DNA from: Pseudomonas sp. SORT22
Lineage (GTDB): Bacteria; Pseudomonadota; Gammaproteobacteria; Pseudomonadales; Pseudomonadaceae
Assembly: GCF_018417635.1 (NCBI RefSeq)
Contig: NZ_CP071007.1
Span: forward strand, 2,666,501 to 2,730,500
Reading direction: 5' to 3'
Length of the DNA: 64,000 nucleotides
How positions within the stretch are numbered: the first letter of the stretch is position 1; each line of letters starts with the position of its first letter. Below, one piece after another: positions 1-64,000 of this stretch. The position numbers were made by a program, and so were the translations under genes. The notes below the pieces were generated by a model, which had not been told where the DNA came from, did no database searches, and saw only the letters and a list, made by a program, of their open reading frames with translations.

Positions 1-11
1 GAGCGCCAGCT

Positions 12-1442
12 ATGTCGCTGGTGATCGACCTCCCGGCCGGCGCTCTCACGCAGTTGTTGGCGCCCATCGAGGCCGACCGGCCCGCCGGTTATTTTGATGT
101 GGAAGATGAAACCTTCCAGGCCATCGACCAGGAAATGGTCAAGCTGGGCGGCCTGCGCGAGAACACTATCGACTGGCCATACATCGATGAAGCCTCGCGT
201 CAGTACCTTGCCACTCAGTGCAAGCACCTGCGCATTCTCGGCCATCTGCAGGTGGTGTGGCTGCGCACCGCAGAGTGGGGGCACTGGAGCGCTGCCCTGA
301 CGCTGCTGGCGGGCATGGTCGAGCATTACTGGGACAGTGCTCACCCGGTGCCAGGGCCGACCGGCTACCTGAACAAGCGCAAGCAGGTGCTGCGCCTGCT
401 CGAGGGGCTCGGCCAGGCCCTGCCGAGCCTGCAGCGTAGCAGCTTTGCCGAGGTTCACCAGACCGACGCCGAACAGGCCCTGGCCAGCTTGCTGGACGGC
501 ATCGAAACCACGCGGCTCGAGCCCGCAGCGATCGAAGCGCTGCAATTGCAACTGGGCAAGTACCGCGAACGCTGCCTGCCGGCCCCGGCAGGTCGCGCGG
601 TAGCTGCCGATGCCGGCCTGAGCCCGGCGTTCTTCGCAAGCACGGCGCCGGTGGGCAATGAGCGTGAACAGCGCCGGGCCTTGCTGAACATGGCTGAACA
701 GATCAACCAGCAGGACCCCTACGACCCGGTGGGCTATCAGTTGCGGCGCTTCGCCTTGTGGACCCCTGTGCGCACCGCGCCGTCGGTCACCCGCGAGCGG
801 CGCAGCGAACTCAGCGCGGTGCCCCGGGATATCGTCGACAGCTACCACGACGCCCTGGCCGCCAACAACGTCGAGCCCGCGTTGCTGATGCGCATCGAGC
901 GCAGTGTTGGCGCCTCACCCTACTGGTTGCGCGGCAGCTTTTTGGCGGCCAGCGTGGCTTCGCGCCTGGCCATGGACGAAGTGGCGGGTGCCATTCGCCA
1001 GGCCTGCGAACGCTTCGCCTGCCGTTTACCGGGTTTGACCAGCTTGTGCTTCAGCGACGGCACGCCGTTCGCCGATGCCCAGACCCTGGCCTGGATCAGC
1101 GGCGCCGATCAGCCCGAGGCGGCGCACAGCCCGGTGCAGGAGTTCGCCGGGCTGCGCGACGAACTGATTGCCCAGCTTGATCGCGAAGGCGTCGAGGTCG
1201 TGCTGTTGCGCTTGCAGGAACTGCAAGCCGAGCAGCAGGCCCCACGCCAGCGCTGCTATGCCACGGTGATTGCCGCCGACCTGTTGGCCGCCCGCGGTCT
1301 GGCGTGGCTGGCGGACGATCTGTATGCCGGCGTTGCCCGGATGATGCGCGAGACCAGCGCACAGGGCTGGGAGCCACAGTTGTACCTGAAGGTGGCACAG
1401 CGCTCTGGCGCCGACCCGCTGATCACTGCAGTCAAGGAGTAG
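12..1442 (+). CDS. tssA: T6SS baseplate/cap protein TssA
   Basis: A 476-residue protein with an ImpA-type N-terminal domain (about residues 10-130, containing the WPYIDEASR and LGHLQVVWLRTAEWG segments) and a VasJ-like helical C-terminal half. TssA proteins act in the cytoplasm, priming baseplate assembly and coordinating tail tube and sheath polymerisation. The gene ends 7 bp before tssM, so the two are co-transcribed at the end of a T6SS operon whose other genes must lie to the left of the window. The ATG at 12 is the first possible start; only 11 bases precede it, so the ribosome site cannot be judged. Family assignment is firm; the TssA subclass is inferred. Confidence 0.9.
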   Translation: MSLVIDLPAGALTQLLAPIEADRPAGYFDVEDETFQAIDQEMVKLGGLRENTIDWPYIDEASRQYLATQCKHLRILGHLQVVWLRTAEWGHWSAALTLLAGMVEHYWDSAHPVPGPTGYLNKRKQVLRLLEGLGQALPSLQRSSFAEVHQTDAEQALASLLDGIETTRLEPAAIEALQLQLGKYRERCLPAPAGRAVAADAGLSPAFFASTAPVGNEREQRRALLNMAEQINQQDPYDPVGYQLRRFALWTPVRTAPSVTRERRSELSAVPRDIVDSYHDALAANNVEPALLMRIERSVGASPYWLRGSFLAASVASRLAMDEVAGAIRQACERFACRLPGLTSLCFSDGTPFADAQTLAWISGADQPEAAHSPVQEFAGLRDELIAQLDREGVEVVLLRLQELQAEQQAPRQRCYATVIAADLLAARGLAWLADDLYAGVARMMRETSAQGWEPQLYLKVAQRSGADPLITAVKE

Positions 1443-1449
1443 CGAAAAT

Positions 1450-4400
1450 ATGGATAGGGTCTGGAGTCACCTCAAGCGTTGGCGGCTGCCGATGCTGCGC
1501 CAGTTCAACCGGTCACTGACGTTGCTGGTGCTGCTGGGCGTGCTGCTGGTGCTGGGCGCAATCTGGTGGCTGGGCCCGCAACTGGTCTGGAATGACCATC
1601 GACCGCTGGCGCCACTGCCCATGCGCGTGGCGGCCAGTGTCGTGGTGCTGGTAGCGCCGCTGCTGGCCTGGGCCTGGCGGGTACGCCGGCGATACCAGGC
1701 GTTTCAGGCCGAGCGCCAACAGCAGGCGGCGCGCCAGGCCGACCCCTGCCTGCCCCATGTACAGGCCCAGGAGCGGGCGTTGGCGCGCAGCCTTGATCAC
1801 CTGCTCAACAACATGGAGCGCCGCCGCTCGCTGTACCAACTGCCCTGGTACCTGGTGCTCGGGGCGCAGAATGCCGGCAAGACCAGCCTGATTACCCGCT
1901 CCAACCAGAGCTTCGCCCTGTCCCAGGTCACCCGCGCGGGCGCCAGCGCCCAGCAGGATCCCGATCTGGCGTACCCGATCGACTGGTGGATAGGGGACGA
2001 GGCAGTGCTGTTCGACCCGCCGGGCGAACTGCTCAGCCAGCCTGAAGAGCCATTGCCCCACCAAGCCAGTGCCGAGGGCGAAGACAGCGTTCAGCAGGGG
2101 CTCCCCGTCGGTACTCACCAGCGGCTGTGGCTGCACCTGCTCGACTGGCTGGCCCGCACCCGCAGCCGTCGCGCCCTCAATGGCGTGGTGCTGGTGATTG
2201 ACCTGCAAAGCTTGCTGACCCAGGCGCCGGAGCAGCGCAAGGCCCAGGCGAACCTGCTGCGCACACGCTTGTATGAACTGACCCGGCAGTTGGGCACCCG
2301 CCTGCCGGTGTACGTGACCCTGAGCAAGGTCGACCTGCTGGAAGGTTTCGAAGAGTGCTTTGCCCGGCTTTCGCCGAGCGGGCGTGAAGCATTGCTGGGC
2401 TTCACCTTCAGCCTGGCGGCAGTGGACGACTTCGATGCCTGGCAGCAAGAGCTGGCCAGCCGTTACGACAGGTTTGTCGAGCTTCTGGGGGCGCAGGTAT
2501 TCGACAGTTGCGCCCAGGCCCATTCGTTGAGCGAGCGTCAGCGGCTGGTGGCGCTGGTGCGCCAGTTATCCGGCCTGCGTCCGGCACTGCTGGGTTTTTT
2601 CGCCGAGATGCTCGGCAGCGACCGCTTCACCACGCCGGCACTGGTACGGGGGGTGTACTTTTCCTCGGTGTACCAGCAGGGTACGCTGAGCAACGCCTTC
2701 GTCGACGAGGCCGGCAAATCCTATCAACTGCCGTCGCCGGCAGCCGAGGTAAAGCCTGCCGGCGGCAAGGTGGTCTATTTCGCCCAGCAGCTGTTCCAGC
2801 GCGTCATCTACCCGGAGGCGGGGCTGGCCGGCGACAATATCAAGGTCGCCCGCAGCAAGCGCCGGCTGTTGCTTGCCGGGTTTGCCGTCGCTTCATTGGG
2901 CTGCTTGCTGGCGGTGGGGCTGTGGCAGCTGTACTTCAGCGTCAACCGTGGCAAGGCGGCCAGCGTCCTGGCCAAAAGCCAGGAGTTCAGTGCACGGGAT
3001 ATCGATGCCAAGGTCGACACCACTGGCCGTAATCTTTTGGCGCCGCTGGACCAGATTCGTGACGCGGTGTCGGTGTACGGCGACTATCGTCAGGCCTGGC
3101 CGCTGCTGTCCGACATGGGCCTGTACCAGGGCAAGAAGATTGGCCCGACGGTGGACGAAGCCTACCTCAAGCTGCTGTCCAAGCGCTTTTTGCCGGCCAT
3201 CGCCAGCCGCGCCCTGGAAGCTGTCTTTGCTGCGCCTACCGGCAGTGACGAGCAACTGCAGGCGTTGCGCGTGTACCGCATGATTGAAGATCGAGGCAAT
3301 CGCCAGGCGGCCATTGTCGAGCAGTGGGCAGCTCGGCAATGGCAGCGCGCCTACCCCGGGCAGGGGCAGGTGCAAGCCGACCTGATGCGCCACCTCGACT
3401 ACGCGCTGAAGTACGCCGACGCCGATCTGGCGCAGCACCACGAAAAAATCGCCCAGGTGCAACAGGCCTTGCGTCAGCGGCCCATGGCCGAGCGGGTTTA
3501 TCTGGCTCTCAAGCGCCAGGCGCAGGCGCGTCTGCAGCCGGCGCTGGACCTGCGCAGCGAAGTGGGCCCGGCCTTTGACATCATCTACCAGGTGCCGTCC
3601 GCCAGTGAGGGCGACAGCCTGTTACTGGCTCCGCTGCTCACGGCCAAAGGCTACAAGGCTTACTTCGAGTCGGGTAGCCGTAACCTCATCGAGCTGGCAA
3701 TGATCGACCAATGGGTACTCGGCGAGCGTCAGCGCCTGGATTACTCCGAACATGACCGCGAGGTGCTCGGCCAGCGCGTTCGCGCCCTGTACCACGCCGA
3801 CTATGTGGACAGCTGGCGCCGGGCACTGAGCCAGGTTTCGATCGTCGATTTTCGTGACCTGGGCCACGGCGTGGCGGTGCTGGAGCAGGTGACCGGGCCT
3901 GGCGCACCGGTGCGCCGCCTGCTGGAAACCCTGCGCGACAATACGGTGATCTTTGCATCACTGCCGGTGGCCGAAGTTGAGCCGCTAACCGGTGCGCAAA
4001 GGGCTACGGATGGGCCGCCCCAGGCGGTGGCGATCCGCCGGGCATTTTCCGGCCTGACGGAGTTGATCACGGCCCAGGCTGACCGGCCGTCCTACTATGA
4101 CGAAACCCTGCGTGCGGTCAGTGCGGTGTACGACTACGCCAAGGCTGTGCACGACAGCCCCGACCCGGGCAAGGCGGCATTGAAAGCGGTGTTGCAGCGC
4201 TTCTCGCTGGGCGCCGCCGACCCGATTGCCAACCTGCAGCGGATCGCCGCCGGCTTGCCCGAACCGCTCAACCAGCAGGCCAGAAAGCTTGCCGACCAGA
4301 CCGCGCAGGTGTTGATGATCGCCGCTCTGGGCGAGCTGGAAAAGCGCTGGGACAGCGAGGTCTACAGTTTCTACCATGAGCGCCTGGCCAATCGTTACCC

Positions 4401-5058
4401 GTTCAGGCCTGCTGGCGAGGATGCCTCGCTGGAAGACTTCGAGAGCTTCTTCGGCCCCAAGGGGCGCTTGCAACAGTTTCAGGACCAGTACCTGAGCGTA
4501 TTCCTCAAGGACAACCTCGACGCCCTGTACTCCGATGCCCTGGGTGGCTACCTGGTGCGCAGCGATGTGCTGGAGCAACTGCAGCATGCCGAACGCATCC
4601 GTGACACCTTCTTCAACAACCGCGGCCACCTGGCGGTGCAATTGAGCATCGAACCCCTGGCCTTGAGCAGCAGTCGCCTGAGCAGCCTGCTGAGCATCGA
4701 TGGCCAACTGGTCCCGTACCGCCATGGCGCGCCGCAGCGCACCGGGCTGGTCTGGCCCAATGACCTGGGCAGTGCCAGTGCCAGCCAGCTGACGCTGGTG
4801 AACAGCAGCGGTAACACCGCCAGCCTCAGCTATCGTGGGCCCTGGTCGCTGTTTCGCCTGCTCAGCCGCGCCCAGCTCAACGGCCGCACCGACACCAGCG
4901 TCGATCTGACCTTTGCCGTCGCCGATGGCCTGATGCGCTACCGGGTCGAGGTACAGAAGGCCAACAACCCGGTGACCCAGCGCAGTTTCGCCGGATTTGC
5001 CTTGCCCAGGACCTTGCTCGAGGCGCGCCGCGGCCTGGCGGTCGATGATGAGTCATAG
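1450..5058 (+). CDS. tssM: T6SS membrane-complex protein TssM (IcmF family)
   Basis: A 1202-residue inner-membrane protein. Two hydrophobic helices lie at about residues 23-41 and 58-75, followed by a cytoplasmic NTPase-like domain with a Walker A motif GAQNAGKTS at 138-146, a third membrane helix at about 471-494, and a large periplasmic part. Length and layout match IcmF/TssM, which with TssL and TssJ forms the trans-envelope channel that docks the T6SS tail. It is the last T6SS gene here; the next gene belongs to the anaerobic island and has its own ANR-type promoter. The protein looks intact. Confidence 0.95.
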   Translation: MDRVWSHLKRWRLPMLRQFNRSLTLLVLLGVLLVLGAIWWLGPQLVWNDHRPLAPLPMRVAASVVVLVAPLLAWAWRVRRRYQAFQAERQQQAARQADPCLPHVQAQERALARSLDHLLNNMERRRSLYQLPWYLVLGAQNAGKTSLITRSNQSFALSQVTRAGASAQQDPDLAYPIDWWIGDEAVLFDPPGELLSQPEEPLPHQASAEGEDSVQQGLPVGTHQRLWLHLLDWLARTRSRRALNGVVLVIDLQSLLTQAPEQRKAQANLLRTRLYELTRQLGTRLPVYVTLSKVDLLEGFEECFARLSPSGREALLGFTFSLAAVDDFDAWQQELASRYDRFVELLGAQVFDSCAQAHSLSERQRLVALVRQLSGLRPALLGFFAEMLGSDRFTTPALVRGVYFSSVYQQGTLSNAFVDEAGKSYQLPSPAAEVKPAGGKVVYFAQQLFQRVIYPEAGLAGDNIKVARSKRRLLLAGFAVASLGCLLAVGLWQLYFSVNRGKAASVLAKSQEFSARDIDAKVDTTGRNLLAPLDQIRDAVSVYGDYRQAWPLLSDMGLYQGKKIGPTVDEAYLKLLSKRFLPAIASRALEAVFAAPTGSDEQLQALRVYRMIEDRGNRQAAIVEQWAARQWQRAYPGQGQVQADLMRHLDYALKYADADLAQHHEKIAQVQQALRQRPMAERVYLALKRQAQARLQPALDLRSEVGPAFDIIYQVPSASEGDSLLLAPLLTAKGYKAYFESGSRNLIELAMIDQWVLGERQRLDYSEHDREVLGQRVRALYHADYVDSWRRALSQVSIVDFRDLGHGVAVLEQVTGPGAPVRRLLETLRDNTVIFASLPVAEVEPLTGAQRATDGPPQAVAIRRAFSGLTELITAQADRPSYYDETLRAVSAVYDYAKAVHDSPDPGKAALKAVLQRFSLGAADPIANLQRIAAGLPEPLNQQARKLADQTAQVLMIAALGELEKRWDSEVYSFYHERLANRYPFRPAGEDASLEDFESFFGPKGRLQQFQDQYLSVFLKDNLDALYSDALGGYLVRSDVLEQLQHAERIRDTFFNNRGHLAVQLSIEPLALSSSRLSSLLSIDGQLVPYRHGAPQRTGLVWPNDLGSASASQLTLVNSSGNTASLSYRGPWSLFRLLSRAQLNGRTDTSVDLTFAVADGLMRYRVEVQKANNPVTQRSFAGFALPRTLLEARRGLAVDDES

Positions 5059-5078
5059 CCGTGCGCCCCGCGCCGCGC

Positions 5079-5092
5079 TTGATGCAAATCAA
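5079..5092 (+). promoter_or_regulatory. ANR/DNR (FNR-type) box of the hemN-like gene
   Basis: TTGATGCAAATCAA is a perfect match to the FNR/ANR consensus TTGAT-N4-ATCAA. A -10-like hexamer GACACT follows at 5115-5120, 22 nt after the box, so the box would be centred near -41.5 (class II activation). It lies 59 bp before the ATG at 5151 and argues against the GTG at 5061 as the start. Binding is inferred from sequence only. Confidence 0.85.
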
Positions 5093-5150
5093 GGCCTGTG
5101 CGCCGCTCAGGGCAGACACTGAGGCTCCGCAGCCCGCCTGGGAGCCCGCC

Positions 5151-6461
5151 ATGCCTGATTTACACCATCGCCACCCGCAGCCCGTCAGCGTGCACGGGCA
5201 ATGGCCGGGCGAGCCCGGCGGGCATGCCGATACCCGCAGGTTCCACACCGGCATCGGTTCGCTGGACGTGTTGCGCGCCTTGCGCGCGAGCCGCAAGCAG
5301 CACCGGCCATTGTCGCTAAGCGTGCAACTGGCGGCCGGGCTCGATGAGCTGGAGCAGGACGCCTACCTGCGCGGCCTGCAACGGGAGATCGCCCTGGTCG
5401 GCTGCCACCTGGGGGCCGACCAGAGCATCGAGCAGTTCCGGTTGAGCGGTGCCACTCCAGGCCTTGAGGTGTTGCAGCGGTTGATGGAGCAACTGCGCCA
5501 ACGCTTCAGTTTTTTGCCACACGAACTGGGTGACTACGCTGTTGAAGTCGATTTGCACCACACCCGGTGGGCGACCATGGGGCTGTTGCGCGACCTGGGT
5601 TTCAACCAGGTCAGTATCGGTGTGCCCGATTGTGGCCAGGGCGGTGTGCTGTCGGCTGCCGACTGGCAGAACCCGGCGCCGATCCATTCACTGATCGATG
5701 CCGCGCGCACCTTTGATTTTCGCTCAGTGAGTGTCGACCTCGGCTATGGCCATGCCTGGCAGACCCCGGACAGCTTTGCCCGCAAGCTTGCCACCCTGAT
5801 CGAGCTTGAGCCCGACCGCCTGCAGGTTTTCGACTACAGCCAGCCGCCGGCGCGCTACGCCCAATGTGCCCGGCAGGCACCCTGCAGCGAGCAGGACAAA
5901 GCGCTGATGCGGCGCCTGTGCTTTGCCCAGTTGCTGGCTGCAGGTTACCAACACATCGGCCTCGGCCAGTTCGTGCGCGCCGACGACGACCTGGCGATTG
6001 CCCAGGAGCGCGGGCGCCTGCGGCGCAATTGCCAGGGGTTTACCCGTCACGGCTATTGCGACCATGTCGGTCTGGGCCTGGGCGCGATCAGCCAGTTCGA
6101 CGCGCTCTATGCGCAGAACGCCCTGACCCTGACGCACTACCTTCAGCCGTTGCGCAACGATCAGTTGCCTACGTGCCGCGGCTGGCGCTGCGAGGCCGAT
6201 GAGCAACTGCGCCAGGGCGTCAGCGAGCGCCTGGCCTGTGACCTGGAGCTGGATATCGAGGCCATCGAGGCCCGCTACGGCGTGGATTTTCGCCAGTACT
6301 TCGCCAGTGCCTGGCGCCAGCTGGAGGCCATGCGCCGGACAGGGCTGGTGGAGGTCTCGGCGCGCCACATCAGCATATTGCCCGCCGGGCGGGTGAACGT
6401 GGATGCCATCTGCCAGCTGTTCGAACAGCAGCAATGGGTCGATCACGATGCCGGTCTTTGA
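5151..6461 (+). CDS. HemN-like protein lacking the radical-SAM cluster motif
   Basis: A 436-residue protein that can be aligned by eye over its length with oxygen-independent coproporphyrinogen III dehydrogenase HemN. Shared stretches include GFNQVSIGVPD, PDRLQVFDY, RADDDLAIAQERG and LGLGAIS. The CX3CX2C motif that binds the 4Fe-4S cluster is absent: between RPLSL and the REI helix the protein is about 14 residues shorter than E. coli HemN, and the GGGTPT motif reads SGATPG. It is therefore unlikely to do radical-SAM chemistry. The frame is open and there is a perfect ANR box upstream, so it looks expressed rather than decayed. The ATG at 5151 is chosen because GGAG precedes it; an in-frame GTG at 5061 lies upstream of the ANR box. 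The function is unknown; heme binding or trafficking is a guess. Confidence 0.75.
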   Translation: MPDLHHRHPQPVSVHGQWPGEPGGHADTRRFHTGIGSLDVLRALRASRKQHRPLSLSVQLAAGLDELEQDAYLRGLQREIALVGCHLGADQSIEQFRLSGATPGLEVLQRLMEQLRQRFSFLPHELGDYAVEVDLHHTRWATMGLLRDLGFNQVSIGVPDCGQGGVLSAADWQNPAPIHSLIDAARTFDFRSVSVDLGYGHAWQTPDSFARKLATLIELEPDRLQVFDYSQPPARYAQCARQAPCSEQDKALMRRLCFAQLLAAGYQHIGLGQFVRADDDLAIAQERGRLRRNCQGFTRHGYCDHVGLGLGAISQFDALYAQNALTLTHYLQPLRNDQLPTCRGWRCEADEQLRQGVSERLACDLELDIEAIEARYGVDFRQYFASAWRQLEAMRRTGLVEVSARHISILPAGRVNVDAICQLFEQQQWVDHDAGL

Positions 6462-6482
6462 GCCTGGCCAACTATTCTTTTG

Positions 6483-6523
6483 AGGGTCGAAAATACCCTG
6501 GATGACAAGGGTAGAAACAACCA
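6483..6523 (+). promoter_or_regulatory. Two NorR-type enhancer sites upstream of nnrS
   Basis: Two inverted repeats with the NorR core GT-N7-AC lie here: GGGTCGAAAATACCC (GT at 6486, AC at 6495) and GGTAGAAACAACC (GT at 6511, AC at 6520). Their centres are 25 bp apart and lie about 80-105 bp upstream of the -24/-12 element at 6587. That is a normal enhancer distance for a sigma-54 activator, and norR is encoded 2.5 kb downstream. Binding is inferred. Confidence 0.65.
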
Positions 6524-6586
6524 TGGCAGGGTCATTGTTACCCCGAATTCAGCCCATGGCCGAGCCCGCGCCCCGCAAACCGCGAG

Positions 6587-6602
6587 GGGCATGGCTCTTG
6601 CA
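6587..6602 (+). promoter_or_regulatory. Sigma-54 (-24/-12) promoter of nnrS
   Basis: GGGCATGGCTCTTGCA matches TGGCACG-N4-TTGCA except at two positions. It keeps the invariant GG (6588-6589) and GC (6600-6601) ten bases apart. Transcription would start near 6613, about 50 bp before the nnrS ATG. A second candidate at 6524 reads GT instead of GC at -12 and overlaps the NorR sites, so it was not chosen. Confidence 0.65.
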
Positions 6603-6664
6603 CTACCTTGCTCAAGTCCGACGGGTCACGCTGAGCTGTCGGGAACAAGGTAAGGAGAGGCTTG

Positions 6665-7855
6665 ATGCAAGTACTTGATCGGCGTAAAGCGCTGGCCATC
6701 GCGCCGCTGTTGCGCCTGGCGTTCCGCCCGTTGTTCCTCGCGGGCTGTGCCCTGGCAGTGCTGGCGATACCGCTGTGGCTGGCGGCCCTGAACGGCACCC
6801 TGGGCAACTGGCAGCCGGCCGGCGGCTGGCTGGCCTGGCACCGGCATGAACTGGTGTTCGGTTTTGGCCTGGCGATCATTGCCGGCTTTGTGCTCACGGC
6901 GGTGCAGACCTGGACCGGCCAGCCGGGCCTGAGCGGCAAGCCGCTGGCCGGCCTGGCGTTGCTCTGGCTGGCCGGGCGGGTAGCATGGTTGGTGAATGCG
7001 CCCTGGCCGTTGCTGGCGCTGCTGGAACTGGGCTTCCCGCTGCTGGTGGCGGTGCTGATGGGGCGCACCCTGTGGCAGGTGCGGCAAAAACGCAATTACC
7101 CGATCGTGATGGTGTTGCTGCTGTTGACGGCGGTCGATGGCCTGTCGGTGTATGGCCTGGTGCAAGAGCACGACGGTTGGCAGCGCCAGGGCGTGCTCGG
7201 CGGCATCTGGCTGGTCGGGGCGATGATGGGCCTGATTGGCGGGCGGGTGATTCCGTTCTTCACCCAGCGCGGCTTGGGCCGCACCGCGGCGGTAGTGCCC
7301 TGGCCGTGGCTCGACGGGCTGCTGCTGGCGGGTTCGGCACTGGTGGCGCTGTTGTATGCGGCGGGGCCGGCGCTGACCACCAATACCGGGATCGGCGCGC
7401 TGTTTGCTGCCCTGGCGTGCGGCCACGGGCTACGCCTGTGGCGCTGGTATGACCACGGGCTGTGGCGGGTGCCGCTGCTGTGGTCGCTGCACCTGGCCTA
7501 TGCCTGGTTGGTGCTGGCCTGCCTGGGCATGGCCCTGTGGCATTTCGGCGTGGCGCTGAATCCGAGCCTGGCGGTGCATTGCCTGACCATCGGCGCCATG
7601 GCTGGGTTGATCCTGGCGATGATCGCCCGGGTCAGCCTTGGCCATACCGGGCGGGCGTTGCAGCCGCCGGCGGGGATGACCCTGGCGTTCATCCTGCTCA
7701 ATCTGGCCGGGGTCAGCCGGGTGTTGCTGGTACTGTGGCTGCCGCTGGGCGGTTTGTGGCTGGCGGGCGTGTGCTGGGTGCTGGCGTTTGCCTTGTATGC
7801 CTGGCGCTATGCGCCGATGCTGTTGCGCGCCCGGGTTGACGGGCACCCTGGTTAA
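6665..7855 (+). CDS. nnrS: NnrS family heme/copper membrane protein
   Basis: A 396-residue polytopic membrane protein of about twelve hydrophobic helices, recognisable as NnrS by segments such as FRPLFLAG near the N-terminus, AWHRHELVFGFG (about residues 55-66) and the GHTGRAL loop. NnrS proteins bind heme and copper and are expressed with NO-responsive genes; they relieve nitrosative stress. The ATG at 6665 follows AAGGAGAGG with good spacing; the in-frame TTG immediately before it is not needed. The NorR-type sites and the sigma-54 promoter upstream indicate NO induction. The next gene starts 17 bp downstream, so the two form an operon. Confidence 0.92.
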   Translation: MQVLDRRKALAIAPLLRLAFRPLFLAGCALAVLAIPLWLAALNGTLGNWQPAGGWLAWHRHELVFGFGLAIIAGFVLTAVQTWTGQPGLSGKPLAGLALLWLAGRVAWLVNAPWPLLALLELGFPLLVAVLMGRTLWQVRQKRNYPIVMVLLLLTAVDGLSVYGLVQEHDGWQRQGVLGGIWLVGAMMGLIGGRVIPFFTQRGLGRTAAVVPWPWLDGLLLAGSALVALLYAAGPALTTNTGIGALFAALACGHGLRLWRWYDHGLWRVPLLWSLHLAYAWLVLACLGMALWHFGVALNPSLAVHCLTIGAMAGLILAMIARVSLGHTGRALQPPAGMTLAFILLNLAGVSRVLLVLWLPLGGLWLAGVCWVLAFALYAWRYAPMLLRARVDGHPG

Positions 7856-7872
7856 GCGCCTGGAGGCGAAGG

Positions 7873-8310
7873 ATGCTGTATCCGTATTTGTTGGTGGTTC
7901 ATCTACTGGCAGCCATCGCCTTTATCGGCACGCTGTTTTTTGAACTGCTCATCTGGCAGGCGGCGCGCCGCCACGTGCCGGCTGCGGCGCTGGCCGGGGT
8001 AGACCAGGCGCTGTCGGTGCGTTCACGCAAGGTGCTGCATGGTGTGGTGCTGTTGTTGTACGGCGCGGGGCTTGGCCTGGCCTGGCATCACCGCGCGGCG
8101 CTGAGCCAGCCGCTGGCCAGCAGCTTTGCCAGCCTGCTGAGCCTGAAGATCGTCCTGGCCCTGAGCATCATTGGCCATTACCTGTTGCTGGCGTACTGGC
8201 TCAAGCGCGGACGCTTGAGCGAGGGGCGTGCGCGTTGGATTCGCTGCAGCATTCTTGGCCATATGTTGGTGATCGTGGTACTGGCCAAGGCGATGTTCTA
8301 TTGGCATTAG
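7873..8310 (+). CDS. Four-helix membrane protein downstream of nnrS, possible b-type heme protein
   Basis: A 145-residue integral membrane protein with four hydrophobic helices. Each helix carries one histidine at a comparable depth: H10, H56, H102 and H130. This pattern suggests a small cytochrome-b-like heme protein, similar in style to CopD/HemJ-type four-helix proteins, but I cannot assign a family with certainty. It starts 17 bp after nnrS behind GGAGGCGAAGG and should share its NO-responsive promoter. It ends in front of a REP hairpin region that separates it from the convergent hemerythrin gene. Heme binding is inference from the histidine positions. Confidence 0.75.
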   Translation: MLYPYLLVVHLLAAIAFIGTLFFELLIWQAARRHVPAAALAGVDQALSVRSRKVLHGVVLLLYGAGLGLAWHHRAALSQPLASSFASLLSLKIVLALSIIGHYLLLAYWLKRGRLSEGRARWIRCSILGHMLVIVVLAKAMFYWH

Positions 8311-8362
8311 CCTGCGCCGTACTCAGGCGGGCCCTTGCCTGGATTACAACTGCTGCGCGCTC

Positions 8363-8438
8363 GATCGCGGGTCAAGCCCGCTCCCACAGGTTTGGCGTAC
8401 ACAGACCCATTTGTAGGAGCGGGCTTGCCCCGCGATGA
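8363..8438. repeat. Inverted REP pair between convergent genes
   Basis: Two copies of a Pseudomonas REP element in opposite orientation: GATCGCGGGTCAAGCCCGCT at 8363-8382 continuing with CCCACAG, and TGTAGGAGCGGGCTTGCCCC at 8412-8431 continuing with GCGATG. They are separated by about 21 bp. The pair can fold into a long hairpin and sits exactly between two convergent genes, where it may act as a bidirectional terminator and mRNA stabiliser. The same element recurs at 30573-30623 and, degenerate, at 44886-44938. Confidence 0.85.
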
Positions 8439-8448
8439 GGCCAGTGCG

Positions 8449-8898
8449 TTAAGCCAGGGCTTTGACGAACAGCACATCGTTCTCCAGATGAATATGCTGC
8501 AGCAAATCCTCGCGAAATTCCGCCAGCCCACGGTACAGGGTACGCCATGTGTTGCAGGCACCTTCCGGCGCGCTGATGTCGTTGGTCAACAGGCTCAAAC
8601 GCTCCAGCGCCTCACCATGCTGGTCGTGCTCCATGCGCATCACCTGGATCGGCGCACCCGCCTGGCGACCCATGCCCCGTTGCAACATCGGGAACAGCAC
8701 CTGTTCCTCCTTGAGCATGTGCCCTTCAAGTTCCTGCTGCATGTCCTGCAGGTGGTCGGCCAGGCCGTTGGGGCACTGGGCGTGGCCGCCATGGACCTGC
8801 TCGACGCGTCGGGCCAGGCGGATCAGTTCCGGCAGTTGCTCACGGTGACGATCGTGGTAGCGGGTGAGGATATGGGCGATCAGTTCGGTCGGGTTCAT
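8449..8898 (-). CDS. Hemerythrin-like di-iron protein, YtfE/RIC-type without the N-terminal domain
   Basis: A 149-residue protein very similar to the C-terminal two thirds of YtfE (RIC), which repairs nitrosatively damaged Fe-S centres. Shared segments are RYHDRHREQLPELI, HMLKEEQVLFPM and HIHLENDVLF. All presumed di-iron ligands are present: H15, H36, H60, E64, H91, H135 and E139. The ScdA_N/DUF542 domain that normally precedes this part is absent. The start is set at 8898 (MNPTEL). An in-frame ATG at 8949 lies inside the sigma-54 promoter and would add an unrelated 17-residue leader. The gene is divergent from norR and has its own -24/-12 element and three NorR-type sites, so NO induction is likely. 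Confidence 0.85.
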   Translation of the reverse strand: MNPTELIAHILTRYHDRHREQLPELIRLARRVEQVHGGHAQCPNGLADHLQDMQQELEGHMLKEEQVLFPMLQRGMGRQAGAPIQVMRMEHDQHGEALERLSLLTNDISAPEGACNTWRTLYRGLAEFREDLLQHIHLENDVLFVKALA

Positions 8899-8936
8899 CA
8901 GGGGGCCTGCTCTGCTGGCAAAGTGTCCCAGGGTGA

Positions 8937-8953
8937 TTGCATCGCCCATGCCA
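8937..8953 (-). promoter_or_regulatory. Sigma-54 promoter of the hemerythrin gene
   Basis: On the minus strand TGGCATGGGCGATGCAA matches TGGCACG-N4-TTGCA with two mismatches and keeps the invariant GG and GC with a 10-base gap. Transcription would start near 8926, 28 bases before the ATG at 8898. This placement excludes the upstream ATG at 8949 as the translation start. Confidence 0.65.
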
Positions 8954-8993
8954 GCTTTACTTGCCCGAAATCAAGGTCTGGCGCCGGGCTTGT

Positions 8994-9050
8994 GGTGAAA
9001 TCTACCTGCCTGCCTGCGGGTAGCGATAACCATAGAGGGTAGTAACTACC
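8994..9050. promoter_or_regulatory. Three NorR-type sites in the norR / hemerythrin intergenic region
   Basis: Three GT-N7-AC repeats lie in a row: GGTGAAATCTACC (8994-9006), GGTAGCGATAACC (9019-9031) and GGTAGTAACTACC (9038-9050). The last is a perfect palindrome that touches the norR start codon. Three such sites next to a divergent norR gene is the arrangement known for E. coli norR-norVW. They lie about 75-120 bp upstream of the predicted hemerythrin transcription start. They may also autoregulate norR. Binding is inferred. Confidence 0.7.
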
Positions 9051-10571
9051 ATGCTGCGTGAAAGCCTGGCCGCCGACCTGATCGTCGAACTGCCCAATGC
9101 CGTGCGCTTGCAGCGCCTGGTACAAACCCTGCGCGAGTACTTCAACTGCGGCGCGGTCGGCCTGTTGCGCCTGGAGGGCGACAGCCTGCGCCCGCAGGCC
9201 AGCGTCGGGCTGGTCCACGAAGCCCTCGGCCGGCGCTTCGTGATCGCCCGGCATCCGCGCCTGGCAGCGATCATGGCTTCGCGCGAGCCGACCTGGTTCG
9301 AGCCCGACAGCCGCCTGCCGGACCCTTACGATGGCCTGCTCGACAGCGCGCTGCATGAGCCCTTGGCTGTGCACGACTGCATGGGCGTCAGCCTTTACGT
9401 AGAAGGCCAACTGTGGGGTGCGATCACTCTCGATGCGTTGCAGCCGGGGACCTTCGACAGCGCTGCCCGCGATGAACTCAAACGCTGCACCTTGCAGATC
9501 GAAGCGGCCCTGCGGGTCACCCGCATGGAGCAGGAGAACCGCAGCCTGCGCCTGTCACGCAGCGAACCCCAGGACCTGCGTGCGCCGCTGGAAGCGAGCG
9601 AGATTCTTGGCCATAGCCCGGTGCTGCAGCAGTTGCTCAACGAGATCGAACTGCTCGCCGACGCCGAACTGCCGGTGTTGCTGCTGGGCGAGACCGGGGT
9701 CGGCAAGGAGCTGTTCGCCCGCCGCTTGCATGGTTTATCGCGGCGCCGCCACAAGCCGCTGATCCAGGTCAACTGCGCGGCCTTGCCTGAGTCCCTGGCC
9801 GAGAGTGAGCTGTTCGGCCATGTCAAAGGTGCGTTTTCAGGCGCCAGCAGCGACCGCGCCGGGCGCTTCGATGCGGCCAACGGTGGCACGCTGTTTCTTG
9901 ATGAAGTCGGCGAACTGCCGCTGAGCGTGCAGGCCAAGCTGCTGCGCACGTTGCAGAACGGCGAGATCCAGCGCCTGGGCGCCGACAAGCCGCTGCACGT
10001 GGATGTGCGCATCATCGCCGCGACCAACCGGCACTTGCCCGACAGCATCCGCGACGGTCTGTTTCGCGCCGACCTCTACCATCGCCTGTCGGTGTATCCG
10101 CTGCCGATCCCGCCGCTGCGCGAGCGCGGCGACGATGTGTTGATGATTGCCGGGCAGTTCCTTGAGCTCAACCGCACCCGCCTGGGCCTGCGCGGCTTGC
10201 GCCTGTCGCCGGCGGCCGAGCGGGCGCTGCTGGCTTACCACTGGCCGGGCAATGTGCGCGAGCTTGAGCATGTAATCAGCCGCGCCGCGCTCAAGCAACT
10301 GAGCCGCGAGGGCAGCCGCAACCTGATCATTACCCTGGAGCCGCAGGTGCTCGACCTCGACAGTGCGCCGGCTGCCGCGCCAGTGGCAGAGCAGGGGGCA
10401 CCACCGGCGCTGGCGTTCAGTTCCCTGAGCGAAGCCGTCGACGCCTGCCAGCGCCAGGCCATTGCCCAGGCCCTGCGCCTGAGCGGCGACAACTGGGCCA
10501 GCGCCGCGCGGCTGCTGGCGCTCGACCCGAGCAACCTGCACAAACTGGCCAGGCGCTTGCGTCTCAAGTAA
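9051..10571 (+). CDS. norR: NorR/FhpR, NO-sensing sigma-54 activator
   Basis: A 506-residue enhancer-binding protein. The N-terminal GAF domain (about 15-165) keeps the residues expected for the non-heme iron NO sensor, in RLPDPYDGL, HDCMG and TLDALQP. The AAA+ domain has Walker A GETGVGKE at 213-220, the sigma-54 contact loop GAFSGA at 260-265 (consensus GAFTGA, Thr to Ser) and Walker B GGTLFLDEVGE. A Fis-type helix-turn-helix ends the protein. NO binding to the GAF iron relieves repression of the ATPase. Likely targets here are its two neighbours, the hemerythrin gene and nnrS. No clear Shine-Dalgarno is visible before the ATG because a NorR palindrome occupies that position. Confidence 0.93.
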   Translation: MLRESLAADLIVELPNAVRLQRLVQTLREYFNCGAVGLLRLEGDSLRPQASVGLVHEALGRRFVIARHPRLAAIMASREPTWFEPDSRLPDPYDGLLDSALHEPLAVHDCMGVSLYVEGQLWGAITLDALQPGTFDSAARDELKRCTLQIEAALRVTRMEQENRSLRLSRSEPQDLRAPLEASEILGHSPVLQQLLNEIELLADAELPVLLLGETGVGKELFARRLHGLSRRRHKPLIQVNCAALPESLAESELFGHVKGAFSGASSDRAGRFDAANGGTLFLDEVGELPLSVQAKLLRTLQNGEIQRLGADKPLHVDVRIIAATNRHLPDSIRDGLFRADLYHRLSVYPLPIPPLRERGDDVLMIAGQFLELNRTRLGLRGLRLSPAAERALLAYHWPGNVRELEHVISRAALKQLSREGSRNLIITLEPQVLDLDSAPAAAPVAEQGAPPALAFSSLSEAVDACQRQAIAQALRLSGDNWASAARLLALDPSNLHKLARRLRLK

Positions 10572-10582
10572 CGCCGCTGGCG

Positions 10583-10596
10583 TTGATGGCGGTCAA
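10583..10596 (+). promoter_or_regulatory. ANR/DNR box upstream of pdxH
   Basis: TTGATGGCGGTCAA matches TTGAT-N4-ATCAA with a single A-to-G change. A -10-like CAGACT lies at 10619-10624, 22 nt after the box. The pdxH ATG is at 10653. The site follows the norR stop by 11 bp, so it marks a new transcription unit. Confidence 0.7.
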
Positions 10597-10652
10597 GGTG
10601 CGGGCGTGGCGCTGCTTACAGACTGCGCACACCTAACCAGGAGATCATCGCC

Positions 10653-11300
10653 ATGCCGTTGTCCCTTGCCCAGATGCGTCGCAACTACACCCTCGGTGGC
10701 CTGCAGGAAGCCGAAGCGCCGCTGGAGCCTCTGAGCCTCTTTGCCCAGTGGCTGCAACAGGCCCGCGAAACCGAACGCGAGCCGGTGGAGGCCAACAGCA
10801 TGCACCTGGCCACGGTGGACGCCACTGGCCGCCCGCATTGCCGGGTATTGCTGCTCAAGGGCGTTGACGAGCAGGGCTTTACCTTCTTCGGCAACTACCA
10901 GAGTGCCAAGGGCCAGGAACTGGCAGCCAATCCCTATGCGGCGATGACTTTCTTCTGGCCGGGGCTGGAGCGCCAGGTTCGCATTGAAGGGCCGGTGGCG
11001 CGGCTTGACCCGCAGCTGTCCGATGCCTACTTCGATTCGCGCCCCGAAGCCAGCCGCCTGGGCGCCTGGGCGTCGCCGCAAAGCCGGCCGCTGGCCGACC
11101 GCGACGCGCTGCAGGCAATGCTCGCGCAGACCATTCGCCGCTTCGTCGAACAACCCCTGCGCCGCCCCGAGCACTGGGGCGGCTACTGCCTGAAGCCTGA
11201 ACGCATGGAGTTCTGGCAAGGCCGTGCCGACCGCTTGCACGACCGCCTCGACTACCGCCATCAGGGCGGGCAATGGACGCGCCAGCGCCTGGCGCCCTGA
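10653..11300 (+). CDS. pdxH: Pyridoxamine 5'-phosphate oxidase
   Basis: A 215-residue FMN-dependent oxidase of the PdxH family, converting pyridoxamine/pyridoxine 5'-phosphate to pyridoxal 5'-phosphate. Diagnostic segments are RRNYTLGGL near the start, [35 protein letters not shown] and the C-terminal RLHDRLDYR. Its length is normal. AGGAG precedes the ATG. The upstream ANR box is unusual for an O2-consuming enzyme: anaerobic induction suggests either a PLP supply role during the oxygen shift or a paralogue used under microaerobiosis. A second pdxH elsewhere in the genome would support the paralogue view. Confidence 0.9.
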
Positions 11301-11311
11301 GTCCGAAGAGA

Positions 11312-11327
11312 TACCTCCAAGGAGGAA
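11312..11327 (+). promoter_or_regulatory. NarL-like 7-2-7 site upstream of moaB
   Basis: TACCTCCAAGGAGGAA is an inverted heptamer pair with a 2-bp spacer, resembling the NarL 7-2-7 site (TACYYMT-N2-inverse). It deviates at the last base of the first arm and at one base of the second. It lies 63 bp before the moaB ATG. The nitrate-response reading is inferred and is supported by similar sites at dnr and narK1. Confidence 0.5.
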
Positions 11328-11389
11328 TAGGTTCGCCCAGGCTTTAGGTTCAGGCTTGGGCCCATCCCTATCTCACCGGAGCCCAGGCC

Positions 11390-11944
11390 ATGGCCCATCT
11401 GGCGCAACGCACGTTTGAACCCCTGAACATCGCTGTGCTGACCATCAGCGACACGCGCAACTTTGATACCGACAGCTCGGGGCAGACCCTTGTCGACCTG
11501 CTGCAGGCGGCCGGGCATGTGCTGCTTGAGCGCGACCTGGTCAAGGACGATATCTACCAGATCCGCGCCACGCTCTCGCGCTGGATCGCCGACCCCAAGG
11601 TGCAGGTGGTACTGACTACCGGCGGCACCGGCTTTACCGCCCGCGACAACACCCCGCAGGCGGTGCTGCCGTTGCTGGACAAACACGTCGAGGGCTTTGG
11701 CGAGTTGTTCCGCCAGGTGTCGCTGGCCGAAATCGGCATGTCCAGCCTGCAGTCGCGCGCGCTGGCCGGCATGAGCAATGGCGTGCTGGTGTGCTGCGTG
11801 CCGGGCTCGCCCGGCGCCTGTCGCACGGCCTGGACGCAGATTCTCGACAGCCAGCTCGACAGCCGCACCGGTCCGTGCAATTTCGCCCCGCATCTCAAGG
11901 CTCAATCCGAGCAGGCCATCGACGCCTGTGGGACGCGGCCATGA
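11390..11944 (+). CDS. moaB: Molybdopterin adenylyltransferase-type protein MoaB
   Basis: A 184-residue MoaB/MogA-family protein. It has the LTTGGTG motif (about residues 79-85) and the PGSPGA segment (about 141-146) that form the molybdopterin-binding site. The family activates molybdopterin by adenylylation before Mo insertion. The gene overlaps moeA by 4 bp (ATGA), so MoaB and MoeA are translationally coupled for Mo-cofactor maturation. The product would feed NarG, encoded 10 kb downstream. A NarL-like site lies upstream. Confidence 0.93.
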   Translation: MAHLAQRTFEPLNIAVLTISDTRNFDTDSSGQTLVDLLQAAGHVLLERDLVKDDIYQIRATLSRWIADPKVQVVLTTGGTGFTARDNTPQAVLPLLDKHVEGFGELFRQVSLAEIGMSSLQSRALAGMSNGVLVCCVPGSPGACRTAWTQILDSQLDSRTGPCNFAPHLKAQSEQAIDACGTRP

Positions 11945-13176
11945 GCGGGCGCGTGTGCGACAGCGGCAAGTTGATCCCGGTCGACCAGGCCATCCGCCAT
12001 TTGCTCGAACAGGCGCCGCCACCACCGGCGGCGCAGATGGTTTCGCTGGAGCAGGCCCTGGGCCGGGTGCTGGCGGCCGATATCCACGCCCCGCGCAGCC
12101 TGCCGGGCTGGGATAACAGCGCCATGGACGGTTTTGCCTTCAGGGCCGCCGACCTGCCTGCGGCGGGCGGTTGCCTGACCCTGGCCGGGCGCATCGCCGC
12201 CGGCCAGCAGGCCAGTACTGCATTGCAGCCAGGCCAGGCGCTGCGCATCTTTACCGGCGCACCCTTGCCGCCAGGCGCCGACACGGTGGCCCCGCAAGAG
12301 CTGTGCCGGGTTGACGGCGAGCAGGTCTGGCTGCCGGCCGCAAGCCTTGGCGCGCATGTGCGCAAGGCCGGCGAAGAGGTGCGCGAAGGTCATCTGCTGC
12401 TGCAGGCCGGCAAGCGCCTGCGCGCCCAGGAGCTGGGCCTGCTGGCCGCCTCGGGGCTGGCCTGGGTCGAGGTCCATCGGCCCTTGCGCGTCGCTTTGCT
12501 GAGCAGCGGCGACGAACTGCGTGAACCCGGCCAGCCGCTGGCCCCGGGGCAGATCTACAACAGCAACCGCTATTGCCTGACGGCCCTGTTGCAAGGCTGG
12601 GGCGTGGAGGTGCATGACTACGGGGTGATGGCCGATGAGCTGGCGGCCAGCAAGCACGCGCTGAACCTGGCGGCGGCCGAGTGCGACCTGCTGCTGACTT
12701 CTGGCGGCGTGTCAGTGGGCGAGGAAGATCACCTCAAGCAAGCCATCCAGGCGCTGGGCCGTGTCGATTTCTGGCGCCTGGCGATCCAGCCGGGCAAGCC
12801 CCTGGCCTTTGGCGAGGTGGCGGGGCGGCCGTGGATCGGCATGCCGGGCAACCCGGCCGCGGCGCTGATCACCGCGCTGGTGGTGGTAAGGCCCTTGCTG
12901 CTGCGCGCCCAGGGCGTGCGTGACGTGCTGCCACAGCCCGTGGCGCTGCCGGCCGGTTTTGACTGGCTGCAGCGTAACAAGCGCCGCCAGTACCTGCGGG
13001 CGCGCTTGTTGCCCGAGGCCAACGGCCAGTCCAGCGTGCAACTGCACCCGCAGCAAAGTTCGGCGATGCTCAGCGCCGCCTGCTGGGCCGACGGCCTGGC
13101 GCTGGTGGAGTGCGAGCAACAGGTGCACAAACACGACAGCGTACAGTTTTTGTCATTTGCCGAGCTGATGCAGTGA
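11941..13176 (+). CDS. moeA: Molybdopterin molybdenumtransferase MoeA
   Basis: A 411-residue MoeA that ligates molybdate to adenylylated molybdopterin. Visible landmarks are PGWDNSAMDGFAF (about residues 57-69), RIFTGAPLPPGADTV, LSSGDELREPG, the LLTSGGVSVGEEDH motif, and IGMPGNPAAAL. The start at 11941 is chosen because its ATG overlaps the moaB stop codon (ATGA) and gives the normal family length; longer in-frame extensions run into moaB. An ANR box for the next operon begins 7 bp after its stop. Confidence 0.95.
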   Translation: MSGRVCDSGKLIPVDQAIRHLLEQAPPPPAAQMVSLEQALGRVLAADIHAPRSLPGWDNSAMDGFAFRAADLPAAGGCLTLAGRIAAGQQASTALQPGQALRIFTGAPLPPGADTVAPQELCRVDGEQVWLPAASLGAHVRKAGEEVREGHLLLQAGKRLRAQELGLLAASGLAWVEVHRPLRVALLSSGDELREPGQPLAPGQIYNSNRYCLTALLQGWGVEVHDYGVMADELAASKHALNLAAAECDLLLTSGGVSVGEEDHLKQAIQALGRVDFWRLAIQPGKPLAFGEVAGRPWIGMPGNPAAALITALVVVRPLLLRAQGVRDVLPQPVALPAGFDWLQRNKRRQYLRARLLPEANGQSSVQLHPQQSSAMLSAACWADGLALVECEQQVHKHDSVQFLSFAELMQ

Positions 13177-13182
13177 GTGGCC

Positions 13183-13196
13183 TTGATTGCCGTCAA
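13183..13196 (+). promoter_or_regulatory. ANR/DNR box upstream of ubiU
   Basis: TTGATTGCCGTCAA, one mismatch from TTGAT-N4-ATCAA. TAGACT at 13218-13223 is a convincing -10 element 21 nt downstream, and the resulting start near 13230 puts the box at about -41.5. The ubiU ATG is at 13304. Confidence 0.75.
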
Positions 13197-13303
13197 GGTT
13201 CTGCTGGAGGCGCTGGCTAGACTGGCAGCGCTTTTTCCAGTGCTCCGGGCCTGTGTCAACCGCGCAGGCCAGTGGAGATAGGTTTCTTTGATGAGGAAAA
13301 CCC

Positions 13304-14299
13304 ATGCAACTGGTCTGCCCGGCAGGCAACCTGCCTGCGCTCAAAGCCGCGGTGCGCCAAGGCGCCGATGCGGTGTATGTCGGCTTTCGCGATGACACCA
13401 ACGCCCGCCATTTCGCCGGCCTGAACATGGACGACAAGCAGTTCGACGCCGCCGTCGGCCATATCCGCCAGCACAATCGCAAGCTCTATGTCGCGGTCAA
13501 CACCTACCCGCAACCGCTGGGTTGGGAGCGCTGGCAGCGGGCGGTGGACCGCGCCGCCGACCATGGTGTCGATGCCCTGATCGCCGCCGACCCGGGGGTG
13601 CTCGGCTACGCCGCCGAGCGCCACCCGCAGCTGAACCTGCACCTCTCGGTCCAGGGCTCGGCCACCAACGCCAGCGCCCTGGCTTTCTACGCCCGGCACT
13701 ACAACATTCGCCGCGCCGTGCTGCCGCGGGTGCTGTCGCTGGCCCAGGTGCGTCAGGTCGCTGCCAGCACCACGGTACCGATCGAGGTGTTCGCCTTCGG
13801 CAGCCTGTGCATCATGGCCGAAGGGCGCTGCCACCTGTCCTCGTACATCACCGGCGAGTCGCCGAACCTGTGCGGCGTGTGTTCGCCGGCCAAGGCGGTG
13901 CGCTGGAGCGAAGATGCCGATGGCCTCAGCGCGCGCCTGAGCGAGGTGCTGATCGACCGCTATCAAGCTGACGAACCCGCCGGCTACCCGACCTTGTGCA
14001 AGGGCCGCTTTATGGTCGGCGGCAAGCGCTTCCACGCCCTGGAAGAGCCCACCAGCCTCGACACCCTCGACCTGCTGCCAGAGCTCGCCGCCATGGGCGT
14101 CGAGGCGGTCAAGATCGAAGGCCGTCAGCGCAGCCCGGCGTATGTCGAGCAGGTCACCCAGGTCTGGCGCGCCGCGCTCGACGCCCACCGCCTGGCGCCG
14201 CAACGCTTCACGGTCAAGGCGCAGTGGCGCCAGGTGCTGGCCGGTTTGTCCGAAGGCAGCCAGACCACCCTGGGTGCTTACCATCGATCATGGCAATGA
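13304..14299 (+). CDS. ubiU: O2-independent ubiquinone hydroxylation protein UbiU (peptidase U32 family)
   Basis: A 331-residue U32-family protein. The 4Fe-4S ligands fall at C169, C176, C193 and C232, the positions I recall for E. coli UbiU, in the segments FGSLCIMAEGRCHLSSY, CGVC and TLCKGRF. UbiU and UbiV form a heterodimer that hydroxylates ubiquinone precursors without oxygen, taking the oxygen atom from prephenate. The pathway is needed for anaerobic quinone supply and hence nitrate respiration. An ANR box lies upstream, and ubiV and ubiT follow in one operon. Confidence 0.95.
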   Translation: MQLVCPAGNLPALKAAVRQGADAVYVGFRDDTNARHFAGLNMDDKQFDAAVGHIRQHNRKLYVAVNTYPQPLGWERWQRAVDRAADHGVDALIAADPGVLGYAAERHPQLNLHLSVQGSATNASALAFYARHYNIRRAVLPRVLSLAQVRQVAASTTVPIEVFAFGSLCIMAEGRCHLSSYITGESPNLCGVCSPAKAVRWSEDADGLSARLSEVLIDRYQADEPAGYPTLCKGRFMVGGKRFHALEEPTSLDTLDLLPELAAMGVEAVKIEGRQRSPAYVEQVTQVWRAALDAHRLAPQRFTVKAQWRQVLAGLSEGSQTTLGAYHRSWQ

Positions 14300-14309
14300 G
14301 GGACTGCAC

Positions 14310-15200
14310 ATGAAGCTCAGCCTGGGACCCGTGTTGTACTACTGGGACAAGGAACAATTGGGGCGTTTCTACAGCGAAATGTCGGCTTTGCCCCTGGATG
14401 TGATTTACCTGGGGGAAACCGTCTGCTCGAAACGCCGGGCGATGAACCTCGACCACTGGCTGGGCCTGGGCCGCGAGCTACAGGCCTGCAGCCCGGCGCA
14501 GATCGTGCTGTCGGGCCTGACCCTGATCGAAGCTGCGTCCGAGCTCTCCAGCCTGCGCCGCCTGTGCGATAACGGCGAGTTGCTGGTGGAGGCCAACGAC
14601 ATGGGCGCGGTGCAGTACCTGGCCGAGCGCAAGCTGCCGTTCGTGGCCGGGCCGGCGCTGAACCTTTACAACGGCCATGCCCTGGCCAAGCTGCTCGAGT
14701 GCGGGATGATCCGCTGGGTGCCGCCGGTGGAGTGCTCGGCGGCACTGATTCGCGCGGTGCTCGACCAGGCCGTTGAACTGGGCCGTGAACTGCCCGAGGT
14801 CGAGGTCTTTGCCTATGGCCACCTGCCGCTGGCCTATTCGGCGCGCTGCTTTACCGCGCGGGCGGAAAACCGGCCCAAGGATGACTGCCAGTTCTGTTGC
14901 ATCAACTACCCCGATGGCCTGGCCCTGAGCAGCCAGGAAGGCCAGGCGCTGTTCACTCTCAACGGCATCCAGACCATGTCCGCCGAAGTCACCAACCTGC
15001 TGGCCGACTATGCCGGGTTGCAAGCCTGCGGCGCCGACCTGCTGCGCCTGAGCCCGCGCGCCCAGGGCATGTCCGAGGTGATCGAGGCCTTTGCCCGGGT
15101 GCGCCAGGGCGAGGCGCCGCCGCTCTGTGTCGACGGCTGCAACGGCTACTGGCATGGCCAGGCGGGCATGTTGCGGGTCGAGGAGGTTGGCCTGTGCTGA
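14310..15200 (+). CDS. ubiV: O2-independent ubiquinone hydroxylation protein UbiV
   Basis: A 296-residue U32-family partner of UbiU. Four cluster-ligand cysteines are visible at C39 (ETVCSKR), C180, C193 and C197 (the last two in DDCQFCC), the positions I recall for E. coli UbiV. The start at 14310 gives MKLSLGPVLYYW and lies 10 bp after the ubiU stop; a longer frame would read back into ubiU. Its stop overlaps the ubiT start by 7 bp. Confidence 0.95.
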   Translation: MKLSLGPVLYYWDKEQLGRFYSEMSALPLDVIYLGETVCSKRRAMNLDHWLGLGRELQACSPAQIVLSGLTLIEAASELSSLRRLCDNGELLVEANDMGAVQYLAERKLPFVAGPALNLYNGHALAKLLECGMIRWVPPVECSAALIRAVLDQAVELGRELPEVEVFAYGHLPLAYSARCFTARAENRPKDDCQFCCINYPDGLALSSQEGQALFTLNGIQTMSAEVTNLLADYAGLQACGADLLRLSPRAQGMSEVIEAFARVRQGEAPPLCVDGCNGYWHGQAGMLRVEEVGLC

Positions 15201-15688
15201 ACCGTACGCAATGGCTGCTCAAAGGCGCCGACAAGGTCCTGCCCTTGGTGCGCAAGGTGCCCTTTGTGATCCAGCGCGTGGCCTTGCAGCAGGCGCTCAA
15301 CCGCTGCCTGGCCGAGCCCTTGCGCGACGGCGAGTTCGACCTGTTGCGCGGGCGCTGGCTGTGCCTGCGCATCCCTGACCTGGACCTGACCTGGTACCTG
15401 ACCCGCAACCGCGAGGGCCTGCAGATCGCCGAGCGGGCCAGGGCCGATGTGACCATTCGTGGCAACTGGCGCGAGTTCCTGTTGCTGGCCAGCCGGCAGG
15501 AAGACCCGGACACCCTGTTCTTTCGCCGCCGCCTGGTGATCGAGGGCGACACCGAGCTGGGCCTGACCCTGAAAAACCTGATCGACAGCCTCGACCCCGA
15601 GGTGCTGCCGGTGTGGTTGTGGCGCAACCTGGAACGCGCCGGCAAGGGCCTGGCGGCAAGCTCTGGGCAGCGCCGGCGCGCGGGCTAG
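15194..15688 (+). CDS. ubiT: Ubiquinone biosynthesis accessory factor UbiT (SCP2 domain)
   Basis: A 164-residue SCP2-type lipid-binding protein that presents the hydrophobic quinone precursors to UbiU-UbiV. Typical segments are LRIPDLDLTWYLT, ADVTIRGNWREFLLLA and DPDTLFFRRRLVIEGDTELGL. The start is a GTG at 15194 that overlaps the ubiV stop by 7 bp and follows GAGGAGG at 15179-15185. The gene completes the ubiUVT operon. Its TAG stop shares a CTAG palindrome with the stop of the convergent dnr gene. Confidence 0.92.
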   Translation: MLNRTQWLLKGADKVLPLVRKVPFVIQRVALQQALNRCLAEPLRDGEFDLLRGRWLCLRIPDLDLTWYLTRNREGLQIAERARADVTIRGNWREFLLLASRQEDPDTLFFRRRLVIEGDTELGLTLKNLIDSLDPEVLPVWLWRNLERAGKGLAASSGQRRRAG

Positions 15689-16362
15689 CCCGTGTAGCCG
15701 GCCAGATCATCGGTGTTGAGGATCTGGATGCTGCGCCGCTCCATGGCGATCAGGCCGCGTTCCACCAGGCGGTGCAGGGTGCGCGAAAAGGTCTCCGGCT
15801 GGATCCCCAGCTTGGAGGCCACCAGGCGCTTGGACACTTGCAACTCGAGCCGGCCGCTGTCCGGGTCGCACTCCTGCAGCAAAAAATTGATCACCCGCCG
15901 GCTGGCGCTGGCCGAGGTCAGGGTGTCGATGTCCTTGAGGCGCTGATGCAGGTGGATGCTCATGCTCGCCAGAATCGCCAGGCACACCTGCGGCTGGTCT
16001 TCCAGGGCATTGCGGTAGTGGCCGCCGTCGATGCTGATCAGCAGGCAATCCTTGAGCGCTGTGGCCGTCACCGGGTAGCTGCGCGCCTGGCTGAACAGCA
16101 GCGCCTCGGCAAAGGTCTGGCCCGGCTGGATGATCTCCACCAGGTGCTCCTGGCCCTCGGCGCTGAGCCGGTACAGCTTGATCTGGCCGCTGACCAGCAA
16201 GAAGAAGCGCTTGGCCGGGTCGCCCTGGTGCATGAGCGTGTCATGACAGCCCAGGCGCCGGAGCATGGCCAGGCTGCAGACGGCTTCGAAGACTTTCTCC
16301 GGCAGTTGGCTGAACAGGTGATGGCGACGTAAAAGCAGAACGCTAGAAGGGTGGGTCAGCAT
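15685..16362 (-). CDS. dnr: DNR, CRP/FNR-family NO-responsive regulator
   Basis: A 225-residue CRP/FNR-family activator. It has an N-terminal cyclic-nucleotide-binding-like fold (about 20-130) and a C-terminal winged helix with QPETFSRTLHRL, whose ExxSR residues read FNR/ANR-type boxes. It has no N-terminal cysteine cluster, so it is DNR-like (heme/NO sensing) rather than ANR-like (Fe-S/O2 sensing). In P. aeruginosa DNR controls denitrification genes under ANR and NarL. GGAGGT precedes the ATG. It lies 89 bp downstream of narL with a NarL-like site in the gap. The targets in this window are the TTGAT-N4-RTCAA boxes, shared with ANR. Confidence 0.92.
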   Translation of the reverse strand: MLTHPSSVLLLRRHHLFSQLPEKVFEAVCSLAMLRRLGCHDTLMHQGDPAKRFFLLVSGQIKLYRLSAEGQEHLVEIIQPGQTFAEALLFSQARSYPVTATALKDCLLISIDGGHYRNALEDQPQVCLAILASMSIHLHQRLKDIDTLTSASASRRVINFLLQECDPDSGRLELQVSKRLVASKLGIQPETFSRTLHRLVERGLIAMERRSIQILNTDDLAGYTG

Positions 16363-16426
16363 GGCGTACCTCCGCTGACGCCTATGGTAGAACCCGTGGC
16401 GCCGGCGGCCTATGCCTCTGCCGGTC

Positions 16427-16442
16427 TACCTCCAAAGGGGCA
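16427..16442 (-). promoter_or_regulatory. NarL-like 7-2-7 site upstream of dnr
   Basis: TACCTCCAAAGGGGCA (plus-strand reading) is an imperfect inverted heptamer pair with a 2-bp spacer in the gap between narL and dnr, 65 bp before the dnr ATG. It resembles the sites at moaB and narK1. Nitrate control of dnr by NarL is known in P. aeruginosa; here it is inferred from the motif. Confidence 0.45.
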
Positions 16443-16451
16443 GTCGCCGGC

Positions 16452-17099
16452 TCAGGCACTGTGGCGCAGGTGCTCAAGGGCCCACACCGCCGCCTCCACC
16501 CGCGAGCGCAGGCCGAGCTTGTGCAGCAGATTCTTCACATGCACCTTGACCGTGCCTTCGGTGATCCCCAGCTTGTGGCCGATGACCTTGTTGCTGTAGC
16601 CGCTGGCGATGGTTTTCAGCACCTGGCGTTCGCGTTCGGTGAGCTCGACGTCGGCCTGGCGTGGCGGTGAGCGCAGGGCCTGGGCCATGACCCGGGTCAG
16701 CCCCGGGCTGATCACCAGGGCGCCGTTCATGGCATCGCGGATGTACTGGATCAACAGCTCCGGCTCCATGTCCTTGAGCAGGTAGCCGTCGGCGTCCAGG
16801 CGCAGGGCAGCGCGGATATCGTCTTCGGCATCGGACACGGTAAACAGCAGCACCTTGCCGGCAAAGCCCTGGCTGCGCAGATGGCGCAGGGTTTCGATGC
16901 CGTTCATCTGCGGCATGTTGTTGTCCAGCAGCAGCAGGTCAGGTTGCAGCGGCGCGATCAGGGCCAGGGCTTGTTCGCCGTGGCTGGCCTCGCCGACGAT
17001 CTCGAAGTCGTCTTCCAGTTCAAGCATCTGGCGAATGCCATGGCGCATCATCGGGTGGTCGTCGACCAGCAGTATCCGGTAGCGCGGGGAGGGGTTCAT
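16452..17099 (-). CDS. narL: Nitrate response regulator NarL
   Basis: A 215-residue LuxR/NarL-type response regulator. The receiver domain spans residues 1-125, with the acidic pair VDDH, the phospho-acceptor Asp in LLLLDNNMPQMNG and the Lys in YLLKDME. The C-terminal helix-turn-helix contains LTERERQVLKTIA and KVHVKNLLHKLGL. It overlaps narX by 4 bp (ATGA), so sensor and regulator are translationally coupled. Candidate 7-2-7 sites lie in the narX-narK1 gap and before moaB and dnr. Confidence 0.95.
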   Translation of the reverse strand: MNPSPRYRILLVDDHPMMRHGIRQMLELEDDFEIVGEASHGEQALALIAPLQPDLLLLDNNMPQMNGIETLRHLRSQGFAGKVLLFTVSDAEDDIRAALRLDADGYLLKDMEPELLIQYIRDAMNGALVISPGLTRVMAQALRSPPRQADVELTERERQVLKTIASGYSNKVIGHKLGITEGTVKVHVKNLLHKLGLRSRVEAAVWALEHLRHSA

Positions 17100-18943
17100 A
17101 CAGAGTTACCTTCGTTCAAGTGCCCGAGAAATTCCGGGCGAAATTCCATCTGTACCCGGGTGCCTTGCGGCGCCCGGCCAACAATCTGCAACTGGCCGCG
17201 CAGGCTGCGCGCCCGCTCGTCCATGATGTTCAGGCCATGGTGCTCGCGCAGGTCGTGGGTGGCGCTGAAACCACGGCCATCGTCCTCGATCGACAGGCAG
17301 ACCTGCTCGCCGTGCTGGCGCAATTGCAGCCAGGCGTTCTGCGCATGGGCATGGCGCAGGCAGTTGGACAGCGCCTCGCGGGTGATCTGCAGAATGTGGA
17401 TCTGTTCGCTGGCCGACAGCTCGAAGGCCAGGCTGTCGACGTGCAGGTGCACCTGGAACTCGCCCCGGCGGGAGAACTCCTCGGCGGTGTCCTTGAGTTC
17501 CTGCACCAGGCCTGCGTCATGGATCTGCAGGCGAAAGGTGGTGAGCAGTTCGCGCAACTGCCGGTAGGCGTTGTTCAGGCCTTCGCGCAGCTCGGCGGTG
17601 ACGTTCTCAAGGGTTGCCACCGGCTCGCCACGGCGCATCAGGGTTTGCATGCGGCTGACCTGCAGCTTCATGTACGACAGCGCCTGGGCCAGCGAATCGT
17701 GCAGCTCGCGGGCGATGATCGCGCGTTCTTCGAGCAGCACCAGGCGATGGTCCTGTTCGCGCTGGCGCTTGAGCGACAGCGAGGTGCCGATCAGGTTGGC
17801 CAGGGCCTGGATCAGCTCGGTTTCCCAGGCTTGCGGCTCGTGGCCGTCGATAAAGTGCGCCTTCAATTCACCGAGGGTGCTGCCCTGGTTGCTGATGCTG
17901 AAGGTATGGCGCAGGGTGCGCTGGTGGCGCTGGCAACTGGCGCAGTCGCTGCTGGCGCAGATCTTGCGGCTGGCGGCGCCATGCAGGGCCAGCAGTTGCT
18001 GGGCCGGGGCCTGCAACTGGCCTTGCAGGCACAGCGACAGGCGCAGGCCCGGCAAGCGCTGCTGAAAGCGCCGGATCAGCTCATCCAGGCCCTCGGCGTT
18101 GGCCAGCCGCGTGGCCAGGCTGCGGCTGCTCTGGTACAGCAGTTCAAGGGCGGCATTGGCCTGCTGCAGGTTGAGGGTTTTTTGCTGCACCTGGCTTTGC
18201 AGCGTGCGGTGCGAGTGTTCGATGGTTTCGGCCATGGCGTTGAAGCGGGTGGCCAATTCGCCGAGTTCGTCTGCCGACTGATGATTGACCCGCGCCTGGA
18301 ACTCGCCACGGCGAAAGCGCTGGGTGGCGTCGACCAATTCCTTGAGCGGCGTGATGACGTTGTACTGCAGCTCGTACAGGCCGAACAGCAGGACGATCAT
18401 GGTGGTGAACAGCGCCGCGCCCTGGATCACTTGCTGCCAGCCCTGCTTATGCTCGCTCTGGCGCTGCAGCAGGCTGACAAACTGGTTGAGCTGGTTGACG
18501 AAGGGCAGGGTGCTGGCCTGAAACGTGGCGGCGTCGCCGCGCTGCAAGGCTGGCAACAGGGTGTGCTGCCAGTAGTCCTGCAAGCGCTGGTAGCTGGCCT
18601 GCAGTTCAAGGTTCTTGCCGTCTTCAAGCACCGCTTGCAGGGCCGGGCTGTTGAGCCGTTGCTGCAGGCTGTCGCGGATGCGCTCAAGCTCGGCAGGCTC
18701 GGCACCGGCGGCGAGCTTCCAGCTCAGGTGGTAGGTCTCCATGCGCACCGAGCCTGCGGTATTGATCGCCGCCGCATCGCCCTGGCTGAACCAGGCGATC
18801 AGGCCGGCGCTGAGCGAGCTGGCCAGGGCTAGCACGGCAATCAGGATCACCGCCAGGCCGGCGCGCGCGGGCAACGAGCTGCGCAGCCAGCCGATCATGG
18901 ACGGCGGCCGGGGGCGATGAGTGTAAAGCGGTACATGGAGCAC
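17096..18943 (-). CDS. narX: Nitrate sensor histidine kinase NarX
   Basis: A 615-residue membrane kinase. A membrane helix (about 28-50) is followed by a periplasmic sensor with the nitrate-binding P-box (TAGSVRMETYHLS, residues 63-75). Then come a second helix (about 178-198), a HAMP domain, a GAF-like region with a cysteine cluster (CASSDCASC), a NarX-type H-box with H415 in ARELHDSLAQ, and a HATPase domain (EDDGRGF). It phosphorylates NarL in the presence of nitrate. The start is the GTG at 18943; an in-frame ATG at 18898 (MIGWLRSS) is an alternative and gives a more usual short cytoplasmic tail, but has no clear ribosome site. The gene is divergent from narK1. Confidence 0.93.
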   Translation of the reverse strand: MLHVPLYTHRPRPPSMIGWLRSSLPARAGLAVILIAVLALASSLSAGLIAWFSQGDAAAINTAGSVRMETYHLSWKLAAGAEPAELERIRDSLQQRLNSPALQAVLEDGKNLELQASYQRLQDYWQHTLLPALQRGDAATFQASTLPFVNQLNQFVSLLQRQSEHKQGWQQVIQGAALFTTMIVLLFGLYELQYNVITPLKELVDATQRFRRGEFQARVNHQSADELGELATRFNAMAETIEHSHRTLQSQVQQKTLNLQQANAALELLYQSSRSLATRLANAEGLDELIRRFQQRLPGLRLSLCLQGQLQAPAQQLLALHGAASRKICASSDCASCQRHQRTLRHTFSISNQGSTLGELKAHFIDGHEPQAWETELIQALANLIGTSLSLKRQREQDHRLVLLEERAIIARELHDSLAQALSYMKLQVSRMQTLMRRGEPVATLENVTAELREGLNNAYRQLRELLTTFRLQIHDAGLVQELKDTAEEFSRRGEFQVHLHVDSLAFELSASEQIHILQITREALSNCLRHAHAQNAWLQLRQHGEQVCLSIEDDGRGFSATHDLREHHGLNIMDERARSLRGQLQIVGRAPQGTRVQMEFRPEFLGHLNEGNSV

Positions 18944-18988
18944 TCCAGGGTGTTGCAGCTGATCGTTTCGCAGCCTTCCCTGGCGCTC

Positions 18989-19004
18989 TACCTCTAAAGA
19001 GTTT
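18989..19004. promoter_or_regulatory. NarL-like heptamer site, narX side
   Basis: TACCTCT at 18989-18995 is a perfect NarL heptamer (TACYYMT), followed after AA by AGAGTTT, a weak inverse heptamer. It lies 46 bp upstream of the narX start. Binding is inferred. Confidence 0.45.
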
Positions 19005-19085
19005 GCAACTGTCAGATTTCTTGCGATGGCGCTGAGAAACTTGACAAGGCCCTGATAAACAAAGGGTTTAGAGGTTTTTCGGCGC

Positions 19086-19101
19086 TACCTCGTTGGAGGT
19101 A
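19086..19101. promoter_or_regulatory. NarL 7-2-7 palindrome between narX and narK1
   Basis: TACCTCGTTGGAGGTA is a clean inverted repeat of two heptamers with a 2-bp spacer, the arrangement preferred by NarL. It lies about 100 bp upstream of the predicted narK1 start. In P. aeruginosa the same intergenic region integrates ANR, NarL and IHF; only the first two are supported by motifs here. Confidence 0.6.
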
Positions 19102-19139
19102 GGCAGTACAAGCATAGGCCCAGGGGCGCCAGGGCTTCT

Positions 19140-19153
19140 TTGATCGGGGTCAA
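19140..19153 (+). promoter_or_regulatory. ANR/DNR box of the nar operon promoter
   Basis: TTGATCGGGGTCAA, one mismatch from the ideal box. The -10 element TAGTCT at 19176-19181 lies 22 nt downstream, which places the box at about -41.5 relative to a start near 19188. This should be the main promoter of narK1-narK2-narGHJI and the genes behind it. Confidence 0.8.
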
Positions 19154-19213
19154 GTTTTATCGGGGTTTGCCTCTCTAGTCTGCCGGCCATGGCTACCTGA
19201 CTGGAGACCCGAG

Positions 19214-20509
19214 ATGACTCAACCGCGAATACGCCAAGGCCTGGTATTGGGCATGAGTACGCTGGCCTTCACCGTCTGCTTCATGGTCTGGATGATGTTT
19301 GCCGTGCTCGGCGTGCCGATCAAGGACCTGCTTCAGCTCAACGAAACCCAGTTCGGCCTGCTGGCCGCCACCCCGGTACTGACCGGCTCGCTGGTGCGCC
19401 TGCCGCTGGGCATGCTCACCGACCGCTTTGGCGGGCGCAGCGTGTTCTTCCTGTTGATGCTCGCCTGCGTGCTGCCGCTGTACCTGATCAGCCACGCTAC
19501 GGCGTACTGGCAGTTCCTGGTCCTGGGTTTGTTTGTCGGCCTGGCCGGTGGCTCGTTCTCGGTGGGCATCGCCTATGTTGCCAAGTGGTTCGAGCAAGAC
19601 AACCAGGGCCTGGCCATGGGCATTTTCGGTGCCGGCAACGCAGGCGCCGCGGTCACCAAGTTCCTCGCCCCGGCACTGATTGCCGCCGGCAGCTGGCAGC
19701 TGGTGCCGAAGGTGTTCAGCGCCATCCTGTTCATTACCGCGCTGCTGTTCTGGTTGCTCAGTGCCGACAACAAGGCCCATCGCAGCGCCAGCGGTGCGAG
19801 CCTTGGCGAGCAGCTCAAGGCCCTGGCCGAGCCTGCGGTGTGGCGCTACTGCCAGTACTACTCGATCGTCTTCGGCGGCTACGTGGCCCTGGCGCTGTGG
19901 ATGACCAAGTACTACGTCCAGGAATACGGCTTCAGCCTGCAAAGCGCGGCGCTGCTGGCCGCCTGCTTCTCACTGCCGGGTGGCGTGCTGCGCGCCGTCG
20001 GCGGCTGGATGTCGGACCGTTGGGGCGCACAGAGCGTGACCTGGTGGGTGCTGTGGGTCAGCTGGATCTGCCTGTTCCTGCTCTCGTACCCGCAAACCCA
20101 GCTGCAGGTGCAGACCATCAACGGCCCGCTGGACTTTCACATCGGCCTGAACCCTGCGCTGTTCACCGTGCTGCTGTTCGTCATGGGCATCGCCTTCGCC
20201 TTCGGCAAGGCCTCGGTGTTCAAGTACATCGCCAACGACTACCCGCAGAACATGGGCGCGGTGTCCGGCATTGTCGGCCTGGCCGGCGGCCTGGGCGGCT
20301 TCATTCTGCCGATCCTGTTCGGCGCGCTGGTCGACCTCACCGGCGTGCGCTCCTCCTGCTTCATGTTGATGTACGGCGTGGTCTGGGTCTCGCTCATCTG
20401 GATGTACCTCAGCGAAATCCGCAAGCGCCCGCTGCTGGGCAGACAGCCCGCAGCCGTAATGCCCCCGTTTTCCAGCATTGCCCAAGGAGAAGACCATGTC
20501 GGTTCTTAA
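19214..20509 (+). CDS. narK1: NarK1-type nitrate transporter
   Basis: A 431-residue major facilitator of about twelve helices in the nitrate/nitrite porter family. It has the MFS loop LGMLTDRFGGR (about residues 73-83) and the glycine-rich signature GIFGAGNAGAAVT (about 135-147) with its repeat GIVGLAGGLGG in the second half. NarK1-type carriers are thought to be nitrate/proton symporters that start nitrate uptake. The gene is first in the operon, starts behind CTGGAGACCCGAG, and overlaps narK2 by 14 bp. As I recall, some bacteria have the two porters fused; here they are separate. Confidence 0.93.
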   Translation: MTQPRIRQGLVLGMSTLAFTVCFMVWMMFAVLGVPIKDLLQLNETQFGLLAATPVLTGSLVRLPLGMLTDRFGGRSVFFLLMLACVLPLYLISHATAYWQFLVLGLFVGLAGGSFSVGIAYVAKWFEQDNQGLAMGIFGAGNAGAAVTKFLAPALIAAGSWQLVPKVFSAILFITALLFWLLSADNKAHRSASGASLGEQLKALAEPAVWRYCQYYSIVFGGYVALALWMTKYYVQEYGFSLQSAALLAACFSLPGGVLRAVGGWMSDRWGAQSVTWWVLWVSWICLFLLSYPQTQLQVQTINGPLDFHIGLNPALFTVLLFVMGIAFAFGKASVFKYIANDYPQNMGAVSGIVGLAGGLGGFILPILFGALVDLTGVRSSCFMLMYGVVWVSLIWMYLSEIRKRPLLGRQPAAVMPPFSSIAQGEDHVGS

Positions 20510-21893
20510 ACAGCCTGACCAAGGCCCGGTGATTCACGACTGGCGCCCGGAAGACCCCGCGTTCTGGGGGCAAAGCGGCAAGCAGACCGCCACCCGCAAC
20601 CTGTGGATCTCGATCCCCGCACTGCTGCTGGCCTTTGCCGTGTGGATGGTGTGGAGCACGGTGATCGTGCGCCTGAATGCCATCGGCTTCAGCTTCAGCA
20701 CCGACCAGTTGTTCTGGCTGGCCGCCTTGCCCGGGCTCTCGGGGGCGACCTTGCGGGTGTTCTACTCGTTCATGGTGCCGATCTTCGGCGGCCGGCGCTG
20801 GACTGCCCTGAGCACCGCCTCGCTGCTGGCACCATCGCTGTGGATGGGCTTTGCCGTGCAAGACCCGAACACCCCCTACAGCGTGTTCGTGATCATCGCG
20901 CTGCTGTGCGGCTTTGGCGGCGGCAACTTCGCTTCGAGCATGTCCAATATCAGCTTTTTCTACCCCAAGTCGCAGCAGGGCACCGCCCTGGGCCTGAACG
21001 CCGGGCTGGGTAACCTCGGCGTTTCGGTGATGCAGTTCTGTGTGCCGCTGGTGATCACCTTCGGCCTGTTCGGCGCCCTCGGTGGCCAGCCGCAGGCACT
21101 CGCCGACGGCGGTCAGCTGTGGCTGCAGAACGCCGGTTTCATCTGGGTGCCGTTCATTGTCCTGGTCACGGTGCTGGCCTGGTTCGGCATGAACGACCTG
21201 TCCAGCGCCAAAGCCTCGTTCAGCGAGCAGGCGGTGATCTTCAAGCGCAAGCACAACTGGCTGATGTGCTGGCTGTACCTGGCAACCTTCGGCTCGTTCA
21301 TCGGTTTTTCCGCAGCCTTTCCGCTGCTGATCAAGACCGCTTTCCCGCAGGTCAATGCCCTGACCTTCGCCTTCCTCGGCCCGCTGGTCGGCGCCCTGGT
21401 ACGCCCGCTCGGTGGCTGGCTGGCCGACAAGCTCGGCGGCGCGCGGGTGACCCTGTGGAACTTCGTGCTGATGATCGTCATGGTCTTCGGCGTGCTGGCG
21501 TTCATCCCCGCCCAGGGCGAGAGCAGCAACTTCTACGGCTTTCTCGGCATGTTCATGCTGCTGTTCATCACCACCGGCATCGGCAACGGTTCGACCTTCC
21601 GCATGATCCCGGTGATCTTTCGCACCCTGCACGAACAGGCCGCCAGCGGCAAAGGCGCCGCCGCCCGCGAACAGGCGCTGAAGAACGCCGGCAAGGAATC
21701 GGCCGCAGTGCTGGGCTTCAGCTCGGCGATGGGCGCCTTCGGCGCGTTCTTCATCCCCAAGACCTTCGGTACTTCCATGGCCCTGACCGGTGGCCCGCAG
21801 ATGGCCTTCTACCTGTTCGTCGGCTTTTACCTGAGCTGCATCGTCGTGACCTGGTGGTGGTACGCACGCAAAGGCGCTGCGACCCCCTGCTGA
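20496..21893 (+). CDS. narK2: NarK2-type nitrate/nitrite antiporter
   Basis: A 465-residue major facilitator of the NarK branch. Features are RDxP-like N-terminal DWRPEDPAFW (about residues 15-24), the nitrate signature GFGGGNFASSMSNISFFYP (about 142-160), and the second signature around GFSSAMGAFGAFF. NarK2-type carriers exchange external nitrate for internal nitrite, so they remove the toxic product of NarG. The start at 20496 is chosen because AAGGAG lies 6 bp before it; a longer frame from 20478 has no better ribosome site. The gene is followed after 73 bp by narG. Confidence 0.94.
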   Translation: MSVLKQPDQGPVIHDWRPEDPAFWGQSGKQTATRNLWISIPALLLAFAVWMVWSTVIVRLNAIGFSFSTDQLFWLAALPGLSGATLRVFYSFMVPIFGGRRWTALSTASLLAPSLWMGFAVQDPNTPYSVFVIIALLCGFGGGNFASSMSNISFFYPKSQQGTALGLNAGLGNLGVSVMQFCVPLVITFGLFGALGGQPQALADGGQLWLQNAGFIWVPFIVLVTVLAWFGMNDLSSAKASFSEQAVIFKRKHNWLMCWLYLATFGSFIGFSAAFPLLIKTAFPQVNALTFAFLGPLVGALVRPLGGWLADKLGGARVTLWNFVLMIVMVFGVLAFIPAQGESSNFYGFLGMFMLLFITTGIGNGSTFRMIPVIFRTLHEQAASGKGAAAREQALKNAGKESAAVLGFSSAMGAFGAFFIPKTFGTSMALTGGPQMAFYLFVGFYLSCIVVTWWWYARKGAATPC

Positions 21894-21966
21894 CAGAACC
21901 CCGAATTCACACCTTGCCCGGGCGGGGCGCAGAACCCCGCAGCCGCAAGCCTGAGAGGAAAGCACC

Positions 21967-24900
21967 ATGAGTCATTTACTGGATCAACTGCGGTTCTTCA
22001 ATCGCAAGCAGGGCGAGTTCGCCGACGGTCATGGCGAAACCCGCAAAGAGTCGCGCGACTGGGAGAACGTCTACCGTTCGCGCTGGCAGTACGACAAGAT
22101 CGTGCGCTCCACCCACGGGGTCAACTGCACCGGCTCCTGCTCGTGGAAGATCTACGTGAAGAACGGCCTGATCACCTGGGAAACCCAGCAGACCGACTAC
22201 CCGCGTACCCGCAACGACCTGCCCAACCACGAGCCGCGCGGTTGCCCGCGGGGGGCCAGCTACAGCTGGTACATCTACAGTGCCAACCGCCTGAAGTACC
22301 CGAAGATCCGCAAGCCGCTGCTCAAACTGTGGCGTGAGGCGCGCCAGAACCTGGCGCCGGTCGAAGCCTGGGCCAGCATCGTCGAGAACCAGGCCAAGGC
22401 CGACAGCTACAAGAGCAAGCGCGGCATGGGCGGCTTCATTCGTTCCAGCTGGGATGAAGTCACCGAGATCATCGCCGCCGCCAACGTCTACACCATCAAG
22501 CAATACGGCCCCGACCGGGTGGTGGGCTTCTCGCCGATCCCGGCGATGTCGATGGTCAGCTACGCCGCCGGTGCCCGCTACCTGTCGCTGCTGGGCGGCA
22601 CCTGCCTGAGCTTCTACGACTGGTACTGCGACCTGCCGCCGGCCTCGCCGATGGTCTGGGGCGAGCAGACCGACGTGCCGGAATCGGCCGACTGGTACAA
22701 CTCCAACTACATCATCGCCTGGGGCTCCAACGTTCCGCAGACCCGCACCCCGGATGCGCACTTTTTCACCGAGGTGCGCTACAAGGGCACCAAGACCGTG
22801 GCCATCACCCCCGACTATTCGGAAGTGGCCAAGCTCACCGACCTGTGGCTCAACCCCAAGCAGGGTACCGACGCCGCCCTGGCCCAGGCCTTCAACCATG
22901 TGATCTTCAAGGAATTTCACCTCGACCGGCCCAGCGCCTACTTTACCGAGTACGCCAAGCGCTACACCGACCTGCCGGTGCTGGTGCTGCTCAAGCCGAT
23001 GCTCGGCACCGCGCCGGGCAACGGCTATCAGCCGGACCGCTTCCTGCGCGCTTCGGATCTGGCAAACAACCTTGGCCAGGACAACAACCCCGAGTGGAAA
23101 ACCATTGCCCTGGATGCCGACGGCGAGCTGGTCTCGCCCCAGGGTTCGATTGGCTACCGCTGGGGCGAGCAGGGCAAGTGGAACATCCTTGCCCGTGAAG
23201 GCGGCGAAGGCCGCGAGATCGACCTGACCCTGAGCCTGATCGGTGGCGACGTCGCCGAAGTGGCCTTCCCGTACTTTGCCGGCGAGAGCCACGAGCACTT
23301 CCAGCATGTCGCCGGCGACGCCGTGCAGTACCGCCGCGTGCCGGTGCGCAGCTTGACCCTGGCCGACGGTAGCCAGGTCAAGGTGGCCACGGTGTTCGAC
23401 CTGTCGGCGGCCAACCTTGCCATCGACCGTGGCCTGGGCGGCGCCAATGTGGCCCGCGACTACGACGACGCCAGCGTGCCCGGCACCCCGGCCTGGCAGG
23501 AGCAGATCACCGGCGTCAGCCGCGAGAAAGCCATCCAGATCGCCCGCGAGTTTGCCGACAACGCCGACAAGACCCGTGGCCGCTCGATGATTATCGTCGG
23601 CGCGGCGATGAACCACTGGTACCACATGGACATGAACTACCGCGGGCTGATCAACATGCTCATGCTCTGCGGTTGCGTCGGCCAGACCGGCGGCGGCTGG
23701 GCCCACTACGTCGGCCAGGAAAAACTGCGCCCGCAGTGTGGCTGGCTGCCGCTGGCCTTTGGCCTGGACTGGAGCCGGCCGCCACGGCAGATGAACGGCA
23801 CCAGTTTCTTCTACGCCCACAGCTCGCAATGGCGCCACGAGAAGATGAGCATGCACGACGTGCTCTCGCCGCTGGCCGACAAGCGCGAGTTTCCCGAACA
23901 CGCCCTGGACTACAACATCCGCGCCGAACGCGCCGGCTGGCTGCCCAGCGCGCCGCAGCTCAACACCAACCCGCTGCACATCTGCCGTGACGCCGCCGCG
24001 GCCGGCATGGCGCCCAAGGACTACGTGGTCAAGGGCCTGCACGAAGGCAGCCTGCGCTTTGCCTGCGAGCAGCCGGACAACCCGGTCAACTTCCCGCGCA
24101 ACATGTTCATCTGGCGGTCCAACCTGCTCGGCTCCTCGGGCAAGGGCCACGAGTACATGCTCAAGTACCTGCTCGGCACCCGCAACGGGGTGATGAACGA
24201 AGACATCGGCCAGGTCGGCGACTGCAAGCCGCAAGAGGCCGAATGGGTCGACGACGGCGCCATCGGCAAGCTCGACCTGGTGACTACCCTGGATTTCCGC
24301 ATGTCCTCGACCTGCGTGTATTCCGACATCGTCCTGCCGACCGCGACCTGGTACGAGAAGGACGACATGAACACCTCGGACATGCACCCGTTCATCCACC
24401 CGTTGTCGGCAGCCATTGACCCAGCCTGGGAATCGCGCTCGGACTGGGAGATCTACAAGGGCATCGCCAAGGCCTTCTCGGCTATGGCCGAAGGGCACCT
24501 GGGCGTCGAGCAGGACCTGGTCACCGTGCCGCTGATGCATGACAGCGTCGGCGAGCTGGCCCAGCCGTTTGGCGGCACCGACTGGAAAACCGCCGGCGTC
24601 GCCCCGCAGCCGGGCAAGAACGCACCGAACCTGCAGGTGGTCGAGCGCGACTACCCGAACATCTACAAGCAGTTCACCTCGCTGGGCCCGCTGCTGGAAA
24701 AACTCGGCAATGGCGGCAAGGGCATCAACTGGAACACCGATGAAGAAGTGAAGTTTCTCGGTGAGCTGAACTACCGCGAAGTCGAGGCGGGCATCAGCCA
24801 GGGCCGGCCGAAGATCGATACCGCGATCGATGCGGCGGAAGTCATCCTCTCGCTGGCCCCGGAAACCAATGGCCACGTGGCGGTCAAGGCCTGGGCGGCG

Positions 24901-25734
24901 CTGTCGCAGTTCACCGGCATCGACCACAGCCACCTGGCGCTGTCCAAGGCCCACGAAGCGATCCGCTTTCGCGACATTCAGGCGCAGCCGCGCAAGATCA
25001 TCTCCAGCCCGACCTGGTCGGGGCTCGAGGACGATCACGTCAGCTACAACGCCGGCTACACCAACGTCCACGAGAACATCCCGTGGCGGACCATCACCGG
25101 CCGCCAGCAGTTCTACCAGGATCACCCGTGGATGCAGGCGTTCGGCGAGCAGTTGATGAGCTACCGGCCACCGGTCAACACCCGCACCATCGCCGGGGTA
25201 AAAGACAAGCGCAGCAACGGCGAGACCGAGATCGTCCTGAACTGGATCACCCCGCACCAGAAGTGGGGCATCCACAGCACCTACAGCGACAACCTGCTGA
25301 TGCTCACCCTGAGCCGTGGCGGGCCGATCGTCTGGCTCTCGGAGATTGATGCGAAGAAGGCCGGCATCGAGGACAACGACTGGATCGAGTGCTTCAACGC
25401 CAACGGCGCGCTGACTGCGCGGGCGGTGGTCAGCCAACGGGTCAAGGAGGGCATGGTGATGATGTACCACGCCCAGGAACGGATCGTGAACGTGCCTGGC
25501 GCCGAGACCACCAAAACCCGCGGCGGCCACCACAACTCGGTCACTCGCGTGGTGCTCAAGCCGACCCACATGATCGGCGGCTACGCGCAACAGGCCTATG
25601 GCTTCAACTATTACGGCACGGTCGGCTGCAACCGCGACGAATTCGTCGTGGTGCGCAAGATGGCCAAGGTCGACTGGCTCGACGGTTCGCGCGGCGATGA
25701 GCTGCCCCGTCCGCTGCCGACCGAGATGGAATAA
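21967..25734 (+). CDS. narG: Respiratory nitrate reductase alpha subunit NarG
   Basis: A 1255-residue molybdenum-bisMGD enzyme of the membrane-bound Nar type. The N-terminal FS0 cluster ligands are H50, C54, C58 and C93. The presumed molybdenum-ligating Asp is in YDWYCDLPPASP (D222). Length and sequence are typical. No twin-arginine signal peptide is present, in keeping with an active site that faces the cytoplasm. It reduces nitrate to nitrite with electrons from NarH. GAGAGGAAAGC precedes the ATG. It depends on MoaA, MoaB and MoeA, all encoded nearby. Confidence 0.97.
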   Translation: MSHLLDQLRFFNRKQGEFADGHGETRKESRDWENVYRSRWQYDKIVRSTHGVNCTGSCSWKIYVKNGLITWETQQTDYPRTRNDLPNHEPRGCPRGASYSWYIYSANRLKYPKIRKPLLKLWREARQNLAPVEAWASIVENQAKADSYKSKRGMGGFIRSSWDEVTEIIAAANVYTIKQYGPDRVVGFSPIPAMSMVSYAAGARYLSLLGGTCLSFYDWYCDLPPASPMVWGEQTDVPESADWYNSNYIIAWGSNVPQTRTPDAHFFTEVRYKGTKTVAITPDYSEVAKLTDLWLNPKQGTDAALAQAFNHVIFKEFHLDRPSAYFTEYAKRYTDLPVLVLLKPMLGTAPGNGYQPDRFLRASDLANNLGQDNNPEWKTIALDADGELVSPQGSIGYRWGEQGKWNILAREGGEGREIDLTLSLIGGDVAEVAFPYFAGESHEHFQHVAGDAVQYRRVPVRSLTLADGSQVKVATVFDLSAANLAIDRGLGGANVARDYDDASVPGTPAWQEQITGVSREKAIQIAREFADNADKTRGRSMIIVGAAMNHWYHMDMNYRGLINMLMLCGCVGQTGGGWAHYVGQEKLRPQCGWLPLAFGLDWSRPPRQMNGTSFFYAHSSQWRHEKMSMHDVLSPLADKREFPEHALDYNIRAERAGWLPSAPQLNTNPLHICRDAAAAGMAPKDYVVKGLHEGSLRFACEQPDNPVNFPRNMFIWRSNLLGSSGKGHEYMLKYLLGTRNGVMNEDIGQVGDCKPQEAEWVDDGAIGKLDLVTTLDFRMSSTCVYSDIVLPTATWYEKDDMNTSDMHPFIHPLSAAIDPAWESRSDWEIYKGIAKAFSAMAEGHLGVEQDLVTVPLMHDSVGELAQPFGGTDWKTAGVAPQPGKNAPNLQVVERDYPNIYKQFTSLGPLLEKLGNGGKGINWNTDEEVKFLGELNYREVEAGISQGRPKIDTAIDAAEVILSLAPETNGHVAVKAWAALSQFTGIDHSHLALSKAHEAIRFRDIQAQPRKIISSPTWSGLEDDHVSYNAGYTNVHENIPWRTITGRQQFYQDHPWMQAFGEQLMSYRPPVNTRTIAGVKDKRSNGETEIVLNWITPHQKWGIHSTYSDNLLMLTLSRGGPIVWLSEIDAKKAGIEDNDWIECFNANGALTARAVVSQRVKEGMVMMYHAQERIVNVPGAETTKTRGGHHNSVTRVVLKPTHMIGGYAQQAYGFNYYGTVGCNRDEFVVVRKMAKVDWLDGSRGDELPRPLPTEME

Positions 25735-25745
25735 GGAGCACTGTC

Positions 25746-27284
25746 ATGAAGATCCGTTCACAAATCGGCATGGTCCTCAACCTGGACAAATGCATCGGCT
25801 GCCACACCTGTTCGATCACCTGCAAGAACGTCTGGACCAGCCGCGAAGGCATGGAATACGCCTGGTTCAACAACGTTGAATCCAAGCCCGGGGTCGGCTA
25901 CCCGAAAGAGTGGGAAAACCAGGACAAGTGGAAGGGCGGCTGGCTGCGCAACGCCAACGGCTCGATCAACCCGCGCATCGGCGGCAAGTTCCGGGTGCTG
26001 GCGAACATCTTCGCCAACCCCGATCTGCCGAGCCTGGACGACTACTACGAGCCGTTCGACTTCGACTACCAGCACCTGCACACCGCGCCCCTGGGCGAGC
26101 ACCAGCCGACCGCGCGGCCGCGCTCGGTGGTGTCCGGCAAGCGCATGGAAAAGATCGAATGGGGGCCGAACTGGGAGGAGATCCTCGGCACCGAGTTCGC
26201 CAAGCGGCGCAAGGACAAGAACTTCGACCAGATCCAGGCCGACATCTACGGTGAGTACGAAAACACCTTCATGATGTACCTGCCGCGCCTGTGCGAGCAC
26301 TGCCTCAATCCTGCGTGCGCGGCGTCCTGCCCGAGCGGGGCGATCTACAAGCGCGAAGAGGACGGCATCGTCCTTATCGACCAGGAAAAATGCCGCGGCT
26401 GGCGCATGTGCATCAGCGGCTGCCCGTACAAGAAGATCTACTTCAACTGGAAGAGCGGCAAATCCGAGAAGTGCATCTTCTGCTACCCGCGCATCGAAGC
26501 CGGCATGCCTACCGTGTGCGCCGAAACCTGCGTCGGGCGCATCCGCTACCTCGGCGTGCTGCTGTATGACGCCGACCGCATTGCCGAGGTGGCCAGCACC
26601 GCCAACGAGCACGACCTGTACGAGAAGCAGCTGGAAATCTTCCTCGACCCCAACGACCCGGCGGTGATCCGCCAGGCCCTGGAGGACGGCGTACCGCAGT
26701 CGGTGATCGACGCCGCGCAACGCTCGCCGGTGTACAAGATGGCCGTCGACTGGCAGCTGGCGCTGCCGCTGCACCCGGAATACCGCACCTTGCCGATGGT
26801 CTGGTACGTACCGCCGCTGTCGCCGATCCAGAACGCCGCAGCTGCCGGCACCGTGGGCATGAACGGGGTAATCCCGGACGTCGACAGCCTGCGTATCCCA
26901 TTGCGCTACCTGGCCAACCTGCTCACCGCCGGTGACGAAAAGCCGGTCAAACGCGCCCTCAAGCGCCTGCTGGCCATGCGCGCTTACAAGCGCGCCGAGC
27001 AGGTCGAGGGCGTGCAGGACCTCAAGGTGCTGGAGGACGTCGGCTTGAGCGTCAACCAGGTCGAGGAGATGTACCGCTACCTGGCCATCGCCAACTACGA
27101 AGACCGTTACGTGGTACCGAGTGCCCACCGCGAAGAGGCCATGAGCGATGCCTTCGCCGAGCGCTCCGGTTGCGGCTTCAGCTTCGGCAGCGGCTGCAGC
27201 GGCAGCTCCGACACCAACCTGTTCGGGGCGAAGAAGGCCAACCGCCGCGACATCCTCAAAACCGTACAGCTGTGGGAGGAATGA
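25746..27284 (+). CDS. narH: Respiratory nitrate reductase beta subunit NarH
   Basis: A 512-residue iron-sulfur subunit with four cysteine groups visible in order: CIGCHTCSITC (residues about 16-26), CEHCLNPACAASC (about 184-196), CRGWRMCISGC (about 217-227, where Trp replaces a Cys, giving the 3Fe-4S cluster) and CIFC...CAETC (about 244-263). It relays electrons from the NarI hemes to NarG. It starts 11 bp after narG behind AAGGAG and overlaps the narJ ribosome site. Confidence 0.97.
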   Translation: MKIRSQIGMVLNLDKCIGCHTCSITCKNVWTSREGMEYAWFNNVESKPGVGYPKEWENQDKWKGGWLRNANGSINPRIGGKFRVLANIFANPDLPSLDDYYEPFDFDYQHLHTAPLGEHQPTARPRSVVSGKRMEKIEWGPNWEEILGTEFAKRRKDKNFDQIQADIYGEYENTFMMYLPRLCEHCLNPACAASCPSGAIYKREEDGIVLIDQEKCRGWRMCISGCPYKKIYFNWKSGKSEKCIFCYPRIEAGMPTVCAETCVGRIRYLGVLLYDADRIAEVASTANEHDLYEKQLEIFLDPNDPAVIRQALEDGVPQSVIDAAQRSPVYKMAVDWQLALPLHPEYRTLPMVWYVPPLSPIQNAAAAGTVGMNGVIPDVDSLRIPLRYLANLLTAGDEKPVKRALKRLLAMRAYKRAEQVEGVQDLKVLEDVGLSVNQVEEMYRYLAIANYEDRYVVPSAHREEAMSDAFAERSGCGFSFGSGCSGSSDTNLFGAKKANRRDILKTVQLWEE

Positions 27285-27286
27285 GC

Positions 27287-28042
27287 ATGCGCATCCTGAA
27301 AGTGATTTCGCTGCTACTCGATTACCCGAACGAAGCCCTGGTGGCCGGCCGCGACGAGCTGGAGCAGGCGATCATCCAGGCGCGGGAAATCAGCCCGCGC
27401 CAGCGCGGCGCGCTGTTCGAGCTGCTGGAGCTGATCTGCAACAACGACCTGATGGATGGCCAGGAGCATTACGGCGCGTTGTTTGGCCGTGGCCGTTCGT
27501 TGTCGCTGCTGTTGTTCGAGCATGTGCATGGCGAGTCCCGCGACCGCGGCCAGGCCATGGTCGACATGCTCGCCCAGTACCAAGCGGCGGGCTTTGCCAT
27601 TGGCGTCAAGGAGCTGCCGGACTACATCCCGCTGTACCTGGAATACCTCTCGACCCGCGAAGACCTCGAGGCCCGCGAGGGCCTGGCCGATGTCGCGCAC
27701 CTGCTGGCGCTGCTTGCCGCACGCCTGGAGGAGCGTGAGAGCGCCTACGCCAGTTGCTTCCGGGCGTTGCTGCAGATTGCCGGCGCCGAGCCGCACCAGG
27801 CGGTGGCTGATTTGCGCGAGCAAGTCGCCGCCGAGCAACGCGATGATTCTCTCGAAGCCCTGGACAAGATCTGGGAAGAGGAGGCGGTGGACTTTCTCAA
27901 GGCCGAGCAGCAGGAGCGTTGCAGCTCACTGCCAAGCGCGCCGGGCAAGGCCCGGGAAGAAAGCGCGGTACCGCTGCACTGGGTCGATTTTCAGCATCAA
28001 GGCCAGGCTGCTGCGCCGGCCGGGGAGGTGGGTAATGTCTAA
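27287..28042 (+). CDS. narJ: Nitrate reductase assembly chaperone NarJ
   Basis: A 251-residue TorD-like chaperone of the NarJ family (ISLLLDYPNEAL at the start, ELPDYIPLYLEYLS in the middle). It binds apo-NarG, allowing cofactor insertion and membrane docking, and is not part of the final enzyme. The ATG at 27287 is preferred over the one at 27281 because GGGAGGA ends at 27280, which leaves a normal 6-bp spacing. It overlaps narI by 8 bp. Confidence 0.95.
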   Translation: MRILKVISLLLDYPNEALVAGRDELEQAIIQAREISPRQRGALFELLELICNNDLMDGQEHYGALFGRGRSLSLLLFEHVHGESRDRGQAMVDMLAQYQAAGFAIGVKELPDYIPLYLEYLSTREDLEAREGLADVAHLLALLAARLEERESAYASCFRALLQIAGAEPHQAVADLREQVAAEQRDDSLEALDKIWEEEAVDFLKAEQQERCSSLPSAPGKAREESAVPLHWVDFQHQGQAAAPAGEVGNV

Positions 28043-28715
28043 GTGGAACCTGTTGATGTTCGGGGTCTATCCCTATGTCGCCCTGGCGATCTGCTTGCTC
28101 GGCAGTTGGGCACGGTTTGACCTTTCGCAGTACAGCTGGAAGGCCGGCTCCAGCCAGATGCTCGACAAGCGCGGCATGCGCGTGGCGAGCAACCTGTTCC
28201 ATGTCGGCGTGCTGTTCGTGTTGGCCGGGCACTTCGTCGGCCTGCTGACCCCGGCGTCGGTCTATCACCATGTGCTTAGCACCGAGCACAAGCAGCTGCT
28301 GGCGATGGTTTCTGGTGGTTTCTTCGGCCTGCTGTGCCTGATCGGCCTGATCATGCTGCTGCACCGGCGCCTGACCGAGCCACGGGTGCGGGCGACTTCC
28401 AGCACCTCGGACATTCTCATCTTGCTGGTATTGCTCGCGCAACTGGTACTCGGCCTGCTGACCATCGTCGCCTCCACCGGCCATATGGACGGCTCGGTGA
28501 TGGTCATGCTCGCCGACTGGGCGCAGAACACCGTGCTGCTGCGCCCGGTGGATGCGGCGGCGGCAATCGCCCCGGTGAGCCTGGTGTACAAGCTGCACGT
28601 GCTGCTGGGCCTGACCCTGTTCGTGCTGTTCCCCTTCACCCGCCTGGTGCACATCGTCAGCGCGCCGGTGTGGTACCTGGGCCGGCGCTATCAAATTGTC
28701 CGGCAGAAAGCCTGA
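28035..28715 (+). CDS. narI: Respiratory nitrate reductase gamma subunit NarI
   Basis: A 226-residue diheme cytochrome b with five membrane helices. The expected heme-ligand histidines are visible in the second helix (NLFHVGVLFVLAGHFVGL) and the last helix (YKLHVLLGL...TRLVHIVSAP). It oxidises ubiquinol on the periplasmic side and passes electrons to NarH. The start at 28035 overlaps the narJ stop and follows GGGGAGGTGG. Confidence 0.96.
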   Translation: MSKWNLLMFGVYPYVALAICLLGSWARFDLSQYSWKAGSSQMLDKRGMRVASNLFHVGVLFVLAGHFVGLLTPASVYHHVLSTEHKQLLAMVSGGFFGLLCLIGLIMLLHRRLTEPRVRATSSTSDILILLVLLAQLVLGLLTIVASTGHMDGSVMVMLADWAQNTVLLRPVDAAAAIAPVSLVYKLHVLLGLTLFVLFPFTRLVHIVSAPVWYLGRRYQIVRQKA

Positions 28716-28725
28716 GGAGGTCGCC

Positions 28726-29550
28726 ATGACGCACGCAAGCGAAGCGCACCTGATTGCCAGCAGCGAACAGCAGTGGCCGGTCATCAGTGTCAATGACGTG
28801 GTCATCAGCCAGCAGGCCCTGGCCCAGGAGCTGCAATACCACCCGGCCAGCGATCGCGAGGAGGCCGTGTACATGGCCGCCCGCGCCCTGGTGATCCGCG
28901 AGCTGATGCAGCAACGCATCGCCGAACTGGGGCTGGCGCTGCAGGTGGGCGCCGGCGAGAACCCGGAGGAAGCGGCCACGCGGTTGCTGCTGGAGCGCGA
29001 AGTGCAGGTGCCAAGCTGTGACGAGGCCACCTGCCTGCGCTACTACCACAGCAACCGCGGGCGCTTTCACAGCGCGCCGCTGCTCGCGGTACGGCACATC
29101 CTGCTCGAATGCGCGCCGGACGATGCCGAGGCGCGCAGCCTGGCCCTGGTGCAGGCCGAGATCCTCCACGAGCGGCTGTTGCAGTTCCCCGAGCAGTTCG
29201 CCGAGCTTGCGCAAAAGTACTCGGCCTGCCCGTCGAAGGCCCAGGGGGGTGAGCTGGGGCAGATCAGCAAGGGCCAGACCGTGCCGGAGCTTGAGCGCCA
29301 GCTGTTCACCCTGGCGCCGGGCCTCGCGCTCAAGCCGCTGGAAAGCCGCTACGGCTGGCACCTGGTCAGTGTCGACCAGCGCATCGAAGGCCAGGCCTTG
29401 CCCTACGAGGCAGTGGCCACGGCGATCCGCACCCAGTTGCAGCAGGGCGTGTGGCAAAAGGCGCTGGTGCAGTACCTGCAAACCCTGATCGGCGCCGCCG
29501 ATATTCGTGGCATCCGCCTGCAGGGCGCCGATTCACCGCTGGTGCAATAA
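28726..29550 (+). CDS. Parvulin-type peptidyl-prolyl isomerase of the nar operon (NifM-like)
   Basis: A 274-residue protein with a helical N-terminal chaperone part and a parvulin/PpiC domain (about residues 120-235: [49 protein letters not shown]). It has no signal peptide, so it should act in the cytoplasm, unlike SurA or PpiD. As I recall, P. aeruginosa has a homologue in the same place after narI (PA3871). A role in folding Nar subunits is plausible but inferred. The ATG follows GAGGAGG and lies 10 bp after the narI stop. Confidence 0.9.
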
Positions 29551-29560
29551 GGGGACGCTG

Positions 29561-30553
29561 ATGAGCACTGTGATGCAGGACGGCTTCGGGCGGCAGATCG
29601 ATTACCTGCGCATGTCAGTGACCGATCGTTGTGATTTTCGCTGTGTGTACTGCATGGCCAAACACATGACCTTCTTGCCGCGCCAGCAGGTGCTGACCCT
29701 CGAAGAGTTGCGGCGCCTGGCCACGCTGTTCGTCGGCCAGGGCGTGGGCAAGATCCGCCTGACCGGCGGCGAGCCGCTGATTCGCCCGGGTATCGTCGAG
29801 CTGTGCCGTGACATTGCCGCCTTGCCCGGCCTGCGTGAACTGGTGATGACCAGCAATGGCTCGCAGCTGCAGCGCCTGGCCCGGCCGCTGGTAGAGGCCG
29901 GGGTCAAGCGCATCAACATCAGCCTCGACAGCCTCGATGGCCAGCGCTTTCGGGCAATTACCCGCACGGGCGATCTGGATCAGGTGCTGCGCGGCATCGA
30001 GGCGGCGCGCGAGGCCGGTTTCGAAGGCATCAAGCTCAATTGCGTGGTGATGAAGGGGCGCAACTTCGATGAGGTGTTGGCGCTGCTGCAGTACGCCATC
30101 GACCAGCGCATCGACATCACCTTCATCGAGGAAATGCCCTTGGGCGAGGTCGGCCGTGCGCGCGCTGAGTCGTTTTGCGCCAGCGACGAGATACGGGCGC
30201 TGATTGCCAGCCGCCACGCTTTGCTCGATAGCGCCGAGCACAGCGGCGGGCCGGCGCGCTATGTGCGCCTGGCCCGGCACCCGGCAACGCGCATCGGTTT
30301 TATCTCGCCCAACAGCCACAACTTCTGCGCCAGCTGCAACCGGGTGCGGATGACCGTGGAAGGGCGCTTGCTGCTGTGCCTGGGGCAAGAGGATTCGCTG
30401 GATTTGCGCGGCTTGTTGCGGCGCTATCCGCTGGATGACCAACCGATCATCAGCGCTCTGCAACAGGCGTTGCGCCGCAAGCCGTTGCGCCATGATTTCA
30501 ACCCGCAGGGGGAGGTGCAGATCTTGCGGTTCATGAACATGAGCGGCGGGTGA
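29561..30553 (+). CDS. moaA: GTP 3',8-cyclase MoaA
   Basis: A 330-residue radical-SAM enzyme for the first step of molybdopterin synthesis. The N-terminal cluster ligands are C24, C28 and C31 (CDFRCVYC) and the C-terminal cluster ligands are C256, C259 and C273 (CX2CX13C). The TGGEPL motif is also present. The usual C-terminal GG tail is there as SGG. It is the last gene of the nar operon, 10 bp after the isomerase gene, and precedes a REP hairpin. It is probably the anaerobic MoaA copy. Confidence 0.95.
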
Positions 30554-30572
30554 GGGTGGCCGTCAGGGCCTT

Positions 30573-30623
30573 ATCGCGGGGCAAGCCCGCTCCCACCCTG
30601 TAGGAGCGGGCTTGCCCCGCGAT
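30573..30623. repeat. Inverted REP hairpin after the nar operon
   Basis: ATCGCGGGGCAAGCCCGCTC (30573-30592) and its inverse copy GAGCGGGCTTGCCCCGCGAT (30604-30623) are perfect complements around an 11-bp loop. The element matches those at 8363 and 44886. It lies between moaA and the nrdD promoter and may end or stabilise the long nar transcript. Confidence 0.88.
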
Positions 30624-30625
30624 TC

Positions 30626-30639
30626 TTGATATCGATCAA
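30626..30639 (+). promoter_or_regulatory. ANR/DNR box of the nrdD operon
   Basis: TTGATATCGATCAA is a perfect palindromic box. TAGCCT at 30662-30667 lies 22 nt downstream as the -10 element, putting the box at about -41.5. The nrdD ATG is at 30726. Confidence 0.85.
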
Positions 30640-30725
30640 TTTCTTTCACCCGCTTTACCCGTAGCCTGCACTGCATATTGTGTTTCCAAATCAATAAACG
30701 TCTATATGTAGTGTCAGGAGGGCAA

Positions 30726-32738
30726 ATGCACAGCACGCTGATCAGGGTAGGGCACAACCGGTTGCACAAGCGCGATGGCAGCCTGGTGGCCTTTGACGCC
30801 GACAAGATCCGCCAGGCGTTGATCGCCGCCGGCAAGGCCACTGGCGAATATGCCGAAGCCGAGGCAGACGGTTTGCTTGAAGCAGTCCTTGCCCACCTTG
30901 AGGGCTACTCCAAGCTGCACGTCGAGCAGATCCAGGACCGGGTCGAACGGGTGCTGATGGACGCCGGGCATTTCCTTTCGCTACGCGCCTATATCGTCTA
31001 CCGCGAACAGCACGGACGCCTGCGCCGTGACCGCAAGACCCTGGTCGAAGTCGCCACCTCGATGAACGAATACCTCAACCGCGAAGACTGGCGGGTGCAG
31101 GCCAACGCCAACCAGGGTTACTCCCTTGGCGGCCTGGTGCTCAACGTTTCCGGCAAGGTCACTGCCAACTACTGGCTCGACGAGGTCTACAGCGAAGCCA
31201 TCGGCCGCGCCCATCGCGAGGCCGACCTGCATATCCACGACCTCGACATGCTCGCCGGCTACTGCGCCGGCTGGTCGCTGCGCAGCCTGCTGCACGAGGG
31301 CCTCAATGGCGTGCCCGGGCGGGTCGAGGCCGGCCCGCCCCAACACCTGAGCAGCGCCCTGGGGCAGATGGTCAACTTTCTCGGCACCCTGCAGAACGAG
31401 TGGGCCGGGGCCCAGGCCTTCAGCTCCTTCGACACTTACCTGGCGCCCTACGTGCGCAAGGACCGGCTGAGCTATGAAGAGGTGCGCCAGGCCCTCCAGG
31501 AGTTCATCTACAACCTCAATGTGCCGTCGCGCTGGGGCACGCAAACGCCGTTTACCAACCTGACCTTCGACTGGGTCTGCCCGCAGGACCTGCGCGAGCA
31601 GATCCCGGTGATCGGCGGTGAAGAAATGCCCTTTGCCTACGGCGAGCTGCAAGCGGAGATGGACCTGCTCAACCGTGCCTACATCGAAGTGATGCAGGCC
31701 GGCGACGCCAAGGGCCGGGTATTCACTTTCCCGATCCCGACCTACAACATCACCCACGACTTTCCCTGGGACAGCGACAACGCCGAGCGCCTGTTCGCCA
31801 TGACCGCGCGCTATGGCCTGCCGTACTTCCAGAACTTCCTCAACTCGGACATGCAGCCCAACCAGGTGCGCTCGATGTGCTGTCGCCTGCAACTGGATGT
31901 GCGCGAACTGCTCAAACGTGGCGGCGGCCTGTTCGGCTCGGCCGAGCAGACCGGCTCGCTGGGGGTGGTGACCATCAACTGCGCGCGCCTGGGCTACCTG
32001 TACAAGGGCGACATCAGCGGCCTGTTGCAGCGTCTGGATGCGCTGATGGAGCTGGCCATGGAGAGCCTGGAGGTCAAGCGTAAGGTGATCCAGCACCACA
32101 TGGATGCGGGCTTGTACCCCTATACCAAGCGCTACCTGGGCACCCTGCGCAATCACTTCTCGACCATCGGCGTCAACGGCCTGCATGAGATGCTGCGCAA
32201 CTTCAGCGACGAGCAGATGGGCCTGCACACCGCCCAGGGCCGGCGCTTCGCCCTGAACCTGCTGGACCATGTGCGCGCCACCCTGGTGCGCTTTCAGGAA
32301 GAAACCGGCCACCTGTACAACCTCGAAGCCACCCCGGCCGAGGGCACCACCTACCGCTTCGCCAAGGAAGACCTCAAGCGCTTCCCCGACATCCTCCAGG
32401 CCGGCTGCAGCCAGGCGCCGTACTACACCAACTCCTCGCAACTGCCGGTGGGCTATACCGACGATCCGTTCGAGGCCCTGGAACTGCAGGACGAGCTGCA
32501 ATGCAAGTACACCGGCGGCACCGTGCTGCACCTGTACATGGCTGAGCGGATCTCCTCGGCCCAGGCCTGCAAGCAACTGGTGCGCAGGGCCCTGGAGCGC
32601 TTCCGGCTGCCGTACCTGACCATCACCCCGACGTTTTCCATCTGCCCGGTGCATGGCTACCTGGATGGCGAACATGAGTTCTGCCCCAAATGCGACGAAG
32701 CGCTGCTGCTGGCCCAGCAGCAGGGCAGCGTGCATTGA
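30726..32738 (+). CDS. nrdD: Anaerobic ribonucleotide reductase NrdD, catalytic part without glycyl-radical tail
   Basis: A 670-residue class III ribonucleotide reductase. An ATP-cone occupies about residues 10-100. Active-site cysteines are visible at C180 (GYCAGWS) and C385/C386 (SMCCRLQLD). A zinc-type motif lies near the C-terminus (C640, H643, C653, C656). The protein stops 14 residues later, before the RVxGY glycyl-radical segment that every working class III enzyme needs. That segment is encoded separately by the next small ORF at 32772-32939, in the same frame after a single TGA. The ATG at 30726 follows AGGAGGG; the in-frame GTG at 30678 lies just after the predicted transcription start but has no ribosome site. 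ANR control is indicated upstream. Confidence 0.93.
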   Translation: MHSTLIRVGHNRLHKRDGSLVAFDADKIRQALIAAGKATGEYAEAEADGLLEAVLAHLEGYSKLHVEQIQDRVERVLMDAGHFLSLRAYIVYREQHGRLRRDRKTLVEVATSMNEYLNREDWRVQANANQGYSLGGLVLNVSGKVTANYWLDEVYSEAIGRAHREADLHIHDLDMLAGYCAGWSLRSLLHEGLNGVPGRVEAGPPQHLSSALGQMVNFLGTLQNEWAGAQAFSSFDTYLAPYVRKDRLSYEEVRQALQEFIYNLNVPSRWGTQTPFTNLTFDWVCPQDLREQIPVIGGEEMPFAYGELQAEMDLLNRAYIEVMQAGDAKGRVFTFPIPTYNITHDFPWDSDNAERLFAMTARYGLPYFQNFLNSDMQPNQVRSMCCRLQLDVRELLKRGGGLFGSAEQTGSLGVVTINCARLGYLYKGDISGLLQRLDALMELAMESLEVKRKVIQHHMDAGLYPYTKRYLGTLRNHFSTIGVNGLHEMLRNFSDEQMGLHTAQGRRFALNLLDHVRATLVRFQEETGHLYNLEATPAEGTTYRFAKEDLKRFPDILQAGCSQAPYYTNSSQLPVGYTDDPFEALELQDELQCKYTGGTVLHLYMAERISSAQACKQLVRRALERFRLPYLTITPTFSICPVHGYLDGEHEFCPKCDEALLLAQQQGSVH

Positions 32739-32771
32739 CCCGTTTTACCCTCAACAGCAAGGAGCTTCATC

Positions 32772-32939
32772 ATGACTGCACAGCAAACCCTGCCGACGGC
32801 GCAACGCCAACGGTGCGAAGTCTGGACCCGGGTCATGGGTTATCACCGCCCGGTGTCGGCGTTCAACCCCGGCAAACAGTCCGAGCACCACGAGCGGCTG
32901 CACTTCAATGAGGGCGCGGCAACGGCCGGGCATCCATGA
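32772..32939 (+). CDS. Separate glycyl-radical domain of NrdD, 55 aa
   Basis: A 55-residue ORF that contains the NrdD C-terminal signature: C15, then WTRVMGYHRPVSAFNPGKQ at residues 18-36, with G23 as the expected glycyl radical. It starts with ATG behind AAGGAG (32759-32764) at ideal spacing, 33 bp after the nrdD stop and in the same frame. Its stop overlaps the nrdG start by 4 bp (ATGA), so it is translationally coupled to the activase. The simplest reading is a split class III reductase in which this peptide docks on NrdD and carries the radical. Readthrough of the TGA at 32736 would give a fused protein and is the alternative. It is too short for most gene finders. Confidence 0.85.
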   Translation: MTAQQTLPTAQRQRCEVWTRVMGYHRPVSAFNPGKQSEHHERLHFNEGAATAGHP

Positions 32940-33631
32940 GCCGAGCGCTGCGGGTCGGGGGCATGGTGCCCCTGACCACCCTCGATTACCCCGGCAAGCT
33001 CGCCTGTGTGCTGTTCTGCCAGGGCTGCGCCTGGCGCTGCCGTTACTGCCACAACCCGCAACTGATCCCGCCCCGGGGCCGTGATGAACTGCCCTGGGCG
33101 CAGGTGCTGGCGTTTTTGCAGCGTCGCCGCGGCCTGCTCGATGCCGTGGTGTTCAGCGGCGGTGAGGCAACCCTGCAGGACAGTCTGCCAGAGGCCATGG
33201 CCCAGGTGCGGGCCATGGGCTTTGCCATCGGCCTGCACAGTGCCGGGATCAAGCCTGAGGCGTTTGCCCGGGCATTGCCTGGGGCCGACTGGGTCGGCTT
33301 TGACGTCAAGGCGCTGGCCGAAGACTGCCAGTTGGTTACCGGCGTGCGCGGCAGTGGCCAGGCCAACTGGCGCAGCCTGGATTCCCTGCTGGCCAGCGGC
33401 GTCGACTACGAATGCCGCACCACGGTGCACTGGCACCTGATCGATCCACCGCGATTCCTCACCCTGGCCCGGCGCTTGAATGCGCTTGGGGTCCAACGCT
33501 TCGTCGTGCAGCGGGTACGCACGGCACGCATGCTCGACCCGCAGCTGCCCGGTGCTTCGGCACACAGATTGCTACCCGAGCTGTGGGACACCCTCCACAC
33601 GCTGTTTCCCGCGTTTGAAGTACGCGACTAG
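32936..33631 (+). CDS. nrdG: Anaerobic ribonucleotide reductase activase NrdG
   Basis: A 231-residue radical-SAM protein with the cluster motif CX3CX2C at C31, C35 and C38 (CAWRCRYC) and a FSGGEATLQ glycine motif. It generates the glycyl radical on NrdD; here the target glycine should be in the 55-residue neighbour it overlaps by 4 bp. The gene is followed after 12 bp by a chemoreceptor gene that may share its transcript. Confidence 0.95.
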   Translation: MSRALRVGGMVPLTTLDYPGKLACVLFCQGCAWRCRYCHNPQLIPPRGRDELPWAQVLAFLQRRRGLLDAVVFSGGEATLQDSLPEAMAQVRAMGFAIGLHSAGIKPEAFARALPGADWVGFDVKALAEDCQLVTGVRGSGQANWRSLDSLLASGVDYECRTTVHWHLIDPPRFLTLARRLNALGVQRFVVQRVRTARMLDPQLPGASAHRLLPELWDTLHTLFPAFEVRD

Positions 33632-33643
33632 TAAGGCTTTGAA

Positions 33644-35263
33644 ATGACCAGATTGACCACAGCACAACGTATCCTCATCGGTTTTGCCATCGCGCCCCTG
33701 GCGCTTCTGGGCCTGGCCTTTTATGCATTGCATGACCTGGCCACGCTCAAAGAGCAGGCGGTGGTGATCGTCAAACAGGACTGGCCGAAGATCGAACCGA
33801 TCATGGTCATCGCCACCGGGGTGCGCGACAACGCACGCAACACCCGCGACCTGTTGCTCGACAAGGACAACCTGCAGGTGCAGCAGGCCATCGACACCAC
33901 CAAGCAGCGCATCAGCCAGGCCCTGGCAACGCTTGAGCCGCTGTTCTACCTGCCCGAGGGCAAGGCCGCCTACGCTGCGCTGAAAGCCAGCCGCGAAACC
34001 TATGTCGCGGCGTTTACCCAGGTACAGACACTGATCCGCCAGGGTGACGCGCAGGCGGCAATGACCCAGCTCAAGCAAAACGTGGTACCCGCCGAGCACG
34101 AGGTATACCAGCACCTGGAAAGCCTGATGGCCTTGCAGGGGCAGATCTTCGTCGAGCGCGAACAGGCCGCCCAGGCCCTGTACAACGACGCCCGGCTGAA
34201 CATGCTCGGCCTGGTCGTGCTGTGCCTGCTGGCGGTGATCGCCGCTGCGCTGCTGGTGACCCGCAGCGTCACCCGGCCGCTGGGCGGCGAGCCGGATACC
34301 GCCGCGCGGGTGCTCAGCCGGATCGCCGAGGGCGACCTGACCATCGCCGTGCCGACCTATGGCAGTGCCGACGGCAGCGTGATGCTCAACATGCAGCAGA
34401 TGCAGCAGAGCCTGAACAGCATGGTCAAGCACATCGCAGCTTCGGTGGAGCGGGTCGCCAGTTCTTCCGAGGAACTCAGCGCGGTCAGCAGCCAGACCAG
34501 CAGCAGCCTGCAGCTGCAGGGCCTGGAAATCGAACAGGCGGCAGCGGCGGTCAACGAGATGACCGCCGCGGTGGACGAAGTGGCGCGCAACGCGGTGAGC
34601 ACCAGCGAAGCCTCGAAGGTCTCCGAACAAACCGCCCAGCGTGGCCGTGAACAGGTACGCGAGACGGTCGCCTCGATCAGCACCCTGGCCGACGGCGTCA
34701 GCGATACCTCCGCGCGCATCCAGCAACTGGCCGGGCGTGTGCAGGACATCAGCACGGTGCTGGATGTGATCCGCAGCATCGCCGAACAGACCAACCTGTT
34801 GGCGCTCAACGCCGCCATCGAGGCGGCCCGCGCCGGTGATGCCGGGCGCGGCTTTGCCGTGGTCGCCGACGAGGTGCGGGCCCTGGCCCATCGTACCCAG
34901 GTGTCGACCCAGGAGATCGAGCAGATGATCGGCAACATCCGCCAGGACACCAGCGAGGCGGTGACCGCCATGCTCAGCAGCAGCGAGTTGGTGCACACCA
35001 CCCTGGACGTGGCCCAGCGTGCCGGCGAAGCGTTGGAGGCGATCACCCGGTCGATTTCGCAGATCAACGAGCGCAACCTGATGATCGCCAGCGCCACCGA
35101 AGAACAGGCCCTGGTGGCCCGTGAGGTGGACCGCAACCTGGTGGGCATTCGCAACCTCTCCGAACAGGTGCTGCTGGGGGCGCAACACACCGACAGCGCC
35201 GGCCAGGACCTGGCGCAGATGGCCGGCAGCCTGAGCCAGACCGTGGCGCGCTTCAAGGTTTGA
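33644..35263 (+). CDS. Methyl-accepting chemotaxis protein
   Basis: A 539-residue chemoreceptor. Membrane helices lie at about 10-32 and 187-207, flanking a periplasmic four-helix-bundle-type sensor of about 150 residues. A HAMP domain and a long signalling coiled coil follow, with the conserved hairpin EQTNLLALNAAIEAARAG. No C-terminal pentapeptide for CheR tethering is present (the end is ARFKV). The ligand is unknown. Its position 12 bp after nrdG, with no promoter in between, suggests expression with the anaerobic reductase, hence a possible role in anaerobic, nitrate or energy taxis; this is inference. Confidence 0.93.
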   Translation: MTRLTTAQRILIGFAIAPLALLGLAFYALHDLATLKEQAVVIVKQDWPKIEPIMVIATGVRDNARNTRDLLLDKDNLQVQQAIDTTKQRISQALATLEPLFYLPEGKAAYAALKASRETYVAAFTQVQTLIRQGDAQAAMTQLKQNVVPAEHEVYQHLESLMALQGQIFVEREQAAQALYNDARLNMLGLVVLCLLAVIAAALLVTRSVTRPLGGEPDTAARVLSRIAEGDLTIAVPTYGSADGSVMLNMQQMQQSLNSMVKHIAASVERVASSSEELSAVSSQTSSSLQLQGLEIEQAAAAVNEMTAAVDEVARNAVSTSEASKVSEQTAQRGREQVRETVASISTLADGVSDTSARIQQLAGRVQDISTVLDVIRSIAEQTNLLALNAAIEAARAGDAGRGFAVVADEVRALAHRTQVSTQEIEQMIGNIRQDTSEAVTAMLSSSELVHTTLDVAQRAGEALEAITRSISQINERNLMIASATEEQALVAREVDRNLVGIRNLSEQVLLGAQHTDSAGQDLAQMAGSLSQTVARFKV

Positions 35264-35284
35264 TGCCCGTCTGGATCAGCGCCC

Positions 35285-35298
35285 TTGATCTGTATCAA
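35285..35298 (+). promoter_or_regulatory. ANR/DNR box before the DUF3079 gene
   Basis: TTGATCTGTATCAA is a perfect box, with TAGCGT at 35321-35326 as the -10 element 22 nt downstream. The box sits inside a longer palindrome (35281-35302, 9-bp arms with a 4-bp loop) that could also terminate the upstream chemoreceptor transcript. Confidence 0.8.
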
Positions 35299-35358
35299 GG
35301 GCAAGCCCGGCACTGGGCGCTAGCGTGAACGCTCGCCCATTGCCGCCTGAGGCACTTC

Positions 35359-35580
35359 ATGGCCAAGCCCTTTCCTGTCAGCCCCAAGCACCCCGAGCGC
35401 ATCTGCTGGGGCTGCGATCGCTACTGCGCGGCCAACGCCCTGGCTTGCGGCAACGGCGCCGACCGTACCATGCACCCGGCAGAGATGTTCGGTGACGACT
35501 GGAACGAGCAGGGTGACTACGGGTTGGCGTCGCCGGCCGACTACGAAGGCGCAGCGCAGCGGGCCACACTACTTAAATAG
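35359..35580 (+). CDS. DUF3079 small cysteine-rich protein
   Basis: A 73-residue protein of the DUF3079 type, recognised by PKHPERICWGCDRYC and ALACGNG. Four cysteines (C19, C22, C26, C33) suggest a metal or Fe-S site. The function is unknown. The perfect ANR box and -10 element upstream show that it belongs to the anaerobic regulon. A hairpin follows the stop at 35588-35609. It is transcribed alone. Confidence 0.85.
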   Translation: MAKPFPVSPKHPERICWGCDRYCAANALACGNGADRTMHPAEMFGDDWNEQGDYGLASPADYEGAAQRATLLK

Positions 35581-35587
35581 CACCCGC

Positions 35588-35609
35588 GCAGACCTTGGCC
35601 AGGGTCTGC
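35588..35609 (+). terminator. Hairpin after the DUF3079 gene
   Basis: GCAGACC at 35588-35594 pairs with GGTCTGC at 35603-35609 around an 8-nt loop, followed a few bases later by CTTTT. It resembles a weak intrinsic terminator between the DUF3079 gene and the large effector gene at 35640. Confidence 0.5.
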
Positions 35610-35639
35610 TGCTGACTTTTCCAACACCAGGAAGTCAGC

Positions 35640-38600
35640 ATGAACGACCACGACGATGCCTCGATCGACAGCTTTATCGCCCAACGCCTGCCAGGCTGGT
35701 TGCGGGATGCGCCTTTGGCCGCGGTGCAAGCCTTGCAGCAGAGCATGGGCGACAGTCAGCGCGCCCAGGTGCCGATGCAGGCACTGCTGGACTCGCTGCA
35801 GTCTCCTGAAGATTTTGCCGCGCCACTGTTGAGCGCAGCGCTGAGTGCGCGCTTTGCCCAGCGGGTAAATGTGCGCACCTGGCGCTTGCGCCTGGTGCGA
35901 CGCATTCTCGACGGCCTGCCGCAAGCGTCACTGCCGCCGGTTTTTCGCGTGGTGACCACTTACCAGAGCCTGTTGCATGCCGCGCTGCACAACTTTGCCG
36001 CTGAAGAAGCCGTCGAAGGCAGTCATGATCAACAGACCGCGATCATCGACGAGCACGGCACGGTCCAGCCGCTGTCGGTGGCGGCTTTCGCCCGCCTGTG
36101 CCGGGAGCTGGATGTGGGCGGCAAGTACCAGGCCCATATTAAATCGGTGTTCAGCCCGGCCGCCGAGGGCGCCCGGCAGGTCAACAAGACCCTCGAACAG
36201 AGCTGGCGCAGTGGTCTGGCCGTGGCGCTCAATCAGGCCTGGATCAAGGGCGATCTCGATGACGCCAGCCACCAATGCCTGTTGCGCACCCTGGCGCTCA
36301 GGCCGCTGGTGCCCAATGCCACCCTGAGCAGCTTTGCCCATCACCTCAACCTGCTGGGTAAGCGCCTGGTCGGCGTGGTGGCTTTCGAGTTGCGCGAGCA
36401 GTTGTTCGAACCCAACGGTTACTCTGATGTGTTGAGCGTGGTGTTGTACATACCCGATGACCCGCTCAAGCCGCTCAAGCAATACACCTCGTGGGACGCG
36501 GCCTATTCGGCGCTCGCTGCACGCTTTGCTCAGGCCGGCTATGCACGCTTCTTTCAACGCTTTGTCAGTGAGCGTGATCGCGGTGCCTTCTTGACGACCC
36601 TGAGGCGGCTGCTCACGCAAGGCTCAACGGGCTCGGCGATCGAGCTTGATGGTCGTCACTTTGCCTTTGCCGGGCCACTGCTGGCCACGCTGTCTGCTGC
36701 GCGCATCGCCAAAATCGAGGATGACGCCCGGGTACTGGCAGTGCCCACCGATGATGAAGACCGCACAGAGCGCAGCCAGCGCCTGCAGGAGTACCAGGAG
36801 ATTGGCCTGACCCTGGCCAACCTGGCAGCCTTTTTTGTCCCCGGGCTCGGGGAAGTGATGCTCGGGGTTGCCGTCGCGCAGCTGCTGGGCGAGGTTTATC
36901 ACGGCTATGAAGACTGGCAGCAGGGCGACCGTGAAGGCGCCATGAACCACTTGCTCGGGGTGGCGGAAAACCTGGCGGCCAACGCCTTGCTGCTGGCGGG
37001 CGGCAAGGTGCTGGTCAAGGCGCTGCAGCGGTCGGGTTTTGTCGATGGCCTGGTGCCGGTCGAACTGGCTGACCAGCGTCAGCGCCTGTGGAACCCCGAC
37101 CTGCAGACGTACCGGGACAATGCCTTCGCCCATCGCCTGGAGACGGTCGGTGCCACGGGCTGGCGCCCGGCCTGGGACAGCCCGCAGCACTGGCAGGGCA
37201 GTGAGGCAATGCTCAAGCGCTTCGGCGGGCAATGGCAGCAGGCCTCGGACGCGCAACTGCAGCGGGTGCTGGCAATCACCGGCACCGAGCAAGCACAGAT
37301 CAGGCAGTGGCAGGTGCACGGTGAAGCGCCACCGGCGACGTTGGTCGATGCCCTTGAGCGAGTTCGGCTCGATCATCAGCTTGCTTCAACGCTCAGTAGC
37401 CTGAGCGTGGGTAACGTCGGCCAGCCGGCGCCTGTGCTGCTGCGGGCGTTGACCGCCCTGGAAGGCTGGCCTGAACAACTGCTGGTGACCCTGGGCGAGG
37501 AGCGCTTCGGCCAGGCAACGCCGACGTCGCCGCGGACCATCGAATTGAGCCCTGTGCCTTCGGCCAGTGGCGACTGGCTGGACCAGGTTCTGCTGGCGCT
37601 GGAGGAGACTGACAAGCTGGCGTTGCTGACAAGCCCGGGCGAGGGCCTGAGCGAGCGCCAGCAACTGCTCGCGCGCCTGTCCAGGCACCTTGAACAACGC
37701 CGTGCCGACGCCTTCGACTTCCTCTATGCCCATTCGCGCCAGGAGCCGAGCGCCGGGGCGCAGATCCTCCAGCGCAACTTTCCCGGGCTACCGCTGGTGG
37801 TCGCTGAAGAGATCTGCAGCCACGCCCGGGCCGATCACCTGCAGAGCCTGCTGGACACCTCGAAAGTGCCCTTGGCGATGCTGGAAGAGGCTCGCCTGCT
37901 GATGCGCGAAGTACGCATCAACCGCGCCCTGGAAGCTGTCCACCTGCAGAGCCCGGGCCGGGCCAGCAGCGCTACGCTGGCGGCCCTGAGCGGTGCGCGA
38001 CGCGAGGAGGTGGCTGGCATTATCGGCCTGAGCGAGCCGGGGCAGTGGTTTCACCCGCCGCAGCGCCTGGCCGACGGGCGCATTGGTTACCCCTTGAGCG
38101 GGCGTGGGGTGGGCGGGCGGCAGGCAGTCAATCGCGCCGTGCGTGAGTTGTACCCCACGTTCAGCGACGCCGAGGTTGGCGAGTTCCTCACCGAGTTGCG
38201 GGTGTCTGGCCGCGAGTTGTGGAGCGGCTTGCAGGCGCTGCATCAGGAGCTGGCAACCCTCAACGAAACCCTTTACAGCTGGCAAGCGGCCGACCCGATC
38301 CGCGGCGCTGCCCGCGAACGGGTCGCCGCGCGCTTGCGTCGCTGCTGGCGCCGGCAGACGGCGCGGGTGCGCAATCGCGGCGCCGACTATCGCCTGCTGC
38401 TCGAGCACGAGCCGATAGGTGCATTGCCGCAGTTGCCAGAGAGCATCAGCTTCGCTCATGTGGCGGAGATTACCCTCAATGACTTGCAGATCACCGAGTT
38501 GCCGCCAGGCTTTCTCCAGCGCTTTAGTGCATTGCGCTGGCTGGATGTGGTGCACGGTGATCTCGCCCGAGTGCCTGAAGGCATTGACGGGTTGAATCAT

Positions 38601-39896
38601 CTGACCTGGCTGAACCTCAGTCACAACCGGATTGCCTGGACCCCGGCCGACAATCGACTGCTGGCATCGCTGGGCCGCCTGGAGGTGCTCGACCTGGATC
38701 ACAATCCGCTGGCGTCCCCGCCGGATGTGACCGCGTTGTCGCGCTTGCGCTTGTTGCGCCTGCGCAATACCGCCATCACCACGGTACCGGCCGGCTTGCT
38801 CAGCCGCCCGGCGCTGGAGAGCGCCGACCTGCGCGAGAACCCCATTGTGGTGTTGCAGGAGGGCCTGTTCAACGCGCCGCGGCGCATCCTCGAACGCATC
38901 AACTTCCACGACAACCCGCTCAACGCCGAGAGCCGTGAACGCTTGCTGGCGTTCGAGCGCGCCGGGTTGCTGCCGGCGGTCGCCGGCTTCAGTCACGCGC
39001 GCTTCGACAACCTGCAGGAGGAGTGGCTGTCTGGATCGCAAGACGAAGTGCGCGTGCAGCGCGCCCGGCAATGGCAGGCACTGCAGGGGGAGGAAGGCTC
39101 CGCCGACCTGTTTCGCCTGTTGGGTGACCTGCGTGAGACGGCCGACTTCAGGCGTCGGCGCCAGGACCTCACGCGCCGTGTCTGGGAGGTGCTTGAGGGT
39201 TGTTATGACGATACCGGCTTGCGCAACGAACTGTTCGCCCTGGCCGGCGCACCGCGAAGCTGCTCGGACAGCGTCGCCCTGAACTTCAGCGCCCTGGAGG
39301 TGCGCGCCCATGAACTCACCGCGACCCGTGGCCTTAGCGGAGCCAGTCGCCAGCAACCGTTGCTGAACCTGGCCCGTTCGCTGTTTCGCCTGGATGAAGT
39401 GGACCGCCTGAGCGCCGAGGAAATCCAGCTGCGTCGCGCGATGGGCATGGCCCCGGACGAAATCGAAGTCCTGCTGGCTTTTCGCACCGGGCTTGCCGAC
39501 GAACTGGAACTGGTCGGGCAGCCACGGAGCATGGCTTACCGCTTTGTCGCCGGCGTCGATCGGCATGCCTTGAACACCATGCGCGACCAGGTCCGTATGG
39601 CCGAGCGCACGCCACGCCTGGCGGCATCGGTGGCGGCACGGGGATTCTGGGTCAGGTTTATCGAGGCGCATCAGCAGGCGGCGTTCGATGCGCTCGACCA
39701 GGCGTTCTTCCAGCAACTGGAATCGCTGCAGGCGATACACGCCGAACTCACCGACCAGCAGTACCTGCAGCGCAGCAATGACATCGGCGCAGCCCGGGAA
39801 GCGGCGCGTGGCGAACTGGTCCTGCAGTTGACCACCCTTGCCCTCGGGCTCCACCCCGCGGCCAGCGCCGGCGTCATGAGCGAGGAGGGGCTATGA
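35640..39896 (+). CDS. Large LRR protein with NEL-type E3 ubiquitin ligase domain (first of pair)
   Basis: A 1418-residue protein. The N-terminal half resembles the dermonecrotic-toxin-like (DUF6543) region of Pseudomonas effectors and contains the motif KIEDDARVLAVPTDDED and a long hydrophobic stretch at about 387-460. The motif PPQRLADGRIGYPLSGRG is near residue 807. Leucine-rich repeats run from about 938 to 1100 (LTWLNLSHN, LEVLDLDHN). The C-terminal part matches the NEL domain of IpaH/SspH-type ligases, with the CxD catalytic motif CSDSVAL at C1208. Such proteins ubiquitinate host proteins after secretion. There is no signal peptide; the secretion route is unknown. It overlaps its paralogue by 4 bp. 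AGGAAG precedes the ATG. Confidence 0.85.
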   Translation: MNDHDDASIDSFIAQRLPGWLRDAPLAAVQALQQSMGDSQRAQVPMQALLDSLQSPEDFAAPLLSAALSARFAQRVNVRTWRLRLVRRILDGLPQASLPPVFRVVTTYQSLLHAALHNFAAEEAVEGSHDQQTAIIDEHGTVQPLSVAAFARLCRELDVGGKYQAHIKSVFSPAAEGARQVNKTLEQSWRSGLAVALNQAWIKGDLDDASHQCLLRTLALRPLVPNATLSSFAHHLNLLGKRLVGVVAFELREQLFEPNGYSDVLSVVLYIPDDPLKPLKQYTSWDAAYSALAARFAQAGYARFFQRFVSERDRGAFLTTLRRLLTQGSTGSAIELDGRHFAFAGPLLATLSAARIAKIEDDARVLAVPTDDEDRTERSQRLQEYQEIGLTLANLAAFFVPGLGEVMLGVAVAQLLGEVYHGYEDWQQGDREGAMNHLLGVAENLAANALLLAGGKVLVKALQRSGFVDGLVPVELADQRQRLWNPDLQTYRDNAFAHRLETVGATGWRPAWDSPQHWQGSEAMLKRFGGQWQQASDAQLQRVLAITGTEQAQIRQWQVHGEAPPATLVDALERVRLDHQLASTLSSLSVGNVGQPAPVLLRALTALEGWPEQLLVTLGEERFGQATPTSPRTIELSPVPSASGDWLDQVLLALEETDKLALLTSPGEGLSERQQLLARLSRHLEQRRADAFDFLYAHSRQEPSAGAQILQRNFPGLPLVVAEEICSHARADHLQSLLDTSKVPLAMLEEARLLMREVRINRALEAVHLQSPGRASSATLAALSGARREEVAGIIGLSEPGQWFHPPQRLADGRIGYPLSGRGVGGRQAVNRAVRELYPTFSDAEVGEFLTELRVSGRELWSGLQALHQELATLNETLYSWQAADPIRGAARERVAARLRRCWRRQTARVRNRGADYRLLLEHEPIGALPQLPESISFAHVAEITLNDLQITELPPGFLQRFSALRWLDVVHGDLARVPEGIDGLNHLTWLNLSHNRIAWTPADNRLLASLGRLEVLDLDHNPLASPPDVTALSRLRLLRLRNTAITTVPAGLLSRPALESADLRENPIVVLQEGLFNAPRRILERINFHDNPLNAESRERLLAFERAGLLPAVAGFSHARFDNLQEEWLSGSQDEVRVQRARQWQALQGEEGSADLFRLLGDLRETADFRRRRQDLTRRVWEVLEGCYDDTGLRNELFALAGAPRSCSDSVALNFSALEVRAHELTATRGLSGASRQQPLLNLARSLFRLDEVDRLSAEEIQLRRAMGMAPDEIEVLLAFRTGLADELELVGQPRSMAYRFVAGVDRHALNTMRDQVRMAERTPRLAASVAARGFWVRFIEAHQQAAFDALDQAFFQQLESLQAIHAELTDQQYLQRSNDIGAAREAARGELVLQLTTLALGLHPAASAGVMSEEGL

Positions 39897-42800
39897 ACAT
39901 GCCAGGCCCGCAGGCGCACGTGCCAGTGAACGACAGCCAGGTCCATGACTACCTGCCTCAATGGCTGCTGCAGGCGCCGGCCGAGCGCCTGCTGGCCCTG
40001 AGCCGAGCAATGCAGTTGAGCCAGCAGCAACGTACCCGGGTTGCTGGCGTACTGTCGAACATTCAACCACTCGATAGTTTCGCCCGCACCTTGCTGCGGC
40101 AACAATTGCGCAGGCAGACCGGCGTGGACCTTGACGTCGAGCACAACCAGCTGGTCCACACCCGGCACCTGAGCCGGACCTCGACCTTGCTGTCGCTGCC
40201 GCGCCAGGGTTCAACCGCCGTGGTCTCCAGCCACAGCCTGTTACAAGCGGCGCTACAGAACTTCAGCGCGGCCGAGGCGGCCAATGGCGGGCTTGCGGGC
40301 AAGGCCCGGCTGCAGTTCGTGCGACCGCTGGCAACCTTGGCGCAATTGACCCCCGAATCCTTCGCCGGCTTGTGCCGCACACTCGACCTGGGTGGCCGCT
40401 ACCAGCTGCATCTGGATCAGGTGCTGACGGACGAGTTCACGCAAATGCTGCGGCGCAGCCACTACCACGACCTGGAAGTCGCCGCGTTGCTCGCGGTACT
40501 CAGTGGCGCGCTCGATGAGTACGGCTTCACGGCACTCCTGCAGCATATTCATGCAGATTTTCTGCAGCCAGGCGATGATCCGGTCATCCGCCCCCTGCAG
40601 GTGCGGTTGGGTGGGGTGAGGCTCAATGGCATGGTGGTCTTCGAGCTACTGCCGGAGTCGGCCTTCGATACATCGCCGGGCGTGGTGCGCCTTGGTCAAC
40701 TGAACTGGCTATTGTACATCCCCGGTGACCCACAACGTCCGTTGGTTCAGTTCAGTGCCCGGGAGGATATGCTGGGTGAGCTGGGGGGGCGCTTGAAATC
40801 GCCCGGCTACGCGCGCTGGTTCACGCGCTTCGTGCCCCAGGCCGAGCAACTGGCATTTGCCGCGAGCCTGGGTGAACAACGCCAGCGCGCTGCGCCGGGC
40901 GCGCCGCTGGCAATAAGCATGGGCTTGTCGGCCTTCGCCGGGCCGTTGTTCAGTACCCTTGCCAGCCAACAGTTGGCGAAGATCCGCAACGATGCGCGCA
41001 CCCTGGCCGTGCCTACCGATGACGAAGATGAAAAACAGCGGGTGGAACGCCTGCATGCCTACGAGAACGCCGGCCTGTTGTTTCTCAATGTTGCCGGTTT
41101 GTTTGTGCCGGTACTGGGCGCGGCAGTGCTCGGCGTGGCTGCTGCGCAATTGGCCTCGCAGTTGTTCGAAGGCTTTGAGGACTGGCTTCAGGGCGACAGC
41201 GACAAGGCGCTCGAACACCTGACCGACGTGGTCGAGAACCTGGCGTTGTTTGCGGCCGCTGGCGCCGGCGTGCACCTGGTGAGCAAGGCGCTGCGCCACG
41301 CAGCCTTCATCGAGGCGCTGGTACCGGTCAGTAACCGGCAAGGCCAGGCGCGTTTGTGGAAGCCCGACCTGGCGGGTTACCAGGCCCGGATCGAACCGGG
41401 TACGGCTGATGCCCAAGGGGTCATTGGCGGCGACCCGGGCCCTTATCTCACCCTGGACGACCGGGTTTACGCAGTGCAGCACGACAGCGCTCTGGGGCAA
41501 TGGCGCATCGTCCATTCCGAGGGGGGCGAACGCTATTCGCCGGTCCTGCAGGGCAACGCTCGGGGAGGGTGGCGCCATAGCGGGGAGAACCCGCTGCAGT
41601 GGCAAGACACGCGGTTCATGCTCAAGCGCCTGCTACCTGAGCTGGCAACGCTGGCGGAGCCTGCGCAAGAACAGATTCTGACCATAAGCGGCCTTGATGG
41701 CGGGCAGTTACGCCGCTTGCACCTGGACAACCTGGCGGCTCCAGGCCTGCTGCGCGACTGCCTGTTGCGCTGGCGTCTGGATCAGGACATCGAGCGCTTT
41801 ATCGAGCAACTTGCGGCTGGGGCACCGCTGGACACCACAGAGGCGCAGATGCGTGACTACCTGGTGTCGCGCCTGCCCGCTGACACTACCACCAGCCCTG
41901 CGCTCGGGGTGCTGGCCCGGCACGCAAGGATGCTGCGCCAGGCGCTGTTCAGCCATTGCTATGGCCTGCGTACGCGCCTGGCGGGCATCGCCGGGTCCGT
42001 GGTCCAGGTGGATTTTCCCGAGCTGCCCAGCAGCCTCGTCGGTGATCTGCTCGAGGCGGCCAGTGACGCTGAACTAGGACGCCTGGTGGAGCAATGGCGG
42101 GTGCCTCTGGCGATGGCCAACCGCATACGGGCGCCGTTGCACGATGTACGGATCAGCCGCGCCGTCGAAGGGCTGTACCTGCAATCGGTGCGCAGCCGCG
42201 ACAGCGACAGGTTGATCCTGGCCCTGCTTGGGCAACTGCCCGGCTGGCCGCAGGCGTTGGCTATCGAGGTGTTCGAAGGCAGCCTGTCAGGGCCCAGACT
42301 CGGCCCGGCCGCGCCAGCGACCGGCAGCCGTCGCGTACAGATCGTCAGGCTGGAGTCGGGATACCAGCTGTATCGCCAGGCTGGGGAGCACACGGGCGAG
42401 TTTTACCCTGATCTGTTCAGTGCCTTGAGCAACGCGCTGTCTGCCTCGGAACAGGCGGCGCTGGACACGCCGCTGCGCAGCCGCCTTGGCGAGCTGTTGC
42501 ACCTGCACCGCGGCAAGGTTGGGCAGTGGCTGCAACCGACGCCCAGGCAACGCCCCTGGTTCAATCCGCCACAGCGCTTGGCCGATGGGCGTATCGGCTA
42601 TCCCTTGAGTGGTCGCGGCCTGTTCGGTGGGCGCCGCGCGGCCCAGGTGCGGGATATCCGCCAGCTGTACCCGGGGCTCTCGGATACCGACGCCGATGCC
42701 TTTGTCGACGCACTGCTGCGCAATGGTGTCGACGTCGCGGCGCGCATCAAAGCCTATCAGCGTGAATACCAGTTGCTCGACGGCACCTTGCGGGCCTGGA

Positions 42801-44422
42801 GCCAGTCAGTAGCCGCCGATGAAGTGGGCCAGGCCCTGCGCCGCAGCCGTCAGCAGGCGGCGCTGCTGATCCGCCGTGCCTGGCGCAAGCTGTCGCCCAA
42901 ACGTTGGTCCAACCGCAGCGTCATCGGTTACAGCCTGAGCCTTGAAGGGCTGTACACCGGCGACTTGCCTGGCTGGCCGGCCGAGGTCGATTTTGACCAT
43001 GTGGTCGATCTACAGTTGCACAACATGGGCCTGGGCGACGCTTCGGCGGCTTTCCTGCTGCCCTTCAAGCGCTTGCGCGAGCTGAACCTGGGCAACAACG
43101 CCCTGACCCGTTTGCCCGACGCCCTGAGTGCTATGCCGGCGCTGACGCGCTTGTTGGCGCCGGGTAATCACATCGAACTCGACCAGCAGGCGGCCCGGCA
43201 ACTGGCCGGGCTGTCGCAACTGCGCATCCTCAACCTCAATGACAATCCTGTGGGGCCCTTGCTGGACCTTGAACGTTTGTCGCGCCTGGAGGAGGTGCAA
43301 CTGCGCAACACCGGGCTGCAAGCCTGGCCGCACGGGCTGTTGAACCGCTATCACGGCTACCGCCTGGACCTGCGCAACAACCAGATCGACAGCCTGCCGC
43401 AAGCGGTGCTTGACGCCCCGGGCTGGATCAACCGCGGGCTGGCGCTGCATGACAACCCGCTGTCGCAGGCAACCTTTGAACAGCTTGAGCAGTACCAGCA
43501 GCGCACCGGTATTCGCCTGGCCAGCCGCCGTAGTCATCAGTCGCCAGTGAGCAAGGCGCGGCGCCTGTGGCTGCAAGCGGCGCCGGCCGGCGACAGCGCC
43601 CAGGCGCTGACTACCTGGCAGGCATTGGCCGACGAGCCGCAGGCGACAGGTTTGTTCCAGCTGCTGGCCGACCTCAGCGCGACTGCCGAGTTTCAGCGCA
43701 CGCCTGCTGACCTGGGGGGGCGAGTATGGGCTTTGCTCGATGCCGCCAGCAAAGCGCCCGAACTGCGCGAGTCGCTGTTCGAGCTTGCGGCCTCACCAAT
43801 CACCTGCGGTGACAGCGTCACCCTCAATTTTGCCACCCTGGAAATCCGCGCGTCGGTGTACATCGCCTCGCACCTGGCGACCGACCAGCCTCTGGCACAG
43901 CGGCTATTGAGCCTGGGTCGGCGGCTGTTTCGCCAGGAGCAACTAGACCTGCTGGTTGCCGAGCAGGCGCAGGCGCCAACAAACGCGGTGGCAGTTGTCG
44001 ATGTCGTCGAGCTGAACCTGGCCTACCGCATTGCCCTGGGCGAGGCGCTGGACTTGCCGAGCAAGCCACAGAGCATGTTGTTCCCGGCCCTGGCGCCGCT
44101 GGATGAGGGCGAGATCGCCAGCGCCCGCCAGCGCATCGAGGGCCTTGAACAGACGCAGGCGTTGCAGCGCTTCATCGGTAGCCGGGACTTCTGGCTCGAC
44201 TACCTCAAGGCGCAACACAAGGCGCAGTTCGAAGCCCTTGACCTGCCTTATCGCAACCAGCTGGAGGCGATCATGGACAGCCAGGGCGAGCTGCGCGATG
44301 ACGATTATCTTCAGCGCATGCGGGCATTGGCCAGTGCCCGCGAGCACGCCGAAGCGAACCTGGCGTTGCGTTTGACCGAGGAGGCGTGGGCCGCCTTCGT
44401 GGTCCAGGCGGCCGAACCGTGA
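39893..44422 (+). CDS. Large LRR protein with NEL-type E3 ubiquitin ligase domain (second of pair)
   Basis: A 1509-residue paralogue of the preceding protein with the same order: dermonecrotic-toxin-like N-terminus, KIRNDARTLAVPTDDED, a hydrophobic stretch near 392-470, PPQRLADGRIGYPLSGRG near residue 892, leucine-rich repeats (about 1030-1190) and a NEL domain with CGDSVTLNF, catalytic C1305. Sequence identity is moderate, so the duplication is old. It has an extra insert around residues 500-560 that the first copy lacks. The ATG overlaps the stop of the first gene (ATGA), so both are made from one transcript. Host targets and secretion route are unknown. Confidence 0.85.
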   Translation: MNMPGPQAHVPVNDSQVHDYLPQWLLQAPAERLLALSRAMQLSQQQRTRVAGVLSNIQPLDSFARTLLRQQLRRQTGVDLDVEHNQLVHTRHLSRTSTLLSLPRQGSTAVVSSHSLLQAALQNFSAAEAANGGLAGKARLQFVRPLATLAQLTPESFAGLCRTLDLGGRYQLHLDQVLTDEFTQMLRRSHYHDLEVAALLAVLSGALDEYGFTALLQHIHADFLQPGDDPVIRPLQVRLGGVRLNGMVVFELLPESAFDTSPGVVRLGQLNWLLYIPGDPQRPLVQFSAREDMLGELGGRLKSPGYARWFTRFVPQAEQLAFAASLGEQRQRAAPGAPLAISMGLSAFAGPLFSTLASQQLAKIRNDARTLAVPTDDEDEKQRVERLHAYENAGLLFLNVAGLFVPVLGAAVLGVAAAQLASQLFEGFEDWLQGDSDKALEHLTDVVENLALFAAAGAGVHLVSKALRHAAFIEALVPVSNRQGQARLWKPDLAGYQARIEPGTADAQGVIGGDPGPYLTLDDRVYAVQHDSALGQWRIVHSEGGERYSPVLQGNARGGWRHSGENPLQWQDTRFMLKRLLPELATLAEPAQEQILTISGLDGGQLRRLHLDNLAAPGLLRDCLLRWRLDQDIERFIEQLAAGAPLDTTEAQMRDYLVSRLPADTTTSPALGVLARHARMLRQALFSHCYGLRTRLAGIAGSVVQVDFPELPSSLVGDLLEAASDAELGRLVEQWRVPLAMANRIRAPLHDVRISRAVEGLYLQSVRSRDSDRLILALLGQLPGWPQALAIEVFEGSLSGPRLGPAAPATGSRRVQIVRLESGYQLYRQAGEHTGEFYPDLFSALSNALSASEQAALDTPLRSRLGELLHLHRGKVGQWLQPTPRQRPWFNPPQRLADGRIGYPLSGRGLFGGRRAAQVRDIRQLYPGLSDTDADAFVDALLRNGVDVAARIKAYQREYQLLDGTLRAWSQSVAADEVGQALRRSRQQAALLIRRAWRKLSPKRWSNRSVIGYSLSLEGLYTGDLPGWPAEVDFDHVVDLQLHNMGLGDASAAFLLPFKRLRELNLGNNALTRLPDALSAMPALTRLLAPGNHIELDQQAARQLAGLSQLRILNLNDNPVGPLLDLERLSRLEEVQLRNTGLQAWPHGLLNRYHGYRLDLRNNQIDSLPQAVLDAPGWINRGLALHDNPLSQATFEQLEQYQQRTGIRLASRRSHQSPVSKARRLWLQAAPAGDSAQALTTWQALADEPQATGLFQLLADLSATAEFQRTPADLGGRVWALLDAASKAPELRESLFELAASPITCGDSVTLNFATLEIRASVYIASHLATDQPLAQRLLSLGRRLFRQEQLDLLVAEQAQAPTNAVAVVDVVELNLAYRIALGEALDLPSKPQSMLFPALAPLDEGEIASARQRIEGLEQTQALQRFIGSRDFWLDYLKAQHKAQFEALDLPYRNQLEAIMDSQGELRDDDYLQRMRALASAREHAEANLALRLTEEAWAAFVVQAAEP

Positions 44423-44429
44423 AGGGGCC

Positions 44430-44678
44430 TCAGAACAGCTGCTGGCGCCTGTCCAGTTGCTGATCGACCAGCCACTTGCCGTGGGCCAGCGCCGCATGCT
44501 GGGCGTTTTCCAGGTCGGCCAGGTAGGCCATCTTCACCGGCAATGACAAGCGCCGGCTGGTGTGGCCTTCGGGATCGGTGATCAGGCAGCCGGCGTTATA
44601 GGGCGTGGGGATGCCGGGGTGGGTTTCGACGCTGGCGGTGATGGTGTGGTTGCGATGCTCGCATTGAAGGGTTCTCAT
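44430..44678 (-). CDS. Small hypothetical protein, 82 aa
   Basis: An 82-residue protein I cannot assign. It is hydrophilic, with two cysteines (C6, C31), a segment PYNAGCLITDPEGH and a helical C-terminus ending in QLDRRQQLF. It has no signal peptide or membrane helix. The gene is convergent with the second NEL gene, with only 7 bp between stops. GAGGTAAGGACG precedes the ATG on the minus strand. Codon use agrees with real coding sequence. Confidence 0.65.
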   Translation of the reverse strand: MRTLQCEHRNHTITASVETHPGIPTPYNAGCLITDPEGHTSRRLSLPVKMAYLADLENAQHAALAHGKWLVDQQLDRRQQLF

Positions 44679-44885
44679 CGTCCTTACCTCGCTGCTGTGG
44701 TATCGAAAGCGCCTCAGTCAGGGTGCTTTTTCGGGTATACCACAGCAGCGGCGCGGTTGGATCCGGGCCGACGAACGTCAGCTTCAGCGAAACGCCGGCA
44801 GCAATCCGTTGATGGGGCGTGATCCTCGGAAGCTAGACCGTAATACGTGATTTGCAGGTGTAATAGTTGGCTGCGAGCGCTGCGC

Positions 44886-44938
44886 GCTCGATCGCCGGCA
44901 AGCCCGGCTCCCACAGCTCTGGCGCACACCGTGGGAAC
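44886..44938. repeat. Degenerate REP-like element
   Basis: CGCTCGATCGCCGGCAAGCC at 44886-44905 followed by CGGCTCCCACAG resembles the REP arms at 8363 and 30573 with a few changes. A shortened inverse arm, CCGTGGGAACCGGCG, follows at 44929. The element lies in the 272-bp gap between the 82-aa gene and gloA, the rest of which shows no other feature. Confidence 0.6.
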
Positions 44939-44950
44939 CGGCGAGAAGGA

Positions 44951-45472
44951 TCAGAACTCGGTCGGCTGGATGATCTCGACCCAGTAGTCATCCGGGTCCT
45001 TGATAAATGCCAGGTGCTTCATGCGGCCGTCGCTCAGGCGCTTCTGGAAGGTGACGCCCAGTTGCTCGAAACGCTCGCAGGCGGCGCGGATGTCCGGCAC
45101 CGAGATGCAGATATGACCGAAGCCACGCGGGTCGGTGTTGCCGTTGTGGTAGGCAAACCCGGCGTCGTTTTCAGTGCCGTGGTTGTGGGTCAGTTCGAGA
45201 ATGCCCGGGATCGATTTCATCCACTCGGTGCGCTTGGCAGCATCGGCCGGGATCTGCGCCTTGTCGACCAGGGCGAGGAAGTACAGGCTGAACTCGGCCT
45301 CGGGGAAGTCGCGCTTCTCGACCAGGCTGAAGCCCAGCACGCGGGTGTAGAAGTCCAGGGACTTGGCAACGTCCTTGACCCGCAGCATGGTGTGGTTGAA
45401 AACGAATTTGTGGGTCGCGGCATCCGGTTGCGCGGTGACACCAGGGAGGGTGTCGAGATGGTTCAGGCTCAT
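44951..45472 (-). CDS. gloA: Lactoylglutathione lyase (glyoxalase I)
   Basis: A 173-residue glyoxalase I of the longer, zinc-type class. Conserved segments are FNHTMLRVKDVAKSLDFYTRVLG, LELTHNHGTE, GFGHICISVPD and FIKDPDDYWVEII. It converts the hemithioacetal of methylglyoxal and glutathione to lactoylglutathione in the cytosol. GGAGAG precedes the ATG on the minus strand. The gene stands alone, between a REP-like element and the terminator of the MvaU-like gene. Confidence 0.95.
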   Translation of the reverse strand: MSLNHLDTLPGVTAQPDAATHKFVFNHTMLRVKDVAKSLDFYTRVLGFSLVEKRDFPEAEFSLYFLALVDKAQIPADAAKRTEWMKSIPGILELTHNHGTENDAGFAYHNGNTDPRGFGHICISVPDIRAACERFEQLGVTFQKRLSDGRMKHLAFIKDPDDYWVEIIQPTEF

Positions 45473-45561
45473 GGGCTCTCCGCATTTGAGGCTGGCAACA
45501 GCGCTGCCAGCAAAACAGTCAGGGCGTCATGATACGGAACTGAAGCGATTGCGCAAACGAT

Positions 45562-45617
45562 TTGCGCCCCGCCTTTGTGGGGCGGGGCGCAAGAATTAGA
45601 AGCCCGCCGAAGCGGGC
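45562..45617 (-). terminator. Tandem hairpins terminating the MvaU-like gene
   Basis: On the minus strand a GC-rich stem (GCCCGC, loop TTCG, GCGGGC; 45602-45617) is followed by TTCTAATTCTT, a good intrinsic terminator. A second, 12-bp stem follows at 45562-45592 (TTGCGCCCCGCC and its complement). They lie between the MvaU-like gene and gloA, both on the minus strand. Confidence 0.7.
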
Positions 45618-45688
45618 GTATGGGGCGCTAGTCCGTTAGCAGTCTTCATCCTGAGCCAGTCGATGTGAAAAAAGTGTGAAGGGTTTTT

Positions 45689-46048
45689 TCACCTGCGCAA
45701 CCAGCTGTCGACAGTCTTGGCCCCGTACTGCTCCTTCCAGGCCTTGAGGCCGCGGTGGTTGCCACCCTTGGTTTCGATCAACTCGCCGGTGTGCGGGTTT
45801 TCATAAACCTTTACCACCCGCGCACGGCGTTGTTTAGGTGCGCTGGGCGGGGCTTTGTGGGTAGCCTTCGGGTCGAGGATCGCGACAATATCGCGCAGGC
45901 CCTTGTCGTAGTGTTTCATCAGGTCGACAAGTTTCTTCTCGAACTCGATTTCACGCTTCAGGCCGGCGTCCTTTTTCAGCGCCTCCAATTGCGCCATTTG
46001 TTCCTGAAGGGCCTTTTCGGCGGCGCGGAACTCTGCAAGTCTGGACAC
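45689..46048 (-). CDS. MvaT/MvaU (H-NS-like) xenogeneic silencer
   Basis: A 119-residue protein of the MvaT/MvaU/TurA/TurB family. An N-terminal coiled-coil dimerisation part (SRLAEFRAAEKALQEQMAQ) leads into a C-terminal DNA-binding part with NPHTGELIETKGGNHRGLK, the family's AT-hook-like signature. These nucleoid proteins silence AT-rich, often acquired genes. The start is set at the GTG at 46048, giving the family-typical MSRLAEF behind AAAGGAG with 8-bp spacing; an ATG at 46054 would add two residues but crowds the ribosome site. As I recall, Pseudomonas species carry several paralogues, and this resembles the MvaU/TurB branch most. Confidence 0.92.
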   Translation of the reverse strand: MSRLAEFRAAEKALQEQMAQLEALKKDAGLKREIEFEKKLVDLMKHYDKGLRDIVAILDPKATHKAPPSAPKQRRARVVKVYENPHTGELIETKGGNHRGLKAWKEQYGAKTVDSWLRR

Positions 46049-46412
46049 TGTCATCACTCCTTTAAGTCTGCAGTGGCCCGGCATGCGTGTAGATAGCAAC
46101 ATTCTGTATAACGCAGCCGCCACCGGGTTGGGCACAACATCGCACTAATAAAGAGTGTAGTAGTCGTCGCGCAGTGGGTAAACATTAAACTTTTATATTG
46201 TGTGTTATGGAACTTTCTTAATTGCCACCAGACCTTGACCAAAGAACTAGTCAATATTCCGCCAGCGGCCTTAGACCATGGTCCAATGGCCCGGAATAGA
46301 GCGGTTGCGAGATCATGATCGGTCACCGTCGACTGCCATCGACGCTGGGAGCATTGTCGGCGCCGGGATCGGCGCCGGTTGTTTTTTGCCTTTCTTTCGG
46401 ATTTCGCTTCTC
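46049..46412. other. 364-bp AT-rich intergenic region between divergent genes
   Basis: This gap separates the divergent MvaU-like and porin genes. The part from about 46130 to 46260 is clearly richer in A and T than its surroundings. No convincing ORF, ANR box or sigma-54 site was found. It should hold both promoters; AT-rich DNA beside an MvaU-type gene would also suit autoregulation. The porin frame stays open upstream to about 46278, but nothing supports translation there. Confidence 0.5.
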
Positions 46413-47702
46413 ATGTTTGCCCCATACCCTCTCGCGCCCGGGCGCAGCCTTGTCGGCCTGCTCGCGATGTTTGCTGCTGTCTCGACACAGGCCGCTGGTT
46501 TTCTTCAAGACAGCAGCGCCAAAGTCGAAGCACGCAACGTCTACTTCAATCGTGACTTTCGCGATGGTCATACCAGTTCCGACCAGGGCGCGTCGAAACG
46601 CGAAGAGTGGGCCCAGGGCTTTATTCTCAATGTGCAGTCTGGTTATACCGAAGGCACTGTAGGATTTGGTGTAGATGCCATCGGCATGCTCGGCTTCAAA
46701 CTCGACTCCAGTCCGGCCGATAGCAACAGTGGTCTGTTGCCCTCCAGCGGACATGATCCGCGTGGTTCGGTAGACCAGTACGCGAAGATGGGCGTAGCCG
46801 GCAAGATGCGTTATTCGCAGACTGTGCTCAAGGTCGGTTCGATGATGCCGGACATGCCGCTGCTCAAGTACAACGACGGCCGCCTGTTGCCGACGATGTT
46901 CCAGGGCGCGATGCTGAGTTCCGAAGAATTCAAGGACCTGAAGTTCACCGTGGCGCGCCTGGACAAGTACACCGCGCGGGACTCGACCGACCGCGAGGAC
47001 ATTCGCGTTCACTGCAAGAACAAGCGCTACGCCTGTGGTACCACGGCCGATCATTTCGACATGGCCGGGATCGACTACAAGTTCAATGACCGCCTCAGTG
47101 CGCAATACCAGGTAGGCAAACTTGAAAACATCTACCGCCAGCACTTTTTCGGCCTGGTGGCCAGCCAGCCGCTGAGCGTCGGCAGCCTGTCGGCCGACCT
47201 GCGCCTGATAAAAAGCGATGACATTGGCCGTGCCCGCGCCGGTGACATCGATCACCGCGCCTTCAGCGGTATGCTCGGCTACAGCCTTGGTGGTCACAAG
47301 GTCAGCGCCGGCTGGCAGCGCATGTATGGCGAGAACGCCATGCCGTACCTGGATGGCAGCAACCCGTACCTGGTCAACTACGCCCAGGTCAACGACTTCG
47401 CGGCGGCCCAGGAGCGTTCCTGGCAGCTGCGCTACGACTACGACTTCAAGGCCATGGGTGTACCGGGCCTGAGCTTCTTTACCCGCTACATCAACGGCGA
47501 CCATATCAAGGTTCCGGGCAGCCTGGCCGAGGGCAAGGAGTGGGAGCGCGACAGCGAACTCAAGTACCAGGTCCAGAGCGGCACCTTCAAGGATGTCAGC
47601 GTGCGCCTGCGTAACTCCACCTACCGCAGCAACTATGAGAAGTATGCCCGCGACATGGACGAAACCCGGGTGATCGTCAGCTACAACTTCTCGATTTTCT
47701 AA
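46413..47702 (+). CDS. OprD-family outer-membrane porin
   Basis: A 429-residue porin with a signal peptide (cleavage after AVSTQA, about residue 27) and OprD-family features: RNVYFNRDFRD near the start, WAQGFILNVQSGYTEGTVGFGVDA, the SVDQYAKMGVAGKMRYS region, and a C-terminal strand ending in phenylalanine (VIVSYNFSIF). OprD-type porins take up amino acids, aromatic acids or other small carboxylates; the substrate cannot be read from sequence. The ATG at 46413 is chosen because it gives a proper signal peptide; the ribosome site is weak. An 11-bp hairpin follows the stop. Confidence 0.92.
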   Translation: MFAPYPLAPGRSLVGLLAMFAAVSTQAAGFLQDSSAKVEARNVYFNRDFRDGHTSSDQGASKREEWAQGFILNVQSGYTEGTVGFGVDAIGMLGFKLDSSPADSNSGLLPSSGHDPRGSVDQYAKMGVAGKMRYSQTVLKVGSMMPDMPLLKYNDGRLLPTMFQGAMLSSEEFKDLKFTVARLDKYTARDSTDREDIRVHCKNKRYACGTTADHFDMAGIDYKFNDRLSAQYQVGKLENIYRQHFFGLVASQPLSVGSLSADLRLIKSDDIGRARAGDIDHRAFSGMLGYSLGGHKVSAGWQRMYGENAMPYLDGSNPYLVNYAQVNDFAAAQERSWQLRYDYDFKAMGVPGLSFFTRYINGDHIKVPGSLAEGKEWERDSELKYQVQSGTFKDVSVRLRNSTYRSNYEKYARDMDETRVIVSYNFSIF

Positions 47703-47725
47703 AGCGCAGTACGTTGCCATTGTGC

Positions 47726-47756
47726 TTCGGCCAGCCGACTATGAAGGCTGGCCGAA
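47726..47756 (+). terminator. Hairpin after the porin gene
   Basis: TTCGGCCAGCC (47726-47736) and GGCTGGCCGAA (47746-47756) are perfect complements around a 9-nt loop. No strong T tract follows, so termination may be partial. The stem lies 19 bp before cobF. Confidence 0.55.
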
Positions 47757-47774
47757 TCATGGAAGCGACGCGCA

Positions 47775-48524
47775 ATGAAACAACTGCTGTTGATTGGTAT
47801 CGGGCCGGGCAATCCGCGCCAGATCACCCTGCAAGCCATCGACGGGCTGAACCGGGCCCAGGTGTTCTTCGTGCTCGACAAGGGTGCGGTCAAGGACGAA
47901 TTGCTGCAACTGCGCAAGCACATTCTCGAGTGTTACATCGATAAGCCCGGCTATCGCCTGGTGCAGGTCGAAGACCCCCTGCGCGATGGCGCTGCCAGCG
48001 ATTACGTTGGCGCCGTCGAGGACTGGCACCAGCAGCGTGCGGCGTTGTACGCCAACCTGATCGAAAACGAACTGGCTGACGGCGAATGTGGCGCTTTCCT
48101 GCTCTGGGGCGAGCCGACCCTGTACGACAGTACCCTGCGTATTCTCGACCTGGTCCAGGCCCGTGGCGTGGCTTTGGCGCTGGAAGTGATCCCCGGCATC
48201 AGCAGCGTCCAGGCCCTGGCCGCCGCTCACCGTATTCCCTTGAACCGTATCGGCGAGCCGCTGACCGTGCTGCCTGGCCGGCGCCTGGCTGAACAGCCGT
48301 GCATCGACAACCTGGTGGTGATGCTCGACGGCCAGTGCGCCTTTGCCGCGCTGGACGATCCGCAGTTGCATATCTACTGGGGCGCTTACCTGGGTAGCGC
48401 CGATCAGGTCCTGATCGCCGGGCCGCTACTGGAGGTCAAGGCGCAGATCCTCGCCGCCCGTGAACAGGCACGGGCGCGCAAGGGCTGGATCATGGACACT
48501 TATCTGCTGCGTCGGCCGCTGTAG
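47775..48524 (+). CDS. cobF: Precorrin-6A synthase (deacetylating) CobF
   Basis: A 249-residue SAM-dependent methyltransferase of the CobF type, starting KQLLLIGIGPGNPRQITLQA. Other family segments are FLLWGEPTLYDSTLRI and VIPGISSVQALAAAHRIPLN. It methylates C1 of precorrin-5 with loss of acetate in the aerobic cobalamin pathway. No other cob gene is present in the window. The 3' end overlaps the convergent glycosyltransferase gene by 35 bp. Confidence 0.92.
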   Translation: MKQLLLIGIGPGNPRQITLQAIDGLNRAQVFFVLDKGAVKDELLQLRKHILECYIDKPGYRLVQVEDPLRDGAASDYVGAVEDWHQQRAALYANLIENELADGECGAFLLWGEPTLYDSTLRILDLVQARGVALALEVIPGISSVQALAAAHRIPLNRIGEPLTVLPGRRLAEQPCIDNLVVMLDGQCAFAALDDPQLHIYWGAYLGSADQVLIAGPLLEVKAQILAAREQARARKGWIMDTYLLRRPL

Positions 48525-49815
48525 CCAGGCGGTTCTTGGCCTCGATCCACTGCGACATGTACTGGGTACTCTTGTGCTGGTGGTGTCGGAGCATGGCGCC
48601 GGTGAAGTTGAACAGCCGGTGCTGGTCGAGGTCGGCCAGGGCGTACTCGATACGCTCGACCAGGGCGCTGGCGTGCTGGCGCCGGTCGTAGCGTGCGCCG
48701 AGCAAGCGCAGCGCGTCCTGCTGGGCGCGGTTCCAGCGTGCTTCATCGCTGTACAGGGCGGCGGCGGCTTCGGCCAGGCCTTCGGCGGTTTCGGCGATTG
48801 CCCCGGGCCAGGGCAGGGCGCCGTGCATGGCTTCGGCGCCGATGGGAGTGGTGACGCTGGGGGTACCGCACTGCATGGCGTCGGTGAGCTTGCCCTTGAT
48901 CCCGGCGCCAAAGCGCAGCGGCGCCAGGCAAATGCGCGCGTTGCTCATCACCTCCAGGGCGTCTTCAGCCCAGTTCATGATGTGAAAACCCTCGGCGGGT
49001 TTGTGCAGCGCCGTGGCCTTGGGCGGGGTGTAGGCGCCGTAGATGTGCAGCTGCGCCTGTGGCAGGCGCCGGCGGATCATCGGCCACAGGCTGTTCTTCA
49101 TCCACAGCACCGCGTCCCAGTTAGGCGCATGGCGAAAGTTGCCGATGCTGAGAAAATGCGCGCGCTCGGCAAATGGCTTGAACGGCTCGCTGGGGGCGTC
49201 GAGCATCAGCGGGCACCAGTGCAGCAAGTGCTCGGGCACGCCGAAGCCGTTGATCAGCAGGTCGATCTCGACATCGGAAATCATCAGGCTCAGGTCGCTG
49301 CGGTAAATGGCGGCGAGTTCGCGCAGGGTCAGGTCGGCGCTGGCCATCTGCCGATAGAGGTCGGGGCCGGAGGTGTTGAACAGCGCGCGAAAGTCATTCG
49401 GGTCCAGCCCTTCGATCAGGCGCCGGCGCAGCAGTTGCTGGCGGGCATCGCGCAGGCTTTGCAGGTCGGAGGTTTCCAGCACGCGCAGGGCGTTGGGGCA
49501 ATGTTTTTCGACGCGCCAGCCGAACTGCTCTTCCATCATGAAGCGGTCGAACAGCACCACGTCCGGGGCCAGTTCGCTGACAAACGCGTCAAAGCTGCTG
49601 TCGTTGAGGGCAATGGCCTGTTCGCCGATGCCCAGGCTCGCCAGGTCGGCCTTGTGCTCACCGATGGCTGCGGGGCTGCTGAAGGTGACGCGCCAATCGC
49701 GCTGCACGAAGCTTTCAAGGATCTGCATCATGTGCGAGCCGGCGGCCGAAGAGCGCGGTTCGGGCCACACGTAACCGATGACCAGGACGTTGAGGGCAGG
49801 GGCGGGCATGGGCAT
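48490..49815 (-). CDS. Glycosyltransferase, GT4-like
   Basis: A 441-residue protein with a GT-B layout: an N-terminal Rossmann part (LNVLVIGYVWPEPRSSAAGSH) and a C-terminal nucleotide-sugar part with FLSIGNFRHAPNWDAV, LHIYGA, ICLAPLRFGAGIKGKLTDAM and GTPSVTTPIGAEAM. The last two are typical of GT1/GT4-family transferases. Acceptor and sugar are unknown. The start at 49815 gives MPMPAPALNVLVIG and follows AAGG; the upstream in-frame residues look non-coding. The last 35 bp are antisense to the cobF 3' end. Confidence 0.85.
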   Translation of the reverse strand: MPMPAPALNVLVIGYVWPEPRSSAAGSHMMQILESFVQRDWRVTFSSPAAIGEHKADLASLGIGEQAIALNDSSFDAFVSELAPDVVLFDRFMMEEQFGWRVEKHCPNALRVLETSDLQSLRDARQQLLRRRLIEGLDPNDFRALFNTSGPDLYRQMASADLTLRELAAIYRSDLSLMISDVEIDLLINGFGVPEHLLHWCPLMLDAPSEPFKPFAERAHFLSIGNFRHAPNWDAVLWMKNSLWPMIRRRLPQAQLHIYGAYTPPKATALHKPAEGFHIMNWAEDALEVMSNARICLAPLRFGAGIKGKLTDAMQCGTPSVTTPIGAEAMHGALPWPGAIAETAEGLAEAAAALYSDEARWNRAQQDALRLLGARYDRRQHASALVERIEYALADLDQHRLFNFTGAMLRHHQHKSTQYMSQWIEAKNRLATAADAADKCP

Positions 49816-49873
49816 CGGGGACCTTGGCAAAAAGTGCGTATTAAAGCAGATTCCGGGCGGGCCGGTAGGTGCA

Positions 49874-50236
49874 CTAAATGGCCTGGAGAATACCCTGCAC
49901 CTTGTCACGCAACTGGTCGATGCTGAACGGCTTGGTTATCTGGTGCATGCCGAGCGGTATGTCAACGTCGCCATAGCCGCTGGCAAACAGCACCGGCAGC
50001 TCCGGCCGCAGTTCCCGGGCTTTGACGGCCAGGTCCTTGCCGTTCATGTCCGGCAGGCCGACATCGGTGAGCATCAAGGCCAGGGATTGTTGCGTGTTTT
50101 GCAAAACCACCAGCGCCGTGTGCGCATCAGCCGCTTCCAGCACCTGATAGCCCAGCTCTTCAAGCACCTCGACCGTCAGCATGCGCACGATATCGTCATC
50201 TTCAACGACGAGCAGGGGCGGGGATGTCTGCGGCAT
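49874..50236 (-). CDS. Single-domain response regulator
   Basis: A 120-residue receiver domain without an output domain: acidic pocket VVEDDD, phospho-acceptor Asp in MLTDVGLPDMNG, Thr/Ser position FASGYG and conserved Lys in ITKPFS. Proteins of this shape often serve hybrid kinases as phosphate partners. It lies divergently upstream of the large hybrid kinase at 50533. The start at 50236 follows AGGAAT; an in-frame ATG at 50266 is possible. Confidence 0.88.
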   Translation of the reverse strand: MPQTSPPLLVVEDDDIVRMLTVEVLEELGYQVLEAADAHTALVVLQNTQQSLALMLTDVGLPDMNGKDLAVKARELRPELPVLFASGYGDVDIPLGMHQITKPFSIDQLRDKVQGILQAI

Positions 50237-50532
50237 GGCGGTATTCCTGTACAAAAGTCTGTTCATTATCTGTAAGCCGGGCACGCCCTGAAGTTCCCTC
50301 TGCGCTGAAAAAAGCCTCCCGAATGAACAGCATAGCGGTCATTGAAAAAGCAGGGAACGTTTGCGCGCGACACCTCTCAAATGCTGGCTAAATGCCCTGC
50401 CAGAATGGCCAAAGGCGTTTAGACTCGGAGTAGGAAGGGCTGGCAGAATGGCCGTTCCCGCGGAAAATAGAACGATTACTCGAAAATTCCGCCACACTCT
50501 TTCGTTTGCTTCCTTAGCTTGGGCGTCTTGAG
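50237..50532. other. Intergenic region upstream of the hybrid kinase
   Basis: About 296 bp between the divergent receiver and hybrid-kinase genes. It contains no recognisable ORF, ANR box or sigma-54 site. It should hold both promoters, but no -35/-10 pair was clear enough to call. The hybrid-kinase ATG is preceded only by CTTGAG. Confidence 0.4.
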
Positions 50533-53500
50533 ATGATTCAACCAGCCTCAATCGATCAGCGCAGCTTTCGCAAGCTGCTGACCCGCAACATCGGCCTGCC
50601 CCTGGGGGTAGGGCTGCTCAGTGCGGTGGTGTTCGTGACGATCATCAGCTACCTGCTGTCGGCCATTCAATGGGTCGAGCACACCGACCGGGTGATCAAC
50701 AACGCCAACGAGACGGTGAAACTGTCGATCGACATGGAAACCGGCATGCGCGGCTTCCTGATCACCGGCGAGGAGCGCTTTCTCGACCCCTATGAGGTGG
50801 CCAAGCCGCAGGTGATTGCCGGCATCAAGGGCCTGGAACAACTGGTGGCCGACAACCCGCAGCAGGTTGACCGCCTGCAGCGCCTGCTGGGCCTGCAGGA
50901 TGAGTGGAACACCTTCGCCGCAAACATGATCAGCCTGCGCCGCGACAACGGTAATTTCCGCGAGGCCGTCGGCTCCGGACGGGGCAAGCGCCTGACCGAC
51001 GAGATCCGCAAGGAGTTCGACGCGTTCATTGCCATGGAGCATCAACTGCGGGTGGCCCGCAACGACACGGTGAATACCACCACCATCGTGTCGATTTCGG
51101 CATACCTGGTGTTTGTCATCCTGCTCAGTGGCCTGCTGGCCTACCTGGGGCGCCGCGACCTGCTGGCGCTGTCGGGCAGCTACGCCAGCAGCCTTGAGTC
51201 GCAGCAACGGGCCAACCAGCGCCTGGAACGCCAGGCCTGGCTGCGTACCGGGCAGACCGAGCTGGCCAGCCAGGTGCTCGGGCAACTGACCCTGCCGATG
51301 CTCGGCAACAACATCCTGCGTTTTTTTGCCGGTTACCTGGGCAGTGCTGTCGGCGCCATGTACGCCCGTGACGAGCACGGCGGCCTGCGCCGGGTGGCCA
51401 CTTACGGTATGTCGGCCGAGCAGGCCGGGCAAGAGCAGCTGGTCGGCAGCCACGAAGGCATTCTGGCCCAGGCGGTGATGCAGGAGCGCCTGTTGCGCCT
51501 GGACGAGTTGCCGGCTGACTACTTCAAGGTCAGCAGCGGCCTGGGCCAGGGCTTGCCGCGCAGCGTGCTGGTGATGCCGACCAGCAACGACGGGCAGATC
51601 AACGGCGTGGTCGAACTGGGCTTCTTGCGCAGCCTGGATGAACGCGACATCGAATTCCTCGAGCTGGTGGCCGGCAACATGGGCACTTCGATCGAGAGCG
51701 CCCGCTACCGCCAGCGCCTGCAGGAAGTGCTGGCCGAAACCCAGCAGCTCAACGAAGAGCTGCAGGTGCAGCAGGAAGAGCTGAAAACCGCCAACGAAGA
51801 GCTCGAAGAGCAATCGCGGGTGCTCAAGGAGTCCCAGGCGCACCTGGAAACCCAGCAGGCCGAGCTTGAGCAGACCAACGAGCAACTGGCCGAGCGCACC
51901 GAAGCCCTGGCCGAGCAGCGCGACGTGCTGGACCGCAAGAACGGCGAACTGAACCAGGCCCAGGTCGAGCTGCAGGAGCGCGCCGAAGAGCTGCAGCGCT
52001 CGAGCAAGTACAAGTCCGAGTTCCTCGCCAACATGTCCCACGAGCTGCGCACGCCGCTCAACAGCTCGCTGATCCTGGCCAAGCTGCTGGCCGAGAACGG
52101 CGAAGAGAACCTCACCGGCGAGCAGGTCAAGTTTGCCGAGTCGATCTACTCGGCGGGCAACGACCTGCTCAACCTGATCAACGATATTCTCGACATTGCC
52201 AAGGTCGAGGCCGGCAAGCTTGAAGTGCGCCCGGAAACCACCCACGTGGCGCGCCTGAGCGAAGGCCTGCGCAACTTGTTCGAGCCGCTGGCCAGCGAGA
52301 AGCAGCTGAGCTTCACAGTGTCGGTCGAGCCGCAGGTGCCGGCGACCCTGTACACCGATCGCCAGCGCCTGGAGCAGATCCTCAAGAACCTGTTGTCCAA
52401 CGCGGTGAAGTTCACCGAACGCGGCGAAGTCAGCCTCACTATCGGCTGGCAGCCCGGCGCCGGCATTGTCTTCTCGGTGCGCGACAGCGGCATCGGCATC
52501 GCCGCCGACCAGCAGCAGAGCATCTTCGAAGCCTTCCACCAGGCCGATGGCACCACCAACCGCCGGTATGGCGGCACCGGCCTGGGCCTGTCGATCTCGC
52601 GTGACCTGGCGCAGTTGCTGGGCGGGCAGATCAGTGTCGACAGCAGCCTGGGCCAGGGCAGTGTGTTCAGCCTGGTCCTGCCGGAGCGCTACGAGCCGAT
52701 TGTCGACCAGAGCCCGGTGCAGATCGTTCATCAGCCAGCGCGCCTGGTCAGCGCGCCGTTGCCGGCACCCGTTGCGCCTGCGCCGCTAGCACGCCCGGCG
52801 CCGAGCTTTGCCGACGACCGCGACAAGGCGCCGTTCAGCAACCGCTTGATCCTGGTGATCGAAGACGAGCCGAATTTCGCCCGTATCCTCTTCGACCTGG
52901 CCCACGAACTGGGCTACAGCTGCCTGGTGGCCCAGGCTGCCGACGAGGGCTTTGAACTGGCGGCGAGCTTCATTCCCGATGCGGTGTTGCTGGACATGCG
53001 CCTGCCGGACCATTCCGGTCTCACCGTGCTGCAGCGCCTTAAAGAGCAGGCCAGCACCCGGCACATTCCGGTGCATGTGATCTCGGTCGAGGACCGGGTC
53101 GAGGCGGCGCTGCACATGGGCGCCATCGGCTACGCGGTCAAACCTGCCACCCGCGAAGAGCTCAAACAGGTGTTCGCGCGCCTGGAAGCCAAGCTGACCC
53201 AGAAGCTCAAGCACATCCTGCTGGTCGAGGACGATGACCTGCAGCGCGAAAGCATTGCCCGCCTGATCGGCGACGAAGACATCGAGATCACCGCGGTGGG
53301 CATGGCCCAGCAGGCCCTGGACCTGCTGCGCGAGAATATCTACGACTGCATGATCATCGACCTCAAGCTGCCGGACATGCTCGGCAATGAGCTGCTCAAG
53401 CGCATGTCCGACGACGACATCCGCGCGTTCCCGCCGGTGATCGTCTACACCGGGCGCAACCTGACCCGCGAAGAAGAAGCCGACCTGCTCAAGTACTCGC

Positions 53501-54024
53501 GCTCGATCATCATCAAGGGCGCGCGCTCGCCCGAGCGCCTGCTCGATGAAGTGACGCTTTTTCTGCACAAAGTCGAATCCAAGCTGTCCCATGAAAGACA
53601 GCGCATGCTCAAGACCGCGCGCAGCCGCGACAAGGTCTTCGAGGGCCGCAAGCTGCTGCTGGTGGATGACGATGTGCGCAATATCTTTGCCCTGACCAGT
53701 GCCCTGGAACACAAGGGCGCGATTGTCGAGATCGGGCGCAATGGCCGCGAAGCCATCGAGCGCCTGGAGCAGCACGAGGACATCGACCTGGTGCTGATGG
53801 ACGTGATGATGCCGGAGATGGACGGCTACGAAGCCACCCGCCTGATCCGCAAGGACCCGCGCTGGCGCAAACTGCCGATCATCGCCGTCACCGCCAAGGC
53901 GATGAAGGATGACCAGGAGCGTTGCCTGCAGGCTGGGGCCAATGACTACCTGGCCAAGCCCATCGACCTTGACCGGTTGTTCTCGCTGATCCGTGTCTGG
54001 CTGCCGCAACTGGAGCGAATTTGA
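50533..54024 (+). CDS. Hybrid histidine kinase: CHASE3-GAF-HisKA-HATPase-REC-REC-REC
   Basis: A 1163-residue membrane kinase. Helices at about 16-38 and 185-205 flank a CHASE3-like periplasmic sensor. A GAF domain (about 245-395) is followed by a long coiled coil rich in Gln and Glu (395-495). The HisKA motif [14 protein letters not shown] has H503. A HATPase domain ([18 protein letters not shown]) follows. Three receivers start at about 772, 893 and 1040, with phospho-acceptor Asps in [18 protein letters not shown] and [11 protein letters not shown]. The stop overlaps the CheR-like gene start by 4 bp. The input signal is unknown. Confidence 0.93.
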
Positions 54025-54842
54025 GTATCGAACGCAACACCGACATTGAAATACGGCTGCTGATCGAGGCGATCTACCTCAAGTATAGCTATGACTTTCG
54101 CGATTACTCCGGCGCCTCGATCAAGCGCCGGATCCAGCACGCATTGCGCCAGTTCGACTGCAAGACCGTCTCGGCCCTGCAGGAGCGGGTGCTGCACGAC
54201 CCGGGCATGTTCATGCAGTTGCTGCAGTTCCTGACCATCCCGGTCAGCGAGATGTTCCGCGACCCCGAGCACTTCCTTGCAGTGCGCCAGGAAGTGGTGC
54301 CGCTGCTGCGTACCTGGCCGTCGATCAAGATCTGGATCGCCGGTTGCAGCACCGGCGAGGAGGTCTATTCGATGGCCATCCTGCTGCGTGAAGAAGGCTT
54401 GCTGGAGCGCACCATCATCTATGCCACCGACATCAACCCCAGCTCCCTGGAGAAGGCCAAGCAGGGCATCTACAGCATGCACAACATGCGCCTGTACGGT
54501 GACAACTACCGCAAGGCCGGCGGGCGCGGTGAGCTCAGCGACTACTACACCTCGGCCTATGGCAACGCCATCGTCGACAGCAGCCTGCGCGACAACGTGA
54601 CCTTCGCCGACCACAGTCTGGCCACCGACAGCGTGTTCTCCGAAACCCAGTTGATCTCCTGCCGCAACGTACTGATCTACTTTAACAAGACCCTGCAGGA
54701 CCGCGCGTTTGGCCTGTTTCACGAGTCATTGTGCCATCGCGGCTTCCTGGTGCTGGGCAGCAAGGAAACCCTGGACTTTTCGGCCTATGCCGACAAGTTC
54801 GAGGCGCTGGTCAAGCCCGAACGGATCTACCGCAAATCATGA
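54021..54842 (+). CDS. CheR-like protein methyltransferase
   Basis: A 273-residue CheR-type SAM-dependent glutamate methyltransferase. The SAM site reads WIAGCSTGEEVYSMAI (about 110-125), and IYATDINPSSLEKAKQG and LISCRNVLIYF are also typical. The start is a TTG at 54021 that overlaps the kinase stop (TTGA), a rare start codon that implies coupling and low yield. No chemoreceptor, CheA or CheW gene is adjacent, so its substrate is likely not a classical receptor; the CHASE3-GAF kinase coupled to it is a candidate. Confidence 0.93.
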   Translation: MSIERNTDIEIRLLIEAIYLKYSYDFRDYSGASIKRRIQHALRQFDCKTVSALQERVLHDPGMFMQLLQFLTIPVSEMFRDPEHFLAVRQEVVPLLRTWPSIKIWIAGCSTGEEVYSMAILLREEGLLERTIIYATDINPSSLEKAKQGIYSMHNMRLYGDNYRKAGGRGELSDYYTSAYGNAIVDSSLRDNVTFADHSLATDSVFSETQLISCRNVLIYFNKTLQDRAFGLFHESLCHRGFLVLGSKETLDFSAYADKFEALVKPERIYRKS

Positions 54843-55414
54843 ACGGCGTTCAGGCGATTACCCTGGGCGCTTCGGCGGGCGGCGTCAGTGCCTTGCTCAC
54901 GGTGTTTCATGCTTTGCCGCCGGCGTTTCGCATTCCGCTGCTGTGCGTGCTGCACTTGCCGGATGACCGGCGCAGCCACCTGGCCGAGGTCCTTGCCCGC
55001 AGGCTCAAGCGCCCGGTGCGCGAAGCGCGCGACAAGGAAGACATCGCCCCCGGCACCATTTATGTGGCCGGGCCCGGTTATCACCTGTCGGTGGAGCGTG
55101 ACCACAGCCTGTCGTTGAGCCAGGAAGAGCGCGTGCATTTTTCCCGGCCTTCAATCGATTTCCTTTTCGAGTCGGCCGCCGATGCCTACGGCGCGAGCCT
55201 GCTTGGCGTGCTGCTGACCGGTGCCAACGAGGACGGTGCCCGCGGCCTTGCCTGCATTAAGCGCCAAGGCGGTCGGACCATTGTCCAGGACCCGCTTGAA
55301 GCGCAAGTGTCGACCATGCCGCGTGCGGCGCTGGCCCTGCATCGGCCCGACTACATACTCCCTTTGAATGGCATCGGGCAACTGCTCGCCAGCCTGGAAG
55401 CCCCAGAATGCTAA
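54839..55414 (+). CDS. CheB-like methylesterase domain without receiver
   Basis: A 191-residue stand-alone CheB catalytic domain. The catalytic Ser-His-Asp are visible in LGASAGGVSAL, CVLHLP and LTGANEDGARG. The N-terminal receiver that normally controls CheB is missing, so activity must be set another way, perhaps by the neighbouring receiver proteins. The ATG overlaps the CheR-like stop by 4 bp and the stop overlaps the next gene by 7 bp, so the four genes from 50533 are one translationally coupled unit. Confidence 0.92.
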   Translation: MNGVQAITLGASAGGVSALLTVFHALPPAFRIPLLCVLHLPDDRRSHLAEVLARRLKRPVREARDKEDIAPGTIYVAGPGYHLSVERDHSLSLSQEERVHFSRPSIDFLFESAADAYGASLLGVLLTGANEDGARGLACIKRQGGRTIVQDPLEAQVSTMPRAALALHRPDYILPLNGIGQLLASLEAPEC

Positions 55415-56634
55415 GGCACATACAAGCAAAACTGCTGATCGTCGACGACCTGCCGGAGAACCTCCTGGCCCTGGAGGCGTTGATCAAAGGCGAAGACCGC
55501 GAGGTGCACCAGGCCCAGTCCGCCGACCAGGCGCTGGCGCTGCTGCTCGAGCACGAATTCGCCCTGGCCATTCTTGACGTGCAGATGCCCGGCATGAACG
55601 GCTTCGAGCTGGCCGAACTGATGCGCGGCACCGAGAAGACCAAGAACATCCCCATCGTCTTCGTCAGCGCCGCCGGGCGCGAAATGAACTATGCCTTCAA
55701 AGGTTATGAAAGCGGCGCGGTGGACTTCCTGCACAAGCCGCTGGACAGCCTGGCGGTGAAAAGCAAGGTGGCGGTGTTTGTCGACCTGTTCCGCCAGCGC
55801 AAGGCCCTCGGCCAGCAACTGGAAGCCCTGGAGCGCAGCCGCGAAGAGCAGGAACTGCTGTTGGCCCAGTTGCAGGTGACCCGCCGGGAGCTTGAGCACG
55901 CGGTGCGCATGCGCGATGACTTCATGTCGATCGTTTCCCATGAGGTGCGCACGCCGCTCAACGGCCTGATTCTGGAAACCCAGTTGCGCAAGCTGCACCT
56001 GGCCAAGGACAACGCCGATGCCTTTACCCTGGACAAGATGCGCGCCATGGTCGAGCGCGACGAGCGGCAGATCAACAGCCTGATCCGCTTGATCGAAGAC
56101 ATGCTCGACGTGTCGCGGATCCGCACCGGCAAGCTGTCGATCCGCCCAAGCCAGTTCGACCTCGGGCAACTGGTCGGCGGCTTGATCGAGAACTTCCAGG
56201 CCCAGGCCGCAGCTGCCGAGTCGCATATCGAGTTCAACGCCGGCGTGCCGCTGGCCGGCGTATGGGACGAGTTTCGCATCGAGCAGGTGGTCGCCAATCT
56301 GCTGACCAACGCCCTGCGCTATGGGGCGAAAAGCCCGGTGCAGGTGCGCACCTTCGAGGAAGGCGGCATGGCCTGCGTCGAAGTGCGCGACCACGGCATC
56401 GGCATCAGCGAGCACAACCAGCAGCGGATTTTCCAGCAGTTCGAGCGGGTTGCCTCCAGCCAGAGCAGCGCCGGCCTGGGCCTTGGCCTGTATATCTCCG
56501 AGCAGATTGTGCTGGCCCATGGCGGCAGCATCAGCGTGCACAGCATTGAGGGTGCGGGCGCGACCTTTACCGTGCGTCTGCCGCTGCCGCAATCGCTGCG
56601 GGAAAATGACCGGCACCAGGCAACCTCTGCCTGA
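55408..56634 (+). CDS. Response regulator-histidine kinase (REC-HisKA-HATPase)
   Basis: A 408-residue soluble protein with an N-terminal receiver (about 7-120; phospho-acceptor Asp in AILDVQMPGMNG), a short coiled coil, HisKA with H178 in IVSHEVRTPLNG, and a HATPase domain (DHGIGIS, GLGLGLYIS). No membrane segment is present. The layout suggests a relay that receives phosphate from the upstream hybrid kinase and passes it on, perhaps to the receiver encoded 53 bp downstream. Confidence 0.93.
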   Translation: MLRHIQAKLLIVDDLPENLLALEALIKGEDREVHQAQSADQALALLLEHEFALAILDVQMPGMNGFELAELMRGTEKTKNIPIVFVSAAGREMNYAFKGYESGAVDFLHKPLDSLAVKSKVAVFVDLFRQRKALGQQLEALERSREEQELLLAQLQVTRRELEHAVRMRDDFMSIVSHEVRTPLNGLILETQLRKLHLAKDNADAFTLDKMRAMVERDERQINSLIRLIEDMLDVSRIRTGKLSIRPSQFDLGQLVGGLIENFQAQAAAAESHIEFNAGVPLAGVWDEFRIEQVVANLLTNALRYGAKSPVQVRTFEEGGMACVEVRDHGIGISEHNQQRIFQQFERVASSQSSAGLGLGLYISEQIVLAHGGSISVHSIEGAGATFTVRLPLPQSLRENDRHQATSA

Positions 56635-56687
56635 GGCCGGGGTCGTATAGCCAAACAGCTGAATATTTTATCGAACAAGGCATTGGC

Positions 56688-57065
56688 ATGAGTGAAGATG
56701 CGCAAGACGTAGTACTGGTGGTCGAAGACGAGCCAGTGATTCGCATGATTCTCGAGGACTACCTCAAGGGCGAGGGTTACCACGTGCTGGTGGCGGAGAA
56801 CGGTGAGCAAGCTTTCAAGATTCTCGCGAGCAAGCCGCACCTGGACCTGATCGTCACCGATTTTCGTTTGCCGGGAGGAATCACCGGGGTGCAGATCGCC
56901 GAACCTGCGGTGAAGATGCGCCCGGACCTGAAGGTGATCTTCATCAGTGGCTACCCCGCGGAAATCCGCGAATCAGGCAGCCCGATCGCCTTCAAGGCGC
57001 CGATCCTGGCCAAGCCGTTCGACCTGAACAGCTTGCGCGAGCAGATTCAGGAGCAATTGCGCTAG
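56688..57065 (+). CDS. Single-domain response regulator
   Basis: A 125-residue receiver domain: VVEDEP acidic pair, phospho-acceptor Asp in LIVTDFRLPGG, FISGYP and ILAKPFD with the conserved Lys. It has no output domain. It closes the signalling cluster and resembles the receiver at 49874 that opens it. It is a likely terminal acceptor for one of the kinases. Confidence 0.9.
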   Translation: MSEDAQDVVLVVEDEPVIRMILEDYLKGEGYHVLVAENGEQAFKILASKPHLDLIVTDFRLPGGITGVQIAEPAVKMRPDLKVIFISGYPAEIRESGSPIAFKAPILAKPFDLNSLREQIQEQLR

Positions 57066-57171
57066 GAGCCTGCTGACTCTTCCCACGCCATCCAGCATGG
57101 CTGGCTGATATTCCCCGCCGAGTAAAAAGCGTCCGATAGCATCCTTGTGAGTCGCCACAGGGAGTCGGCGC

Positions 57172-58932
57172 ATGCGCTTTATCGTTCGCCAGGGAGACGC
57201 CACCAGCACCGGTGGTGAAGTACGCAATGGTTGCGCAAAGCATCCGCTTGGCGGTCGGCCCATCGCCCGCATGGGCGACCCGGTGTATTGCCCTCGCTGC
57301 CAGCGTACCGGCGAAATTGCCCAGGGCAACCCGGCCTACCGGGTAAGCGGCCAGGCGGTGGCCGGCGAAGGTCACCTGGTGCGTTGCGCCTGCCCTTATG
57401 GCAGCCACGCGCTGATTGCCAGCCAGCGGCGCGCACGCATGGGCCTGACCACCACCGGGCGATCGCTACCGCCCGCTATTGCCCTCGAAGAAGAGGAGGA
57501 AGAGGTCGAGGCAGACAATGGCGTCACCCTGCGTATTGGCGTGTTCTTTGATGGCACGGGTAACAACCTCGCCAACAGCGCCACCGTCGCCCAGTGTTTT
57601 GCCCGCGATGTAGAGCTGGCAGAGGAGGCCGAGGAAGTGCGTCGCCATTGCGCCAGGTATGGCTATGACGGCCAGGGGAGTGTGCCGGATGACAGCTACG
57701 GCAATGACATGACCAATGTCGCGCGGTTGTATGAGTTGTATCAGGATCGGGTGTGGGGTGATGAACAGCAGGGCAGGCGCCAGGTGGTGCTCAAGGTCTA
57801 TATCGAAGGGGTCGGCACTACGAGCGGGGGCAAGGATTCCGCTCTTTCTCAGGCAACCGGTCGATACGGGACAGGGGTGATTGCTCGGGCAGAACAGGCA
57901 CACGCCGAGGTCTTGAATCAGGTCAACATTTGGTTTGATGAAAATCCTCAGGCAAAAGTATCCGAACTGCAATTTGACCTGTTTGGCTTCAGTCGAGGCG
58001 CTGCCGCGGCGAGGCACTTTGCTAACAGTCTTCACAGGGGCAAGCGCGGCGGTCTGGCTGCACGCTGGCCGGTGCGCGTCAAACTTTCTGATGACTTCGA
58101 CTGGAACTCAAAAAGTCATTTGAGCATTCAGTTTATTGGCCTGTTTGATTCTGTTGCAGCGATTGTTGCGGTTCTTCGCGGTAACTTCAGTCCGGCGAAC
58201 GCTAACTACTCTGGTGTGGAAATGGGCCTCAAGGCAGGTGTTGCCCATAAGGTCGTACAACTGGTGGCAAGGGATGAGTGGCGCAAAAATTTCCCTCTGA
58301 CCCGAACCGATAATGATATCGAGGTGCCTGGTGCGCACTCTGATGTCGGTGGAGGTTACCTGCCACGTATGCGAGAAAAAGTCTTGCTGTCCAGGCCGCG
58401 TAGCAGTGTCGAGCTACGTAGCCTGGCCAACGAACGGAGCCAGTCCTATCTAAAAGTACAGGAAGATTACTTGCGCAATCGCTCGAAGTGGGAACGCCTG
58501 AAGTTGCAAATGAACATAGTTACATGGTCGGTGGACCTGCCCTTTATTCCCAATCGAGACGCACACCCGTACAAGCGTGTATTTGCCTTTATTCGATGTG
58601 AGCGCGATGTGTTTGCCGATTTATCGTGGGTCTATTTGCGCATTATGCGCGAACTTGGCATACGAAGTGGTGTGCCGTTCCATGAAATTGGTGATCAACC
58701 GGACTTGCCCGATGAGCTTCAGGGGATTGCAGCGAAACTGACCGCTTATGCGCTAGGCGATCGGGCCAGTACTGGGCTCACCCCTGATGAAGAGACATTA
58801 TTGCGTACTCGATACATTCATCTGTCCAGCCATTGGAACCCCCTGGGTTATCTAGTACGCGACAGCACAGAAGTGGTGTTTATCCATAGGCCGAATGCAA
58901 ACGGTCAACGCACGGTATTACCCAATGAGTAG
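57172..58932 (+). CDS. T6SS effector: PAAR domain fused to DUF2235 (Tle1-like) lipase
   Basis: A 586-residue protein. A PAAR-like domain (about 1-90, RQGDATSTGG and GHLVRCACPYGSHAL) would cap the T6SS spike. An acidic linker of glutamates follows (about 104-111). The C-terminal DUF2235 alpha/beta-hydrolase domain has RIGVFFDGTGNN, the nucleophile S274 in GFSRG, and EVPGAHSDVGGGY. DUF2235 effectors of the Tle1 group are phospholipases that attack the membranes of rival cells. Base composition becomes more AT-rich from about 57840, inside the toxin domain, and stays so through the next gene, a sign of domain exchange. No Shine-Dalgarno stronger than AGGGAG is seen. The substrate is inferred. 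Confidence 0.88.
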   Translation: MRFIVRQGDATSTGGEVRNGCAKHPLGGRPIARMGDPVYCPRCQRTGEIAQGNPAYRVSGQAVAGEGHLVRCACPYGSHALIASQRRARMGLTTTGRSLPPAIALEEEEEEVEADNGVTLRIGVFFDGTGNNLANSATVAQCFARDVELAEEAEEVRRHCARYGYDGQGSVPDDSYGNDMTNVARLYELYQDRVWGDEQQGRRQVVLKVYIEGVGTTSGGKDSALSQATGRYGTGVIARAEQAHAEVLNQVNIWFDENPQAKVSELQFDLFGFSRGAAAARHFANSLHRGKRGGLAARWPVRVKLSDDFDWNSKSHLSIQFIGLFDSVAAIVAVLRGNFSPANANYSGVEMGLKAGVAHKVVQLVARDEWRKNFPLTRTDNDIEVPGAHSDVGGGYLPRMREKVLLSRPRSSVELRSLANERSQSYLKVQEDYLRNRSKWERLKLQMNIVTWSVDLPFIPNRDAHPYKRVFAFIRCERDVFADLSWVYLRIMRELGIRSGVPFHEIGDQPDLPDELQGIAAKLTAYALGDRASTGLTPDEETLLRTRYIHLSSHWNPLGYLVRDSTEVVFIHRPNANGQRTVLPNE

Positions 58933-59572
58933 TACCTGGCGAGTCGTGCTGCTGCTCACTGCTTTGCTGCTTGCAGGGTGTGCAGGTCAAGACAGTATTC
59001 GGCTGCCTGCTGGCCCATGGTATTTGGGTTTTGTGGCGCCTACCCACATGGCCGTGTGGATTGAGACTGCCGATGTGCTGGACATCAAGGACCGCGGGTT
59101 CAGACGAGTCATGGGCGGGAACGCCAGAATGGATTTTACATTCAAGCCTGAGGATGGTTGGTCAACGCGCACGGGAGTGGGGTCGGGAAAATATGTATCG
59201 GGCAGTGATCTGCCCAAGTTGATTTATGTTCGCTGGCAATCATTGGCCGAAGCACAGACCTACGAAGTAGTCATTGAGATTCCTGAGGCAACGCGCCACA
59301 GCATGTTGAAACCTGAGCGCGCCTATTGTCGTTTGAATGATCGAGTCATCGATAACTACCGTACATACGTGACCATCGGCCTGGCCCCTGGCGGTGTCGC
59401 CCAAACCTGGCTGCGTGGAGTTTGCCTTGAGCGCATCAAGGTGATTCGAACGGTCGGTCGCATAGTGCCACTGGGACCGGACCTGGGGCGCTCCAGCGTT
59501 GGCTACCTACCCCTGGAACCCAAATCCCAAGCCTACATCGACGCCCACGGTATCCCCTATGGCGCCTGGTAA
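58925..59572 (+). CDS. DUF2931-like lipoprotein, probable immunity protein
   Basis: A 215-residue lipoprotein. The signal peptide ends in the lipobox LLAGC (Cys about residue 19), with no Asp at +2, so outer-membrane sorting is possible. The rest resembles DUF2931 proteins often found behind Tle effectors. The start at 58925 overlaps the effector stop by 8 bp, the tight coupling expected of an effector-immunity pair. It shares the lower GC content of the effector's toxin half. A periplasmic lipoprotein would block a lipase that acts on membranes from the periplasm. The immunity role is inferred from context. Confidence 0.8.
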   Translation: MSSTWRVVLLLTALLLAGCAGQDSIRLPAGPWYLGFVAPTHMAVWIETADVLDIKDRGFRRVMGGNARMDFTFKPEDGWSTRTGVGSGKYVSGSDLPKLIYVRWQSLAEAQTYEVVIEIPEATRHSMLKPERAYCRLNDRVIDNYRTYVTIGLAPGGVAQTWLRGVCLERIKVIRTVGRIVPLGPDLGRSSVGYLPLEPKSQAYIDAHGIPYGAW

Positions 59573-59573
59573 G

Positions 59574-60167
59574 TCAGGCCATCGAGTTCAGGCTTTCACC
59601 GCGCAGGGTCCGCTCGATTCCGCCCAGCAGCATGCTTTCCATCAGCGCCAGGCCCTGGGCCTGGGGCAGTTGCGAGGCTTGCAGCCAGCCGGGCAGGCTG
59701 TTGAGCAGGTTGGCGATGACATGGGCGGTGGCTTGCAGTGCCTTGCCGTGCAGAGTTGCCTTGGGCGCCAGCAGGCGCAGCAGGGCGCTTTCATACTGTT
59801 GACGCAGTTGGCCGATGCGCGCTTGCTGCTCGACACTCAAACAGCACAGGTCACGCTCGGCCAGGCGAAACTGCAGCGGCCGCTCGGTATGCAGGCTCCA
59901 GTGCGCGGCAATCACCTCGCCGAGGGTCTGTTGCTGGCTGCGCCGCCCCGGGTTAAGGGTGGCCAGCAGCTCCTCGAACAACTCCTCGATGAGGTCGAAC
60001 AGCAAGTGCTGCTTGCTCGGGAAGTGGTGGTACAAGGAGCCTGCAGTCAGGCCCAGGTGGGCGGCCAGTTCGCGCATGCTGACCTGGCCGAAACCCTTCT
60101 CGGCGAACAGCTCCAGGGCCTTGTCACGCCGCTCTTCAAAGTTCGCACAACGCAAAGCGGCGTCCAT
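59574..60167 (-). CDS. TetR-family transcriptional regulator
   Basis: A 197-residue TetR-type repressor with an N-terminal helix-turn-helix (about 12-58: RDKALELFAEKGFGQVSM, LAAHLGLTAGSLYHHFPSK). The ligand domain is not assigned. It is the last gene of a minus-strand operon after a thiolase and a hydroxyacyl-CoA dehydrogenase, 11 bp behind the latter, so it may control that pathway; an acyl-CoA ligand is plausible. It ends 1 bp after the convergent DUF2931 gene. Confidence 0.9.
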   Translation of the reverse strand: MDAALRCANFEERRDKALELFAEKGFGQVSMRELAAHLGLTAGSLYHHFPSKQHLLFDLIEELFEELLATLNPGRRSQQQTLGEVIAAHWSLHTERPLQFRLAERDLCCLSVEQQARIGQLRQQYESALLRLLAPKATLHGKALQATAHVIANLLNSLPGWLQASQLPQAQGLALMESMLLGGIERTLRGESLNSMA

Positions 60168-60178
60168 GGCAGGGCTCC

Positions 60179-61027
60179 CTAGTAGGTGAAAAAGCCGCGA
60201 CCGCTTTTACGCCCCAGGTAGCCGGCGGCAACCATTTCCTTGAGCAGCGGCGCAGGGCGGTACTTGCTGTCGTTGTAGCCTTCGTGGAAGGCTTCGATGA
60301 TCGCCAGCAGGGTGTCGAGGCCGATCAGGTCGGCCAGGGCCAGCGGGCCGATCGGCTGGTTGCAGCCAAGGCGCATGCCGGTGTCGATGTCTTCGGCGCT
60401 GGCCAGACCTTCCTGGAGCACGAAGATCGCCTCGTTGATCATCGGCACCAGGATGCGGTTGACCACAAAGCCCGGGCGATTGCCGGCGCTGATCGGGGTC
60501 TTGCCGACCTTTTCGGTCAGGGCCAGGGCCTTGGCGTAAGTGGCGTCACTGGTTTGCAGGCCGCGGATGATCTCGACCAGGGCCATCATCGGCACCGGGT
60601 TGAAGAAGTGCACGCCAACAAAGCGCTCCGGCTGGCTGACCGCCGCGCCCAACTGGGTGATCGACAGCGACGAGGTGTTGGTGGCGATCACGCACTGCTC
60701 GCTGACGCTGGCGGCGATCTGCTTGAGGATGCGTAGCTTGAGCTCGAGGTTCTCGGTGGCCGCCTCGATCACCAGTTCGGCCTGTTGCAGTTGCGCGTAG
60801 TCGGTGCTGGTGCGGATGCGTGCCACGGCGGCTTCGGCATCTTCCGCGGCCAGGGTCTGCTTGCTGACCTGGCGCTCGAGGTTCTTGCGCAGGGTGGCCA
60901 GGCCGCGCTCCAGGGCGGCGTCGGAAACGTCGATCAAGGTGACCTGGTAACCGGCAACCGCACAGACCTGGGCGATGCCATTGCCCATGGTGCCGGCGCC
61001 AATTACTGCAATGTTCTGAATACTCAC
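60179..61027 (-). CDS. 3-hydroxybutyryl-CoA / 3-hydroxyacyl-CoA dehydrogenase
   Basis: A 282-residue NAD-dependent dehydrogenase. The Rossmann motif is IAVIGAGTMGNGIAQ (about 5-19). FVGVHFFNPVPMMALVEII contains the catalytic His and PVPM family mark, and NRPGFVVNRILVPMINEA follows. The start is a GTG at 61027 giving MSIQNIAVIG behind AAGGA; a longer frame has no family support. It interconverts acetoacetyl-CoA and 3-hydroxybutyryl-CoA and pairs with the thiolase 14 bp upstream. Whether the pathway is butyrate-type degradation or something else cannot be decided. Confidence 0.93.
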   Translation of the reverse strand: MSIQNIAVIGAGTMGNGIAQVCAVAGYQVTLIDVSDAALERGLATLRKNLERQVSKQTLAAEDAEAAVARIRTSTDYAQLQQAELVIEAATENLELKLRILKQIAASVSEQCVIATNTSSLSITQLGAAVSQPERFVGVHFFNPVPMMALVEIIRGLQTSDATYAKALALTEKVGKTPISAGNRPGFVVNRILVPMINEAIFVLQEGLASAEDIDTGMRLGCNQPIGPLALADLIGLDTLLAIIEAFHEGYNDSKYRPAPLLKEMVAAGYLGRKSGRGFFTY

Positions 61028-61041
61028 TTTTAAATCCTTGC

Positions 61042-62226
61042 TCAGACGCGTTCGAAGACGATGGCGATACCCTGGCCGCCGCCGATGCACATGGTTGCCA
61101 AGGCGTAGCGGCCCTGGATGCGCTGCAGTTCATGAATGGCCTTGGTGGCGATGATCGCCCCGGTGGCGCCGACCGGATGGCCGAGGGAGATGCCCGAGCC
61201 GTTGGGGTTGACCTTTTCCGGGTCGAAGCCCAGTTCACCGGCAACCGCGCAGGCCTGGGCGGCAAAGGCTTCGTTGGATTCGATCACGTCGAGGTCGGCA
61301 ACGCTCAGGCCGGCCTTGTCGAGCACCTTGCGAGTCGCCGGTACCGGGCCCAGGCCCATCAGCTCAGGTTCGACGCCGGCGTGTGCGTAGGCCACCAGGC
61401 GTGCCAGCGGCTGCAGGTTGTGGCGCTTGACGAAGTCACCTGTGGCCAGCACCAGGGCGCCGGCGCCGTCGTTCAGGCCGCTGGCATTACCGGCGGTGAC
61501 CGTACCGTCCTTCTTGAACACCGCCTTCATGCCGGCCAGTTGCTCTGCGGTGACTTCGCCGCGCACATGTTCATCCACCTCGAAACGCACCGGGCCTTTG
61601 CGGCTGGGGATCTCGATCGGCACGATCTGGCTGGCGAAGCGGCCCTCGGCGATGGCGCGGGCGGCGCGGCGCTGGCTGGTCAGGGCCAGTTCGTCCTGCA
61701 TCTGGCGGGTGATGCCATTGCGTTCGGCGACGTTTTCCGCGGTGATACCCATATGAAAGCCGGCGAACGGGTCGTGAAGGATGCCGAGCATATAGTCGAT
61801 GCCCTGCAGGTCACCCATGCGTGCGCCCCAGCGGGCTTGCGGGAGCAGGTAAGGGCCGCGGCTCATGGATTCGGCGCCAGCGGCGACCACTGCTTCAGCG
61901 TCGCCCAGCAGCAGGCTTTGCGCCGCCGAGACAATGGCCTGCAGGCCCGAGCCACACAGGCGGTTGACGTTGAACGCCGGGGTTTCCTTGGGAATGCCGG
62001 CGTTCATGGCCGCTACCCGCGCAAGGTAGGCGTCGCGCGCCTCGGTCGGAATCACGTTGCCCATGACCACATGGCCGATCTGCTCGGGGGCAACGCCTGC
62101 ACGTTCGATGGCGGCACGGGTCACGCTGCTGGCCAGGTCCGCCAGGGGCAGGTCCTTGAGGGCGCCGCCGAAGCTGCCGATGGCCGAGCGTACAGCGCTG
62201 ACTACATAGATGTCCGGGGTATTCAT
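61042..62226 (-). CDS. Acetyl-CoA C-acetyltransferase (thiolase)
   Basis: A 394-residue type II thiolase. The nucleophile Cys is in [15 protein letters not shown] (about residue 90), the His in [11 protein letters not shown] (about 350), and the second Cys in CIGGGQG (about 380). It condenses or cleaves acetoacetyl-CoA. The start at 62226 ([14 protein letters not shown]) follows GGAGTCGATC; upstream in-frame codons look non-coding. It is the first gene of the thiolase-dehydrogenase-TetR operon and is divergent from an AraC-type regulator. Confidence 0.94.
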
Positions 62227-62352
62227 GATCGACTCCAGTGTGCGAAAGCGTGGCGGGGCAGGCCCGGCGTCTGCCAGAATGCTGCCCGCAGCCACCTTCA
62301 GGTTGGCTTCGAGTCTAGGCAAAGCCTGCGTACGGGCCTATGCCATAACTGT

Positions 62353-62365
62353 CCAGTGACACTGG
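62353..62365. promoter_or_regulatory. 13-bp palindrome in the thiolase / AraC intergenic region
   Basis: CCAGTGACACTGG is a perfect inverted repeat with a 1-bp centre, 44 bp before the AraC-type ATG and 127 bp before the thiolase start. It could be an operator for one of the two local regulators. No binding family can be named. Confidence 0.35.
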
Positions 62366-62396
62366 TATTTTTTGCCACACCCTTGCGGAATCCGCC

Positions 62397-63428
62397 ATGC
62401 GGGAAAACGATACAGTTGCCGTCTATTTCGTCCATACCATGCTCCATGCCCTGCGCGCGCAACCGGCGCGGGCGGCGGCGCTGCTGGTCGAAGCCGGAAT
62501 CGACCCGGCGGTGCTCCAAGCGCCTGGCGCACGGGTGCCAGCGTCTGCGTTTGCACGCCTGTGGTTGCTGCTGATCGAGACCCTTGACGACGAATTCTTC
62601 AACCTCGACAGCCATGGCATGCCGTTGGGCAGCTTTGCCCTGATCTGCCGCGGGCTGATCCAGGAGCCGAACCTGGAAAGGGCGCTGCGCCAGTGCCTGA
62701 ACAACTTTGCGTTGTTCCTGCGCGATATCCGCGGGCAGTTGACGATCAAGGGTGGGCGCGCGGTGATCAGCCTGCGCACTGGCATCGAAGATCCGCTGTC
62801 CCGGGTCTACGCCGAGGAAACCTTTCTCGCCCTGGTGATCAGCCTGGCGTGCTGGCTGGTCGGGCGACGCGTGGTCATCGATCGAACGGCACTGGCCGAC
62901 ACACGCCCGGCCCAGGACGATGACCCGTTGCTGTGGGGCGCCAACGTGCAGATGGGCGGTGGCCGTACCGAGATCGAGTTTGCTGCCGATTACCTGCGCT
63001 TGCCGGTGGTCCAGGACCTGGCGGCGCTGAAGACCTTCCTGCGCAGCGCACCGCAGTGGCTGGTGATTCGCTACCGCAACCAGAATGGACAGGTGGCTCA
63101 GGTGTACCGTTATCTGCGTGCCCGTCAGTACGGCCAGTGGCCGACCCTGCTGGCCATGGCCGAACGCCAGGGCCTGAGCCCCAGCAGCTTTCGCCGCCAG
63201 CTGGAGCGCGAGGGCCGTTCGTACCAGCAGATCAAGGATGAAGTGCGTCGGGCCATGGCCTTTGAGTGCCTGCGCCAGACGCACCTGAGTATTGCCGAAG
63301 TCGCCGAGCACACCGGCTTCCAGGAGCCCAGTGCGTTCCACCGGGCGTTCAAGAAGTGGACCGGCGAGAGCCCGGGCAGTTACCGCCAGCGCATGCTCAG
63401 TCCGGTAATTGCGCCGCCAGCTGCTTGA
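62397..63428 (+). CDS. AraC-family transcriptional regulator
   Basis: A 343-residue regulator with an N-terminal Arabinose_bd-like (ArgR/OruR-type) domain (about 20-210) and a C-terminal double helix-turn-helix (about 235-335), with MAERQGLSPSSFRRQLEREG and HTGFQEPSAFHRAFKKWTGE. It is divergent from the thiolase operon by 170 bp and is the natural candidate to activate it. Its 3' end overlaps the convergent catalase gene by 32 bp. Confidence 0.93.
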   Translation: MRENDTVAVYFVHTMLHALRAQPARAAALLVEAGIDPAVLQAPGARVPASAFARLWLLLIETLDDEFFNLDSHGMPLGSFALICRGLIQEPNLERALRQCLNNFALFLRDIRGQLTIKGGRAVISLRTGIEDPLSRVYAEETFLALVISLACWLVGRRVVIDRTALADTRPAQDDDPLLWGANVQMGGGRTEIEFAADYLRLPVVQDLAALKTFLRSAPQWLVIRYRNQNGQVAQVYRYLRARQYGQWPTLLAMAERQGLSPSSFRRQLEREGRSYQQIKDEVRRAMAFECLRQTHLSIAEVAEHTGFQEPSAFHRAFKKWTGESPGSYRQRMLSPVIAPPAA

Positions 63429-64000
63429 CCCTGACCAGGTCGCCACCGGCAACCTTGGCCACGCCCTTGCCATAGGCAGGGTCGGCCTTGTACAGGTACG
63501 CGAGGATGAGGTGCTTGCTTTCGTCGTCGCTGCTGGCCAATGAGCCACCGAAGCTATTGATCAGGTCGCGGCGGTCGTTGGCGCTATAGGAGCGGAACAG
63601 CTCGCCGGCCTGTTTGAAGTTCTGCTGACGCTCGATGCCTTGCTGCTGGGTGCTGCCGCTCAAGGGTTGCTGGCTGTAACGTGCCGACTCGGTCGGGGGG
63701 CGTGGCATCAGGCGGCTGGGCTCGTAGTTGACCCCGCTGACACTACGCGCGCTGTTAAGGGCACCATCCTGATTGGCGTTATTGATCCTGACCCTGGGCT
63801 GATTGATTGGCAAACCGGCGGCATTGGCGCCGACCCGGTACATCTGGGTGTCGGCATAGGAGAACAGCCGGCCTTGCAGCAGGCGGTCTTCCGAAGGCTC
63901 GATGCCCGGCACCAGGTTGGAGGGCGCCAGGGCCACCTGCTCGGTTTCCTGGAAGAAGTTGCCGACATTGCGGTTGAGTACCATCTGCCCGACTTTTTGT
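63397..64000 (-). CDS. Catalase, C-terminal part (gene continues past the window)
   Basis: About 200 residues of a heme catalase; the frame stays open to the window edge, so the N-terminal part with the active-site His and Asn is outside. Recognisable segments are GQMVLNRNVGNFFQETEQVA, LVPGIEPSEDRLLQGRLF and SYADTQMYRVGANAAGLPIN; YADTQMYR contains the heme-ligand Tyr in the typical RLFSYxDTQ context. The remainder is a helical C-terminal domain. It breaks down hydrogen peroxide. Which Kat paralogue it is cannot be decided from this part. Confidence 0.92.
   Translation of the reverse strand, partial: QKVGQMVLNRNVGNFFQETEQVALAPSNLVPGIEPSEDRLLQGRLFSYADTQMYRVGANAAGLPINQPRVRINNANQDGALNSARSVSGVNYEPSRLMPRPPTESARYSQQPLSGSTQQQGIERQQNFKQAGELFRSYSANDRRDLINSFGGSLASSDDESKHLILAYLYKADPAYGKGVAKVAGGDLVRVKQLAAQLPD

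Follow-up and report, generated by a model that had tools for sequence, protein, structure and literature searches.

Does the anaerobic ribonucleotide reductase (RNR) of Pseudomonas consist of one chain or of two? The question is raised by the nrdD–nrdG locus of Pseudomonas sp. SORT22, which lies in a 64,000-nt stretch of contig NZ_CP071007.1, called the window here. Judged from the comparisons described below, this class III (anaerobic) RNR is very probably composed of two separately translated chains, the NrdD body and a 55-aa glycyl-radical chain. If true, the anaerobic RNR of Pseudomonas and of many Proteobacteria has so far been pictured one chain short and, consequently, constructs or mutants limited to nrdD and nrdG would lack a part or have polar effects. 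The system would also be a naturally divided glycyl-radical enzyme that allows separate tests of activation, O2 damage, repair and inter-chain radical transfer.

Organization of the locus

Table 1. Features of the locus in the window and of the unlinked locus L250
Feature	Position	Strand	Remarks
Palindrome TTGATATCGATCAA	30626..30639	+	upstream of nrdD, pattern TTGATNNNNATCAA
nrdD body	30726..32738	+	670 aa, ATG at 30726, TGA at 32736-32738
Finger-loop motif MCCR (M384-R387)	31875..31886	+	double-cysteine type with methionine
Zinc-knuckle residues C640, H643, C653, C656	32643..32693	+	retained on NrdD
nrdD/small-ORF gap	32739..32771	+	33 bp, with AAGGAG at 32759-32764
Glycyl-radical subunit ORF	32772..32939	+	55 aa, ATG at 32772
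nrdG, radical SAM activase	32936..33631	+	231 aa
L250, NrdD	4497-6542	-	
L250, nrdG	14944-15639	-	
L250, small ORF	15644-15898	-	

By sequence and Pfam comparison, NrdD is the large chain of a class III RNR, with ATP-cone and barrel and without the glycyl-radical segment. The Pfam profile search matched the ATP-cone (PF03477), and PF13597 (NRDD) covers the protein at model positions 2–528 of 562 (E 9.8e-175), with the NRDD catalytic barrel present; NF006126 of NCBIfam is matched above its cut-off. The MCCR motif is invariant across alignment A4 and the finger-loop cysteine is thus present (for the classes of this motif see section 9 of PMC9669993). The NRDD model splits exactly between both ORFs, as the 55-aa ORF corresponds to its positions 530–562 (E 1.1e-8). 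Five NCBIfam NrdD models, furthermore, match this ORF at their C-termini (E 6e-8 to 5.7e-4). The radical glycine is carried by this small ORF and not by the NrdD chain: it is Gly23 in RVMGYHRP (codon 32838–32840). Therefore, membership in class III holds for the three-gene system and not for NrdD alone. NrdG, the third component, matches TIGR02495 (NrdG2; 208 bits vs a cut-off of 131) as well as PF04055, and has a CxxxCxxC motif in CAWRCRYC.

The AAGGAG stands 7 nt ahead of the small ORF's ATG, this ORF shares one frame with nrdD across a single TGA, and an ATGA (32936–32939) forms its overlap with nrdG. The initial annotation had described this junction in the same way, had let nrdD end just after its zinc-type motif and had assigned the tail with Gly23 to the 55-aa ORF. 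Its coordinates and junction features hold on the sequence, and the assignment of the tail is borne out by the Pfam and NCBIfam matches. The genome contains one NRDD locus, with the small chain as its only radical segment, and one class I/II-type large-chain match besides. As far as sequence can tell, this locus is its only anaerobic RNR.

Conservation and spread of the split

A search with the 55-aa protein returned 1826 clusters at E<=0.01. Those listed, 120 in number, are 48–94 aa long, and a fused NrdD could not appear among them because the search accepted only proteins of 0.55–1.75 times the query length; several carry the NCBI name 'anaerobic ribonucleoside-triphosphate reductase' (Pseudomonas, Stutzerimonas, Halomonas). 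The core of the small ORF is under purifying selection, as 30 loci of the genus give a pN/pS of 0.06. A check of the peptide and of the NrdD ends across the genus, as initially proposed, gave separate or stop-interrupted matches in all 32 NRDD-bearing genomes (of 149 genomes), and the split is not specific to this strain. By count of rows, the matches are separate in 28 of 38 cases in the class sample (7 single-chain, 3 partial) and in 15 of 57 in the phylum sample (41 single-chain, 1 weak partial). A sequencing error or a pseudogene, for which we found no point in favour, is next to inconceivable and refuted for the clade by the split in 32/32 genomes of the genus and 28/38 of the class and by the low pN/pS.

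These genome samples are less biased than a set of 127 distinct split loci, which is not an unbiased sample because 80 cellular loci had been retrieved with the small peptide itself. The zinc-type motif of NrdD occurs in all 127. The residues E, T, R, V, M, G, Y, R, P, N, G, K, E, R and F of the small-ORF core are invariant (127/127), part of which is imposed by the search pattern itself. Each small ORF begins with an ATG behind a 4–6-nt Shine-Dalgarno-like match, a count that is partly true by construction because the start was picked by the best such match. Three genomes with one open-frame length for both matches (G005, G069, G082) are not fused, as a TGA separates the ORFs at the loci L101, L094 and L104; L155 likewise counts as split after re-anchoring.

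The gene order is the same on pHG1 of C. necator H16 (676 aa, 66 aa, NrdG). C. metallidurans CH34 has the small segment too, in a part of its plasmid record that comes without a gene table. NrdDG is essential for complete denitrification in C. necator H16 (PMC2864759); the accessible text of that paper gives NrdDG as Rmet_5137 plus Rmet_5139 and leaves the tag in between unmentioned. For P. aeruginosa, NrdD (PA1920) is given as a 76-kDa protein found in anoxic cells only (PMC12284477).

In a quickly built tree of 109 rows, which came with long-branch warnings, the split forms group together, with 4 state changes vs a shuffled mean of 25. Alignments A1 and A2 were excluded, as the short radical peptides were misplaced in them. 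The single-chain forms L113, L202 and L204 sit within the split clade; hence, the separation is dispensable. We suggest a single cut of the gene, which occurred in the ancestry of a large, mainly proteobacterial NrdD clade and separated zinc knuckle from glycyl loop at their linker; in a few lineages the parts may have been rejoined.

Reading frame and linkage

Would the two ORFs be joined by readthrough of the TGA at 32736–32738, be it regulated or leaky, a fused NrdD would result and the separate ORF would be secondary. This is what the shared frame in the window, with one TGA between the ORFs, might suggest, and 32 of the 127 split loci (5 of 30 in the genus) are in frame as well. However, 95 of 127 and, in the genus, 25 of 30 are out of frame, among them the nearest relatives L096, L141 and L097, so that an in-frame relation over the stop is not conserved. 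In a near relative with a 99.0% identical NrdD the gap is 31 bp vs 33 in the window, hence out of frame; the arrangement in the window looks incidental. Against readthrough also stands the block GCAAGGAGCTTCAyC-ATG, common to all 8 genus loci listed while the gap length drifts from locus to locus: this conserved ribosome-binding block is evidence independent of how the starts were chosen. Furthermore, all three kinds of stop codon terminate nrdD (TGA 100, TAA 19 and TAG 8 times in the 127 loci), and in L250 a distance of about 9 kb separates nrdD from the small gene, which stays with nrdG. Because 95 of 127 loci are out of frame and the small gene is unlinked in one genome, the cross-species data already exclude readthrough as a general mechanism, and we regard it as very improbable in the window too. 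On the same frame and linkage grounds a frameshift and a sequencing error are rejected; selenocysteine at the TGA is set aside as well, since 27 of the 127 loci use TAA or TAG as the stop.

Gene fission or regulated readthrough had been the two options of the initial annotation. Fission stands, and regulated readthrough falls as a general mechanism. The stand-alone radical-carrying subunit that it had proposed gains support from the conserved separate ORF across loci. Together, frame and linkage point to an old class III RNR made of two polypeptides.

A possible mechanism

The nrdD gene, the small gene and nrdG form three ORFs in succession. The large chain has ATP-cone, catalytic barrel and zinc knuckle but no radical glycine, and the 55-aa chain carries the glycyl-radical loop. 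NrdG, as a radical SAM enzyme, may abstract the hydrogen of Gly23 from a small chain that is free or from one that has already docked. The small chain would dock in trans and set its glycyl radical beside the MCCR finger-loop cysteines of NrdD, and the radical would thus pass between chains. An AlphaFold2 model of the window chain read through the TGA has a mean pLDDT of 69 and falls below 50 over residues 668 to 737; because of this low value in the radical segment, it gives no evidence on docking. Foldseek ranks two class III RNRs, 9d3x and 8p2c, as the best matches to the window model.

Free-standing copies and the question of exchange

In all 80 viral loci retrieved the radical ORF is present, and the flanks examined hold no NrdD match. 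An extra free-standing copy lies in a prophage-like region of genome G415 and, over residues 6–55, is identical to the subunit of its host at 49 of 50 positions; an Oxalobacter MAG (G983) has two extra free-standing copies. Several viral ORFs have additional N-terminal cysteines: over 28 rows, C6, C21 and C31 never vary, and at least 90% share C34. The model of this four-Cys form reaches a pLDDT of 74 and had no PDB match at E<=0.001. The viral small ORFs match phrog_4132, listed as of unknown function, for which a testable function would follow if the two-chain reading is true. In named phages the 55-aa query found no match at E<=1e-3; against the viral forms they gave weak matches only at E<=1, ANMV-1 virus being the best.

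Rather than being spare parts, the viral ORFs could, by occupying NrdD or NrdG, act as inhibitors or decoys; they could also be neutral passengers. A dead-end partner would look alike, and several do have the extra N-terminal cysteines, but each of the 56 distinct viral cores scored, a set from which those not fitting the search pattern had been removed, retains the radical glycine with the residues around it, and the copy in G415 is nearly identical to the host subunit; we consider such roles unlikely.

Another possibility is that the enzyme has the same two chains but that the split makes no difference to its function. The small chain would bind NrdD once, tightly and unexchanged, and the separation would be an accident of descent with no role in repair. 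The many single-chain class III RNRs (41/57 in the phylum sample) agree with it, as do the single-chain forms recurring in the split clade, of which L202 and L204 keep the signature RRQPCEVWT in their linker, and the position of the small gene, mostly adjoining nrdD as expected of a 1:1 subunit. Against it stand the extra free-standing copies of G415, G983 and the 80 viral loci, since a part that is never exchanged would hardly serve a purpose where its own NrdD is missing. We give the neutral split close to an even chance.

The free-standing copies favour a trans-acting, exchangeable radical subunit, and their presence in viral contigs and prophage-like regions makes an exchange after O2 damage, following the logic of YfiD, more plausible. 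The likely benefit would be that an O2-cleaved radical chain of ~6 kDa is replaceable and NrdD need not be rebuilt; the copies on viral contigs would provide the same radical part. In its full form, such an exchange would make the glycyl-radical domain a mobile cofactor protein: NrdD would use any small chain present, O2-cleaved chains would be discarded and replaced, and phages of anaerobically respiring bacteria would carry copies, some with a four-cysteine knuckle of their own, by which dNTP synthesis is kept going or taken over during infection. This wider proposal is tentative, and we would put it somewhat below an even chance.

Comparison with known systems

With the single-chain NrdD plus NrdG of E. 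coli, T4, Thermotoga maritima and Prevotella copri the Pseudomonas system shares ATP-cone, barrel, finger-loop Cys, zinc knuckle, glycyl loop and radical SAM activase, but the glycyl loop, there part of the main chain, is here a separate chain. The structure from P. copri has both the zinc site and the radical Gly711 on one chain, in a C-terminal domain (676–739; PMC11226230). For pyruvate formate-lyase, E. coli and phage T4 have autonomous glycyl radical cofactors, GrcA/YfiD and Y06I, respectively (PMC12338860). Like the 55-aa chain they are small free-standing radical-glycine domains that are also phage-encoded, and GrcA and Y06I act in trans on a large enzyme. In contrast, GrcA backs up a complete enzyme, whereas here the one NRDD locus leaves no spare copy beside an enzyme with its own radical domain. 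The 55-aa ORF belongs to NRDD (PF13597 only), unlike GrcA/YfiD with the Gly_radical domain PF01228, which has no match anywhere in the genome. Cofactors of the GrcA/YfiD type are reportedly the subject of Wagner 2001, and the N. bacilliformis NrdD and the A. eutrophus nrdDG are said to be those of Wei 2014 and Siedow 1999, respectively.

NrdJa/NrdJb of P. aeruginosa is another RNR on two consecutive ORFs (PMC4009431), but of class II, B12-dependent and without a glycyl radical. In phages, nrdD broken by introns or homing endonucleases is the commonest split RNR gene (6 cases; PMC3653736). Those are interrupted genes, whereas the Pseudomonas split has no intervening element and its cut is conserved across bacteria. 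No account of a split bacterial class III RNR was found in the portions of the literature available, and one may exist in print.

Upstream region

An Rfam search of 30500–33700 matched no RNA element, junction included, and a promoter scan found none; the sole terminator-like site in the scan is upstream of nrdD. The palindrome 5' of nrdD we take to be an FNR/Anr/Dnr-type motif, and the three genes are probably on one FNR/Anr-controlled transcript. The pattern of this palindrome has 3 exact matches within the window, vs 0.02 expected from shuffles.

The class III ribonucleotide reductase locus

The initial annotation had claimed a split class III ribonucleotide reductase whose glycyl-radical domain is a separate 55-aa ORF between nrdD and nrdG. 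Its coordinates were reproduced (see table), and the NRDD profile (PF13597, 562 positions) divides accordingly: NrdD, with ATP-cone and barrel, reaches position 528, whereas positions 530–562 are matched by the small ORF. The zinc-type residues C640, H643, C653 and C656 are retained on the NrdD body, and the small ORF supplies the radical glycine, Gly23. It follows nrdD in frame after a gap of 33 bp, with AAGGAG 7 nt before its ATG. The genome has a single NRDD locus, a single match in a 971-aa frame to the large-chain family of classes I and II, and no match to PF01228, the glycyl-radical domain of GrcA/YfiD type. The palindrome upstream of nrdD is of the FNR/Anr type; further ones lie at 5079–5092 and 35285–35298, a total of three versus 0.02 expected in the window. 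Judged from their translations, the upstream genes resemble a nar cluster with ppiC-like and moaA-like genes. The NrdD finger loop, MCCR, is of the double-cysteine type with methionine, which has been tied to components for either formate or thioredoxin use (PMC9669993).

Features of the window and extra radical ORFs of the Oxalobacter genome G983
Feature	Position	Strand	Basis
FNR/Anr-type palindrome, upstream of nrdD	30626–30639		pattern search
nrdD, 670 aa	30726–32738	+	sequence
small radical ORF, 55 aa	32772–32939	+	sequence
nrdG	32936–33631	+	sequence
G983 extra radical ORF	L330:7717–7890	-	
G983 extra radical ORF	L331:8699–8863	+	

The small ORF as a gene of its own

In eight genus junctions compared, the gap length varies but the block GCAAGGAGCTTCAyC preceding the ATG does not. 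The nearest relative (L096, which shares its contig with L140, P. donghuensis HYS) has an NrdD 99.0% and a small chain 94.5% identical to those of the window, and its gap of 31 bp places the small ORF in another frame than nrdD. At one unlinked locus (L250, genome G855) nrdD lies at 4497–6542, the small ORF at 15644–15898 and nrdG at 14944–15639. Since, in addition, the pN/pS of the small-ORF core is 0.06 (30 loci), the sequences identify the separate radical ORF of the initial annotation as a gene of its own, predicted to be independently translated.

For the two-chain NrdD, whose anatomy, conservation, independent gene and distribution are documented here, the best supported reading is that NrdG would activate the small chain, which would carry the radical and, by analogy with single-chain structures, dock in the NrdD barrel, the radical passing in trans between the chains. 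The three genes would probably share a transcript.

Distribution of the split form

The search across Pseudomonas proposed by the initial annotation found NRDD in 32 of 149 genomes, and the split form in all 32. Thirty show two separate matches; the window's genome and G015 show a single match spanning the TGA. The gap modulo 3 was 0, 1 and 2 in 5, 12 and 13 of the 30 loci examined base by base. By manual count, the class sample (match in 38 of 369 genomes) contains 28 separate, 7 single-chain and 3 partial forms, and the phylum sample (57 of 398) 15 separate, 41 single-chain and one weak partial form, with G726 and G756, small genomes with an in-frame TAA, taken from profile matches rather than base-level sequence. 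G838 and G906 hold a split NrdD of a different family, therefore the cut arose more than once. In this second, independent split (L248, L245) an in-frame stop is followed by an ORF beginning MGKCNMVKP and containing RRITGYL. At G282:C2:195825-198649, NrdD appears as two matches about 900 bp apart within one 1021-aa frame, a pattern that suggests an insertion in frame, for example an intein.

A scripted survey of 170 cellular loci, a biased sample because 80 were fetched with the small peptide itself, gave 133 split loci (127 without identical copies), 7 single-chain loci and 30 without motif match. The motif misses enterobacterial-type single chains, which account for 27 of the 30; the others are L245, L248 and the unlinked L250. 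All 127 distinct split loci keep the zinc-type motif on NrdD; 95 are out of frame and 32 in frame, the nrdD stops are TGA (100), TAA (19) and TAG (8), and the small ORF measures 45–100 aa. It starts with ATG throughout and overlaps nrdD in 16, and its Shine-Dalgarno-like match spans 6 nt in 93 loci, 5 nt in 15 and 4 nt in 19; these start and overlap counts, unlike the frame counts, arise partly by construction, because the start was picked by the best ribosome-site match. Where nrdG was matched (124 loci), extrapolation of the alignment puts its start 4 bp within the small ORF in 55. Directly before E-V-W of the radical segment (window 32814–32816) a Cys stands in all 127 split subunits and a Thr in single-chain L112, L113 and L135; this Cys is possibly an extra ligand or redox residue.

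The same gene arrangement occurs on pHG1 of C. necator H16, whose record already labels the small gene nrdD; the domain is thus known to databases. The openly accessible literature searched contained no account of a split class III enzyme. P. aeruginosa NrdD (PA1920, 76 kDa) was detected by proteomics without oxygen only (PMC12284477).

Evolutionary history of the cut

In single-chain L112 and L113 the glycyl loop lies within a few residues of the fourth zinc ligand, thus the cut falls precisely in that linker, and both ends later gained short variable tails. In a quickly built tree of NrdD bodies without the radical part (109 rows), four changes between split and single-chain state were needed versus a shuffled mean of 25, with starred branches forcing two. 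One set of 83 rows holds 80 of the 81 split rows together with single-chain L113 and the pair L202 and L204, which we read as re-fusions; long-branch warnings concerned rows other than these. The linker of L202 and L204 retains RQPCEVWT, as found in the separate subunit. In Kistimonas (G955) a single-chain and a split NrdD lie a few kb apart (L332:2531-4681 and 8044-10167, both on the minus strand), each with an nrdG-like neighbour as judged by eye.

Free-standing radical ORFs

We hypothesise that the small chain is exchanged once O2 has damaged it; GrcA for PFL is a precedent (PMC12338860), and the free-standing copies of the radical domain would fit this idea. A neutral, fixed subunit, not exchanged, is almost as likely.

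An IMG/VR scan with the 55-aa query gave 127 stretches, of which 80 were fetched, and a second, overlapping scan that used aligned viral forms as its query gave 210 (stand-alone domains L002–L081 and L252–L326). None of the 80 had an NrdD or NrdG match beside the radical ORF in flanks of up to 3 kb, often shorter on one side, and in all 50 of these records searched whole, possibly fragments, the radical stretch was the sole NRDD match. Four records tested have phage-gene neighbours: terminase and portal (L002), portal and neck (L045), connector proteins (L033) and tape measure (L017); in a fifth, L052, a helicase adjoins. One viral group carries an N-terminal extension in which, across 28 aligned rows, Cys 6, 21 and 31 are invariant and Cys 34 is present in 90% or more; these cysteines may bind metal. 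The best PHROG match is phrog_4132, listed as "unknown function"; at E<=1e-3 the 55-aa query matched nothing in the named phage collection. The 144-aa AJP62049.1 of ANMV-1 virus (L251:2228-2662, plus strand), annotated as anaerobic RNR, matches solely the C-terminal end of an NrdD-like family.

Cellular genomes hold extra copies as well. Oxalobacter G983, a MAG for which binning is a caveat, has three radical-domain ORFs for one NrdD, two of them outside the normal set; one adjoins baseplate and tail genes, and two neighbours tested of the other matched no phage family beyond a weak unknown match. In G415 a second radical ORF (L249:7303-7491, minus strand) lies in a prophage-like region beside RecT-like, RecE-like exonuclease and RNR large-chain genes, and is identical to the host's own subunit at 49 of 50 residues (residues 6–55).
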